From Candidatus Acutalibacter stercorigallinarum (lineage in GTDB: Bacteria; Bacillota; Clostridia; Oscillospirales; Acutalibacteraceae): DNA of 39,882 bases. Location of the stretch: positions 1 through 39,882 of the forward strand of contig DXIW01000015.1 in the NCBI GenBank assembly GCA_019112625.1. Reading direction: 5' to 3'. The position numbers and the translations under genes are program-made. This document shows positions 1-39,882 of this stretch, piece after piece (position 1 is the stretch's first letter; each line of letters begins with the position of its first letter). The notes under the pieces were generated by a model. That model was not told where the DNA came from. It searched no databases and saw only the letters and a program-made list of their open reading frames with translations.

Positions 1-8
1 GCCTCCTT

Positions 9-179
9 TCACCTGCGGGGAATTTTGCCTATCAAAGTGTCATTGGTTTCTATGACACCGCTTTTTTCATAGAGCTCTGCCTCCTCCACCCCCTGGGCGC
101 GGGCGGCGGGGGAGGGGGGGAACAGGAGGCAGGCCGCTGCCAGGCAGGCCGCCAGGGCCAGCCGGTGGTGTCGTCTCAT
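9..179 (-). CDS. Small signal-peptide minigene, second tandem copy (spoIIIAE 5'-end-like)
   Basis: This 56-residue ORF begins MRRHHRLALAAC, has a hydrophobic core and an AARAQG cleavage-type site near residues 26-30, then a short charged tail ending GKIPRR. It starts at an ATG preceded by AAAGGAGG; a GTG six codons upstream is open but lies on that ribosome site. It is 91 percent identical at DNA level to the next copy (194-364) and sits exactly 185 bp from it. Its stop codon TGA is immediately followed by another AAAGGAGG at the window edge, so a third start probably follows outside the window. Position after spoIIIAD and the Sec-type signal suggest it derives from the start of spoIIIAE, which in this operon normally comes next. 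It could be a functional secreted or inserted peptide, or duplication debris. Confidence 0.55.
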   Translation of the reverse strand: MRRHHRLALAACLAAACLLFPPSPAARAQGVEEAELYEKSGVIETNDTLIGKIPRR

Positions 180-193
180 GGGGTCGCCTCCTT

Positions 194-364
194 TCACCGG
201 CGGGGGATTTTGCCTTTCAGAGTGTCACGGTTCTCTACGACACCGCTTTTTTCATAGAGCTCTGCCTCCTCCACCCCCTGGGCGCGGGCGGCGGGGGCGG
301 GGAGGAACAGGAGGCAGGCTGCTGCCAGGCAGGCTGCCAGAGCCAGCCGGTGGTGTCGCCTCAT
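194..364 (-). CDS. Small signal-peptide minigene, first tandem copy (spoIIIAE 5'-end-like)
   Basis: This is the spoIIIAD-proximal copy of the duplicated minigene, 56 residues: signal peptide to about residue 28, then the tail QGVEEAELYEKSGVVENRD and a GKIPRR end. The ATG lies 14 nt after the spoIIIAD stop, with a degenerate ribosome site (AAAGGCGG) compared with AAAGGAGG in front of the second copy. Both copies keep the same length and open frame with no indels. Differences concentrate in the segment after ELYEKSGV (VENRDTLK versus IETNDTLI), while the signal-peptide half is nearly unchanged. I infer translation coupled to spoIIIAD. Whether the peptide has a role in the forespore-mother cell channel is unknown. 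Confidence 0.55.
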   Translation of the reverse strand: MRRHHRLALAACLAAACLLFLPAPAARAQGVEEAELYEKSGVVENRDTLKGKIPRR

Positions 365-378
365 GAGGTCGCCGCCTT

Positions 379-771
379 TCACAGGCGCAGGATCTCCCCG
401 ATGGTGTCGAAGAGCTGGAGCAGCAGGGGGAAGGCCGCGGCCAGCACCGCCGCTTTGGCCGCCAGCTCCACGGCGTAGGCCAGGGCCGACTCCCCCGCGT
501 CCTTGCACAGCTGGGCGGCCAGCTGCCCGGCGATGGTGATGCCCACCGCCTTGAGCATCACCGGGAAGCACTCCCCGGGGAAGGCGGCGCTCAGGCCCTC
601 CAGCTCCCGGAGCAGAGGGTCGGCCCCCTCCAGCGCCGCCAGCAGCAGGAGCACCGCCGTCACCGCCGCCAGGAGCAGGGCGTGCTCCCGGCTGCTGCGC
701 TTGACCACCGCCCCCAGGGCAGCGGCGCACACGGCGCAGGCTGCCAGTCCGAAAAGTTCCCCGGCCGTCAT
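379..771 (-). CDS. spoIIIAD: Stage III sporulation protein AD
   Basis: 130 residues, nearly all hydrophobic, with about four membrane segments and the family-typical C-terminal end LFDTIGEILRL. SpoIIIAD is a membrane component of the SpoIIIA-SpoIIQ channel between mother cell and forespore. The start ATG overlaps the spoIIIAC stop as ATGA, consistent with translational coupling. Length matches the family (about 130). Identification is firm from the order AA-AB-AC-AD and from the paralogous resemblance to SpoIIIAC, which shares the same small hydrophobic fold. Downstream the operon continues into the duplicated minigenes rather than directly into an obvious full spoIIIAE. Confidence 0.93.
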   Translation of the reverse strand: MTAGELFGLAACAVCAAALGAVVKRSSREHALLLAAVTAVLLLLAALEGADPLLRELEGLSAAFPGECFPVMLKAVGITIAGQLAAQLCKDAGESALAYAVELAAKAAVLAAAFPLLLQLFDTIGEILRL

Positions 772-962
772 AACTGGAAGATGGACTTGATGGCCTGGAA
801 CAGGGCGTCGATCTCGTTGACGATCATCATCAGCACCACGATGAGCCCGGCCAGGGTGGTCATCATGGCCTGCTCCTCCCGGCCCGAGCGCACCAGCAGC
901 TGGTTGAGCACCGCCACGATGATGCCGATGGCGGCGATCCGGAAAATGAGGTCCACATCCAA
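768..962 (-). CDS. spoIIIAC: Stage III sporulation protein AC
   Basis: 64 residues with two hydrophobic helices: residues 5-22 (IFRIAAIGIIVAVLNQLL) and about 33-50 (MMTTLAGLIVVLMMIVNEID). I place the start at TTG (962), giving the product MDVDLIFRIAAIG. A GGAAGG ribosome site lies 8 nt upstream, and the length then agrees with the family (64-68). Longer in-frame extensions run back into spoIIIAB and look unlike SpoIIIAC. It acts in the mother-cell membrane as part of the SpoIIIA secretion-like complex. The stop overlaps the spoIIIAD start. Confidence 0.93.
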   Translation of the reverse strand: MDVDLIFRIAAIGIIVAVLNQLLVRSGREEQAMMTTLAGLIVVLMMIVNEIDALFQAIKSIFQL

Positions 963-993
963 ATTCTCGTCCCTTCCTTTCCTGTTCCGGCGC

Positions 994-1476
994 TTACAGC
1001 AGGGCCAGGCACAGGGCCATGCCCCCAAAGGCCCCCAGGGCCACGTACAGCCGGGATCGCCTCTCCCGGTCCTCCCTGGCGCGATGGAGGAGGGGCCCCA
1101 CCAGGGCGGCGTACAGCTCCAGGTGCTCCAGCTGCCCCTCCACGCCGCTGGCCCCCAGCCCCTGGACGAAGCCCAGGTAGAGCTCCCGGTCCCCGGGCTT
1201 TTGCAGCAGCCGCTTTCCCGCCTCTCCCAAAGCCTTGCAGGGGTCGGCGGAAAAGCCCGGGTCCCCCGCCGCCTCCCGGCAGAAGCGGGAGTCCTCCCGC
1301 CCCTCCCACACCAGCTGGGACAGGGGGCTGGCGGAGTAGCCGATCCCGGTGCGCAGGCGCTGGAGCAGCTGTTCCCAGTCCAGGAGCAGCCGCTCCCGCT
1401 CCCCCAGGGCCCGGGCCCTGCCCAGCCCCCACAGCACCCCGCTGCACAGCACCAGCACCGCCCCCAGGGCCCTCAC
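994..1476 (-). CDS. spoIIIAB: Stage III sporulation protein AB
   Basis: 160 residues beginning at GTG, which overlaps the spoIIIAA stop (GTGA). The N-terminal membrane segment (about residues 2-20, VLVLCSGVLWGLG), the cytosolic helical domain with WEQLLQRLRTGIGYSASPL, and the C-terminal hydrophobic segment (LGAFGGMALCLALL) match SpoIIIAB, which resembles GspF-type platform proteins of type II secretion. The open frame extends upstream inside spoIIIAA, but that stretch is arginine/proline/glycine shadow sequence, so the GTG start is preferred. It partners with the SpoIIIAA ATPase at the mother-cell membrane. Confidence 0.93.
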   Translation of the reverse strand: MRALGAVLVLCSGVLWGLGRARALGERERLLLDWEQLLQRLRTGIGYSASPLSQLVWEGREDSRFCREAAGDPGFSADPCKALGEAGKRLLQKPGDRELYLGFVQGLGASGVEGQLEHLELYAALVGPLLHRAREDRERRSRLYVALGAFGGMALCLALL

Positions 1477-2435
1477 AGCTCCCCCTCCAGGGGGGTGAGG
1501 CGGAAGGCCCGCCGGCCCGGGACCTCCTGGTACACGGTGACGGTCTCCAGGCTCTCCAGCTCCCCGGGGCGGGCCCGGCCGCTGAGGCAGGCCACCGTGC
1601 CGAAGGCCCCGGTACAGAGCAGCTCCCGGCACAGGGGGCGGCGCTCCAGGTCCTCCCGGGCAGCGTGGACCGAGGCCACCAGGGCCGCCCCGGAGAAGGC
1701 GGCCCGCCGGACCGCTTCCAGATCCCCGTCCCCCAGCTCGTCACAGAACACCACCTCCGGGGACAGCGTGCGCAGGGCCGTATCCAGGCCCGCGGGTTTG
1801 GGGAAGCCCCGGAGCACGTCGGCGGCGGGGCCCAGGTCGAAGCCCCCCAGCTCCCCCCGCTGGTCCAGCACCGCCACCCGCCGGCTGGGGGAGAACCGCC
1901 CCCAGGACAGGGAGCGGGCCACGTCCCGGAGGAAGGTGGTCTTGCCGCTGGCGGGCTCCCCGGCCAGGAGCAGGCCTTTACTCAGATCCGCTCCCCGGAG
2001 GAACAGGGGGTCCCCACAGCCCAAACACTGCCTGGGGATGCGGAACACCAGGCTGGTGATGTCCCGCAGGCTTTTCACCCGGCCCCCTTCCAGCACGGCC
2101 GTGCCGCACACCCCCGCCCGGAAGCCACCCTCCAGGCGGAGGTAGCCCTCCCGCAGCTCCTGCTCGTGGCTGAACACCGAGTGGCCGCAGGCCTGGAGGA
2201 AGGCCCTGCGCAGCTCTTCCGGGGAGGTGCGCACCAGGCCCTCCACCGGGGCCCGGGCCACGCCGCCCCCCTCCCGTAAAAAGCAGGCCCCCTCCCTGCC
2301 CCAGATGCTGACGGGCTGGCCGCCGCACAGGCGGATGTCGTAGGCCTGGTCCTTGACCGAAGCCGGGACCTGGAGCAGGGCCTCCCGGTACAGGGGGATC
2401 TGGCAGGCTACCTGGTCAAAGGCGGAAGTATCCAT
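1473..2435 (-). CDS. spoIIIAA: Stage III sporulation protein AA, ATPase of the SpoIIIA channel
   Basis: 320 residues. Walker A is GEPASGKTT at 159-167, and the Walker B-like segment VVFCDELGD spans about 228-236. A conserved CGHSVFSHEQELREGY region lies at 83-98 and DQRGELG at 191-197, all hallmarks of SpoIIIAA, a PilT/VirB11-like ATPase powering the mother cell-forespore channel. The ATG start has an AAGGAGG ribosome site 8 nt upstream. It is the first gene of the operon and has a sigma-E-like promoter just upstream (2469-2497). A cysteine pair CLGCGDP at about 137-143 sits before Walker A. Function is inferred from family knowledge. Confidence 0.95.
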   Translation of the reverse strand: MDTSAFDQVACQIPLYREALLQVPASVKDQAYDIRLCGGQPVSIWGREGACFLREGGGVARAPVEGLVRTSPEELRRAFLQACGHSVFSHEQELREGYLRLEGGFRAGVCGTAVLEGGRVKSLRDITSLVFRIPRQCLGCGDPLFLRGADLSKGLLLAGEPASGKTTFLRDVARSLSWGRFSPSRRVAVLDQRGELGGFDLGPAADVLRGFPKPAGLDTALRTLSPEVVFCDELGDGDLEAVRRAAFSGAALVASVHAAREDLERRPLCRELLCTGAFGTVACLSGRARPGELESLETVTVYQEVPGRRAFRLTPLEGEL

Positions 2436-2468
2436 AAAAGCGCCTCCTTACGCGGGACTTGTACTCCA

Positions 2469-2497
2469 TATCTATGGGGCCCGTCCCGGGAATAGAA
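2469..2497 (-). promoter_or_regulatory. Sigma-E-like promoter of spoIIIA
   Basis: Reading the minus strand, TTCTATT is followed by 14 nt and then CATAGATA, 33 nt before the spoIIIAA ATG. The known sigma-E pattern is roughly (G)(T)CATATT-N14-CATACAAT. The same geometry occurs upstream of the SleB-like gene (6439-6467). spoIIIA is sigma-E controlled in Bacillus, which supports the call. Confidence 0.45.
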
Positions 2498-2513
2498 CAA
2501 GCCCCCGGACAGG

Positions 2514-2550
2514 AAAAGGCCCGGCCGGCAGAGATGCCGGCCGGGCCTTC
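2514..2550 (-). terminator. Terminator of the Nudix gene
   Basis: A perfect hairpin (GGCCCGGCCGGCA stem, 13 bp, 4-nt loop) is followed on the minus strand by TTTTCC. It separates the Nudix gene from the spoIIIA promoter. Confidence 0.8.
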
Positions 2551-2559
2551 TGGAAGGCG

Positions 2560-2970
2560 CTAGGCTTTTTTCTGGTAGTACTCTAAAAAGGACTGGAGGA
2601 CCTCCCGGTCGCTGTCGTAGGTGACGGTCTGCAGGGCCTGGAAGGGGGGCTCCCACCGGAGCTCCAGGACCTCCTCGGGCTGGGCGTGGGTCTTGCCCGC
2701 GTCGCAGAGGGCGGCGAAGTAGATCACGTCCTTCCACACGTTGAGCTTGGGGGAGTAGGCCACGGACCGGCGGAAGCCCTTGTCCAGCTTGACCTTGAGG
2801 CCGGTCTCCTCCCGGATCTCCCGCAGGGCGGTCTCCTCCTCGGTCTCCTTGTTCTCCACGTGGCCCTTGGGGAAGGCCCAGTGGCCGCCGTTCTTGTGCT
2901 TGATGAGGAGGATCTCCACGCCGTCCTTTTCCCGGTAGACGATGGCGCCGCAGGATTTTTCCTTCTTCAT
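2560..2970 (-). CDS. Nudix hydrolase (MutT / Ap4A pyrophosphatase-like)
   Basis: 136 residues from the ATG at 2970, which has AAAGGAG 9 nt upstream; an in-frame start eight codons earlier lacks such a site. A full Nudix box G-x5-E-x7-REIREETGL is visible in GHVENKETEEETALREIREE and its continuation, preceded by GHWAFPKGHVE, which is typical of dinucleoside tetraphosphate hydrolases and the diphosphoinositol-polyphosphate group. The expected role is metal-dependent hydrolysis of nucleoside-diphosphate-linked compounds in the cytoplasm. The substrate cannot be told from sequence. It lies between the galM terminator and the spoIIIA promoter and probably is its own unit. Confidence 0.9.
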   Translation of the reverse strand: MKKEKSCGAIVYREKDGVEILLIKHKNGGHWAFPKGHVENKETEEETALREIREETGLKVKLDKGFRRSVAYSPKLNVWKDVIYFAALCDAGKTHAQPEEVLELRWEPPFQALQTVTYDSDREVLQSFLEYYQKKA

Positions 2971-2991
2971 GGCTGCACGCTCCTTTCTGGG

Positions 2992-3034
2992 CAAAAAGGG
3001 GCCGCCGCGGGAGCCACTGTCCCGCGGCAGCCCT
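2992..3034 (-). terminator. Terminator of the glk-galM pair
   Basis: On the minus strand, GGGC-T-GCCGCGGGA pairs with TCCCGCGGC-G-GCCC around a 6-nt loop, followed by CTTTTTGCC. It lies 7 nt after the galM stop. Confidence 0.8.
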
Positions 3035-3040
3035 ATTCGC

Positions 3041-4090
3041 TTATGCTTTTACCGAAAACCGGTAGACGGTACGGGTGGCGAAGGGCTCGCCGGGCTGCAG
3101 GTACCGGAAGGGGAAGTTGTCGTGGTTCACCGAGTCCGGGTAGAACTGGGTCTCCAGGCAGAAGGCGGTGTGGGGCTTCATGGGCTGGCCGTCTTTGCCG
3201 GTGAGGGGTGCCTCCACCTTGTTGAAGGTGTACAGCTGCACGCCGGGCAGGTCGGAAAAGACCTCCATCACCCGGCCGGAGTTGGGCTCGTAGGCCTCGG
3301 CGAATTTGCGGAAGCCCGTGCCCTCCACGCAGAAGTTGTGGTCGAAGCCGCCCCACAGCTGGATGAAGTGGTCATCGCAGAACATGTCGTCCCCCAGCTT
3401 TTTGGGGCTGGTGAAGTCCAGGGGGCCGCCGGCCACCGGCAGGAAGGCGCCGTCGGGGGTCAGGTCGTCGGTGACGGAGGTGACCTCTTTGGCGTGGATG
3501 GTGAGGTAGGTGCCGAACGCCTCCTGCTGGGGGTCGCCGGACAGGTTGAAGAAGGAGTGGTTGGTGGGGTTATAGGGGGTCTCCTGGTCGCACACCGCGC
3601 CGTAGTCGATCTGCAGCTCGTCCTGGGCGGTGAGGGTGTAGGTGACGGTCATGTCCAGGTTGCCGGGGTAGCCCTCGTCCCCGTCGGGGCTGCGGTGGGA
3701 GAAGGTGATGGAGGGCTCGTCCCCCTCGTTCACCTGGGCGCTCCACAGCACCTGGTGGTAGCCCCCGGGGCCGCCGTGGAGGGCGTTGTCCCCGTCGTTT
3801 TTCGCCAGGGTGTAGGTCTTGCCCTTGTGGGTGAAGGTGCCCTTGCCGATGCGGTTGGCGTAGCGGCCCACCGTGGCCCCCTGGTAGTTGGAGCCGTAGT
3901 ACTCCGGGAGGGTGCGGTGGCCCAGGACCACGTCCCCCAGCTGGCCGTCCTTATCCTTTACCAGCAGCTTGACAATGCGGCAGCCGTAGTCGGTGGTAAC
4001 CAGGGTCATGCCGTTCTTGTTTTGCAGGGTGTAGAGCTTGGCCTCGCGGCCGTCGGGAAGGGTGCCGAACGTCTCGATCTGAATGGACAT
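3041..4090 (-). CDS. galM: Aldose 1-epimerase (galactose mutarotase)
   Basis: 349 residues from MSIQIETFG. The ATG is 2 nt after the ROK kinase stop, with GGAAGGAAG overlapping the kinase end, so the two genes are coupled. Family marks are ATVGRYANRIGKGTF, LHGGPGGYHQVLW, NPTNHSFFNLSGD (with the catalytic histidine), WGGFDHNFC and FCLETQFYPDS (with the catalytic glutamate). It interconverts alpha and beta aldohexoses such as glucose or galactose and would feed the right anomer to the adjacent glucokinase. The long open frame reading upstream through the kinase gene is a shadow, not a fusion. Confidence 0.95.
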   Translation of the reverse strand: MSIQIETFGTLPDGREAKLYTLQNKNGMTLVTTDYGCRIVKLLVKDKDGQLGDVVLGHRTLPEYYGSNYQGATVGRYANRIGKGTFTHKGKTYTLAKNDGDNALHGGPGGYHQVLWSAQVNEGDEPSITFSHRSPDGDEGYPGNLDMTVTYTLTAQDELQIDYGAVCDQETPYNPTNHSFFNLSGDPQQEAFGTYLTIHAKEVTSVTDDLTPDGAFLPVAGGPLDFTSPKKLGDDMFCDDHFIQLWGGFDHNFCVEGTGFRKFAEAYEPNSGRVMEVFSDLPGVQLYTFNKVEAPLTGKDGQPMKPHTAFCLETQFYPDSVNHDNFPFRYLQPGEPFATRTVYRFSVKA

Positions 4091-4092
4091 AC

Positions 4093-5049
4093 TCACGCTT
4101 CCTTCCCCAGCAGGGCGGCGCCGATGATGCCGGCGTCGTTGCCCAGCTCCGCCCGGCAGACCTTGGTCTTTTTGGAGGAGTTCATGGCATACTGCTCTTT
4201 GGCCACGAAGTCGCGGACAGGGGCCAGCAGGGTCTCGCGCTCGTTGGAGATGCCGCCGCCGATGCACAGGATGTCGGGCTGGAAGATGTTGATCATATCC
4301 ACGATGCCCACGCTGAGGTACTTGATGTACTCGTCCACGATCTCCTTGCCGATGGGGTCGCCCTGGCGCATGGCGTCGAAGGCGGTGCGGCCGTTGACCT
4401 TGGAGATGTCGCCCTCTACGATGGTCCACAGGGGGGAGTCCTTGGGGGCCTTCTCCATGTACTCCTTGGTGGTCTTGATGAGGCCGGTGGCGGAGGCGTA
4501 GGTCTCCCAGCAGCCGTGGCGGCCGCAGGTGCAGGGACGGCCGTCCACCACGATGACGGTGTGGCCCAGCTCGGCCCCGGCGTAGTTGCTGCCGGAGTAG
4601 ATCTTGTGGTCGATGATGACGCCGCCGCCCACGCCGGTGCCCAGGGTGATGGCCACCGCGTTGTCGGAGCCCTTGAGGGCGCCGGCCATGTACTCGCCGA
4701 AGGCCGCCGCGTTGGCGTCGTTCTCCATGAGGACTTTCTTGCCGTCCAGGCGGCTGGAGAGCATCTCCACCATGGGGGTGTTCTTGAAGGGCAGGTTGTT
4801 GGCAAACTCGATGATGCCGGTGGCCTTGTTGATGGTGCCGGGGGAGCCGACGCCGATCCACGGCACGTCGTCCAGGGTGATGCCCGCGTTCTTCAGGGCC
4901 TCCCGGGCGGTCTCCGCCATAGCATCCGCCACCTGCTCCGCGTTGTCCACCTTGGTTTTGGAGGTGGCGCGGGCGATGATCTTGTTCTCCTCGTCCACAA
5001 TGCCGACGGCAATATTGGTGCCGCCCAGGTCGATACCGAGATAATACAT
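4093..5049 (-). CDS. glk: ROK-family glucokinase
   Basis: 318 residues. The N-terminal phosphate loop is YYLGIDLGGTNIAVG (residues 2-16). ENDANAAAFGEY holds the catalytic aspartate, LGTGVGGGVI follows, and AGAELGHTV leads into the ROK zinc motif CTCGRHGCWE (CxCGxxGCxE). ROK glucokinases phosphorylate glucose with ATP in the cytoplasm. The start is ATG 5049, with AAGGAG 8 nt upstream; a TTG two codons earlier is less likely. It forms an operon with galM and has a clear sigma-A promoter at 5098-5126. Specificity for glucose over mannose or N-acetyl sugars is inferred from similarity to Firmicute GlcK proteins. Confidence 0.93.
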   Translation of the reverse strand: MYYLGIDLGGTNIAVGIVDEENKIIARATSKTKVDNAEQVADAMAETAREALKNAGITLDDVPWIGVGSPGTINKATGIIEFANNLPFKNTPMVEMLSSRLDGKKVLMENDANAAAFGEYMAGALKGSDNAVAITLGTGVGGGVIIDHKIYSGSNYAGAELGHTVIVVDGRPCTCGRHGCWETYASATGLIKTTKEYMEKAPKDSPLWTIVEGDISKVNGRTAFDAMRQGDPIGKEIVDEYIKYLSVGIVDMINIFQPDILCIGGGISNERETLLAPVRDFVAKEQYAMNSSKKTKVCRAELGNDAGIIGAALLGKEA

Positions 5050-5097
5050 AGCCAAAACTCCTTACAGATAGATTGTGGGTCTCCCCAATTTGATTTT

Positions 5098-5126
5098 AGT
5101 ATACTATACTTGCACCAGAAAAGCAA
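5098..5126 (-). promoter_or_regulatory. Sigma-A promoter of glk-galM
   Basis: Minus-strand -35 TTGCTT (5126-5121), 17-nt spacer, -10 TATACT (5103-5098). A perfect 10-bp palindrome TAGTATACTA covers the -10, which may be an operator or chance. Confidence 0.75.
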
Positions 5127-5182
5127 ACCCCCAAGAACAAAATTTACGGCACTTTTCGAAAAAAGGAGTTGGGGGATGCCTC

Positions 5183-5211
5183 TTGATTTTCCAAAGGGGC
5201 CGTGGTATAAT
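5183..5211 (+). promoter_or_regulatory. Sigma-A promoter of tRNA-Leu
   Basis: -35 TTGATT (5183-5188), 17-nt spacer, -10 TATAAT (5206-5211), ending 11 nt before the tRNA 5' end. Confidence 0.85.
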
Positions 5212-5222
5212 TTTTTTGTTAT

Positions 5223-5309
5223 GCCGCTATGGCGGAACTGGCAGACGCAAGGGACTTAAAATCCCTCGGTAGCAATACCGTACCGGTTCGACCCCGGTTA
5301 GCGGCACCA
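5223..5309 (+). tRNA. tRNA-Leu (anticodon UAA), CCA encoded
   Basis: The acceptor arm GCCGCTA (5223-5229) pairs fully with TAGCGGC (5299-5305), followed by A and an encoded CCA. The anticodon stem AGGGA/TCCCT encloses CTTAAAA with anticodon TAA at 5257-5259. A long variable arm (CGGTAGCAATACCG) and the T loop GGTTCGACCCC confirm a class II tRNA-Leu. It reads UUA, a codon that should be rare in this GC-rich genome. Confidence 0.97.
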
Positions 5310-5330
5310 GGGGTTGCACCCCAGGCAATT

Positions 5331-5367
5331 CGCGATCATCACCTCGGTGGTGGTCGCGACTTTTTTT
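5331..5367 (+). terminator. Terminator of tRNA-Leu
   Basis: A 13-bp stem (CGCGATCATCACC with GGTGGTGGTCGCG, allowing G-T pairs) is followed by ACTTTTTTT. Confidence 0.9.
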
Positions 5368-5641
5368 GCCCGCGTTTTTACTTCGCTCGAATTATGGGAT
5401 AGAACGATATTTGACCCGCAGTCACTCCCCCATTAAAATCCCGGAGCGCCCCTCAGCGGAGGGATTTTCCTGTCTCGCGGGGCCACCCGCCGCGACTTTT
5501 TTTGCCCGCGCTAACAGTCTGTTCCAGGTTGCGGCTCCGTTCAGCCTGCGCCTGGACGCATCGCGCCCCGGGCCCGGCTTTTTCTTTTGCCCGGACGCGA
5601 ATCGTGTTTCGGGCTCTTTTCTGTTTTACGGCAGGGTGAGG
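5355..5641. other. Non-coding spacer with repeated terminator-like segments
   Basis: No credible gene is seen here. A 20-nt sequence, CGCGAC + T7 + GCCCGCG, occurs exactly at 5355-5374 and again at 5491-5510. Between them lies an inverted repeat AAAATCCC / GGGATTTT (about 5436-5470) with a short T tail. The second copy of the repeat lacks the full stem of the first, so it may be the remnant of a lost or duplicated tRNA transcription unit. Confidence 0.5.
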
Positions 5642-5677
5642 ACAGGGCCCGGACGCAGTGACACGTCCGGGCCCTGT
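5642..5677 (-). terminator. Strong hairpin after the SleB-like gene
   Basis: ACAGGGCCCGGACG pairs with CGTCCGGGCCCTGT around an 8-nt loop, about 25 nt after the stop at 5703. The T tract on the minus strand is weak (CCTCACC), so termination efficiency is uncertain. Confidence 0.6.
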
Positions 5678-5702
5678 TTGGGTCTCTCCCCTATTTTCCA
5701 TA

Positions 5703-6398
5703 TTAGAGATAGCAGAAATAGATGGTGGTGCCCAGGATGGAGTCGTAATAGGAGCGGTACACCCCGCTGCCGGTGACGATGGAATTCTGGCCCACCACGT
5801 TCTCCGGGCAGATGCTGCCGTGCTCCAGCAGGTATCTGGCGTTGGCCACGGTGCGGGCGTCGGGGGTTTTGTTTAAGGAGCCGTCCCAGGTGGGGGCGTA
5901 CTGGCCGGGCTGGTAGATCACCTCCCGGATGGTGTCGGGGTAGTACTCGCTCTCCACCCGGTTGAGCACCACGCTGCCCACCATCCGCTGGACCCAGTCG
6001 GGAATCCAGGTGCAGCCGGCCTCGGCGTAGATGAGCCGGGAGAGCAGGTCCAGGTCCGCCTGGGTGTAGCTGGGCTCCGGCTGGCGGTCCCGCTCCATGG
6101 CGGCCAAAATCTCGGCGGCGGTGGTGTAGTCGGTGAAGTAGCTGGTGGTGGGGATGTCCAGCCGCAGGCTTTCGATCTTCAGGTTGCGCTGCTGTTCGTA
6201 GATGGCCCCCACCTGCAGGGCGTAGGCGCTGCCGTCCTGGAGGGCGCGCTCCATGGCGTCCATGTAGTCTGTCTGGGGGTCGTAGCCCGTCACCTGGAGG
6301 TAGCTCCCCAGGCCGGGGGCGGGGGCGGCGGCAGCCGTCGTCCCTACGCCCCACAGGGCCAGCAGGGCCGCCAGGCAGAGGAGGAACTTTTTTCGCAT
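5703..6398 (-). CDS. SleB/CwlJ-type spore cortex-lytic or cell wall hydrolase
   Basis: 231 residues: a Lys-rich signal peptide (MRKKFLLCLAALLALWGVG, cleavage near AAAAPA), a linker, then a C-terminal Hydrolase_2 domain from about residue 120. SRLIYAEAG holds the expected catalytic glutamate, and VGSVVLNRVES and YPDTIREVIYQPGQYAP follow. This family contains SleB and CwlJ lytic transglycosylases that open spore cortex peptidoglycan. No N-terminal PG_binding_1 domain is seen, so it is closer to CwlJ/YkvT-like forms. The ATG at 6398 is chosen because AAGGAG sits 10 nt upstream; ATG 6404 is too close. A sigma-E-like promoter lies upstream, supporting mother-cell expression. Confidence 0.88.
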   Translation of the reverse strand: MRKKFLLCLAALLALWGVGTTAAAAPAPGLGSYLQVTGYDPQTDYMDAMERALQDGSAYALQVGAIYEQQRNLKIESLRLDIPTTSYFTDYTTAAEILAAMERDRQPEPSYTQADLDLLSRLIYAEAGCTWIPDWVQRMVGSVVLNRVESEYYPDTIREVIYQPGQYAPTWDGSLNKTPDARTVANARYLLEHGSICPENVVGQNSIVTGSGVYRSYYDSILGTTIYFCYL

Positions 6399-6438
6399 AT
6401 CCATCACGCTCCTTGCTGTGTTTGGAAGGTACAGGGCT

Positions 6439-6467
6439 ATTCTATGGGACAGCCTTTGGGATTATGC
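6439..6467 (-). promoter_or_regulatory. Sigma-E-like promoter of the SleB-like gene
   Basis: Minus strand GCATAAT, 14 nt, CATAGAAT, about 41 nt before the chosen start. It matches the sigma-E pattern and has the same spacing as the candidate before spoIIIAA. Confidence 0.5.
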
Positions 6468-6483
6468 CTGCCTGTCCCTGGGG

Positions 6484-6520
6484 GAGCGGAAAAGAAAAGG
6501 CCCCGGGCAAGCCGGGGCTG
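6484..6520 (-). terminator. Terminator at the end of the aromatic operon tail
   Basis: Minus strand GCCCCGG-CTTGC-CCGGGGC followed by CTTTTCTTTTCC, directly after the DUF6125 gene. It is the first good intrinsic terminator downstream of aroF. Confidence 0.85.
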
Positions 6521-6523
6521 AGG

Positions 6524-7042
6524 TTATTCCTCCAGGGTGAAGCGCCAGGCGCAGGCGCAGGTATCGTCGGTGACATCGGGGCAGCAGCTGAGGCACCGGC
6601 AGCGGATGCGGTCGTCGATGGTGCGGGCAAAGCCGCTGTACTCCGCCTCCCCCGCGGGCTTGCAGGGGTGCAGAGGCATGCCCTTGTCCAGGCGGGCGGT
6701 CTGCACCCGGCAGTCCAGGTTGCGCAGGGTGAGGGTGTGTTCCCCTTCCGTAAACTCGTAGTGGCACAGGTTGGCCATAAAACGGAGGCTGAGGGCGGCC
6801 CTCAGGCCGGGGAGGCCGGGGCGGTCGGGCAAATTCAAAAACTTTTTGATGCGCCGGGCCTCGGTGACGGTGAAGCGCTGCCAGGCCTGGATGTCGTGGT
6901 ACATAGCCTCGTCCATGCCAAATTTGCGCTCGATGGACTGGAACCACACCCCGTCCATGGCCAGCCAGTTCCGGGAGTAGGCGGTGATGAGCTGAAGCAG
7001 CTGCTCCCGGCTCAGGTGTTCCAGGGCTTCCCCGGGCCTCAT
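6524..7042 (-). CDS. DUF6125-family cytosolic protein
   Basis: 172 residues. It resembles the DUF6125 family in its opening (LSREQLLQLITAYSRNWLAMDGVWFQ), the EARRIKKFLNLP helix, the LTLRNLDCRVQTAR segment and a cysteine-rich end (RCRCLSCCPD, CACAWRF). Such proteins often resemble the L-2-amino-thiazoline-4-carboxylic acid hydrolase-like and methanogen-marker families, but the function is unknown. Cysteines near the C-terminus (about 150-165) could bind metal. The ATG overlaps the GNAT stop (ATGA), so it is translationally coupled. It closes the transcription unit that starts at aroF. Confidence 0.75.
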   Translation of the reverse strand: MRPGEALEHLSREQLLQLITAYSRNWLAMDGVWFQSIERKFGMDEAMYHDIQAWQRFTVTEARRIKKFLNLPDRPGLPGLRAALSLRFMANLCHYEFTEGEHTLTLRNLDCRVQTARLDKGMPLHPCKPAGEAEYSGFARTIDDRIRCRCLSCCPDVTDDTCACAWRFTLEE

Positions 7043-7548
7043 ACGTGCTTCACCATGATGAAGTCGTCCATCACATACCCGTGGCCGATGTCGGCGGCGG
7101 CCTCCTCCACGGTCTGGTAGCCGTAGTGCTGGTAAACTTCCGCGGCGTGGGTGTTGTGGCGGTTTACGGTGAGGCGGATCTTGTGCAGGCCCTCTTTCTT
7201 CGTTTCCTCCTCCACCAGGGCGAAGAAGCGCTTTACCAGGCCGGTGCGGCGGGCCTGGGGCAGGATGTACACCTTGCTCAGGTACATTTCCTCGTTCCCC
7301 TGGTAGTGGGGGGCAAAGCCCACGAAGCCCGCGTACTCCCCGTCTACCTTGCCCAGGTAGTAGCGGTAGTTCTGGTTTTGGAGCTGGTCCTTCACCGCGT
7401 GGTCGGACTGGAATTTGTCGATCATGTAGTCCGTCTGGCCCGCCGGCAGGATGGGGTCGAAGGTCTCGTGCCAGACTTTTTCGGCGATGGCGCACAGGGT
7501 GTCGATCTGGCCCTGGGCGGTCACCTGTTCCAGTGTGATGTCATGCAC
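7039..7548 (-). CDS. GNAT-family N-acetyltransferase
   Basis: 169 residues from a GTG start with AAAGG about 11 nt upstream. GNAT motif A is seen as LSKVYILPQARRTGLVKRFF (a variant of the acetyl-CoA loop Q/RxxGxG/A), followed by KIRLTVNRHNTHAAEVYQHY and YGY, typical of motif B. It transfers an acetyl group from acetyl-CoA to an unknown amine. It follows pheA by only 33 nt and overlaps the DUF6125 gene, so it belongs to the aromatic operon transcript. This may be only positional, or a link to aromatic amines. Confidence 0.88.
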   Translation of the reverse strand: MHDITLEQVTAQGQIDTLCAIAEKVWHETFDPILPAGQTDYMIDKFQSDHAVKDQLQNQNYRYYLGKVDGEYAGFVGFAPHYQGNEEMYLSKVYILPQARRTGLVKRFFALVEEETKKEGLHKIRLTVNRHNTHAAEVYQHYGYQTVEEAAADIGHGYVMDDFIMVKHV

Positions 7549-7581
7549 AGCAGCGTCATCCTTTCTATCATCTACTATGGT

Positions 7582-8718
7582 TCAGCCCTCGCTGTAGTTG
7601 CCCAGGAAGGAAAACCGGGGCAGCTCGTCGTGGAGGGCGCAGATCAGGTCCAATGTGGCCTTGTCGTGGATGTTCCCGGTGAAATCCAGGTAGAAGTCGT
7701 ACTCGAAGGCCTTGCCGGGGATGGGCCGGGACTCGATTTTGGTGAGGTTGAGGCCGCACAGGGCAAAGCGCTCCAGCACGTGGTACAACGAGCCTGTGGT
7801 GTGGGGGATGGAGAAGCACAGGCTGATCTTCCCCGCGTCCTCGGGGAAGATGGGCTCTTTGGAGATGACCACAAAGCGGGTGGTGTTGTTCTTCTCGTTC
7901 TGGACCCCCTCCTGGAGGACGGTGAGGCCGTACTGCTCCGCCGCCACCCGGGAGCAGAGCACCCCCATACCCGCGGGGCGCTCCTGCGCCACGTGGCGGG
8001 CCGCCGCCGCGGTGTTGGACCACTCCACGGGCTTCAGGCCGTGCTCCGCCAGGAAGTGGCTGCACTGGGACAAAGCCTGGGGGTGGGAGGCCACGGCGGT
8101 GAGGGGCTCATCCGCGCTTGGGGCGGCCAGGCAGTGGGCCACCTTCACATCCACCGCCCCCACGATGAAGAACCGGTACTGGAGGATCAGATCGTAGACG
8201 GCGGCCACGGAGCCGGAGGCGGAGTTCTCCACCGGCACCACCCCGTAGGCCCCGGGGACCTGGTCCACCTGCTGGAACACCTGGGGAAATTCCGGCACGA
8301 AGGTGATGGGGGCGTCCCCGAACAGGGTGCGGGCGGCCTGGTGGGACCAGGCGCCCTCCACCCCCTGGCAGATGACAGCCGCCGGGGGCTTGGGCTGGCG
8401 GCTGGCGGTGCGCTCCAGGTCCCGGAGGGCACCGCCGCCCTGGAGCAGCTGGTGCTGCCGGGCCCGGCTCACCGCCATGATGGAGCCGTAGAGGGAGGCA
8501 GCCTCCTCCCCGTACTCCCCGGCCTCTTTCCGCACCCGGTCTAAAATGGCCTGCTCCCGCTGGGGGGCGAACACCGGGGCTCCGGCCTGGCGCTTTAGCG
8601 CCGCCACCCGCTGGGAGCAGTCCATCCGGGCCAGGAACAGGGGCAGCAGCTGCCTGTCGATGGCGTCAATCTCCTGCCGCACCTGGCCCAGCTTTTCCTG
8701 ATATTCTCTCTCGTCCAC
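7582..8718 (-). CDS. pheA: Bifunctional chorismate mutase / prephenate dehydratase (P-protein)
   Basis: 378 residues from a GTG start with AAAGGGGAG 6 nt upstream. Residues 1-85 form an AroQ-type chorismate mutase (LGQVRQEIDAIDRQLLPLF, then RVAALKRQ). A prephenate dehydratase domain follows, with CQGVEGAWSHQAA, VVPVENSASGSVAAVYDL and NNTTRFVVI (the catalytic TRF). A C-terminal ACT domain is marked by TTGSLYHVLERF and ESRPIPG; ESRP is the Phe-binding motif, whereas the usual GALV is here GSLY. It turns chorismate into phenylpyruvate and is probably feedback-inhibited by Phe. It is the last biosynthetic gene of the attenuated operon, 17 nt after aroC. Confidence 0.95.
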   Translation of the reverse strand: MDEREYQEKLGQVRQEIDAIDRQLLPLFLARMDCSQRVAALKRQAGAPVFAPQREQAILDRVRKEAGEYGEEAASLYGSIMAVSRARQHQLLQGGGALRDLERTASRQPKPPAAVICQGVEGAWSHQAARTLFGDAPITFVPEFPQVFQQVDQVPGAYGVVPVENSASGSVAAVYDLILQYRFFIVGAVDVKVAHCLAAPSADEPLTAVASHPQALSQCSHFLAEHGLKPVEWSNTAAAARHVAQERPAGMGVLCSRVAAEQYGLTVLQEGVQNEKNNTTRFVVISKEPIFPEDAGKISLCFSIPHTTGSLYHVLERFALCGLNLTKIESRPIPGKAFEYDFYLDFTGNIHDKATLDLICALHDELPRFSFLGNYSEG

Positions 8719-8735
8719 GTTCCTCTCCCCTTTCC

Positions 8736-9827
8736 TTACAGCAGGCCGCTCTGGGCCAGCAGCTCCAGCACGGCGATACAGGCGGCGGCCTCTACCACGG
8801 GCACGGCCCGGGGCACGATACAGGGGTCGTGCCGGCCCTTGACCACCAGCTTCCCCTCCCCGCCGGTGCGCAGGTCCACGGTGTCCTGCTCTTTGCCGAT
8901 GGAGGAGGTGGGCTTGAACGCCGCCCGGAACACCAGGGGCATGCCGTTGGTGATGCCCCCTAAAATCCCCCCGGCGTTGTTGGTACGGGTCTTGACATGG
9001 CCGTTTTCGTCCCGGTACATGGGGTCGTTGTTCTGGCTGCCCCGGAGGGCGGAGACGCCGAAGCCGGCGCCAAATTCCAGGCCCTTGACCGCCGGGATGC
9101 CGAACACCAGGGAGGCGATGAGGTTCTCCGCCCCGTCGAACATGGGGTTCCCCGCCCCCACGGGCAGGCCGGTGACGGCACACTCCACCATGCCGCCTAC
9201 GCTGTCCGCCTCCAGGCGGGCGGCCTCCACCTTTTCGTACATCCGCTCCTTGGCGGCGGGGTCGATGACCGGGAAGTACTCCCGGGAGAGGCGCTCCAGC
9301 AGCTCCCGGCCCGGGTCCACCGGGTCGAAGGGGGTGTCCGGCACCCCGGCGATGGCGGCCACGTGGGCCCCCACGGCAATGCCCCGGCGGCGGAGCATCT
9401 GCCGGGCGATGGCCCCGGCGAACACCAGGGGTGCTGTCAAACGCCCGGAAAAGTGCCCGCCCCCCCGGATGTCGTTGTGGCCGCCGTATTTCACCCAGGC
9501 GGTGTAGTCGGCGTGGCCGGGCCGGGGCAGCACCCGCAGGTTCTCGTAGTCCCCGGAGCGCTGGCTGGTGTTCTCGATGATGGCGCACAGGGGCGCGCCG
9601 GTGGTGACCCCTTCCAGCAGGCCGCAGAGGACCTGGGGGGCGTCGGGCTCCTTGCGGGTGGTGGCGGTCTTGTCCTGGCCCGGGGCCCGGCGGGCCATCT
9701 GGAGCAGGATCTCCTCGAAATCGATGGCCTCCCCGGCGGGCAGACCGTCGAGATTGACCCCGATGGCCTTGGTGTGGCTGCCGCCGAAAATCGACATTTT
9801 GACGCACTGGCCCCAACTAGACGACAT
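8736..9827 (-). CDS. aroC: Chorismate synthase
   Basis: 363 residues from MSSSWGQCVKMSIFGGSHTK. The family signature normally reads G-E-S-H-G; here it is GGSHT, keeping His18 but with Gly in place of Glu. Other marks are RPGHADYTAW, RGGGHFSGRLTAPLVFAGA (flavin and phosphate contacts) and NNAGGILGGITNG near residue 290. It converts EPSP to chorismate using reduced FMN. The start overlaps the aroA end by 11 nt and has GGAGGG 7 nt upstream; an earlier in-frame start (9851) is less likely. Confidence 0.95.
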   Translation of the reverse strand: MSSSWGQCVKMSIFGGSHTKAIGVNLDGLPAGEAIDFEEILLQMARRAPGQDKTATTRKEPDAPQVLCGLLEGVTTGAPLCAIIENTSQRSGDYENLRVLPRPGHADYTAWVKYGGHNDIRGGGHFSGRLTAPLVFAGAIARQMLRRRGIAVGAHVAAIAGVPDTPFDPVDPGRELLERLSREYFPVIDPAAKERMYEKVEAARLEADSVGGMVECAVTGLPVGAGNPMFDGAENLIASLVFGIPAVKGLEFGAGFGVSALRGSQNNDPMYRDENGHVKTRTNNAGGILGGITNGMPLVFRAAFKPTSSIGKEQDTVDLRTGGEGKLVVKGRHDPCIVPRAVPVVEAAACIAVLELLAQSGLL

Positions 9828-11121
9828 GGGCTTTCCCTCCCAAACTCTCAAAATCGGTAAAAAACTTCGGATAGGACTTGCGGATGCTCCAGGCGTCGGT
9901 GACGGTGACCGGCCTCCGGCTGCCCAGGGCAGCGGCGGCCAGGGCCATCACCACCCGGTGGTCATTGACCCCCTGGGCCAGGCCCCCGGAAAGGGTTTCT
10001 ACCCCCTGGATGACAAGGCCGTCCGCGGTGGCCTGCACCTTCCCGCCCAGGGCGGTGAGGGCCTGTTCCATGGCGGCCAGGCGGTCGCTCTCTTTCAGGC
10101 GCAGGCGCTGGGCGTTGTAAATGCGGGTCTCCCCCCGGCTGAGGGCGGCGCAGACGGAGAGGGCCGGCACCATGTCGGGGATCTGGGCGGCGTCGATGGC
10201 CTGGCCCCGCAGGCCGTGGAAGGGCTCCCCGGCATGGGGGTTGCGGGCCAGGAGGCGGTCCCCCTGCCAGCGGATGGACAGGCCGAAGTTCTGGAAGAGC
10301 TCCACACAGGCTTTGTCCCCCTGGCGGGACTGGGGCGAGAGGCCGGAGAGCTCCACCATCTCCCCGCCGGGGGCCAGGGCGGCCATGGCCAGGAAGAAGG
10401 CGGCCTGGGACCAGTCCCCCTCCACCGGGGCGTTCTGGGGGCGGTAGGACTGGTGCCCCGGCACGTGCCAGCCCCGCTCTGTGGGGAGGGCGGTGACGCC
10501 GAATTGGGCCATGGCCTGGAGGGTGAGGTTTACATAACCTTCCGACTCCAGGGGGGTGGTGAGGAGGATGTCGCTGTCCCCGGGGAGCAGGGGCAGGGCC
10601 AGCAGCAGCCCGGTGATAAACTGGGAGCTGATATTCCCCGGCACCTGGTACCCGCCGGGGGTGAGCTGCCCGGCGATGGTGAGGGGCAGGGATTCATCCC
10701 CCGGGTCCCGGTAGGACACGCCGTGACCGGGGAGCAGGTCCCGGTACACGTCCAAGGGGCGCTGGGGCAGGCGGCCGCTGCCGGTGAAGGTCCACGTCCC
10801 GCCCAGGGCGGCAGCGATGGGGATGAGAAACCGCAGGGTGGAGCCGGACTCCCCGCAGTCGATGGCGCCGCCGGGGGCGGAGCCGATGTTCTGCCCCTCC
10901 ACCAGCAGGGCGCCGGCGGCCTCGTCCAATACCGCACGGCCCCCCAGGGCCTGGATGGCCCGGGCGGTGGCGGCGATGTCCTGGCTGCCCGCCATGTGGG
11001 AGAGGAGGCACCGCCCCCGGGAGAGGGCGGCGCAGAGCATGGCCCGGTGGGCCACGCTCTTGCTGGGGGGCAGGAGCACTTGTCCCCCCTGGAATGTGTT
11101 TTGGTAGGTCACTTCCGCCAT
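9817..11121 (-). CDS. aroA: EPSP synthase (3-phosphoshikimate 1-carboxyvinyltransferase)
   Basis: 434 residues. Diagnostic segments are LLPPSKSVAHRAML (residues 16-29), DCGESGSTLRFLIPIAAA (about 86-103), RLRLKESDRLAAM (about 335) and NDHRVVMALA (about 380). It joins shikimate-3-phosphate and phosphoenolpyruvate. The ATG has GAGGTGA a few nt upstream and follows the aroB stop by 9 nt. The phosphoenolpyruvate-site glycine-rich loop is present. Length is normal for the family. Confidence 0.96.
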   Translation of the reverse strand: MAEVTYQNTFQGGQVLLPPSKSVAHRAMLCAALSRGRCLLSHMAGSQDIAATARAIQALGGRAVLDEAAGALLVEGQNIGSAPGGAIDCGESGSTLRFLIPIAAALGGTWTFTGSGRLPQRPLDVYRDLLPGHGVSYRDPGDESLPLTIAGQLTPGGYQVPGNISSQFITGLLLALPLLPGDSDILLTTPLESEGYVNLTLQAMAQFGVTALPTERGWHVPGHQSYRPQNAPVEGDWSQAAFFLAMAALAPGGEMVELSGLSPQSRQGDKACVELFQNFGLSIRWQGDRLLARNPHAGEPFHGLRGQAIDAAQIPDMVPALSVCAALSRGETRIYNAQRLRLKESDRLAAMEQALTALGGKVQATADGLVIQGVETLSGGLAQGVNDHRVVMALAAAALGSRRPVTVTDAWSIRKSYPKFFTDFESLGGKAHVV

Positions 11122-11130
11122 GGTATCACC

Positions 11131-12174
11131 TCACAGGGCAGAGAGCAGCTCTTCCCGCCGGATGGGGTAGATGACGCTTTCGCCCATGTCTTTGAGCAGG
11201 ATGAGGCGCAGGGTGTCGCCGTCGCTTTTCTTGTCCAGGGCGGTGGCGGCCACCACCTCCTCCTTGGAGAAGCGGTCCCGGGTGGGCAGGCCGTACTGCT
11301 CCAGCACCGCTTTCACCCGCTGGGCGGTGCCGGGTTTGGTGACCCCCAGGCGCTCCCCGGCGGCGCAGGCCATGACCATGCCGATGCCCACCGCCTCCCC
11401 GTGGGACAGGTCCCGGAAGTGGTGGAGCTTCTCCAGGGCGTGGCCGAAGGTGTGGCCGAAGTTCAGGATCATCCGGCGGCCGGTGTCCCTGGCGTCCTCC
11501 TCCACCAGCTCCTTTTTGCAGGCCACGCACCGGGCCAGCACCGCTTCCAGGTCGTCCAGGGCCCGGCCCTCCTCCAGGGCCTCGAAGAGCTCCCGGCTCT
11601 GGATGCAGCCGTACTTGACGACCTCCCCCAGGCCGTCCCGGAAGTAGTGGGGGGACAGGGTCTTGAGGGTGTCCGGGTCCTCGATGACCGCCAGGGGCTG
11701 GTGGAAGGCCCCCACCAGGTTTTTGCCGAAGGGCAGGTCCACGCCGGTCTTGCCCCCCACGCTGGCGTCCACCTGGGAGAGGAGGGTGGTGGGCACCTGG
11801 GCAAAGGGGATGCCCCGCAGGTAAGTGGCGGCGGCAAAGCCCCCCATGTCCCCGCAGACGCCGCCCCCCAGGGTGACGATGAAGTCGCTGCGGGTGAAGT
11901 CATTTTGGGCCAGGGCCTCGTACATCTGGCACACGGTGGCGATCTGTTTCGACTCCTCCCCCGCGGGGAACACAAAGCGGCTCACCCGGTAGCCGGCCCG
12001 CTCCAGGCTGGCCGCCGCCCGGTCCCCGTAGAGAGGGGCCACGTTGGTCTCGCTGATGAGCATGGCCCTGCAGCCGGGCTTTTTCACCTGGGCCAGGATG
12101 GTCCCCACCTGGTCCAGGGCCCCCCGCTGGATAGTGACGCTGTAGGGCTGGGCTGTGCGCACATCGATCTTCAT
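11131..12174 (-). CDS. aroB: 3-dehydroquinate synthase
   Basis: 347 residues from MKIDVRTAQPY. NAD-binding segment GGGVCGDMGGFAAATYLRG, then VPTTLLSQVDASVGGKTGVD, and zinc ligands in GLGEVVKYG, NFGHTFGHALE and SHGEAVGIGM. It cyclises DAHP to 3-dehydroquinate. The ribosome site GAAAGGG lies 7-8 nt before the ATG. The gene sits between tyrA and aroA in the operon. The next pathway enzyme, dehydroquinate dehydratase, is not encoded in this window. Confidence 0.96.
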   Translation of the reverse strand: MKIDVRTAQPYSVTIQRGALDQVGTILAQVKKPGCRAMLISETNVAPLYGDRAAASLERAGYRVSRFVFPAGEESKQIATVCQMYEALAQNDFTRSDFIVTLGGGVCGDMGGFAAATYLRGIPFAQVPTTLLSQVDASVGGKTGVDLPFGKNLVGAFHQPLAVIEDPDTLKTLSPHYFRDGLGEVVKYGCIQSRELFEALEEGRALDDLEAVLARCVACKKELVEEDARDTGRRMILNFGHTFGHALEKLHHFRDLSHGEAVGIGMVMACAAGERLGVTKPGTAQRVKAVLEQYGLPTRDRFSKEEVVAATALDKKSDGDTLRLILLKDMGESVIYPIRREELLSAL

Positions 12175-12200
12175 AGCTGTTCCCTTTCCTTTCCGGGGGG

Positions 12201-13058
12201 TTACCCCTCGCTCCGTTTGATTTCGGCCGCCCTGCGCAGCAGGTCCTGGAGGGCCGCCTCGTCCCCCTGGGCCACGGCGTCTCGCAGGGTTTGCAGGTTG
12301 CGCTGGAGCTCGTCCAGCTCCTCCAACAGGTCCTCCCGGTTGTCCAGGAAGAGGCGGCTCCACAGCACGTGGTTGATGTTGGCCACCCGGGACACGTCCC
12401 GGTAGCTGCCGGCGGAAAAGCCCTTGTGCAGCCTGCACCGGGGGCTCATTACATAGGCGCAGGCCAGGGCGTGGGGCACTTGTGAGGTATAGGCGATGAC
12501 CTGGTCGTGCTCTTCCGGGGTGGTGTACACCACCCGGCCGAAGCCCATGGCCTTGGCCAGAGCGGCCACGGTCTCCACCGCCCAGGCAGGGGCTTCCCCG
12601 GGGGCGATGAGGTAGGAGGCCCCCACGAAGATGCTGGGGTCGCTGGCGGAAAAGCCAGAGAGCTCCTTGCCCGCCATGGGGTGGCCGGGGACAAAGGCGT
12701 ACCGACCCTGCCCCCGGAGCTCCCCCACCCCCTGGCAGATGAGCTTCTTCACGCCGCAGGCGTCGGTGAGGATGCAGCCCTCTTTCAGCTTCGGGCCCCA
12801 CTGCCTCACAAAGTCCAGGGCGGCCTCGGGGTAGACGCACAGGTAAATGAGGTCGGCGTCCTTCAGGTCCTCGGGGCCGGCCTTGCCGCGGATGGCCCCG
12901 CAGGAGCAGGCGTCCAGCAGGGAGTCGTCGTCGATGTCCATGCCCAGGACCTGGTGGGGGGTGTTCTGGGTGAGGGCCTTGGCCAGGGAGCCGCCGATGA
13001 GCCCCAGCCCCACGATGACGATCTTTTTGGGCTCCCCGGCCCTCCAGGGGGCGCTCAC
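12201..13058 (-). CDS. tyrA: Prephenate dehydrogenase
   Basis: 285 residues from GTG, which overlaps the aroF stop (GTGA). The Rossmann motif is KIVIVGLGLIGGSLAKAL (residues 12-29); LTDACGVKKLI and FVPGHPMAGKELSG hold the conserved His of the active site, and AYTSQVPHALA is the substrate-side helix. No C-terminal ACT domain is present at this length, so Tyr feedback would not be through ACT. It oxidises prephenate to 4-hydroxyphenylpyruvate with NAD(P). Confidence 0.94.
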   Translation of the reverse strand: MSAPWRAGEPKKIVIVGLGLIGGSLAKALTQNTPHQVLGMDIDDDSLLDACSCGAIRGKAGPEDLKDADLIYLCVYPEAALDFVRQWGPKLKEGCILTDACGVKKLICQGVGELRGQGRYAFVPGHPMAGKELSGFSASDPSIFVGASYLIAPGEAPAWAVETVAALAKAMGFGRVVYTTPEEHDQVIAYTSQVPHALACAYVMSPRCRLHKGFSAGSYRDVSRVANINHVLWSRLFLDNREDLLEELDELQRNLQTLRDAVAQGDEAALQDLLRRAAEIKRSEG

Positions 13059-14068
13059 AGGGTGCTCACCAGGTCGGAGACGGCCCCCACCTTTTTGGCC
13101 AGCCTGTCAAACTGGGCGGGGGTGATGGACTGGGCCCCGTCGCACAGGGCGTGGCTGGGGTCGTTGTGCACCTCGATGATGAGGCCGTCGGCCCCCACGG
13201 CGGCGGCGGCCATGGCCAGGGGCTCTACCAGCCAGCTGAGGCCCGAGGCGTGGCTGGGGTCCACGATCACCGGCAGGTGGGACAGCCGCTTGATGACGGG
13301 CACGGCGGAGATGTCCAGGGTGTTGCGGGTGATGGTCTCGTAGGTGCGGATGCCCCGCTCGCAGAGGATGACCTGCTCGTTGCCCTCGGCCATGATGTAC
13401 TCAGCGCTCATCAGGAGCTCCTCGATGGTGTTGGCCAGGCCCCGCTTTAAGAGGATGGGCTTGTGGAGGCGGCCCAGCTGCATTAACAGCTCGAAGTTCT
13501 GCATGTTCCGGGCGCCCACCTGGATGATGTCCACGTCGTCGAACAGGGGCAGGTGCTCGATGCTCATGATCTCGGTGACGATGGGCAGGCCGGTCTTTTG
13601 CTTGGCCTCGCTGAGGAGCTCCAGGCCCTCGGCCTTCATGCCCTGGAAGGCGTAGGGGGAGGTGCGGGGCTTGAAGGCCCCGCCCCGGAGGAATTGGGCC
13701 CCGGACTCCTTGACCTTTTCGGCCACATAGCAGATCTGCTCCTCGCTCTCCACCGAGCAGGGGCCGGCGATGAGGGCCAGGCCTCCCCCGCCGATCTTCT
13801 GGCCGCCGGGCAGGGTGATGACCGTGTCGTCGGGGTGGAATTTGCGGTTTGCCTTTTTATAGGGCTCCTGCACCCGCTTGACGCTCTCCACAAAGTCCTG
13901 GGCCTGGATGTACTCCGCGTCGATGGCGGTGGTGTCGCCGATGAGGCCCAGCACGGTGCTCTGGGTGCCCACCCAGGTGTTCACCTGGACATCGTAGTTA
14001 TGGGTGAGCTTTTGGACGAAGGAGTCGATGACCTCCTGTTTTTGGTTGGGTTTCAGTACGATGATCAT
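13055..14068 (-). CDS. aroF: DAHP synthase, type I-beta with N-terminal regulatory domain
   Basis: 337 residues. Residues 1-70 form the ferredoxin-like regulatory (DAHP_synth_FL) domain seen in Thermotoga-type enzymes. The catalytic barrel then shows LIAGPCSVESEEQI, FLRGGAFKPRTSPYAFQG, LLKRGLANTIEELL, CERGIRTYE and VIVDPSHASG. It condenses phosphoenolpyruvate and erythrose-4-phosphate, the committing step, and the regulatory domain in this class mediates Tyr/Phe inhibition. The ATG has GAAAGGAAG about 8 nt upstream. It is the first structural gene behind the leader attenuator at 14091-14287, so flux is probably controlled twice. Confidence 0.96.
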   Translation of the reverse strand: MIIVLKPNQKQEVIDSFVQKLTHNYDVQVNTWVGTQSTVLGLIGDTTAIDAEYIQAQDFVESVKRVQEPYKKANRKFHPDDTVITLPGGQKIGGGGLALIAGPCSVESEEQICYVAEKVKESGAQFLRGGAFKPRTSPYAFQGMKAEGLELLSEAKQKTGLPIVTEIMSIEHLPLFDDVDIIQVGARNMQNFELLMQLGRLHKPILLKRGLANTIEELLMSAEYIMAEGNEQVILCERGIRTYETITRNTLDISAVPVIKRLSHLPVIVDPSHASGLSWLVEPLAMAAAAVGADGLIIEVHNDPSHALCDGAQSITPAQFDRLAKKVGAVSDLVSTL

Positions 14069-14090
14069 AGCCGCAGCTTCCTTTCCGATA

Positions 14091-14125
14091 ACAATAAAAA
14101 TAGCGGGGCCAGGTTTGGCTCCGCT
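14091..14125 (-). terminator. Leader (attenuator) terminator upstream of aroF
   Basis: On the minus strand AGCGGAGCCA (14125-14116) pairs with TGGCCCCGCT (14111-14102), 10 positions with one A-C mismatch, loop AACC, followed directly by ATTTTTATTGTTAT. It lies after the leader ORF and ends just before the aroF ribosome site, so it must be bypassed for aroF expression. Confidence 0.8.
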
Positions 14126-14152
14126 GAATGACTGTAACTCTCCATTCCGGCC

Positions 14153-14287
14153 CTAGACAGCCTGGGCATAAACGCCCAAAGCGCCAGGGACCGCGCAGCC
14201 GCGCCTATGTTTCCACGGGAAATAAGCCCGCGCGGTAAATCGCAGGCTGAAGGAACGGCTAAATCGCTTGTCGATGGGGTGCTTCAT
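14153..14287 (-). CDS. Putative aromatic amino acid leader peptide (attenuator ORF)
   Basis: A 44-codon ORF starts at ATG 14287 with AAAGGAG 8 nt upstream and stops at TAG 14155-14153. The product begins MKHPIDKRFSRSF and has Phe at 9, 13, 17 and 23, Tyr at 22 and 40, and Trp at 25, with the cluster AYFPW at 21-25. It is basic and not like any enzyme. A consensus promoter lies 41 nt upstream and an intrinsic terminator 28 nt downstream. Stem CCGCGC (14235-14230) with GCGCGG (14204-14199) encloses the Tyr-Phe-Pro-Trp codons. I infer that ribosome stalling at these codons selects between terminator and antiterminator. Confidence 0.75.
   Translation of the reverse strand: MKHPIDKRFSRSFSLRFTARAYFPWKHRRGCAVPGALGVYAQAV
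14193..14235 (-). promoter_or_regulatory. Candidate attenuator segments 1 and 2 (alternative RNA pairing)
   Basis: Segment 1 CCGCGC (14235-14230) can pair with GCGCGG (14204-14199). The overlapping segment 2, GGCTGCGC (14200-14193), can instead pair with GCGGAGCC in the terminator 5' arm, 7 of 8 bases. The two pairings share bases 14199-14200, so they exclude each other, as in classical attenuators. Found by eye, not by folding software. Confidence 0.55.
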
Positions 14288-14327
14288 AAGGCGTTCTCCT
14301 TTGCTGGGAACGGAATGTCCGATTTTT

Positions 14328-14356
14328 AGTTTACGACAGCCCCGGCGGTTTGTCAA
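14328..14356 (-). promoter_or_regulatory. Sigma-A promoter of the aroF operon
   Basis: Minus strand -35 TTGACA (14356-14351), 17-nt spacer, -10 TAAACT (14333-14328). The -35 overlaps the aroK stop codon (TGA within TTGACA). Transcription would begin near 14321, giving a leader RNA of about 250 nt before aroF. Confidence 0.85.
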
Positions 14357-14895
14357 GACATTTTTCCGCCCGGGGCCGCCCCCTGCCCCGGCTGCCACAG
14401 GGCGGCGATGCGCTTTGCCACCACGATGGCCGGGGCCCCGGCGTCGATGACCCGGTCCGCCGCGGCCTGGTACAGGGGGCAGCGCTGGCGGTACAGCCGG
14501 GCGATGACCTGCCGCCGGTCCGGCACCTGCAGGAGGGGGCGGCGCTTGTCGTTTTTCAGGCGCTCCTGCAGAGCGGCCAGGGGCACGTCCAGGTACAGGA
14601 TGACGCTGCCCCCCTGGTGGAAGAGCTCCACGTTCTTGGGGTACAGCACCGTGCCACCGCCGCTGGCGATGACCCGGCCGTCCCCGGGGGCCACCTCCGC
14701 GGCGGCCTGGGCCTCCCGCCGGCGGAAGCCCGCCTCCCCCTCCTTCTCGAAGATCTGGGAGACGGTCATGCCCGCTTTTTCCTCGATGTACTGGTCCAGG
14801 TCGATGAACTCCCGGTCCAGGAGTCTGGCCAGCCTGCGGCCGATGCTGGTCTTGCCGCTGCCCATAAAGCCGCACAGCACGATATTCCCCTGCAA
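14353..14895 (-). CDS. aroK: Shikimate kinase
   Basis: 180 residues. Walker A GFMGSGKTSIGRRLA (about residues 9-23), EFIDLDQYIEEKAG (shikimate-binding aspartate), the EGEAGFRRREA segment, and IASGGGTVL. The start is taken as TTG 14895 (product MQGNIVLCGFMGSGK) because GAGGGGGGAG lies just upstream and no ATG precedes the P-loop in frame. It phosphorylates shikimate with ATP. It follows aroE by 14 nt and ends inside the -35 box of the aroF promoter. Confidence 0.93.
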   Translation of the reverse strand: MQGNIVLCGFMGSGKTSIGRRLARLLDREFIDLDQYIEEKAGMTVSQIFEKEGEAGFRRREAQAAAEVAPGDGRVIASGGGTVLYPKNVELFHQGGSVILYLDVPLAALQERLKNDKRRPLLQVPDRRQVIARLYRQRCPLYQAAADRVIDAGAPAIVVAKRIAALWQPGQGAAPGGKMS

Positions 14896-14909
14896 GGCGC
14901 TCCCCCCTC

Positions 14910-15797
14910 TCACGGAAAGGCCCGGGCCAGCTCCGCCTGGGCGTCCCGGCACAGCTGCCGGATGTCCTGGGGGTGGAAAGCGGTGCCGTACCAGGCCTCG
15001 TGGGCGGCCACCGCCTGGTACACCAGCATCTCCATGCCGCCAACGGTCACGGCCCCGGCCTCCTCCGCCAGGCGGAGGAGCTCGGTCTGGGCGGGGTTGT
15101 ACACCGCGTCGAACACCGCATGGCACCGGGCGGCCACCGCCCCGGTCACCGGGCTTTGCCCGGCGTGGGGGTACATGCCCACGCTGGTGGCGTTTACCAG
15201 CAGGTCGTACTCCGGCTTGGGGACCCCGCACCCGCACAGCCCCTCCAACTCCTCGTAGGTCTGTACCTCGATACGGAACCCCCTGTCCCCGCGCTCCCGG
15301 AGGAAGCCGGCCACCTCCTGGGCCAGGGCCACGGCCTTGGGCTGGGAGCCCGCCCGGCAGGCGATGGTCAGGTCGGGGTCACGCTGGCACTGGGCGATTT
15401 CAAACGCCAGGGCCCGGGCGGCGCCCCCGTTGCCCAGAAGCAGCACCCGGCCCGAGAAATCCAGGCCATGGTTTTCCAGGGCCTTGCGGCAGCCGGCGCC
15501 GTCGGTGGTGTAGCCGGTGAGGCGGCCGCCCTCCACCTTGACGGTGTTTACCGAGCCGAACCGGGCGGCCTGGGGGTCCACCGCATCCAAAAAGGGCAGG
15601 ATGGCCTGCTTGTAGGGGATGGTGACGTTAAAGCAGTCCAGCTGCCGCAGCCGGGGCAGGCCCGCGGCCAGGTCCGGCAGGTCCAGCACCTGGTACTCCA
15701 TGGGGATGCCCGAAAGCTGGAACAGCCGCTTTTGGATGAAGGGGGACATGGTGTGCCCGATGGGGTGGCCGAGGACGGCGGCGTGTTGTGTCTGCAT
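14910..15797 (-). CDS. aroE: Shikimate dehydrogenase
   Basis: 295 residues. GHPIGHTMSPFIQKRLF (substrate-binding Ser/Pro), FNVTIPYKQAILPFLD (catalytic Lys), NTVKVEGGRLTGYTTDGAG (catalytic Asp), the dinucleotide loop LLLGNGGAARALAFE, and C-terminal GGMEMLVYQAVAAHEAW. It reduces 3-dehydroshikimate with NADPH. The ATG has AAAGGG 8 nt upstream. It is the first gene of the aroE-aroK unit. The upstream spacer is shared with the divergent acpP promoter, and I see no convincing sigma-A promoter facing aroE. Confidence 0.95.
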   Translation of the reverse strand: MQTQHAAVLGHPIGHTMSPFIQKRLFQLSGIPMEYQVLDLPDLAAGLPRLRQLDCFNVTIPYKQAILPFLDAVDPQAARFGSVNTVKVEGGRLTGYTTDGAGCRKALENHGLDFSGRVLLLGNGGAARALAFEIAQCQRDPDLTIACRAGSQPKAVALAQEVAGFLRERGDRGFRIEVQTYEELEGLCGCGVPKPEYDLLVNATSVGMYPHAGQSPVTGAVAARCHAVFDAVYNPAQTELLRLAEEAGAVTVGGMEMLVYQAVAAHEAWYGTAFHPQDIRQLCRDAQAELARAFP

Positions 15798-15848
15798 GGC
15801 GTTTCCCTTTCTTTTTCCCGGAAAATCTAAAATATTTTCAAATCACTG

Positions 15849-15877
15849 TTGACAAAGCCGGGGACAGTAAATACAAT
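15849..15877 (+). promoter_or_regulatory. Sigma-A promoter of acpP
   Basis: -35 TTGACA (15849-15854), 17-nt spacer, -10 TACAAT (15872-15877). Confidence 0.85.
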
Positions 15878-15883
15878 GTAGTT

Positions 15884-16033
15884 GAGATCGATGGGCGCGG
15901 CGGCGCCGCCCGCCCGGCAACTCTTTTGAGATTGTATCACACACTGGAGCTTTTTGTCCATAGCTTTCCGCAAGGGGAGCGAGACCTATCCAGGGAACCC
16001 CATTCTCACAAAATCTTTTAGGAGGCACTGAAT
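15884..16033 (+). other. Long 5' untranslated region of acpP
   Basis: About 150 nt separate the promoter from the acpP start. It holds a very GC-rich stretch (about 15894-15920) and later a good ribosome site AGGAGG. No known riboswitch pattern or FapR-like palindrome was recognised. Confidence 0.4.
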
Positions 16034-16261
16034 ATGGTATTGGAAAAGGTTAAGGCTATCTTGGCAAGTCAGTTCGATGAGGACGAGGACAACATCACCC
16101 CAGAGACCCGGCTGCAGGAAGATCTGAACGCCGACTCTCTCGACGTGGTGGACCTCATCATGAACATCCAGGACGAGTTCGAGGTGGAGATCCCCGACGA
16201 GGATGTAGAGAATATCAAGACGGTCGGCGCGCTGGTGGAATACATCGAGAACCATTCCTAA
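16034..16261 (+). CDS. acpP: Acyl carrier protein
   Basis: 75 residues, strongly acidic. The phosphopantetheine site is in LNADSLDVVDLIM with Ser35. Length and the EIPDEDVENIKTVG segment match fatty-acid synthase ACPs. It carries acyl chains on a 4'-phosphopantetheine arm in the cytoplasm. AGGAGG lies 9 nt upstream. It stands alone rather than in a fab cluster and ends in its own terminator. Confidence 0.97.
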   Translation: MVLEKVKAILASQFDEDEDNITPETRLQEDLNADSLDVVDLIMNIQDEFEVEIPDEDVENIKTVGALVEYIENHS

Positions 16262-16293
16262 GGCGGCTGGTCCTTTACTTGCAGGTAAAAAGG

Positions 16294-16325
16294 ACACCCG
16301 GACGCTTTGTCCGGGTGTTTTTCTT
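16294..16325 (+). terminator. Terminator of acpP
   Basis: ACACCCGGAC, 5-nt loop, GTCCGGGTGT, then TTTTCTT. Confidence 0.92.
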
Positions 16326-16360
16326 CCAAAAAACACGATCCGGAAAGGAACCGATACCCT

Positions 16361-17800
16361 ATGGCACAGCAAAAGAAGATGGTGGAGGACATCACCTCCA
16401 TGGAGGAGGACTTCTCCAAATGGTACACCGACGTGGTGAAAAAGGCCGAGCTCATGGACTATTCCAGCGTGAAGGGCTGCATGGTCATCGAGCCCTACGG
16501 CTACGCCATCTGGGAGAACATCCAGCGGGAGATGGACGCCCGCTTTAAGAAGCTGGGCGTGCAGAACGTGTACATGCCCCTCTTGATCCCCGAGAGCCTG
16601 CTGCAGAAGGAGAAGGACCACATCGAGGGCTTTGCCCCCGAGTGCGCGGTGGTCACCGAGGGCGGCGGCGAGAAGCTGGCGGAGAAGCTGTTCATCCGTC
16701 CCACCAGCGAGGTGCTTTTCTGCGAGCACTACCAGAAAGTGATCCACTCCTACCGGGACCTGCCCAAGCTGTACAACCAGTGGTGCAGCGTGCTGCGGTG
16801 GGAGAAAACCACCCGGCCTTTCCTGCGGGGCATGGAGTTTTTGTGGCAGGAGGGCCACACCATGCACGAGACCGCTGAAGAGGCCGAAGAGTTCACCCTG
16901 AAGATGCTGCACGTCTATGACGAGGTCTATCGGGATGTGCTGGCCATCCCCCCGGTGATTGGGAAAAAGACCGAGAAAGAGAAGTTTGCCGGCGCCGAGG
17001 CCACCTACACCCTGGAGCCCATGATGCACAACGGCGTGGCCCTGCAGGGCGGCACCACCCACTATTTTGGGGACGGCTTCGCCAAGGCTTTCGACATCAC
17101 TTTCACCGGCCGGGACAACGGCCTGCACCACCCCCACCAGACCTCCTGGGGCATGAGCACCCGGCTGATCGGCGCGGTCATCATGGTCCACGGCGACGAC
17201 AGCGGCCTGGTGCTGCCCCCGAAGATCGCCCCCATCCAGGTGGCCATCGTCCCGGTGGCCCAGCACAAGCCCGGGGTGCTGGAGAAGGCCGCGGAGCTGC
17301 GGGACCGCCTGGCGGACAAATACCGGGTGAAGCTGGACGACAGCGACAACTCCCCCGGCTGGAAGTTTGCCCAGTACGAGATGCAGGGCGTGCCCCTGCG
17401 GGTGGAGATCGGGCCCAAGGACATTGAAAATGGCCAGTGCGTGCTGGTGCGCCGGGACACCCGGGAGAAGCAGTTCATCTCTCTGGACCAGCTGGAGGCC
17501 GCGGTGGAGCAGGGCCTACAGGACCTGCACGACGCCATGTACCAGCGGGCCCTGAAGAACCTGGAGGAAAAGACCTTTACCGCCACCACCTACGAGGAGT
17601 TTCTGGACACCGCCCAGAACAAGCCCGGGTTCATCAAGGCCATGTGGTGCGGGGACAGCGCCTGCGAGGACAAGATCAAGGAGGACACCGGCGGCGTGAA
17701 GAGCCGGTGCATCCCCTTTGAGGAGGAGCAGCTCTCCGACGTGTGCGTGTGCTGCGGCAAGCCTGCCAAGCACATGGTGTACTGGGGCCGCCAGTATTGA
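16361..17800 (+). CDS. proS: Prolyl-tRNA synthetase, archaeal/eukaryotic-type (ProRS type 3)
   Basis: 479 residues from [18 protein letters not shown]. Class II core motifs include [38 protein letters not shown] (motif 2) and [14 protein letters not shown] (motif 3). The anticodon-binding domain follows, then the C-terminal zinc-binding domain with [11 protein letters not shown] and CVCCGK cysteines. Absence of the bacterial editing insertion and the short length identify type 3. It charges tRNA-Pro. AAAGGAA sits about 11 nt before the ATG. No T-box was seen in the 99-nt spacer after acpP. Confidence 0.96.
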
Positions 17801-17854
17801 GGGCGTTTTCAAGATAAAATTCTAATAAAGTAATCTATTTTGCTGAAAAACACC

Positions 17855-17883
17855 TTTACAATTTCCAAAGTTTGTACTAGAAT
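17855..17883 (+). promoter_or_regulatory. Sigma-A promoter of the Gfo/Idh gene
   Basis: -35 TTTACA (17855-17860), 17-nt spacer, -10 TAGAAT (17878-17883), within an AT-rich spacer after proS. Confidence 0.75.
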
Positions 17884-17938
17884 GTAGGTATAACACAGCA
17901 TACGGCCCCGTATGTGAAGAAATAGGAGGAGATCCCCA

Positions 17939-19057
17939 ATGGCAAAATTGAAGATCGGCTTTATTGGCTGCGGCGGCATCGCCAACGGCAAGCACCTGCC
18001 CGGCATGGCCCAGCAGAAGGAGTACGTTGACCTGGTCGCGTTCTGTGACCTGATCCCCGAGCGCGCTGAGAAGGCCGCCAAGGAGTACGGCACCCCCGAC
18101 GCCAAGGTGTACACCGACTACCACGAGCTGCTGGCCGACCCCACCATCGACGCTGTGCATGTTCTGACCCCCAACGTGGCCCACTGCGAGATCACCGTGG
18201 CTGCCCTGGAGGCCGGCAAGCACGTGCTGTGCGAGAAGCCCATGGCTGCTACCCCCGCCGACGCCCAGAAGATGCTGGAGGCCCGTGACCGCACCGGCAA
18301 GATGCTGACCATCGGCTACCAGTACCGCCACTTCCCCGAGAACCAGGTTGCGAAGAAGGTCGTTGACGACGGCTGGCTGGGCGATGTGTACTATGCCGAG
18401 GCCACCTATCTCCGCCGCCGCGGCGTTCCCACCTGGGGCGTGTTCACCGACAAGTCCAAGCAGGGCGGCGGTCCCCTGATCGACATCGGCACCCATGCTC
18501 TGGACCTCACCCTGTTCCTGATGAACAACTACGACGTGGACTATGTAGTGGGCACCTCCTTTGAGAAGCTGGGCCAGCTGCTGGACCCCGAGTATCAGGG
18601 CCAGGTCAACTACATGGGCAACCAGGACAACTGGAACAACAAGACCTACGACGTGGAGGACTCCGCGGTAGGCCACATCAAGATGAAGAACGGCGCTGTC
18701 ATCAACCTGCGCGCCGCCTGGGCCCTCAACATGGCTGAGGGCGCCGGCGCCGACAACGAGGCCCACACCCTGCTGTGCGGCACCAAGGGCGGTCTGGACA
18801 CCCTGACCGGCCAGGTCCGTCTGAACCATGTCGTGGCCAGCCAGCCCGCCATCACCATGGTAGGCAAGAAGATCGCCGGCTACATCCCCGGGTTCTCCCA
18901 GGGTCCCGCCCCCATTTCCAAGGAGCATGAGATCTGGGTGAAGGCCCTGCGCGGCGAGGGCGAGCTGTTCGTCACTGCCGACCAGGCCTTCGTGGTCACC
19001 AAGATCCTGGATGCCATCTATCAGTCCTCCAAGACCGGCAAGCCCGTCTACTTCTAA
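17939..19057 (+). CDS. Gfo/Idh/MocA-family NAD(P)-dependent sugar oxidoreductase
   Basis: 372 residues. N-terminal Rossmann fold KIGFIGCGGIANGKHLPGM, LTPNVAHCEITVAALEAGKH, the catalytic CEKPMAATP (EKP motif), and the substrate-domain signature GGPLIDIGTHALDLTLFLM with conserved Asp and His. Members oxidise or reduce a sugar hydroxyl (for example inositol, or glucose to 3-ketoglucose). Arginine codons here are mainly CGC/CGT and Ala/Val codons often end in T, unlike CGG-rich neighbours, which suggests high expression. An excellent ribosome site AGGAGG precedes the ATG. It is followed closely by a TIM-barrel isomerase, a pairing used in keto-sugar and inositol pathways. The substrate is unknown. 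Confidence 0.92.
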   Translation: MAKLKIGFIGCGGIANGKHLPGMAQQKEYVDLVAFCDLIPERAEKAAKEYGTPDAKVYTDYHELLADPTIDAVHVLTPNVAHCEITVAALEAGKHVLCEKPMAATPADAQKMLEARDRTGKMLTIGYQYRHFPENQVAKKVVDDGWLGDVYYAEATYLRRRGVPTWGVFTDKSKQGGGPLIDIGTHALDLTLFLMNNYDVDYVVGTSFEKLGQLLDPEYQGQVNYMGNQDNWNNKTYDVEDSAVGHIKMKNGAVINLRAAWALNMAEGAGADNEAHTLLCGTKGGLDTLTGQVRLNHVVASQPAITMVGKKIAGYIPGFSQGPAPISKEHEIWVKALRGEGELFVTADQAFVVTKILDAIYQSSKTGKPVYF

Positions 19058-19088
19058 GCCGGGCCGCGCCGCTTTGAGGGTGTAAGGT

Positions 19089-19934
19089 ATGGAAACCATC
19101 AATTTGCAGCTGTACTCCTTCGGGTTCGACTGCCCCCTCTCCCTGCTGGAGAAGATCAAGGCCGCTGGGGAGATGGGCTATTCCGGTGTGGAATTTGCCC
19201 GCGGGTATGAGGAGATCCCGGTGGAGGACGTACAGAAAGCCCTGGATGAGGCCGGGGTGAAGGCAGTCTCCGCCCATGTGGCGTTCAACTTCATGGAGCA
19301 GGATCTGCCCTATCTGGCCAAGCTGGGCGTGAAGTACGTGGCCTGCCCCATGGCCGCCTTCAACACCATCGAGGAGGCCAAGGAGACAGCCGAGGACCTG
19401 AACAAATTCGGCCAGCTGGCCAAGCAGTATGGGATCACCATCGGCTACCACAACCACACCGGGGAATTTTACCAGGTGGACGGCAAGTACCTGATGGACG
19501 TGCTCATGGAGAACACGGACCCTGAGACTGTGGCGTTTGAGATCGACTGCGGCTGGGCTTCCGCCGCGGGCATTGACCCGGTAGCCTACATCCAGCAGCA
19601 CGCGGGGCGCATCGCCGCCATCCACATCAAGGAGAACGGCGCGGTCATCGGCGCGGACAAGCCCGCCTCCCGGTATGACCCCCCGATGAAGTTCGAGCTG
19701 GACGCCGACGGCAAGCCTATCGTCCCCCCCGAATTCATCAAGATGATGCAGGAGCGGGAGAAGCTGAATGTCCCCCAGGGGACGGGTATTGTGGACTGGA
19801 AAGCGGTGAAAGCCGCTGCCGACGCCCAGCGGGACGGCGTGCTCTACGTGGTGGAGCGCGAGGCCAGCTACGGCGGCAAGGACCGCATCACCTGCCTGAA
19901 AGAGGACATCGCCTGGCTGAAGGAAAACCTGTAA
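19089..19934 (+). CDS. Sugar phosphate isomerase/epimerase (xylose-isomerase-like TIM barrel)
   Basis: 281 residues of AP_endonuc_2-type TIM barrel. METINLQLYSF and GYSGVEFA open the barrel, YGITIGYHNHTGEF and FEIDCGWASAAG supply likely metal ligands (His, Glu, Asp), then IHIKENG and a late VVEREASYGG. Relatives include IolE/IolH-like enzymes and hydroxypyruvate isomerase-like proteins. It lies 31 nt after the oxidoreductase with a modest ribosome site (GAGGG and AAGG), so the two likely act on the same sugar. It ends in a strong terminator. Confidence 0.9.
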   Translation: METINLQLYSFGFDCPLSLLEKIKAAGEMGYSGVEFARGYEEIPVEDVQKALDEAGVKAVSAHVAFNFMEQDLPYLAKLGVKYVACPMAAFNTIEEAKETAEDLNKFGQLAKQYGITIGYHNHTGEFYQVDGKYLMDVLMENTDPETVAFEIDCGWASAAGIDPVAYIQQHAGRIAAIHIKENGAVIGADKPASRYDPPMKFELDADGKPIVPPEFIKMMQEREKLNVPQGTGIVDWKAVKAAADAQRDGVLYVVEREASYGGKDRITCLKEDIAWLKENL

Positions 19935-19944
19935 CAACAAAAGG

Positions 19945-19975
19945 GTCCCCCCGTAATTTACGGGGGGACTTTTTT
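19945..19975 (+). terminator. Bidirectional terminator between convergent genes
   Basis: GTCCCCCCGTAA pairs with TTACGGGGGGAC, then TTTTTT. On the other strand it is followed by CCTTTTG, serving the convergent epimerase gene. Confidence 0.92.
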
Positions 19976-19990
19976 GCGCTCTTGCAGGTG

Positions 19991-20989
19991 TCAGACTTCC
20001 GGCACCGGCTTTTTCGCCAGCCAGCGCAGGGTGTCCCGGACGGTCTGGCGCAGGTCCCGGGGGCGGTAGCCCAGCTCCGCCGTGGCCTTGCCGTGGTCGA
20101 ACCGGTCGTTGCTGCGCAGGGTGTACAGGGAGTACTTGGTGTACAGGGGCCGCTGCTTTTTCACCCTGGCCACCCAGCCCAGGAGGGGCTCCGCCGCCTG
20201 GGCCATCCACATGGGCAGCACCGGCAGCCGCCGGCCGTGGCACAGGGTTTTCGCCATGGCCAGCACCTCCTGCACCTCGTAGTGGCGGTTGGAGAGGATG
20301 TAGCACTGGCCGCTCCTCCCCTTCTTCGCGGCGGCCAGGCAGCCGGCGGCCACGTCCCGCACATCCACGAAGTCGTACCCGCCTTTGACACAGGCCGGGA
20401 GCTTCCCGCCGGCGTACTCCTTTACCAGCTGTACCAGGTGGTTCTCGGCCCCGTCGAAGGGCCCCAAAATGCCGGAGGGATGGACCACCACCGCGTCCAG
20501 GCCCTGGGCGGCGGCATCCAGCACCGCCTGGGTGGCCTCGGCCTTGGTCTTTGCGTAGCCCCCGGTGACCTGCTGGGGGGAGAAGCGGTCCACCTCCCGG
20601 AGCACGGCGCAGCCGTCCTTCTCCGGGATGGCGTGGACAGAGCTGACGTACACCAGCCGCTTGACCCCGTACTCACGGCACAGGGCCAGGATGTTCTTGG
20701 TGCCGTTTACGTTCACGTCGTGCATCTGGGGGGTGACCTCCCCGGAGATGTCCACGATGGCGGCGGTGTGGAACACCACCACCTCCCGGCCCGCCAGGCC
20801 CCGGAACAGGGGCCGCAGGCTGTCCCGGTCCCGCACGTCGCCGGGATAATAGGTTACATGGGCCCGGTTCCGGGCCTGTTCACTGGGGAGCCGCAGCCCC
20901 CGCACCTGTGCGCCGGTGCGCGCTAACAGCCGCACCAGGGTGCCGCCCAGATGGCCGCAGGCCCCGGTGACAAGATAGGTTTTCTCCAT
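19991..20989 (-). CDS. NAD-dependent epimerase/dehydratase (extended SDR)
   Basis: 332 residues from MEKTYLVTGACGHLGGTLVRLL, with the TGxxGxxG cofactor loop at residues 8-15, FHTAAIVDISGE, VNVNGTKNIL, VYVSSVHAIP (catalytic Ser) and GGYAKTKAEATQAVL (YxxxK). This resembles 3-beta-hydroxysteroid dehydrogenase and dihydroflavonol-reductase-like SDRs. HPSGILGPFD and the YDFVDVRDVA segment are typical. The substrate is unknown. The start has AAGGAGG 9 nt upstream; the longer frame has no ribosome site. It is a single gene with its own promoter. Confidence 0.92.
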   Translation of the reverse strand: MEKTYLVTGACGHLGGTLVRLLARTGAQVRGLRLPSEQARNRAHVTYYPGDVRDRDSLRPLFRGLAGREVVVFHTAAIVDISGEVTPQMHDVNVNGTKNILALCREYGVKRLVYVSSVHAIPEKDGCAVLREVDRFSPQQVTGGYAKTKAEATQAVLDAAAQGLDAVVVHPSGILGPFDGAENHLVQLVKEYAGGKLPACVKGGYDFVDVRDVAAGCLAAAKKGRSGQCYILSNRHYEVQEVLAMAKTLCHGRRLPVLPMWMAQAAEPLLGWVARVKKQRPLYTKYSLYTLRSNDRFDHGKATAELGYRPRDLRQTVRDTLRWLAKKPVPEV

Positions 20990-21038
20990 ACCGCGCGCCT
21001 CCTTGCCGCTGTCTCCCTTGGGTCCTCTCTGTACCTCT

Positions 21039-21067
21039 ATTGTAAGGGAAAGGCGGGAAAAGCACAA
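21039..21067 (-). promoter_or_regulatory. Sigma-A promoter of the SDR epimerase gene
   Basis: Minus strand -35 TTGTGC (21067-21062), 17-nt spacer, -10 TACAAT (21044-21039). Confidence 0.6.
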
Positions 21068-21211
21068 CCAACAGACAGGGCCCCGGGGTAGGGTTACCCG
21101 ACAGAACCGGGCCGGGTGTCGGGCTGTTACAAAAAGTTTTCAAAAGGGACACAAACCGGCCATTCCCGGGGGCCGGGGCTGGGCTGGGGGACGCAATTTT
21201 GCAGGAAGTGC

Positions 21212-21240
21212 TTGCTTTCTTCCCCAGTCTGTTGTAATCT
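21212..21240 (+). promoter_or_regulatory. Sigma-A promoter of the ATP-grasp operon
   Basis: -35 TTGCTT (21212-21217), 17-nt spacer, -10 TAATCT (21235-21240), about 50 nt before the ATP-grasp start. The rest of the 300-nt divergent spacer shows only GC-rich inverted repeats. Confidence 0.55.
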
Positions 21241-21290
21241 TATCAAAGAAAGATGCCGCGCTGTGCTTTGGCGCGGGAAAGGAGGCCGCC

Positions 21291-22448
21291 ATGACTGTTT
21301 CCCATCCTCCCGTCCTGGTGACGGACACCAGATACCGGGCTTCCCTGGCCGCGGTGCAATCTTTGGGGCGGGCGGGCTATCCCGTCGCCGCCCTCCACAC
21401 CCAGGGGGACGGGGGCGCCCCGGCGGCCTTCGCCTCGAAATATGTGAAAAAGCGGGTGACCCTCCCCTGCTCCGCCAAGGACGCAGACTACCTGGAGCTG
21501 CTGGCCCAGGTGTGCGGCTCCCTGGGGGAGGAGTTCGGCGCGGCCCCGGTGGTGTTCCCCGTGGGGGCGGCCACCCTGGCCCAGCTGGCGGAACACCGGG
21601 AGGAGCTGGAGGGGCACGCCAGGTTTTTGGTCTCGCCCCCGGAGGTGCTGGAGGCCGCCAACGACAAGCGCCGGGTGGGGGAGCTGGCCCGGTCCCTGGG
21701 GGTGCCGGCGCCCAAGGAATACCCCTGCCCCGGCGGGGCGCTGCCCGAGGCCTTCCCCGTGGTGGTAAAGCCCCGGTGCGGGGAGAAGTTCGGCCTGCAC
21801 GCGGAGGAGCGCTACCGGAAGGCCTACGACCCGGCGGGGTTCCGGGCGGCCTGGGAGGCCATGGCCCGGTACGACCCCCAGCCTGTGGTGCAGGAGCTGC
21901 TCACCGGGGAGGCGGTGGGGGTCTCCCTGGTGATGGATGAAAAGAGCCGGCCGGTGTCGGCGCTGTGCCACCGCCGGGTGCGGGAGTACCCCACCCAGGG
22001 CGGGCCCTCCTCCTGCTGTGAGAGCGTGTGGGACGGGGACCTGGTGGAGCACGCCGTAAAGCTCCTGCAGGGGCTGGGCTTTGTGGGCCTGGCTATGGTG
22101 GAGTTCAAGGGCGGGAAACTGCTGGAGATCAACCCCCGGGTGTGGGGGAGCTTTCCCCTCACCTATAAGTGCGGCGCGCCCTTGGCCCGGGACTATGTCC
22201 GGGCCAGCCTGGGCGAGGAGCTCCCCTTGGTGCAGGGGCCCGGGTACAAGACCGGGGTGCGGATGCAGTTCGTCTTGAACGACGGCCTGGCCTGCCTGGG
22301 GTATCTCCGCCAGGGGCAGCCGGGACGGGGATTGCGGGGGCTGGTGGATTTATTGAACCCCCGGGTGAAGGACGGGGTGTTCTCCTGCGACGACCCCAAG
22401 CCCTTCTTCCGGTACTTGAAAAACGCCCTGGGAAAGGGAGGGGACTGA
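21291..22448 (+). CDS. ATP-grasp carboxylate-amine ligase-like protein
   Basis: 385 residues starting MTVSHPPVLVTDTRYR, ATG with AAAGGAGG upstream. It has an N-terminal pre-grasp domain (YPVAALHT), the ATP-binding segment FPVVVKPRCGEKFG at about 160, VQELLTGEAVGVSLVMD, and KLLEINPRVWGSFPL with the metal-binding E-x-N. It resembles COG3919-type predicted ATP-dependent carboligases that join a carboxylate to an amine through an acyl-phosphate. Substrates are unknown. The next gene starts 1 nt after the stop, so coupling to the PHP protein and the polysaccharide deacetylase is likely. A cell-envelope precursor role is an inference from these partners. Confidence 0.87.
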   Translation: MTVSHPPVLVTDTRYRASLAAVQSLGRAGYPVAALHTQGDGGAPAAFASKYVKKRVTLPCSAKDADYLELLAQVCGSLGEEFGAAPVVFPVGAATLAQLAEHREELEGHARFLVSPPEVLEAANDKRRVGELARSLGVPAPKEYPCPGGALPEAFPVVVKPRCGEKFGLHAEERYRKAYDPAGFRAAWEAMARYDPQPVVQELLTGEAVGVSLVMDEKSRPVSALCHRRVREYPTQGGPSSCCESVWDGDLVEHAVKLLQGLGFVGLAMVEFKGGKLLEINPRVWGSFPLTYKCGAPLARDYVRASLGEELPLVQGPGYKTGVRMQFVLNDGLACLGYLRQGQPGRGLRGLVDLLNPRVKDGVFSCDDPKPFFRYLKNALGKGGD

Positions 22449-22449
22449 G

Positions 22450-23241
22450 ATGGAGCTTCGCGGCGATTTGCATGTGCACACCGGGCGTTCCCCGGACAGC
22501 CGAGCAGAGCTTTCCGCCATTCTGGCGGCGGCAAACCGGGCCGGGCTGGATTTTATCGCCCTGACAGACCACGACCTGCCCCCGGAGGAGGACATCTTCG
22601 CAAAACCGGAGCGGGACGGGGTGCTGCTGGTGCCGGGTATCGAGTACACCACGGACAAAGGCCACCTGCTGGGGCTGTTTTTGGAGCGGCCCTGCCCCCC
22701 CTCCCCCGGGAGGCGGCTGCCCTTTGAGGAAGCGGTGGGGCATATCAAGGACTGCGGGGGGCTGGCGGTGCTGGCCCACCCCTTCCAGAGCACGGCCCAA
22801 ACTGTGGAGGAGCGCTCGGCGATGCTCCGGGGGATGGCGCCCCGGTTGGACGGCATAGAAGTCTGCAACCGGCGGGCCACCAAAAAGCGGGCCAGCGCCA
22901 ACCGCCTGGCGGAACAGGCGGCGGAGACGCTGTTCCCCCAGGGGGTAGTCACCGCGGGCAGCGACGCCCATCTCCCCCAGGAGGTGGGCACGGCGTGGCT
23001 CACAGTGCGATGTGAGGAGAAGAGCCTGCCCGCCCTGCGGCGGGCCCTGGCGGCCCGGGCCGTCACCGGCTGGGACACCGCCCCCTGTGAGAACAGGCTG
23101 ATCGCCCAAAGCCAAAAAGTCAAACTGCAAAAAAGCGGGGCCCCTCCCCTGGCCTGGGCCCGTTGGCTGGCCTTTTGGGGCCTGTGCCAGGCCCGGGACC
23201 TGCGGACGAAACTCGCACCGAAACCAGAAACGAAAGGATAA
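22450..23241 (+). CDS. PHP-domain metal-dependent phosphoesterase
   Basis: 263 residues. All PHP metal motifs are in place: RGDLHVHTGRSPDS (residues 4-17), LTDHDLPPEE, VPGIEYTT, VLAHPFQ and TAGSDAHLPQEVG. PHP proteins of this form hydrolyse phosphate esters such as nucleoside 3',5'-bisphosphates or histidinol phosphate. The C-terminal 50 residues (KVKLQKSGAPPLAW onward) are basic and without a clear domain. It starts directly after the ATP-grasp stop with GGGAGGGG upstream, and the deacetylase gene begins 5 nt after its stop. Confidence 0.9.
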   Translation: MELRGDLHVHTGRSPDSRAELSAILAAANRAGLDFIALTDHDLPPEEDIFAKPERDGVLLVPGIEYTTDKGHLLGLFLERPCPPSPGRRLPFEEAVGHIKDCGGLAVLAHPFQSTAQTVEERSAMLRGMAPRLDGIEVCNRRATKKRASANRLAEQAAETLFPQGVVTAGSDAHLPQEVGTAWLTVRCEEKSLPALRRALAARAVTGWDTAPCENRLIAQSQKVKLQKSGAPPLAWARWLAFWGLCQARDLRTKLAPKPETKG

Positions 23242-23246
23242 AAGCC

Positions 23247-24542
23247 ATGGAATCCACCTGGATCAAGCTGGGCAAAAAGCTGAAGCGCCTGGCGAAAAAC
23301 ACCCTCTTCCCCACCCCCAAGCCCCTCATCTCCTATGTGCGGCGCATCGAGCGGGTAAAGACCAGCGAGAAGGTCTGCGCCATGACCTTTGACGACGGCC
23401 CCATGGACCTGCCCTGCGCGCCGGACCAGTTCGGGGGCGAGGCCCTCACCGACGTGCTGCTGGACACCCTGCAGGAATTCGGGGCCAAGGGCGTGTTCGA
23501 CGTGGTGGGGGACACCTCGGAGAATTACCCGGATGTGTGCGGCGGCCCCGGCACCCCCACCTGGGGCGGCACGGCCTTCGACCACTACCCGGAGTTCGGC
23601 CAGGACAAAAAGGGCGGGGCGGCCAACTGCCCCCGGCTCATCGGCCGCATTCTGAACGAGGGGCACCAGATCACCAACCACGGATACCGGCACATCATCT
23701 TCGGGAAGAAGCCCTACGTCTACGGCAAGCGGCAGTTCCAGGGGGACCTGGACGCGGTAGTGGCGGACATGGACCGGCTCCACAGCCTGCTGCGGGACCA
23801 GCACGGCTACACCATGACCATGACCCGGCCCCCCCACTATGTGGACAACATCGACGGGACCTTTACCGCTTACGACGCCTGCGCCATGATGGATTACCAG
23901 TACCTGGCGGCCTCCTTTGACGGCCAGGGCTGGCTGCCCGCCAAGACAGGGGACGTGCAGCAGGCGGAGGTGCGGGAAATGGTGGACCCCCTGCGCAAGG
24001 CCCTGGAGCAGGATGAGGGCTTTTTCTGCGGACAGATCATCTTCCAGAAGGACGGCTACAACATGGCCCTGCGCACCCCGGTGGCCTTTGGGCTGCGGCA
24101 GCACCTGGAGCTGCTGGAGAAAGCCGGGTACCGAGTGATCACCGTGGCGGAGCTGCTGGAGCGCTCCCCCTTCGCTGACGTGGGCGCGGAGGACAAGGAC
24201 TTTGAGCACCTGCGGGAGCTGCAGAAGAGCCGGGCCATCGCCTACAGCGACAACACCCTGCGGCTGGACGCCCCCATGACCCGGGGGGAGCTGGCCATGC
24301 TTTTGGCGCCCCGGGAGGCGGCGGTGGACCTGCGCATCCGGAAGCTGAAGGAGGGGGACAAGAGCTTTGCCCACCGCTACGCGGGGGCCCTGCACTGGTG
24401 CGCAGAGCAGCACCTGCTCCCCGCCGGGGCCGCCCCGGACAGCCCCCTGGAGCCCGGGGACCTGCGGAAGGCCTCGGACTTCTTTTCCGGCACGGTCACC
24501 GGCACCACCCGCCGGGAGGTGCTGGGGAAAGCGAAGCTGTAA
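23247..24542 (+). CDS. NodB-type polysaccharide deacetylase with C-terminal SLH-like region
   Basis: 431 residues. CAMTFDDGPMDLP gives the NodB metal motif 1 (TFDDGP) near residue 48, and ITNHGYRHIIF resembles motif 2 (H-x3-H). RPPHYVDN resembles motif 3. After about residue 305, FADVGAEDKDFEHLRELQKS followed by AMTRGELAMLL-like text (here APMTRGELAMLLA) looks like an S-layer homology module, and a weaker second one follows (FAHRYAGALHWCAEQH). No signal peptide or membrane segment is visible; the N-terminus is basic and amphipathic. It should remove acetyl groups from a glycan, with the SLH-like part binding cell-wall polymer if exported. How it would be exported is unclear. Confidence 0.85.
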   Translation: MESTWIKLGKKLKRLAKNTLFPTPKPLISYVRRIERVKTSEKVCAMTFDDGPMDLPCAPDQFGGEALTDVLLDTLQEFGAKGVFDVVGDTSENYPDVCGGPGTPTWGGTAFDHYPEFGQDKKGGAANCPRLIGRILNEGHQITNHGYRHIIFGKKPYVYGKRQFQGDLDAVVADMDRLHSLLRDQHGYTMTMTRPPHYVDNIDGTFTAYDACAMMDYQYLAASFDGQGWLPAKTGDVQQAEVREMVDPLRKALEQDEGFFCGQIIFQKDGYNMALRTPVAFGLRQHLELLEKAGYRVITVAELLERSPFADVGAEDKDFEHLRELQKSRAIAYSDNTLRLDAPMTRGELAMLLAPREAAVDLRIRKLKEGDKSFAHRYAGALHWCAEQHLLPAGAAPDSPLEPGDLRKASDFFSGTVTGTTRREVLGKAKL

Positions 24543-24553
24543 CGATACGAAAA

Positions 24554-24589
24554 AGCGCCCAGGCCGCAAGGCCCAGGCGCTCTTTTTTT
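24554..24589 (+). terminator. Bidirectional terminator
   Basis: AGCGCC-CA-GGCC, loop GCAA, GGCC-CA-GGCGCT, then CTTTTTTT. The opposite strand is followed by TTTTT, serving the convergent acetyltransferase. Confidence 0.9.
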
Positions 24590-24595
24590 GTGTGG

Positions 24596-25657
24596 TCACA
24601 GGTCGATCCAGTACCGGCGGAGGGGCTTGCCCTCCTCCAGGACAATGTTTTCCAGGACGCCGCCGCAGGCCTCGATGGTGGCGGCAGAGGGGAGGTTGTC
24701 GTCGTTGCAGGTGACCAGGGCCCGGCCGATGCCCAGGGCCTTGGCCTTCTCCAGGCCCAGGGCCAGCATCATGGGGGCATATCCTCTGCCCCTGCAGCTG
24801 GGACGGATCCCATAGCCGATATGGCCGCCGAAATCCAGCAGGTGCTGGTTCAGCTCATGGCGCAGGTCCAGAGAACCGGCCACACATCCTTCCCTGTCAA
24901 TCAGGAAATAGGTAGTTCCCGAAACAAAATCCTTTCGTGGCGGAAACCTGCGCCACAAGGCTCTCTCCCCCAACCATTGCTCATAAGATTTTTCCCCGCG
25001 CAGCGCAGAAACCGGAACCATGGTCTCCCCGTCCCATTCGTCCTGATAGGCCATTACCGCCTCTGGCGGCAGCTCTTCCGGCAAAGCCAAGGCCAACCCT
25101 TGTTTTCTGGCCCGCAAGAGATGATAGTCCCCAGCGGTCATAGAGTAGCAGCACAGGTCCACCACCCGGCCGTCGTAGAGGACGGCCCCCTGGCGCAGGG
25201 TGCCCTCATACCGGAATCCGCTTTTTTCAATGACCCGCCGGGACCGCTGGTTGAAGCTGAAGTGGTTCACCGTGAGCAGCCGCAGCTTTTCCTCACGGAA
25301 GGCGTAGTCGATCACCGGGGCCACGGCCTCGGTCATGTAGCCCTGGCCCCAGCAGAAGTGGGCCAGGACGTAGCCCAGCATCTTGCAGCCGGGCACGCCG
25401 GAACGGCGGCCGTCGCTGTGGAGGCCGACGGAGCCCACCGCCTTGCCGCTCTCCTTCTCCTCGATGCACCACAGCTCGTCCTCCTGGTCGGGGCGGAGCC
25501 AGTCCTCCAAAATGGCCCGGGACTCCTCCAGGCTCTCGTGGGGCTTCCAGCCCGCGTTGGGGCCCACCTCCGGGTCCTGGCAGTAGTGGTTGAAGTCCTC
25601 CAGGTCCTCCAGCCGCCAGGGGCGGAGGATCAGGCGCTGTGTCTCAAACTGTTTCAT
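24596..25657 (-). CDS. Tandem GNAT acetyltransferase (two domains)
   Basis: 353 residues. Residues 1-175 form a RimJ/RimL-type GNAT (ETQRLILRPWRLEDLEDF, LGYVLAHFCWGQGYMTEAV, NQRSRRVIEKSGFRYEGT). Residues about 180-353 form a second GNAT (GHIGYGIRPSCRGRGYAPMMLALGL, NLPSAATIEACGGVLEN), each with its own acetyl-CoA loop. The DNA from about 24890 to 25110, coding the beginning of the second domain, is visibly AT-richer than the rest, suggesting a recent join. GAGGAGGGAG precedes the ATG. It lies 51 nt after prmA and may be co-transcribed. Acceptors are unknown. Confidence 0.88.
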   Translation of the reverse strand: MKQFETQRLILRPWRLEDLEDFNHYCQDPEVGPNAGWKPHESLEESRAILEDWLRPDQEDELWCIEEKESGKAVGSVGLHSDGRRSGVPGCKMLGYVLAHFCWGQGYMTEAVAPVIDYAFREEKLRLLTVNHFSFNQRSRRVIEKSGFRYEGTLRQGAVLYDGRVVDLCCYSMTAGDYHLLRARKQGLALALPEELPPEAVMAYQDEWDGETMVPVSALRGEKSYEQWLGERALWRRFPPRKDFVSGTTYFLIDREGCVAGSLDLRHELNQHLLDFGGHIGYGIRPSCRGRGYAPMMLALGLEKAKALGIGRALVTCNDDNLPSAATIEACGGVLENIVLEEGKPLRRYWIDL

Positions 25658-25708
25658 AGGTCTCCCTCCTCTTCAAGTTTACATAATTTTGCTGGGGCTA
25701 TGGCCGGC

Positions 25709-26638
25709 TTATTTCATTTTCAGAGCCATGGCGACCCAGCCCTTCTCCTCCCTGCGTTCCAGCACCTGGAAGGTGTCCCCGATGGCGTCCAGCACGTCCT
25801 GCTCCCGGGTGTCGATGATGCCGCTAATGAGGTACACGCTGTCCTTCTCTAAGAAGCGGGGGGCGTCTTTGCTCAGCAGGATGACGATGTCCGCCACGAT
25901 ATTGGCCGCCACCAGCTGGAATTTACCTGTCACCTTCTCCGCCAGGTTGCCACAGATACCGGTGAACCTCTCCCCCACCTTGTTGGTGTTGGCGTTCTCC
26001 ACCGCGGTTTTTACGGCCAGGGGGTCGATGTCCACCCCCACCGCGGACTTGGCCCCCAGCAGCAGGGCGGCCACCGCCAGGATGCCGCTGCCGCAGCCCA
26101 TGTCGAGGAAGTCGCAGCCGGGGACCATGTACTTCTCCAGCAGCTCCAGGCACAGGCGGGTGGTCTCGTGGGTGCCGGTGCCGAAGGCCAGGCCGGGCTC
26201 CAGGTCCAGCACCACCCGGCCCTGGGGGTCGCAGGCCTCCTCCCACAGGGGGCGGATGAGCAGCTTCTCCCCCACGGGGATGGGGTGGAAGTACTTCTTC
26301 CAGTTGTTGATCCAGTCCTCTTTTACGCAGCTGTCCAGGGTGATGGTGTGGTCGATGCCCAGGGCGTTGTACCGCTCCTCCAGGTAGGACACGGCCTCCG
26401 CCGGGTTCTCCTCGGGGCTGATGTACACGTGGACCACCGCGTGGTCCCGGTCCTTCTGCAGCAGCTCCTCGTCGATGAGGTCGATGTGGGCGATCTCCAT
26501 GGCCTCCTCTTCTAAGTGGGAGTAATCCTCCATATAGATGCCGTAGGGCACCACCATGTTGGCGATGTCCCCGGCCAGGTCCGCCTGGGCGGCAGGCACC
26601 TGGATCTTGATCTCCGTCCAATTTTCCGCCATTTTCAT
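25709..26638 (-). CDS. prmA: Ribosomal protein L11 methyltransferase
   Basis: 309 residues. The N-terminal substrate domain is followed by the SAM-binding domain: PGLAFGTGTHETTRLCLELL, VPGCDFLDMGCGSGILAVAA (motif I), AVGVDIDPLAVKTAVENA, and QLVAANIVADIVILL (N-I-V-A instead of the usual N-I-L-A). It trimethylates ribosomal protein L11. AGAGG precedes the ATG. It has a good sigma-A promoter at 26666-26694 and is divergent from the SpoVB-like gene. Confidence 0.95.
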   Translation of the reverse strand: MKMAENWTEIKIQVPAAQADLAGDIANMVVPYGIYMEDYSHLEEEAMEIAHIDLIDEELLQKDRDHAVVHVYISPEENPAEAVSYLEERYNALGIDHTITLDSCVKEDWINNWKKYFHPIPVGEKLLIRPLWEEACDPQGRVVLDLEPGLAFGTGTHETTRLCLELLEKYMVPGCDFLDMGCGSGILAVAALLLGAKSAVGVDIDPLAVKTAVENANTNKVGERFTGICGNLAEKVTGKFQLVAANIVADIVILLSKDAPRFLEKDSVYLISGIIDTREQDVLDAIGDTFQVLERREEKGWVAMALKMK

Positions 26639-26665
26639 ACACCTCTGTTCTCTGTAAGTTGTTCC

Positions 26666-26694
26666 ATTGTACCGTATTTTCCACGGGTTTGCAA
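26666..26694 (-). promoter_or_regulatory. Sigma-A promoter of prmA
   Basis: Minus strand -35 TTGCAA (26694-26689), 17-nt spacer, -10 TACAAT (26671-26666). Confidence 0.78.
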
Positions 26695-26706
26695 CGGGGA
26701 GGGCCC

Positions 26707-28251
26707 ATGACCAAGAAAAAATTCTTCCTCCAGGGGGCGGCCCTCACCGGGGTGTCCCTGTTTTTGCGGGTCACCAATATGGGGTACCGCTCCTACCTCT
26801 CCCAGCAGCTAGGGGCGGCGGGCATGGGGCTGTACCAGCTGATCTTCTCCATCTTCGCCCTTACGGTCACCCTGTCCACCTCGGGCATCAGCCTGGCGGT
26901 GACCCGCATGGTGTCGGCGGCCATCGCCAGCGGCCGCCGGGAGGTGATCCGCTCCACGGTGGCCCGGTGCTTCGCCTTCTGCCTGTCCATCAGCCTGGGG
27001 ATCGCCCTGGGCCTGTTTTTTCTGGCGGAGCCCGCCGCAGCCCTCTTTTTAGGGGACCGGACGGCCGCCCCCTGCCTGCGCATCTTAGGGGTGGGGCTGC
27101 CCTTTATGTCCCTGTGCACCTGCATGAAGGGCTACTTTCTGGCGGTGGATGAGTCCCTCTCCACCGCGGCTTCCGACACGCTGGAGCAGATTTTGACCAT
27201 CCTGGCCACGGTGTTCCTGTTCTGGCACTTCGCGCCCCAGGGCATCCAGGCCGCCTGCCTGGCGGCCATGGCGGCCTCCACCCTGGGGGAGGCCGTGTCC
27301 TTCCTCACCAGCTGGGCGGCCTACCGCCGCAGCCTGAAGCGCAACGCCCCCGGCCGGGAGAAAGCCCGGGGCGTGCTGCGGGGGCTGTGCCACATCGCTT
27401 TGCCCTGCACCCTCAGCTCCGCGGCCAGGAGCCTGCTGAACACCGGGGAGAACCTGCTCATCCCCCGGGAGCTGCAGAAGTTCGGCCTGGCCCGGGGGGC
27501 GGCGCTGTCCCAGTACGGGCTGCTGCAGGGCATGGCCATGCCAATGCTGTACTTCCCCTCCAGCTTCCTCACCTCCTTCGCCTCCCTGCTCATCCCGAAG
27601 ATTGCCCGGGAGCGGGAGCTGCGCCACAAAAAGGCGGTGGCTTACATCGCCGGGAAGGCGGTGCGCTGGGCCCTGGCCTTCGGGCTGTTCTTCGCGGCGC
27701 TGTTTTTTGTCTTTGGGGACAGCTGGGGCGCGGCCTTTTACCGCAGCGGGAGCGCCGGGGCCTACCTGCGGCTGCTGGCCCCGTTGGCGCCCCTCCTCTA
27801 CCTGGATGTGGTGGTAGACAGCCTGTTAAAGGGCATGGACGAACAGCTCAACTCCATGAAATACAACTTCGCCGACTCCTTCCTCCGGGTGGTGCTGGTG
27901 CTGTGCCTCCTGCGGTTTTACGGCATGGAGAGCTATGTGGCCATCCTGTTTTTCAGCACCATCTTCAACGCGGCTTTAAGCCTGCGCAGGCTGCTGAAGG
28001 TGACCAGCCTGCGGCTGTCGCTGGTGTGGCACGTGGCGCTGCCCCTGGGCTGGGCAGCGGGCTCGGTATTGCTGGGCCGGGCGTTGCTGGGCGGGGCCTC
28101 CCTGGGGAACCCCTTTTTGCGGCTTTTGGGGGAGACGGCGCTGTGCGGGGCCCTTTTCGCCGGGGGATGGCGGTGCCTGTGCCTGGCGGAGGCCCGCTGG
28201 ACGGAAAAAAGGGCGCGAAAAAGCGGGGCCGGCACAGGCCGGTCCCGCTGA
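26707..28251 (+). CDS. SpoVB/MurJ-like polysaccharide (lipid-linked precursor) flippase
   Basis: 514 residues with about 14 hydrophobic segments. It begins MTKKKFFLQGAALTGVSLFL; LTVTLSTSGISLAVTRMVS and YLDVVVDSLLKGMDEQLNSM are typical of SpoVB-type MOP-superfamily transporters. SpoVB supports spore cortex peptidoglycan synthesis, and paralogs flip other undecaprenyl-linked glycans. GGGGAGGG is close to the ATG. Only 68 nt separate it from prmA. Its last codons (from KKRARKSG onward) lie over the terminator hairpin of the convergent pseudokinase gene. A spoVB name is likely but not proven. Confidence 0.85.
   Translation: MTKKKFFLQGAALTGVSLFLRVTNMGYRSYLSQQLGAAGMGLYQLIFSIFALTVTLSTSGISLAVTRMVSAAIASGRREVIRSTVARCFAFCLSISLGIALGLFFLAEPAAALFLGDRTAAPCLRILGVGLPFMSLCTCMKGYFLAVDESLSTAASDTLEQILTILATVFLFWHFAPQGIQAACLAAMAASTLGEAVSFLTSWAAYRRSLKRNAPGREKARGVLRGLCHIALPCTLSSAARSLLNTGENLLIPRELQKFGLARGAALSQYGLLQGMAMPMLYFPSSFLTSFASLLIPKIARERELRHKKAVAYIAGKAVRWALAFGLFFAALFFVFGDSWGAAFYRSGSAGAYLRLLAPLAPLLYLDVVVDSLLKGMDEQLNSMKYNFADSFLRVVLVLCLLRFYGMESYVAILFFSTIFNAALSLRRLLKVTSLRLSLVWHVALPLGWAAGSVLLGRALLGGASLGNPFLRLLGETALCGALFAGGWRCLCLAEARWTEKRARKSGAGTGRSR
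28218..28248 (-). terminator. Terminator of the pseudokinase gene, inside the SpoVB-like coding end
   Basis: Minus strand GCGGGACCGG, loop CCTGTG, CCGGCCCCGC, then TTTTTCGCG. It ends exactly before the TGA of the convergent gene, so the C-terminal residues of that protein are dictated by the hairpin. Confidence 0.75.
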
Positions 28252-28265
28252 TGGAAAACGCGATT

Positions 28266-29903
28266 TTATTGGGCAGGGGCGGTGTCGCCGGCACCCCCGT
28301 CGCCGGAAGCCGGGCCGGTGCTCACCACCACGGTGACGGTGGAGCCGTAGTCCAGGGAGTCCCCGGCGTTGTGGTCCTGGTAGCGGATGACGTAGCCCAC
28401 CTCGATGTCGTCGCTGGGCTCATCCACCCGCACCGGGGAAAAGCCGTCGGCGGTGAGGGCCTCCTGCAGGGTGGCAAAGCTGATGCCGTCGAAGGCGGGC
28501 AGGGTCCGGGTGGCGCTGCCCCGGCTCACGGTCACCAGCACGGTGTCGCCGGGGGCGATGGGCTCCCCGGAGAAGGGGCTCTGGCTGATGATGTGGCCCT
28601 CTTCCACGGTGTCGCTGAACTCCTCGGTGGAGACCTTTAAGGTGAAGTCGTACTCGCCGTTTGCCAGCTTCTGCTCCCACTCCTCGTAGCTCTCGTTGAC
28701 CATGTTGGGCACCTCGAAGGTCTGGGAGGCGGCGCTGCTGTCCTGGAAGATCTTCTGGATGTCCCCGAAGGACATGCCCCGCTCCCCCAGCCACATAGAG
28801 GCGATGATGACCAGGGCCACCAGGGTGATGGCGCAGGAGCCGATGAGCCACACCACCGGGGGCAGGCCCCGGTTTTTGGGCAGGTCCAGCTCCACCGGGG
28901 GCAGGCGGCGGATGGCCGCGGTTTCGTCCACCTCGTTGACGATGGAGGGGGCTGCCGCCAGCTCTGTCTTAAAGCGCTGGAAGCTGCCGGTCCGGGCGGA
29001 CTGCCGCACCTGCAGCCCGTTGGCGATGGCCGTCACCGCGAAGGGCGGCAGGGACTTCAATACCTCCCGGGAGATCATGAGCCGCTGGTCCTTCAGGCGC
29101 TGGGGGGCCTCCTGGGGCAGCTGGCCAGTGAGGGCGTAGAGCAGGGTGGCGGTAAAGCCGTACACGTCGCTGACCTCCCCGCAGGCGGCCTTGGGGTCGT
29201 ACTGCTCGATGGCCGCGCAGCCGGGGTACAGCTCCTCCAGCAGGGGGGTGCCCACCTGCCGGGCCGCCTGGATGGAGAACCCGGTGAGGAGCAGGTGGCC
29301 CTCCCGGGTGACCCGCAGCGTCTCGGGGGAGACGCCCAGGTGGGGCAGGTTCAGAGAGTTCATCAGGCCCAGGGCGGAGAGCACCGGCTGGAACAGCTGG
29401 TTTGCCTCGTTCCAGGAGAGCTTGCCCCCGGCGTTCTCCACGTAGCGCCGCAGGGACACGGAGGGCACGGCCTCGTACACGGTGTAGGCGGTGTAGTTCT
29501 CCTCGAAGATGTCCTGCACCGTCTGGACCACGCTGATCTCCCGCAGGCGGCTGATGCCCTTGGACAGCTCCACAAAGTCGTCCAGGTACCGGGAGAGGGC
29601 GGCGTCCTGCCCCGCCTCGGCCAGGACAGCCAGGCCGTCCTGATCCCGGAGGGCCAAAGACATGGGGAAAAACTCCCGGACCTCCACCGCCTTTTTGGTG
29701 GCAAGGTCCAGGGCCGCGTAGGTGATGCCCTCGCCGTTTCTCGCCTTGGCCCGGCCGATCTCGTACCGTCCGGCCAGCACCGTATGGCAGGGCAGGCCCT
29801 CGGGGATCTGGGCCCTGCTGTTGTCCCAGCCGCACACCGGGCAGGTCTCCCCCTGCCCCGCGGGCAGGGCGGCAAAACAGTTTGTACACAGTCTGGTTTC
29901 CAT
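28266..29903 (-). CDS. Zinc-ribbon / pseudokinase / PASTA membrane protein
   Basis: 545 residues. There is a zinc ribbon at 6-24 (Cys6, Cys9, Cys21, Cys24) and a protein-kinase-like domain at about 45-315. A single membrane helix lies at about 349-371, followed by two PASTA-type repeats (about 395-461 and 462-529). In the kinase fold the usual ATP-lysine position reads AVEVREFFP (Arg76), the HRD-like loop reads HLGVSPET (188-195, no catalytic Asp), and the DFG position reads TGF (207-209). This predicts no phosphotransfer. PASTA repeats bind peptidoglycan fragments in PknB/PrkC. A scaffold or sensor role linking wall state to a partner is inferred. It has its own promoter and terminator. Confidence 0.88.
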   Translation of the reverse strand: METRLCTNCFAALPAGQGETCPVCGWDNSRAQIPEGLPCHTVLAGRYEIGRAKARNGEGITYAALDLATKKAVEVREFFPMSLALRDQDGLAVLAEAGQDAALSRYLDDFVELSKGISRLREISVVQTVQDIFEENYTAYTVYEAVPSVSLRRYVENAGGKLSWNEANQLFQPVLSALGLMNSLNLPHLGVSPETLRVTREGHLLLTGFSIQAARQVGTPLLEELYPGCAAIEQYDPKAACGEVSDVYGFTATLLYALTGQLPQEAPQRLKDQRLMISREVLKSLPPFAVTAIANGLQVRQSARTGSFQRFKTELAAAPSIVNEVDETAAIRRLPPVELDLPKNRGLPPVVWLIGSCAITLVALVIIASMWLGERGMSFGDIQKIFQDSSAASQTFEVPNMVNESYEEWEQKLANGEYDFTLKVSTEEFSDTVEEGHIISQSPFSGEPIAPGDTVLVTVSRGSATRTLPAFDGISFATLQEALTADGFSPVRVDEPSDDIEVGYVIRYQDHNAGDSLDYGSTVTVVVSTGPASGDGGAGDTAPAQ

Positions 29904-29973
29904 AGCGTTTTCTCCACTCTCAAGCCAGGTGGGCCAAGCCCCGGCCCACTGCCGGAAGGCCCTATTTATGGAT

Positions 29974-30002
29974 AGTATAGCATAACAGGGAGAAAATTAC
30001 AA
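29974..30002 (-). promoter_or_regulatory. Sigma-A promoter of the PASTA pseudokinase gene
   Basis: Minus strand -35 TTGTAA (30002-29997), 17-nt spacer, -10 TATACT (29979-29974). Confidence 0.8.
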
Positions 30003-30090
30003 GAACGCGATGAAAATCGGGCCCTGGTGGGGAAAGGGGCACACATTTCCCGGGAAAAACCGCCCCTCTCCCCCACCGGGACAGAACAGA

Positions 30091-30118
30091 GGCCGGTGCG
30101 GCGTGTGCCGCACCGGCC
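30091..30118 (-). terminator. Hairpin after fba
   Basis: Perfect 12-bp stem GGCCGGTGCGGC / GCCGCACCGGCC with a 4-nt loop, 36 nt after the aldolase stop. On the minus strand the tail is only moderately T-rich (TCTGTTCTG). Confidence 0.7.
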
Positions 30119-30153
30119 TGGTGTTTTTCCTATTTATTTAGGCGGCAGGAGAC

Positions 30154-31017
30154 TCAGGCCTTGTTCACAGAGCCGAACAGCTCCATCTTCTCCTTCACGG
30201 TCTCCTTGATGGCCTCGGCGCCGGGAGCCAGCAGCTTGCGGGGGTCGAAGCCCTTGCCCTGCTGGTCCTTGCCGGCCTCGATGTACTTCCGGGTGGCGGC
30301 GGCGAAGGCCAGCTGGCACTCGGTGTTCACGTTCACCTTGGAGACGCCCAGGGAAATGGCCTTCTTCACCATCTCGGCGGGGATGCCGGTGCCGCCGTGG
30401 AGCACCAGGGGCATGGTGCCGGTCTTCTCCTGGATCTTGGCCAGCACGTCGAAGTTCAGGCCCTGCCAGTTGTCGGGGTACACGCCGTGGATGTTGCCGA
30501 TGCCGGCAGCCAGCATGTCCACGCCCAGGTCGGCGATCATCTTGCACTCGTCGGGGTCGGCCACTTCGCCGCCGCCCACAACGCCGTCCTCTTCGCCGCC
30601 GATAGCGCCTACTTCGGCCTCCACAGAGATGCCCTTCTCACCGGCGATGCGGATGATCTCCTTGGTCTTTTCGATGTTCTCGTCGATGGGGTAGTGGGAG
30701 CCGTCGAACATGACGGAGGAGAACCCGGCCTCCATGGCGTTCAGGGCGCCCTCGTAAGAGCCGTGGTCCAGGTGCAGGGCCACGGGCACGGTGATGTTCA
30801 GGGACTCTACCATGGCCTTGACCATGGCGGCCACGGTCTTGAAGCCGCACATGTACTTGCCAGCGCCCTCGGACACGCCGAGGATCACAGGGGAGTTGCA
30901 CTCCTGGGCGGTCTGGAGGATGGACTTGGTCCACTCCAGGTTGTTGATGTTGAACTGGCCGACGGCATATTTGCCGGCCTTGGCCTTGTCGAGCATTTCC
31001 TTTGCCGATACTAGCAT
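30154..31017 (-). CDS. fba: Class II fructose-bisphosphate aldolase
   Basis: 287 residues. AVGQFNINNLEW at the start, VALHLDHGSYEGAL (catalytic Asp and zinc His), SVEAEVGAIGGEEDG (zinc Glu), AAGIGNIHGVYP (zinc His) and PLVLHGGTGIP. It cleaves fructose-1,6-bisphosphate in glycolysis; related tagatose-bisphosphate or ketose-bisphosphate aldolases cannot be fully excluded. GGGAGG precedes the ATG, and a near-consensus promoter drives it. It is divergent from uxaC. Confidence 0.95.
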   Translation of the reverse strand: MLVSAKEMLDKAKAGKYAVGQFNINNLEWTKSILQTAQECNSPVILGVSEGAGKYMCGFKTVAAMVKAMVESLNITVPVALHLDHGSYEGALNAMEAGFSSVMFDGSHYPIDENIEKTKEIIRIAGEKGISVEAEVGAIGGEEDGVVGGGEVADPDECKMIADLGVDMLAAGIGNIHGVYPDNWQGLNFDVLAKIQEKTGTMPLVLHGGTGIPAEMVKKAISLGVSKVNVNTECQLAFAAATRKYIEAGKDQQGKGFDPRKLLAPGAEAIKETVKEKMELFGSVNKA

Positions 31018-31055
31018 GGTGATAGCCTCCCGGGGGGTAAATTTTTGCTAAATCC

Positions 31056-31084
31056 ATTATAGACGAGATGGGTCCAAAAATCAA
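31056..31084 (-). promoter_or_regulatory. Sigma-A promoter of fba
   Basis: Minus strand -35 TTGATT (31084-31079), 17-nt spacer, -10 TATAAT (31061-31056). Confidence 0.88.
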
Positions 31085-31166
31085 GAGTTTCTCGCTGCAG
31101 GGGGCGGAAGGAGCCCGTTTTTTCGGGAAATGTTGCCCGAATCGTGAAAAAAGCCGCGGTTTTATC

Positions 31167-31194
31167 TTGTAATTTTTTCCCAATACGGTACAAT
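31167..31194 (+). promoter_or_regulatory. Promoter of the uxaC operon
   Basis: -35 TTGTAA (31167-31172), 16-nt spacer, -10 TACAAT (31189-31194). No obvious operator palindrome was recognised. Confidence 0.7.
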
Positions 31195-31226
31195 AAAGCC
31201 AGAGCATCATCGAAGGAGGAACCGCT

Positions 31227-32633
31227 ATGCGACCCTATATCCACCCGGACTTTCTGCTGCAGACCGAGGCCGCCCGCCGGCTGTACCACGGCTTCGCGGC
31301 GCAGGAGCCCATTTTCGACTTCCACTGCCATTTGAGCCCCCAGGAGATCCGGGAGGACGCCCGGTTTGAGACCATCACCCAGGTGTGGCTGGGGGGCGAC
31401 CACTACAAGTGGCGGCTCATGCGGGCAAACGGCGTGCCCGAGGAGCTCATCACCGGGGACGGGGCCCCCTATGAGAAGTTTTTGGCCTGGGCCCGCACCG
31501 TGGAGAAGAGCGTGGGCAACCCCCTGTACGCCTGGACCCACATGGAGCTGAAAAACTACTTCGGCGTGGAGGAACTCCTCAGCGAAAAGAGCGCCCCCGC
31601 CATTTGGGAGACCTGCAACACCAAGTTGCGGGAGGAGAGCTTCTCCGCCCGGGGGCTTATTTGCCAGAGTAACGTGAAGGCCCTGTGCACCACCGACGAC
31701 CCGGCGGACACCCTGGAGCACCACGCCGCCCTGGCTGCCGACGGCAGCTTCCCGGTGAAGGTGCTGCCCGCCTTCCGGCCGGAGACCGCCCTGCACCCGG
31801 AGCAGGTGAGCTTCCGGGACTGGGTGGCCCGCCTGGGGGAGGTCACCGGCAAGAAAATCGCCGCCCTGGGCGACCTGGAGGAGGCCCTGGCCCAGCGGGC
31901 CGCCTATTTCCAGGAGCGGGGCTGCCTTATCGCCGACCAGAGCCTGCAGTCCCCCGACTTTACCGCGGGCACCCGGCAGGAGGCGGAGGCCGCCTTTATC
32001 AAAGCCCTGGCCGGGGAGGACCTCTCCCCCGCCGAGCAGAACGCCTACCAGACCCAGCTGCTCCTGAGCCTGGGCCGGCTGTACAAGAAGATGGGCTTTG
32101 TGATGCAGCTCCACTTTGGGGTGCTGCGCAACACCAACTCCCGGATGTTCCCTATCACCGGGCCGGACGCGGGCTTTGACTGTGTGGGGGACGGGGTCAG
32201 CGCCGCCTCCATGGCCGCCCTGTTCGACGCCCTGGACAAGACGGACGAGCTGCCCCCCACGGTGATCTACTCCCTGAACGCCTGCGACGACGACAAGCTG
32301 GCCAGTGTGCTGGGGGCCTTCCAGCAGGGGACCTTCCCCCAGAAGATGCAGCTGGGGGCGCCCTGGTGGTTCTCCGACCACAAGGACGGCATGGTGAAGA
32401 TGATGAAGGCCCTGGCCAACACCGGGCTGCTCTCCGGGTTCATCGGCATGCTCACCGACTCCCGGAGCTTCCTCTCCTACGCCCGGCACGAGTACTTCCG
32501 CCGGGTGCTCTGCGGCCTGTTGGGCCGGTGGATGGAGGACGGGGAGATCCCCCAGGACTATGACCTTGTGGGCCCCATGGTGCGGGACATCTGCTACGGC
32601 AACGCCGCCGCCTATTTTGGGCTGGAGAAATAA
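31227..32633 (+). CDS. uxaC: Glucuronate (uronate) isomerase
   Basis: 468 residues. The amidohydrolase-like metal motif is FDFHCHLSPQEI (about residue 30). WLGGDHYKWRLMRANGV, LQLHFGVLRN-type text (here MQLHFGVLRNTNSRMF) and GMLTDSRSFLSYARHEYFRR are diagnostic for UxaC. It converts D-glucuronate to D-fructuronate and D-galacturonate to D-tagaturonate. AAGGAGG precedes the ATG. With the downstream SDR reductase it supplies two steps of hexuronate breakdown; uxuA, kdgK and kdgA are not in the window. Confidence 0.96.
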   Translation: MRPYIHPDFLLQTEAARRLYHGFAAQEPIFDFHCHLSPQEIREDARFETITQVWLGGDHYKWRLMRANGVPEELITGDGAPYEKFLAWARTVEKSVGNPLYAWTHMELKNYFGVEELLSEKSAPAIWETCNTKLREESFSARGLICQSNVKALCTTDDPADTLEHHAALAADGSFPVKVLPAFRPETALHPEQVSFRDWVARLGEVTGKKIAALGDLEEALAQRAAYFQERGCLIADQSLQSPDFTAGTRQEAEAAFIKALAGEDLSPAEQNAYQTQLLLSLGRLYKKMGFVMQLHFGVLRNTNSRMFPITGPDAGFDCVGDGVSAASMAALFDALDKTDELPPTVIYSLNACDDDKLASVLGAFQQGTFPQKMQLGAPWWFSDHKDGMVKMMKALANTGLLSGFIGMLTDSRSFLSYARHEYFRRVLCGLLGRWMEDGEIPQDYDLVGPMVRDICYGNAAAYFGLEK

Positions 32634-32636
32634 GCC

Positions 32637-32960
32637 GTGAAGGACAGAAAGGCACTTCTCCGGAAGGCCGCCGCGGCGGCGGTGGTCCTGATTCTCCTCA
32701 CCGGGGTGATGACCGGCGTGCTGTGCGCCGCCTACCAGGGGATGCTGGCTGTCTACCGCGCCCATCCGCCTCTCCCGCCGTTCCAATACCGTGCCCCCAT
32801 CCTGCTGGGGGTGGGGCTGGTGATCGTTCTGCTGATCCATCTCACCGGCTGGTTTCTGGTCCGGCGCAAGCTCTTCCGAAGCAAGCTGACGGGGTCGCTT
32901 TTGGCTGCCGCCGCCGCGGGGATTGGCATAATCCTCCTGCGGCTTATCGTATTCCATTGA
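32637..32960 (+). CDS. Small membrane protein, function unknown
   Basis: 107 residues from a GTG 3 nt after the uxaC stop, with GGAG in the uxaC end as ribosome site. Three hydrophobic segments lie at about 11-33, 52-72 and 84-104, separated by short basic or proline-rich turns. No cysteine motif or known family was recognised. Its place between uxaC and the mannonate oxidoreductase suggests a role in uronate uptake or a simple hitchhiker. Confidence 0.7.
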   Translation: MKDRKALLRKAAAAAVVLILLTGVMTGVLCAAYQGMLAVYRAHPPLPPFQYRAPILLGVGLVIVLLIHLTGWFLVRRKLFRSKLTGSLLAAAAAGIGIILLRLIVFH

Positions 32961-32986
32961 AACTCTGTTAAGAAAGGACGATACCT

Positions 32987-33841
32987 ATGATAAAGTTACC
33001 CTTTTCCATCGACCTGACCGGCAAGGTGGCGGTGGTCACCGGGGCGGGGGGCGTGCTGTGCAGCATGTTTGCCCGGGCTTTGGCCCAGTGCGGGGCCAAG
33101 GTGGCCCTGCTGGACATCAACGAGGAGGCGGCAAAAAAGGTGGCCGGTGAAATCGCCGCCGAGGGCTTTGATGCCAAGGGCTACCCCTGCGACTGCCTGA
33201 GCAAGGAGAGCTGCCAGGCCGCAAGGGAGCAGATCCACCGGGACTTCGGCCCCTGCGACATCCTCTTGAACGGGGCGGGGGGCAACAACCCCCGGGCCAC
33301 CACGGACAAGGAGTACTACGAGGACGGGGACCTGCTGGACCCGGAGGTGAAGAGCTTCTTCGACCTGGAGCCCGCCGGGGTGGAGTTTGTGTTCAACTTG
33401 AACTTCCTGGGGGTGCTGCTGCCCACCCAGGTCTTTGCCCAGGACATGCTGGAGAAGAAGGAGGGGGCCATCCTCAACATCTCCTCCATGAACGCCTACA
33501 CGCCTTTGACCAAGATTCCCGCCTACTCCGGAGCCAAGGCCGCGGTGAGCAACTTCACCCAGTGGCTGGCGGTGCACTTCGCGGGCACGGGCATCCGGGT
33601 GAACGCCATCGCCCCGGGTTTTTTGGTGTCCAACCAGAACCGGGCCCTGCTGTTCCACCAGGACGGCACCCCCACCCCCCGCACCGGGAAAATTTTGGCG
33701 GGCACCCCCATGGGACGCTTCGGCGACGCGGAGGAGCTGGTGGGCGGCGTGCTGTTCCTGCTCTCGAAAGAGGCGGCCAGCTTCATCACCGGGGTGGTGC
33801 TGCCCATCGACGGCGGGTTCAGCGCCTATTCCGGCGTATGA
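32987..33841 (+). CDS. SDR-type D-mannonate oxidoreductase (fructuronate reductase)
   Basis: 284 residues. The cofactor loop is VAVVTGAGGVLCSMFARALA, then LLNGAGGNNPRATT, ILNISSMNAYTP (catalytic Ser), IPAYSGAKAAVSNF (YxxxK) and GIRVNAIAPGFLVSNQNRAL. The insertion between NNPRATT and the helix with FNLNFLG and the neighbour uxaC fit the YjmF/UxuB SDR group, which reduces D-fructuronate to D-mannonate. AGAAAGGA precedes the ATG. Specificity is inferred from context; other polyol dehydrogenases of this family are close. Confidence 0.87.
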   Translation: MIKLPFSIDLTGKVAVVTGAGGVLCSMFARALAQCGAKVALLDINEEAAKKVAGEIAAEGFDAKGYPCDCLSKESCQAAREQIHRDFGPCDILLNGAGGNNPRATTDKEYYEDGDLLDPEVKSFFDLEPAGVEFVFNLNFLGVLLPTQVFAQDMLEKKEGAILNISSMNAYTPLTKIPAYSGAKAAVSNFTQWLAVHFAGTGIRVNAIAPGFLVSNQNRALLFHQDGTPTPRTGKILAGTPMGRFGDAEELVGGVLFLLSKEAASFITGVVLPIDGGFSAYSGV

Positions 33842-34167
33842 GCACCCTGCCGGAGCGGGTCTACCAGCTGGTGGCCCAGATTCCCAAAGGAAAGGTGGCC
33901 ACCTACGGCCAGCTGGCCCTGCTGGCCGGGAGCCCCCGGGCGTCCCGGATCGTGGGGGCGGCCATGTACCGGGCCCCATCAGGCCTGCCCTGCCACCGGG
34001 TGCTGTACCGGGACGGGACCCTGTGCTGCGATGAGGCCTTTGGGGGAAAGGAGATTCAGCGCCAGCTGCTGGAGGCCGAAGGTGTAGACTTCCTTCCCGA
34101 CGGGCGGGTGGATTTGAAGCGCTGTCTGTGGCCCGGGCCGGAGGAACAGCGCTGCCAAGAGGAGTGA
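33838..34167 (+). CDS. MGMT-family single-domain protein (O6-alkylguanine transferase-like)
   Basis: 109 residues from ATG overlapping the SDR stop (ATGA). RVYQLVAQIPKGKVATYGQL is the DNA-binding winged helix of the Ada/MGMT C-terminal domain, and LPCHRVLYRDG gives the active-site PCHRV with Cys kept, unlike alkyltransferase-like (ATL) proteins. The N-terminal MGMT domain is missing, as in YbaZ-type short forms. It may repair alkylated guanine or only flag it. Its translation is coupled to the mannonate oxidoreductase, with no metabolic reason visible. Confidence 0.88.
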   Translation: MSTLPERVYQLVAQIPKGKVATYGQLALLAGSPRASRIVGAAMYRAPSGLPCHRVLYRDGTLCCDEAFGGKEIQRQLLEAEGVDFLPDGRVDLKRCLWPGPEEQRCQEE

Positions 34168-34174
34168 TACGAAG

Positions 34175-34474
34175 ATGAAAGCTGTGACCCATTTTATGGG
34201 ATGGGCGGCCCTGGCGGCCGGGGTCTTCCTGGGCATACTCAGCGGCCAGGTGCTGCTTTTGGTGATGTGGATCGCCCTGGGGCTGGTGCTGGCGGTGATC
34301 CTGTTCGGCCTCACCGAGGTACTGGAGCGGCTGGAGGAGCAGCAGGCCATGCTGCTGGAGTGGCGCCGCAGCCAGGAGAAGCCCGGGGAAAAGCCCGCCA
34401 CCTGCCAGAAATGCGGCACGCCCCTGCCCCCCGGCGGGAGCACCTGCCCCACCTGCCACCATTCCAACAGCTGA
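34175..34474 (+). CDS. Small membrane protein with C-terminal zinc ribbon
   Basis: 99 residues. Two hydrophobic helices at about 5-23 and 25-45, a charged coiled segment (LERLEEQQAMLLEWRR), then CQKCGTPLPPGGSTCPTCH, a Cx2C-x10-Cx2C zinc ribbon. Such small zinc-ribbon membrane proteins are common in Clostridia without a known role. GAGGAG lies 11 nt before the ATG. It is the last gene before the terminator at 34481-34521. Confidence 0.78.
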   Translation: MKAVTHFMGWAALAAGVFLGILSGQVLLLVMWIALGLVLAVILFGLTEVLERLEEQQAMLLEWRRSQEKPGEKPATCQKCGTPLPPGGSTCPTCHHSNS

Positions 34475-34480
34475 GACAGA

Positions 34481-34521
34481 GGGCCCTGGGGGGCGAAATC
34501 GCCCCTTAGGGCCGCTTTTTT
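34481..34521 (+). terminator. Terminator of the uxaC operon
   Basis: GGCCCT-GG-GGGGCGA with a matching TCGCCCC-TT-AGGGCC, then GCTTTTTT. Confidence 0.88.
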
Positions 34522-34563
34522 GTCGTTATTTGAAATAAATTTCTAAATAATTAAAAAGAAGTC

Positions 34564-34592
34564 TTGAGTTTTTCGGTAAGAGTTGCTATAAT
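34564..34592 (+). promoter_or_regulatory. Sigma-A promoter of the PRTase-like gene
   Basis: -35 TTGAGT (34564-34569), 17-nt spacer, -10 TATAAT (34587-34592), in a markedly AT-rich stretch. Confidence 0.85.
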
Positions 34593-34649
34593 TAGAAAAA
34601 CGCCGCTTTCCTGTATGATGCAGCCTGGCGGCAGGGAGGTCAGAACACT

Positions 34650-35288
34650 ATGGAAAACCGCATTATCAAGATCCTCTCCAAGCATGGAGGCGTGCCGCTG
34701 AAGCTCATCCACGGCCATTTTGCCACCAACCATTCCCACATCAACTGCTACCTGGACATGACCACCCTGAAGACCCGCCAAAGCGAGGCAGAGCTGGCCG
34801 CCAAGGCCCTGGTGCAGCCCTATGTGGTCACCACCATCGTGGACACCATCCTCTGCCTGGACGGCACCCAGATCATCGGGGCCTACCTGGCCCAGGAGCT
34901 GAGCCGGGCCGGGTTCGTCTCCATCAACGCCCACCAGACCATCTACGTCACCACTCCGGAGTACGACACCACCAGCCAGCTGCTCTTCCGGGACAACCTG
35001 CAGCCCATGATCCGGGGCAAGCACGTGCTCATCCTCACCGCCTCGGTGACCACGGGCATCAGCGTGCGCAAGGCCATGGAGTGCGTGGAGTACTACGGCG
35101 GCTCTACCGCCGGCGTGTGCGCCATCTTCAGCGCCCAGCCCACGGTGGATGGCCAGGAGGTCCACTCGGTATTCACCCCCGAGGACGTGCCCGGCTATGC
35201 CACCTACCCCAACCACGAGTGCCCCATGTGCAAGGCCAAGCAGAAGGTGGACGCCCTGGTCAACGGCTACGGCTACTCCAAGCTGTAA
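34650..35288 (+). CDS. Orotate phosphoribosyltransferase-like protein
   Basis: 212 residues. The fold reads like type I PRTases of the PyrE group: an N-terminal hood with HGHFATNHSHINCYLDM, a central strand (TIVDTILCLDGTQIIGAYLA) and GKHVLILTASVTTGISVRKA at the PRPP-loop position. The PRPP motif in true OPRTases is acidic-acidic before the TTG (for example VEDVITTGG); here it is TASVTTGIS, lacking both acidic residues. A CPMCKAKQ pair sits near the C-terminus. It may be catalytically altered or a regulator. It stands alone with its own promoter and terminator. Confidence 0.72.
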   Translation: MENRIIKILSKHGGVPLKLIHGHFATNHSHINCYLDMTTLKTRQSEAELAAKALVQPYVVTTIVDTILCLDGTQIIGAYLAQELSRAGFVSINAHQTIYVTTPEYDTTSQLLFRDNLQPMIRGKHVLILTASVTTGISVRKAMECVEYYGGSTAGVCAIFSAQPTVDGQEVHSVFTPEDVPGYATYPNHECPMCKAKQKVDALVNGYGYSKL

Positions 35289-35310
35289 GGTCCCCAAGTC
35301 AAAACAAAAC

Positions 35311-35347
35311 GAGCATCCCAGCGGGTATCCTCTGGGATGCTCTTTTT
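35311..35347 (+). terminator. Bidirectional terminator
   Basis: GAGCATCCCAG, 10-nt loop, CTGGGATGCTC, then TTTTT; the opposite strand continues GTTTTGTTTTG, so it also serves the convergent Crp/Fnr gene. Confidence 0.9.
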
Positions 35348-35994
35348 CACTCTTTGCCGTCCTGTTCCAGCAGGGCGAAGTGGGACCGCCGGGTGCGCAG
35401 CAGGCCCTCCCGGGCCATGTTGCCCAGCTCGTGGGACAGGGCGCTGCGGTCCACCTCCAGATAGTCCGCCAGCTGCTGCCGGGTAAAGGGGATGGTAAAC
35501 TCCCGGGAGCCGTTCCGGGCGGCCTCGAAGGAGAGGTAGGACAGCACCCGGCCCCGGATGGTCTTGGAGGAGGTGTGGAAGATGCGCCGGGACAGGCGCA
35601 GGTTCTTCTCCGCGGTGAGGAGCAGCAGGTTCCGCAGCAGGCGGGGGTCCTGGGCCAGTTTGTCTGGAGCGAGGAACAGCACCCGGCCCGCCTCCGCCCC
35701 GGTGACGCTGACCTGCAGGGGCTCCTCCGGCAGCAGGGCGTAAGCCTCGGCAAAGACTTTGCCCGGGCCCAGGCTGTCCAGCACGCTGCGGCTGCCCCAG
35801 AAGTCGTGGTGCTCCACCGTGACCCGCCCGGCCAGGACCAATCCCATAGACCGGGCCCGCTCCCCGGCGGTGAGGAGTGTCTCCCCCCGCTGGAAGCTCC
35901 GCTCCCTGGCCCCCACCTTCTGGAGCAGGGGGCCCAGCTCCTCCTTCTCCACCCCGGCGAACAGGGCGGAACCGGCCAGTGAAAAATCGCCCAT
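35347..35994 (-). CDS. Crp/Fnr-family transcriptional regulator
   Basis: 215 residues from MGDFSLAGSALF, ATG with AAAGGAG 7 nt upstream. Residues about 10-115 form the cyclic-nucleotide-type effector domain (FQRGETLLTAGERARSMGLV, VSVTGAEAGRV), followed by the dimer helix and a winged helix-turn-helix (FTRQQLADYLEVDRSALSHELGNM, about 170-195). The protein contains no cysteine at all, so it is not an Fe-S FNR oxygen sensor. A palindrome TTGTT-N5-AACAA sits 13-27 nt before its start and is a candidate operator for both this gene and the divergent Fe-S gene. Confidence 0.93.
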   Translation of the reverse strand: MGDFSLAGSALFAGVEKEELGPLLQKVGARERSFQRGETLLTAGERARSMGLVLAGRVTVEHHDFWGSRSVLDSLGPGKVFAEAYALLPEEPLQVSVTGAEAGRVLFLAPDKLAQDPRLLRNLLLLTAEKNLRLSRRIFHTSSKTIRGRVLSYLSFEAARNGSREFTIPFTRQQLADYLEVDRSALSHELGNMAREGLLRTRRSHFALLEQDGKE

Positions 35995-36006
35995 GGTTTT
36001 CTCCTT

Positions 36007-36021
36007 TTGTTGGAATAACAA
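36007..36021. promoter_or_regulatory. Candidate Crp/Fnr operator
   Basis: Inverted repeat TTGTT-GGAAT-AACAA. The centre (36014) is about 43 bp before the predicted start of the divergent transcript, the position of class II Crp/Fnr activation, and just upstream of the regulator ribosome site, where binding would repress it. Confidence 0.5.
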
Positions 36022-36044
36022 CATACTTTTCCCGACCATTCTAG

Positions 36045-36050
36045 TATACT
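36045..36050 (+). promoter_or_regulatory. -10 element of the Fe-S protein gene
   Basis: TATACT with no fair -35 hexamer 17 nt upstream (CATACT), as expected for an activator-dependent promoter. Confidence 0.5.
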
Positions 36051-36094
36051 GGGGTCACAAAGTCAAGGAGGACACAGGAAAGGAGCCCAAAATT

Positions 36095-36793
36095 ATGGTC
36101 CGGAAGATCATCCACATCGACCAAGAGAAATGCAACGGCTGCGGCGCCTGCGCCAGCGCCTGTCACGAGGGGGCCATCGCCATGGTGGAGGGCAAGGCCC
36201 AGCTCCTTCGGGACGACTACTGCGACGGCCTGGGGGACTGCCTGCCCGCCTGCCCCACCGGGGCCATCACCTTTACCCAGCGGGAGGCGGCCCCCTACGA
36301 CGAGGCCGCGGTGCAGGCCCATCTGGCCCGGAAAAAAGCGGAGGCCCCTCTCCCCTGCGGCTGCCCCGGCAGCCAGTCCCGGGCCATTCACCGGGAGGAG
36401 AGCCCCGCCCCGGCCGGGCCCGCCGTTTCCTCCCAGCTGCGGCAGTGGCCGGTACAGATCAAACTGGCGCCGGTGAACGCCCCCTATTTCGACGGGGCCC
36501 ACCTGCTCATCGCCGCGGACTGCACGGCCTACGCCTACGGCAATTTCCACCAGGATTTCATCCGGGGCAAGGTGGTGCTCATCGGCTGCCCCAAGCTGGA
36601 CGAGGGGGACTACACGGAGAAGCTCACCCAGATCATCCGCCAAAACGACATCAAGAGCCTGACCATCGTGCGCATGGAGGTGCCCTGCTGCGGCGGCATC
36701 CAGCGGGCCGCAACCACCGCCCTGCAGCACAGCGGGAAGTTCATCCCCTGGCAGGTGGTCACCATCGCCACGGATGGGAGGGTGGTGGAGTGA
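36095..36793 (+). CDS. 4Fe-4S dicluster-type protein
   Basis: 232 residues. Ferredoxin cluster 1 is C13-x2-C16-x2-C19-x3-C23. The second motif is CDGLGDCLPACP (C43, C49, C53), missing one of the usual Cys spacings. Further cysteines occur in LPCGCPGS, AADCTAY, LIGCPKLD and VPCCGG. After residue 100 the protein has a non-ferredoxin domain (PVNAPYFDGAHLLIAADC through KSLTIVRMEVPCCGG) found in unassigned Fe-S proteins of anaerobes. AAAGGAG lies 10 nt upstream of the ATG. It is divergent from the Crp/Fnr gene and likely its target. An electron-transfer or redox-stress role is inferred; the exact reaction is unknown. Confidence 0.85.
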   Translation: MVRKIIHIDQEKCNGCGACASACHEGAIAMVEGKAQLLRDDYCDGLGDCLPACPTGAITFTQREAAPYDEAAVQAHLARKKAEAPLPCGCPGSQSRAIHREESPAPAGPAVSSQLRQWPVQIKLAPVNAPYFDGAHLLIAADCTAYAYGNFHQDFIRGKVVLIGCPKLDEGDYTEKLTQIIRQNDIKSLTIVRMEVPCCGGIQRAATTALQHSGKFIPWQVVTIATDGRVVE

Positions 36794-36812
36794 GAGGAGA
36801 AATTGCATCCAC

Positions 36813-36866
36813 AAACAAAAAAAGAAGGTCTGCTGTTAGATTCACGGCAGCCCTTCTTTTTTGTTT
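36813..36866 (+). terminator. Bidirectional A/T-rich terminator
   Basis: AAACAAAAAAAGAAGG pairs with CCTTCTTTTTTGTTT, with an inner TGCTG/CGGCA-type stem. It works for both the Fe-S gene and the convergent URO-D gene. Confidence 0.85.
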
Positions 36867-36912
36867 GGTTGGAACAAACTTGTCATAGTATTTAGCGTAC
36901 CCTCTGTTTCCT

Positions 36913-37947
36913 TTACTCCCCCCGAATTTCACGAACAGTACGAATCATGGTAAGATACTGCTCCGGGGGAACATAATCAGGAATGGAGTTGCCCGACCCA
37001 AAGGCAAAGCCTCCATGTCCCTGAGCCTGACCGATCACATTTTCGATGTAATCGATCATTTCCCGCGTAGGAAGCCGACAGACCGCATCCGTATCGATAC
37101 CGCCAAAGTTTCCGATACGATCTCCATACCGGTTTACCCACTCCTGGAATGGGGCTATCTGATCCTCATTGGAATGCTTAGCATTGATTCCAACAGCAAG
37201 GATATCCTCCATCACGTTAAAAATGCATCCGCAGGAATGAAGCAGGAATGGTTTTCCCGCCTGATGTACCAAATCGATGATCTCTTTATATAGGGGGAGG
37301 ATATGCTCACGAATGTCATCGGGCGGGAGGAGAGTTGTGCTCTTAAATCCCAAGTCGTCCCCGAAGCGGCACACGCAGAAGATGTCTCCAAATTCCTCCA
37401 GAAAACGGTTCCAAATCTTCCGGTTCGTCTGCCCAACTTTTTGAAAAAGGTCCGCATATAGCTCCGGATCGTCCTGCCGGATATAGCAGAGTTCTTCATA
37501 CCCTACCACATCCTGCACGCATTCGAAAATACCGTTCCCCACCCCTCCTACTGCCTTCATTCCCTCTGGCATCTGACGCCGTAGAGCCTCAAAATCTGCC
37601 CGATACATTTTGAAATAGAAATCTGGTATCTCCGTCCAGGGATACTCCTGAAAATCTTTCCTTTCTTTAATGACACCATCCTTATTGCTTCCCAAAGCAC
37701 CAGATCCTGGCATAGCTGGACCAATGCAACACTCAAAACTAACGGTATCGTAGCCCATCTCGTGGAAAAACGCACAGTATCTTTTGTAGTATTCGTCCTT
37801 ATCCTTCTGAAAAAGCGGGATAAGCTCAACCCCCATTACCTTTTCCATCACAACAGGGTGAACTGAGTGTTCGTAGAGAGGAAGACGACGGGGCTGGAGG
37901 TTGTATGCTGCATCCTGAATGTTGTGGTAATCTGGCTGAAATCCCAT
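36913..37947 (-). CDS. URO-D-family (corrinoid methyltransferase-like) protein, copy 1
   Basis: 344 residues of uroporphyrinogen-decarboxylase fold. LPLYEHSVHPVVMEKVMG opens the barrel, GDDLGFKSTTLLPPDDIREHILP is the typical middle, and KPFLLHSCGCIFNVMEDIL carries the His-x-Cys zinc motif of MtaA/CmuA-type methyltransferases. IGNFGGIDTDAV follows. No substrate-arginine pattern of true HemE is evident. Relatives transfer methyl groups between a corrinoid protein and thiols or tetrahydrofolate in O-demethylation systems; no corrinoid protein gene is in the window. GAAAGGAAG lies 9 nt before the ATG. The DNA is clearly AT-richer than the preceding 36 kb. Confidence 0.85.
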   Translation of the reverse strand: MGFQPDYHNIQDAAYNLQPRRLPLYEHSVHPVVMEKVMGVELIPLFQKDKDEYYKRYCAFFHEMGYDTVSFECCIGPAMPGSGALGSNKDGVIKERKDFQEYPWTEIPDFYFKMYRADFEALRRQMPEGMKAVGGVGNGIFECVQDVVGYEELCYIRQDDPELYADLFQKVGQTNRKIWNRFLEEFGDIFCVCRFGDDLGFKSTTLLPPDDIREHILPLYKEIIDLVHQAGKPFLLHSCGCIFNVMEDILAVGINAKHSNEDQIAPFQEWVNRYGDRIGNFGGIDTDAVCRLPTREMIDYIENVIGQAQGHGGFAFGSGNSIPDYVPPEQYLTMIRTVREIRGE

Positions 37948-38045
37948 GTAAGATACTTCCTTTCAAATTAGTATTCCAACTGGCCGCAAAGATCGCGTTT
38001 CATATTTTTGTGGCATTCTCCATACCATTTCCGGAAAATCTCCAT

Positions 38046-39257
38046 TTACGGTTTCGGCTCCACATTTTCCAATTTTCGCTCCAATCTTTCAATCTCACTG
38101 CAGATGCGATCCATGTTCAAGGGATAATGCCCGAATTCCTCTGCCACACGGACCATCTCTATGATATTCTCGTCCGGGGTATCCCTTCCACACTGGTCGC
38201 CTGTTGAAAGGACAAAGCTGCCATCTTGCCCAGCATCCCGAATGGCACGAAGAGAAGCCAGGCGCACAGTATCTGTATCCCCCATCAGCATCACCTGTGT
38301 CGTGTGCAAATTGCCCATCAAGGCCAATTTTCCACCGGCGAGCCGCCTGCACTCTGCCAGATGGCAATCTCCCATAGGAGGGATTTCTAAAGGATTGATA
38401 TAATCCAGATCCGTTTCGCGCGCACAGGTTTCTACGATATATTTTTCTTTGCCACAGGAATGGATACCACTGAGCACACCAGCCTGGCGGCACATTTTCG
38501 TTTGTTTTTGGATGGCCGGCAAGCAAAGCTCCCGCCAGATAGATGGAGACTGCAGCGTGATGGAGCCACTTCCCCCAGTTAAGATAGACTCCACCTTTTC
38601 CTGGCAGCAAATTTCCACCAACTGTTCCTGCTGCTTTTCCAACAGCCGACAAAGCTCTCCAAACAGCTCCGGCTCATCCAACATAGCAAACGTGGCTGCC
38701 TCCAACGAACCCTCAAAATAGTTCATCCAATACTGCAGACCCGGTGTAGCAATGGAAACACCCCAGATTCCCCGATCTCCTACTTCCGCCTCCAGTTCCC
38801 TGATCTGTTCTAAGCTGTACGACTGAATAGCGGAATAAAGACAACGTAGTTTTGGCATATCATCTTTCAAATCTTTGATGATTTTTTCTGTCCAGGTAGA
38901 AGCATCCGCAGGAAAGAATGTTTCTGTACGGGTCAACTCACCAGCTTCAGTATGGCAGCGACCATATAATTTGACCCGTCCGTTTTCTTTTTCTATATGA
39001 GAAGACCACGTGACAGGTGATACTCCCTGCGGATGCAGGTCTCCATAGATCACCCATGCCTCTGTGCCAAATTTGTCACACGCATCTATATACGCTTTCC
39101 ATATAGATGGATTCTGGTATAAAAGCACGTCCCAAAAAGGTTTTCCTGTTAACCTGCACGGGATCATACACGAAAAATCTGGAGCGACTGGGACCCGATC
39201 CGGTACTCCCCCGGACAATGCCGTCAGCATTCGCTCCTTGCCGGTCATCCGAGCCAT
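38046..39257 (-). CDS. URO-D-family (corrinoid methyltransferase-like) protein, copy 2
   Basis: 403 residues. MTGKERMLTALSGGVPDRVPVAPDFS is the usual URO-D-family opening; GIHSCGKEKYIVETCA gives the H-x-C metal motif, then INPLEIPPMGDCHLAECRRL and LALMGNLHTTQVML, and a late FVLSTGDQCGRDTPDENI. It is a paralog of the next gene, not its duplicate (low visible identity). AGGGGG lies about 8 nt before the ATG, 41 nt after the LacI-family gene, so regulator and enzyme may be one operon. The 98-nt spacer to copy 1 shows no terminator. Confidence 0.87.
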   Translation of the reverse strand: MARMTGKERMLTALSGGVPDRVPVAPDFSCMIPCRLTGKPFWDVLLYQNPSIWKAYIDACDKFGTEAWVIYGDLHPQGVSPVTWSSHIEKENGRVKLYGRCHTEAGELTRTETFFPADASTWTEKIIKDLKDDMPKLRCLYSAIQSYSLEQIRELEAEVGDRGIWGVSIATPGLQYWMNYFEGSLEAATFAMLDEPELFGELCRLLEKQQEQLVEICCQEKVESILTGGSGSITLQSPSIWRELCLPAIQKQTKMCRQAGVLSGIHSCGKEKYIVETCARETDLDYINPLEIPPMGDCHLAECRRLAGGKLALMGNLHTTQVMLMGDTDTVRLASLRAIRDAGQDGSFVLSTGDQCGRDTPDENIIEMVRVAEEFGHYPLNMDRICSEIERLERKLENVEPKP

Positions 39258-39298
39258 TCTACTATCCCCCTTCTATTGGCCAAAACAGAGTTGTATAG

Positions 39299-39882
39299 CT
39301 ATTGCCGCACCGACTCCCTTTGGATCAATTCTACACTCATTACGATATTCCGAAATGGAGCTTCCCGATGTTGCAGACGATAGCAAAGCCGCTGCACTGC
39401 CAACCGACCCATGGCTTCCTTATCGACTCGAATCGTAGTCAGCCTGGGACGAACACGTTCGCACAAATCGATGTCATCAAATCCGGTCAAGGAAATATCC
39501 TCCGGCACCCGGTATCCCAAAGACTGCAGCGCCACTTGTAGAGCAATAGCCGCTCTGTCATTCCCACATACAAAAGCTCTGGGAAGTTGCTTCAATGCCT
39601 GCAGTCTTCGAACAATCTCTGTCGTATCGCTTTTTAGCGCAGCACGTTCAATATTTGTGAGGATAGAGCACTCCTCCAGTTCATGGTATAGCTTCTGACG
39701 GTCACCGTGCTGAGCATAGAGTGCCTCGAAAAAGCCAAAGAACCGCTCTTTGATACTCAGAGAATAATCGAGATCGCCAAAAAAACCGATACGCTGCAAT
39801 CCTTGGTCAATCAGGTAACGAGTGATCAAAAATCCACCTCGCTTATTGTCGGTTAAAATACTGACCACCTGATGTGCCAAAG
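39299..39882 (-). CDS. LacI/GalR-family transcriptional regulator (C-terminal part, cut by window end)
   Basis: At least 193 residues of the periplasmic-binding-protein-like effector domain: LIDQGLQRIGFFGDLDYSLSI, PRAFVCGNDRAAIALQVAL, and DISLTGFDDIDLCERVRPRLTTIRVDKEAMGRLA. This is the standard LacI C-terminal pattern. The DNA-binding N-terminus lies beyond position 39882. It is placed upstream of the two URO-D-family genes on the same strand, so it probably controls them in response to a small ligand, perhaps a sugar or a methoxylated compound. Confidence 0.92.
   Translation of the reverse strand, partial: LAHQVVSILTDNKRGGFLITRYLIDQGLQRIGFFGDLDYSLSIKERFFGFFEALYAQHGDRQKLYHELEECSILTNIERAALKSDTTEIVRRLQALKQLPRAFVCGNDRAAIALQVALQSLGYRVPEDISLTGFDDIDLCERVRPRLTTIRVDKEAMGRLAVQRLCYRLQHREAPFRNIVMSVELIQRESVRQ

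Follow-up and report, generated by a model that had tools for sequence, protein, structure and literature searches.

A candidate ribosome-mediated attenuator with a Phe/Tyr/Trp leader peptide ahead of the aro operon in Clostridia

Described leaders and the layout of the aroF locus

In the classical scheme of ribosome-mediated attenuation, a leader ORF with sensor codons is accompanied by a leader hairpin and by an antiterminator and a terminator that share one arm. T-box leaders also read tRNA charging through the choice between terminator and antiterminator, and T-boxes or TRAP are the usual explanation for how aromatic genes are controlled in the anaerobes considered here. The leader that we describe ahead of aroF in Candidatus Acutalibacter stercorigallinarum lies in a stretch of 39,882 nucleotides that was analysed as a whole and is called the window below. 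It resembles T-box leaders (RF00230) in the readout of tRNA charging, but it would sense this charging by translation. With the trp, phe, his and ilv leaders of Proteobacteria and Actinobacteria it shares the sensor ORF, the hairpin and the shared arm, whereas it belongs to another class, carries a mixed Phe/Tyr/Trp sensor ahead of a common pathway, and in its relatives has an antiterminator region that tends to favour the Shine-Dalgarno (SD) and start region as its partner when untranslated.

Ribosome-mediated attenuators are present in Actinobacteria according to PMC1262725. Closest by position is uORFC-13-1, a motif upstream of aroF in Acholeplasma (24 sequences, from Acholeplasma and environmental samples), which according to PMC8632094 comprises a promoter, a terminator and a uORF containing one or more Phe codons, and for which attenuation was proposed; by its description it shares the uORF, the promoter, the terminator and the aroF position with the leader of the window. 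In addition, His leader peptides of hisS and hisZ were reported in bacilli in PMC2965389, where regular leader peptides of Firmicutes are called noticeable. These are also Firmicutes attenuators, replacing T-boxes, but they concern another amino acid, other genes and another class. The statement of the preliminary description that Firmicutes rely mainly on T-boxes or TRAP for aromatic genes must thus be qualified, as leader peptides of Firmicutes had already been reported in these two sources, for aroF as a candidate (PMC2965389, PMC8632094). In the open literature searched we did not find an aroF leader peptide in Clostridia, nor a description of a class-wide leader family of this known attenuator kind; the word aroF is absent from PMC2494555 by term search, and a survey by Lopatovskaya and colleagues, cited in PMC4833913, may hold related predictions.

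The aroK-aroF spacer of the window, read on the minus strand, is made up of a promoter, an SD, the leader ORF, an antiterminator strand and an intrinsic terminator (Table 1). The promoter had been proposed as TTGACA-N17-TAAACT, and the promoter scan recovered it as sigma-70-like at 14356-14328, with its boxes at 14356-14351 and 14333-14328 and 10 of 12 consensus matches. The ORF at 14287-14153 also agrees with what had been claimed, that is, 44 codons behind AAAGGAG with four Phe, two Tyr and one Trp codons; the AYFPW cluster is found at 14227-14213, with one further Tyr codon at 14170-14168. Two overlapping alternative stems had been put forward. For the first, CCGCGC at 14235-14230 is indeed complementary to GCGCGG at 14204-14199. 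For the second, the strand at 14200-14193 does pair, but its partner is 14124-14117 instead of 14123-14116, through 7 pairs and one G-G mismatch. The proposed intrinsic terminator was found as the stem 14125-14116/14111-14102, which has one A-C mismatch and a U-tract reaching to 14094, just ahead of the aroF SD (14084-14077), as anticipated. Note that a simple terminator scan of the window failed to list this terminator (14125-14102), whose stem carries the mismatch. The fold of 14141-14102, the RNA left downstream by a ribosome that has reached the stop codon, is the terminator, at -14.4 kcal/mol (z -3.1). The gene order aroF-tyrA-aroB-aroA-aroC-pheA agrees with the NCBIfam matches, among which aroF, aroB, aroA and aroC exceed the curated cut-offs and tyrA, pheA, aroK and aroE fall below them.

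Table 1. Features of the aroF leader and of the operon behind it, in positions of the window
Feature	Positions	Strand	Sequence	Basis or remark
-35 box	14351-14356	-	TTGACA	overlaps aroK stop codon
-10 box	14328-14333	-	TAAACT	17-base spacer to -35
Leader SD	14296-14302	-	AAAGGAG	read from sequence
Leader ORF, 44 codons + TAG	14153-14287	-	MKHPIDKRFSRSFSLRFTARAYFPWKHRRGCAVPGALGVYAQAV	ORF and relatives
First CGATTTA motif (CGA-UUU dicodon)	14260-14266	-	CGATTTA	conserved in family
Sensor codons F, F, F, Y, F, W	14213-14263	-		conserved F/Y/W columns in relatives
P1 hairpin in ORF	14226-14247	-	GCCTGCG-ATTTACCG-CGCGGGC then TTATTT	-11.8 kcal/mol
Antiterminator strand	14193-14200	-	GGCTGCGC	pairs with 14124-14117
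Terminator left arm, common to antiterminator	14116-14125	-	AGCGGAGCCA	stem search and fold
Terminator right arm	14102-14111	-	TGGCCCCGCT	stem search and fold
Terminator U-tract	14094-14101	-	ATTTTTAT	stem search
aroF ribosome site	14077-14084	-	AAAGGAAG	read from sequence
aroF, DAHP synthase, first operon gene	13055-14068	-		PRK08673.1 487.7 bits, TIGR01361
tyrA, prephenate dehydrogenase family	12201-13058	-		below curated cut-offs
aroB	11131-12177	-		TIGR01357; start inferred from match, residue 233 of longer ORF
aroA	9817-11121	-		TIGR01356
aroC	8736-9851	-		NF003793; start codon uncertain
pheA, chorismate mutase-prephenate dehydratase	7582-8712	-		start inferred from match; below curated cut-offs

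An aromatic-codon ORF, a terminator, a segment complementary to the left arm of this terminator, and conservation are established by sequence and comparison. We read the locus as a ribosome-mediated transcription attenuator that would make transcription of the aro operon depend on how far tRNA-Phe, tRNA-Tyr and tRNA-Trp are charged, with a probability of roughly 0.9 on sequence comparison and folding models. A chance ORF followed by the terminator of an aroE-aroK unit would fit a region lying directly behind aroK; however, the promoter precedes both the ORF and the terminator, and the arrangement is conserved over many families, so that the likelihood of this explanation is practically negligible.

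Conservation of the leader and of its codons

The family set comprised 115 aroF upstream regions, i.e., 29 of the genus and 86 belonging to the best-scoring AroF matches of 198 (300 family genomes), of which 113 were usable, L013 and L112 being too short. Using an ATG ORF with at least five aromatic codons as the criterion, a leader was found before aroF in 95 of the 113 genus and family regions and not in the other 18, with the leaders of L081, L113 and L024 set by hand. A terminator score of at least 15 was reached behind the ORF in 91 of these 95 leaders, compared to 20 of 940 shuffled spacers, and a strong terminator therefore recurs in most relatives that have the leader. The class set consisted of 84 regions chosen by AroF score (83 without L264, which was too short), and the criterion was stricter: an ATG ORF with an SD and at least six F/Y/W in 14 codons. 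Such aromatic-rich leaders were present in 59/83 regions against 18/2490 shuffles; 24/83 lack an ATG leader at this threshold, two of which (L340, L269) have a GTG or TTG leader. Named carriers of a leader outside the family are Clostridium tyrobutyricum, C. magnum, C. weizhouense, Lawsonibacter sp., Marasmitruncus and Angelakisella. In the phylum set (28 loci), an aromatic leader precedes aroF in 11 of the 17 loci with an AroF at least 56% identical and in none of the 11 below this value. Thus the leader, which had been described for a Firmicute, is real in the window but not peculiar to its genus: the ORF, its aromatic codons, the terminator and the predicted antiterminator strand recur in the genus, in the family and in much of the class.

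The peptide profile A1 matched in 30 of 60 genomes and found the leader in front of aroF, but it missed same-genus leaders in G006, G025 and G027. Its matches away from aroF (L172, L174, L176) were considered as second leaders and judged to be chance; a fourth such match was the second one in G021, without a locus. Two minor observations concern more distant loci. L170 (G328), from another family of the order, shows a divergent leader MLNKAYFTCFFTFGYYFSWGYLCCKKA and a terminator upstream of aroF, and it may link the leader of the window with the Clostridium-type leaders. In addition, in a metagenome-assembled genome titled Treponemataceae (L221), where transfer or a binning error may be involved, an ORF rich in aromatic codons precedes an aroF that shares 65% identity with the query.

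Aromatic codons make up 796 of the 3522 codons of the family leaders, and Phe is present in all 95, Tyr in 92 and Trp in 55. The Phe codon is UUU in 391/470 cases, compared to 192/514 in the aroF genes. The peptides of the family align on their F/Y/W columns with a highly variable C-terminal part, and the peptides in other families differ yet remain equally aromatic. A gene for a conserved small protein, followed by an ordinary terminator, would explain the in-frame ORF, which has an SD-like site in 93 of 95 family leaders. Nevertheless, such a terminator would sever the operon from its nearest promoter, the C-terminal part varies strongly, and the antiterminator strand begins inside the ORF, overlapping its C-terminal part, in 84/94 family loci; we regard this explanation as highly implausible. 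This overlap also bears on nascent-peptide arrest of the TnaC or Erm leader type, in which a conserved peptide would stall the ribosome on a free ligand. Residues besides F/Y/W are indeed kept in the family (R-F, A-C/W), as an arrest peptide would require, but this conservation tracks nucleotides, since the Arg of the first R-F is CGA in 78 of 78 cases, and the P-R and A-W/R codons sit in the P1 stem. The C-terminal overlap with the antiterminator strand and the different but equally aromatic peptides of other families also argue against arrest, and its sign would be wrong for a biosynthetic operon, which makes it quite improbable compared to attenuation.

The first Arg-Phe columns of the family leaders are thus strikingly uniform in their codons, with CGA for every Arg and UUU in 88/89 Phe, although CGA accounts for only 12 of 743 Arg codons in the aroF genes and for 1 of 99 in five aro genes of the window. 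The resulting CGATTTA is present in 81/95 family leaders, and leaders outside the family encode 7 of their 13 R-F pairs as CGATTT. Binding of the leader by an RNA-binding protein, or a small-molecule riboswitch, for instance via CGAUUUA and with an incidental ORF, would account for this motif and for its want of a conserved pairing partner: none stood out when the family leaders were folded. On the other hand, the distance from ATG to CGATTTA is divisible by 3 in 77 of 79 leaders, so that the motif is in frame with the SD and ATG, and it is largely confined to one family, whereas aromatic leaders span the class. Moreover, no Rfam 15 family reaches the threshold at the leader of the window, where sub-threshold matches are to unrelated families only; eight named loci gave no match at threshold upstream of aroF, and 20 relatives gave a single sub-threshold match to an unrelated family. 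Protein or ligand binding is therefore very improbable as the basis of regulation. A role of CGATTTA as a pairing element was also dropped because its pairing with the antiterminator is low (0.09 on average for the first R-F region) and no partner is conserved. Decoding of CGA by inosine is slow. In most bacteria, CGA is decoded by a wobble-inosine tRNA, according to PMC3711424. The conservation of CGA-UUU may have its explanation at the codon level.

The predicted switch

In order to follow the switch, a ribosome was placed on each codon of 94 family loci, and the pairing of the terminator left arm with upstream RNA was computed before the right arm exists. The L024 leader was left out of these folding tests because its frame runs on. 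The anchor codon was placed three codons downstream of the last conserved Phe/Tyr column, and the main figures treat the RNA behind the ribosome as unable to pair. In the family, left-arm occupancy stayed near 0.75 as long as the stall was four or more codons ahead of the anchor, was 0.68 at the anchor, decreased to 0.33 five codons past it, and partially recovered to 0.49 ten codons past it, while the mean probability of the full terminator ran in the opposite direction, from about 0.8 to 0.95. For a stalled ribosome, the left arm was paired at 0.716, compared to 0.379 for a ribosome at the stop codon (higher in 89/94) and to 0.592 for shuffled spacers (higher in 79/94). In one of the 94 loci the mask extended into the left arm and the stop state was therefore scored as 0; leaving this locus out gives 0.719 and 0.383 (88/93). 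This folding with ribosome positions separated the leaders from shuffles where a plain duplex search did not: the strongest duplex of the left arm with any upstream segment had a mean z of -0.55, with 13/95 in the top 5%.

The same contrast was obtained class-wide (n=106, selected), with 0.679 for stalled ribosomes, 0.323 at the stop codon (stalled higher in 97/106) and 0.521 in shuffles (91/106). This set was built from 107 leaders, L299 being left out, namely 61 of the class set and 46 passing of 48 named loci, which had been picked from 76 of 80 scanned; the parts overlap (L217 and L273 are the same leader). It says nothing on leader frequency because loci were picked for showing a leader, and the downstream terminator seen in 100/106 of these selected leaders is likewise a count without a null set.

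The position of the antiterminator relative to the sensor is also constrained. Measured from the anchor codon, its centre has a median distance of 20 nt downstream (MAD 4 nt) and falls between 12 and 30 nt in 62/92, whereas its distance to the stop codon scatters far more (MAD 15 nt). The first base to pair is found 10-18 nt past the anchor in 61/94 loci and 13-15 nt past it in 31/94, which is presumably about where the ribosome footprint would end. The sequence of the left arm varies between loci, and both of its alternative partners vary along with it; as these pairs were themselves obtained by folding and stem searching, the comparison with shuffles is the test that counts. In the window, the fold of 14204-14112, roughly the RNA left free by a stall at the Trp codon before the right arm is made, contains the 14200-14193/14124-14117 pairing. 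At equilibrium, however, the full-length terminator of the window wins at every stall position, and the switch must therefore be co-transcriptional. Classical attenuators likewise need co-transcriptional folding. In the window, about 13 codons separate the antiterminator strand from the stop codon, and a ribosome that has arrived there would therefore leave the strand uncovered.

How large a switch is predicted hinges on the treatment of the ribosome in the model. When only the footprint is masked, the contrast is small, with 0.634 for stalled ribosomes and 0.555 at the stop codon (higher in 65/94), and it is not significant against a ribosome four codons past the anchor (0.596; stalled higher in 55/94, p=0.055). 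For the window alone, this mask gives 0.56 when stalled and 0.31 at the stop codon. On a sensor stall, the antiterminator is predicted to be mutually exclusive with the terminator, weakly so with the footprint-only mask. When the leader RNA is untranslated, predicted pairing of the antiterminator region with the SD and start reaches 0.543, compared to 0.324 in shuffles (higher in 80/94 loci); nonetheless, the left arm without a ribosome is paired upstream at 0.535 over the 94 loci under the footprint-only mask, and at 0.61 in the window. Pairing with the SD and start could possibly act as a fallback favouring termination in the relatives, and it is not clear in the window.

The P1 hairpin within the ORF has 8.5 expected pairs compared to 2.6 in shuffles and is higher in all 94 loci; it is terminator-like with a U-tail in 40/94 loci against 3/940 shuffles. 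It is probably a hairpin that pauses the polymerase so that the ribosome catches up.

The reading as a leader-peptide attenuator, already proposed in the preliminary description, is supported by the conserved ORF, the aromatic codons, the terminator and the predicted antiterminator. With an ample supply of charged aromatic tRNAs, the ribosome would run through the leader and cover the antiterminator strand; with this strand hidden, the terminator would form and transcription would end before aroF. When one aromatic tRNA is short, the ribosome would stall in the sensor cluster, the antiterminator strand would pair with the nascent left arm, and the polymerase would enter aroF-tyrA-aroB-aroA-aroC-pheA. 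In a leader that is not translated, the antiterminator region would tend to pair with the leader SD and start, as predicted in relatives but not clearly so in the window.

Coexistence with T-boxes and wider meaning

The genome gave nine T-box matches at E <=0.001, five of which were examined (L341-L345). Those over the cut-off precede tyrS (C3) and an aminotransferase-trpS pair (C60), and those below it precede leuA (C31), a TrpB-like gene (C7) and pheS (C19). At the aroF leader (14050-14400), no T-box (RF00230) match was obtained with E up to 10. The presence of T-box matches before single-amino-acid genes and their absence from the aroF leader lead us to propose a division of labour, in which T-boxes would serve the genes of a single amino acid and a translated multi-tRNA sensor would serve the shared pathway. 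Indeed, a mixed codon sensor would suit a pathway that feeds three amino acids. This raises the question of why a translated sensor is used for the common pathway beside aromatic T-boxes, for which the integration of several tRNAs is our proposed answer.

For a major group of anaerobes, our analysis puts forward a concrete candidate for the control of the aromatic operon, and it adds a large leader-peptide family, with Rfam 15 giving no match to it in the sequences searched. The main new points are the breadth of this family, its coexistence with T-boxes and the CGA-UUU pair. A bolder and tentative picture, which we would sooner bet against than for as a whole, is that of an ancient Clostridia-wide family of aro attenuators acting as an OR-gate for three uncharged tRNAs, with T-boxes kept for the single-amino-acid genes. 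It would use three RNA states, in which the antiterminator strand is bound to the SD region of the leader, bound to the terminator arm or covered by the ribosome, together with an early pause or terminator hairpin in the ORF; the CGA-UUU pair might slow the decoding of the sensor Phe through an I-A wobble in the P site and thus sharpen sensitivity.

Elsewhere in the window, a small ORF at 16034-16261 (+) appears acyl carrier protein-like by eye and sits between divergent promoters (15849-15877 on the plus strand and 15960-15931 on the minus strand) and proS, with a terminator palindrome nearby at 16294-16318. Finally, a tRNA-Leu (TAA) is located at 5223-5309 (+).
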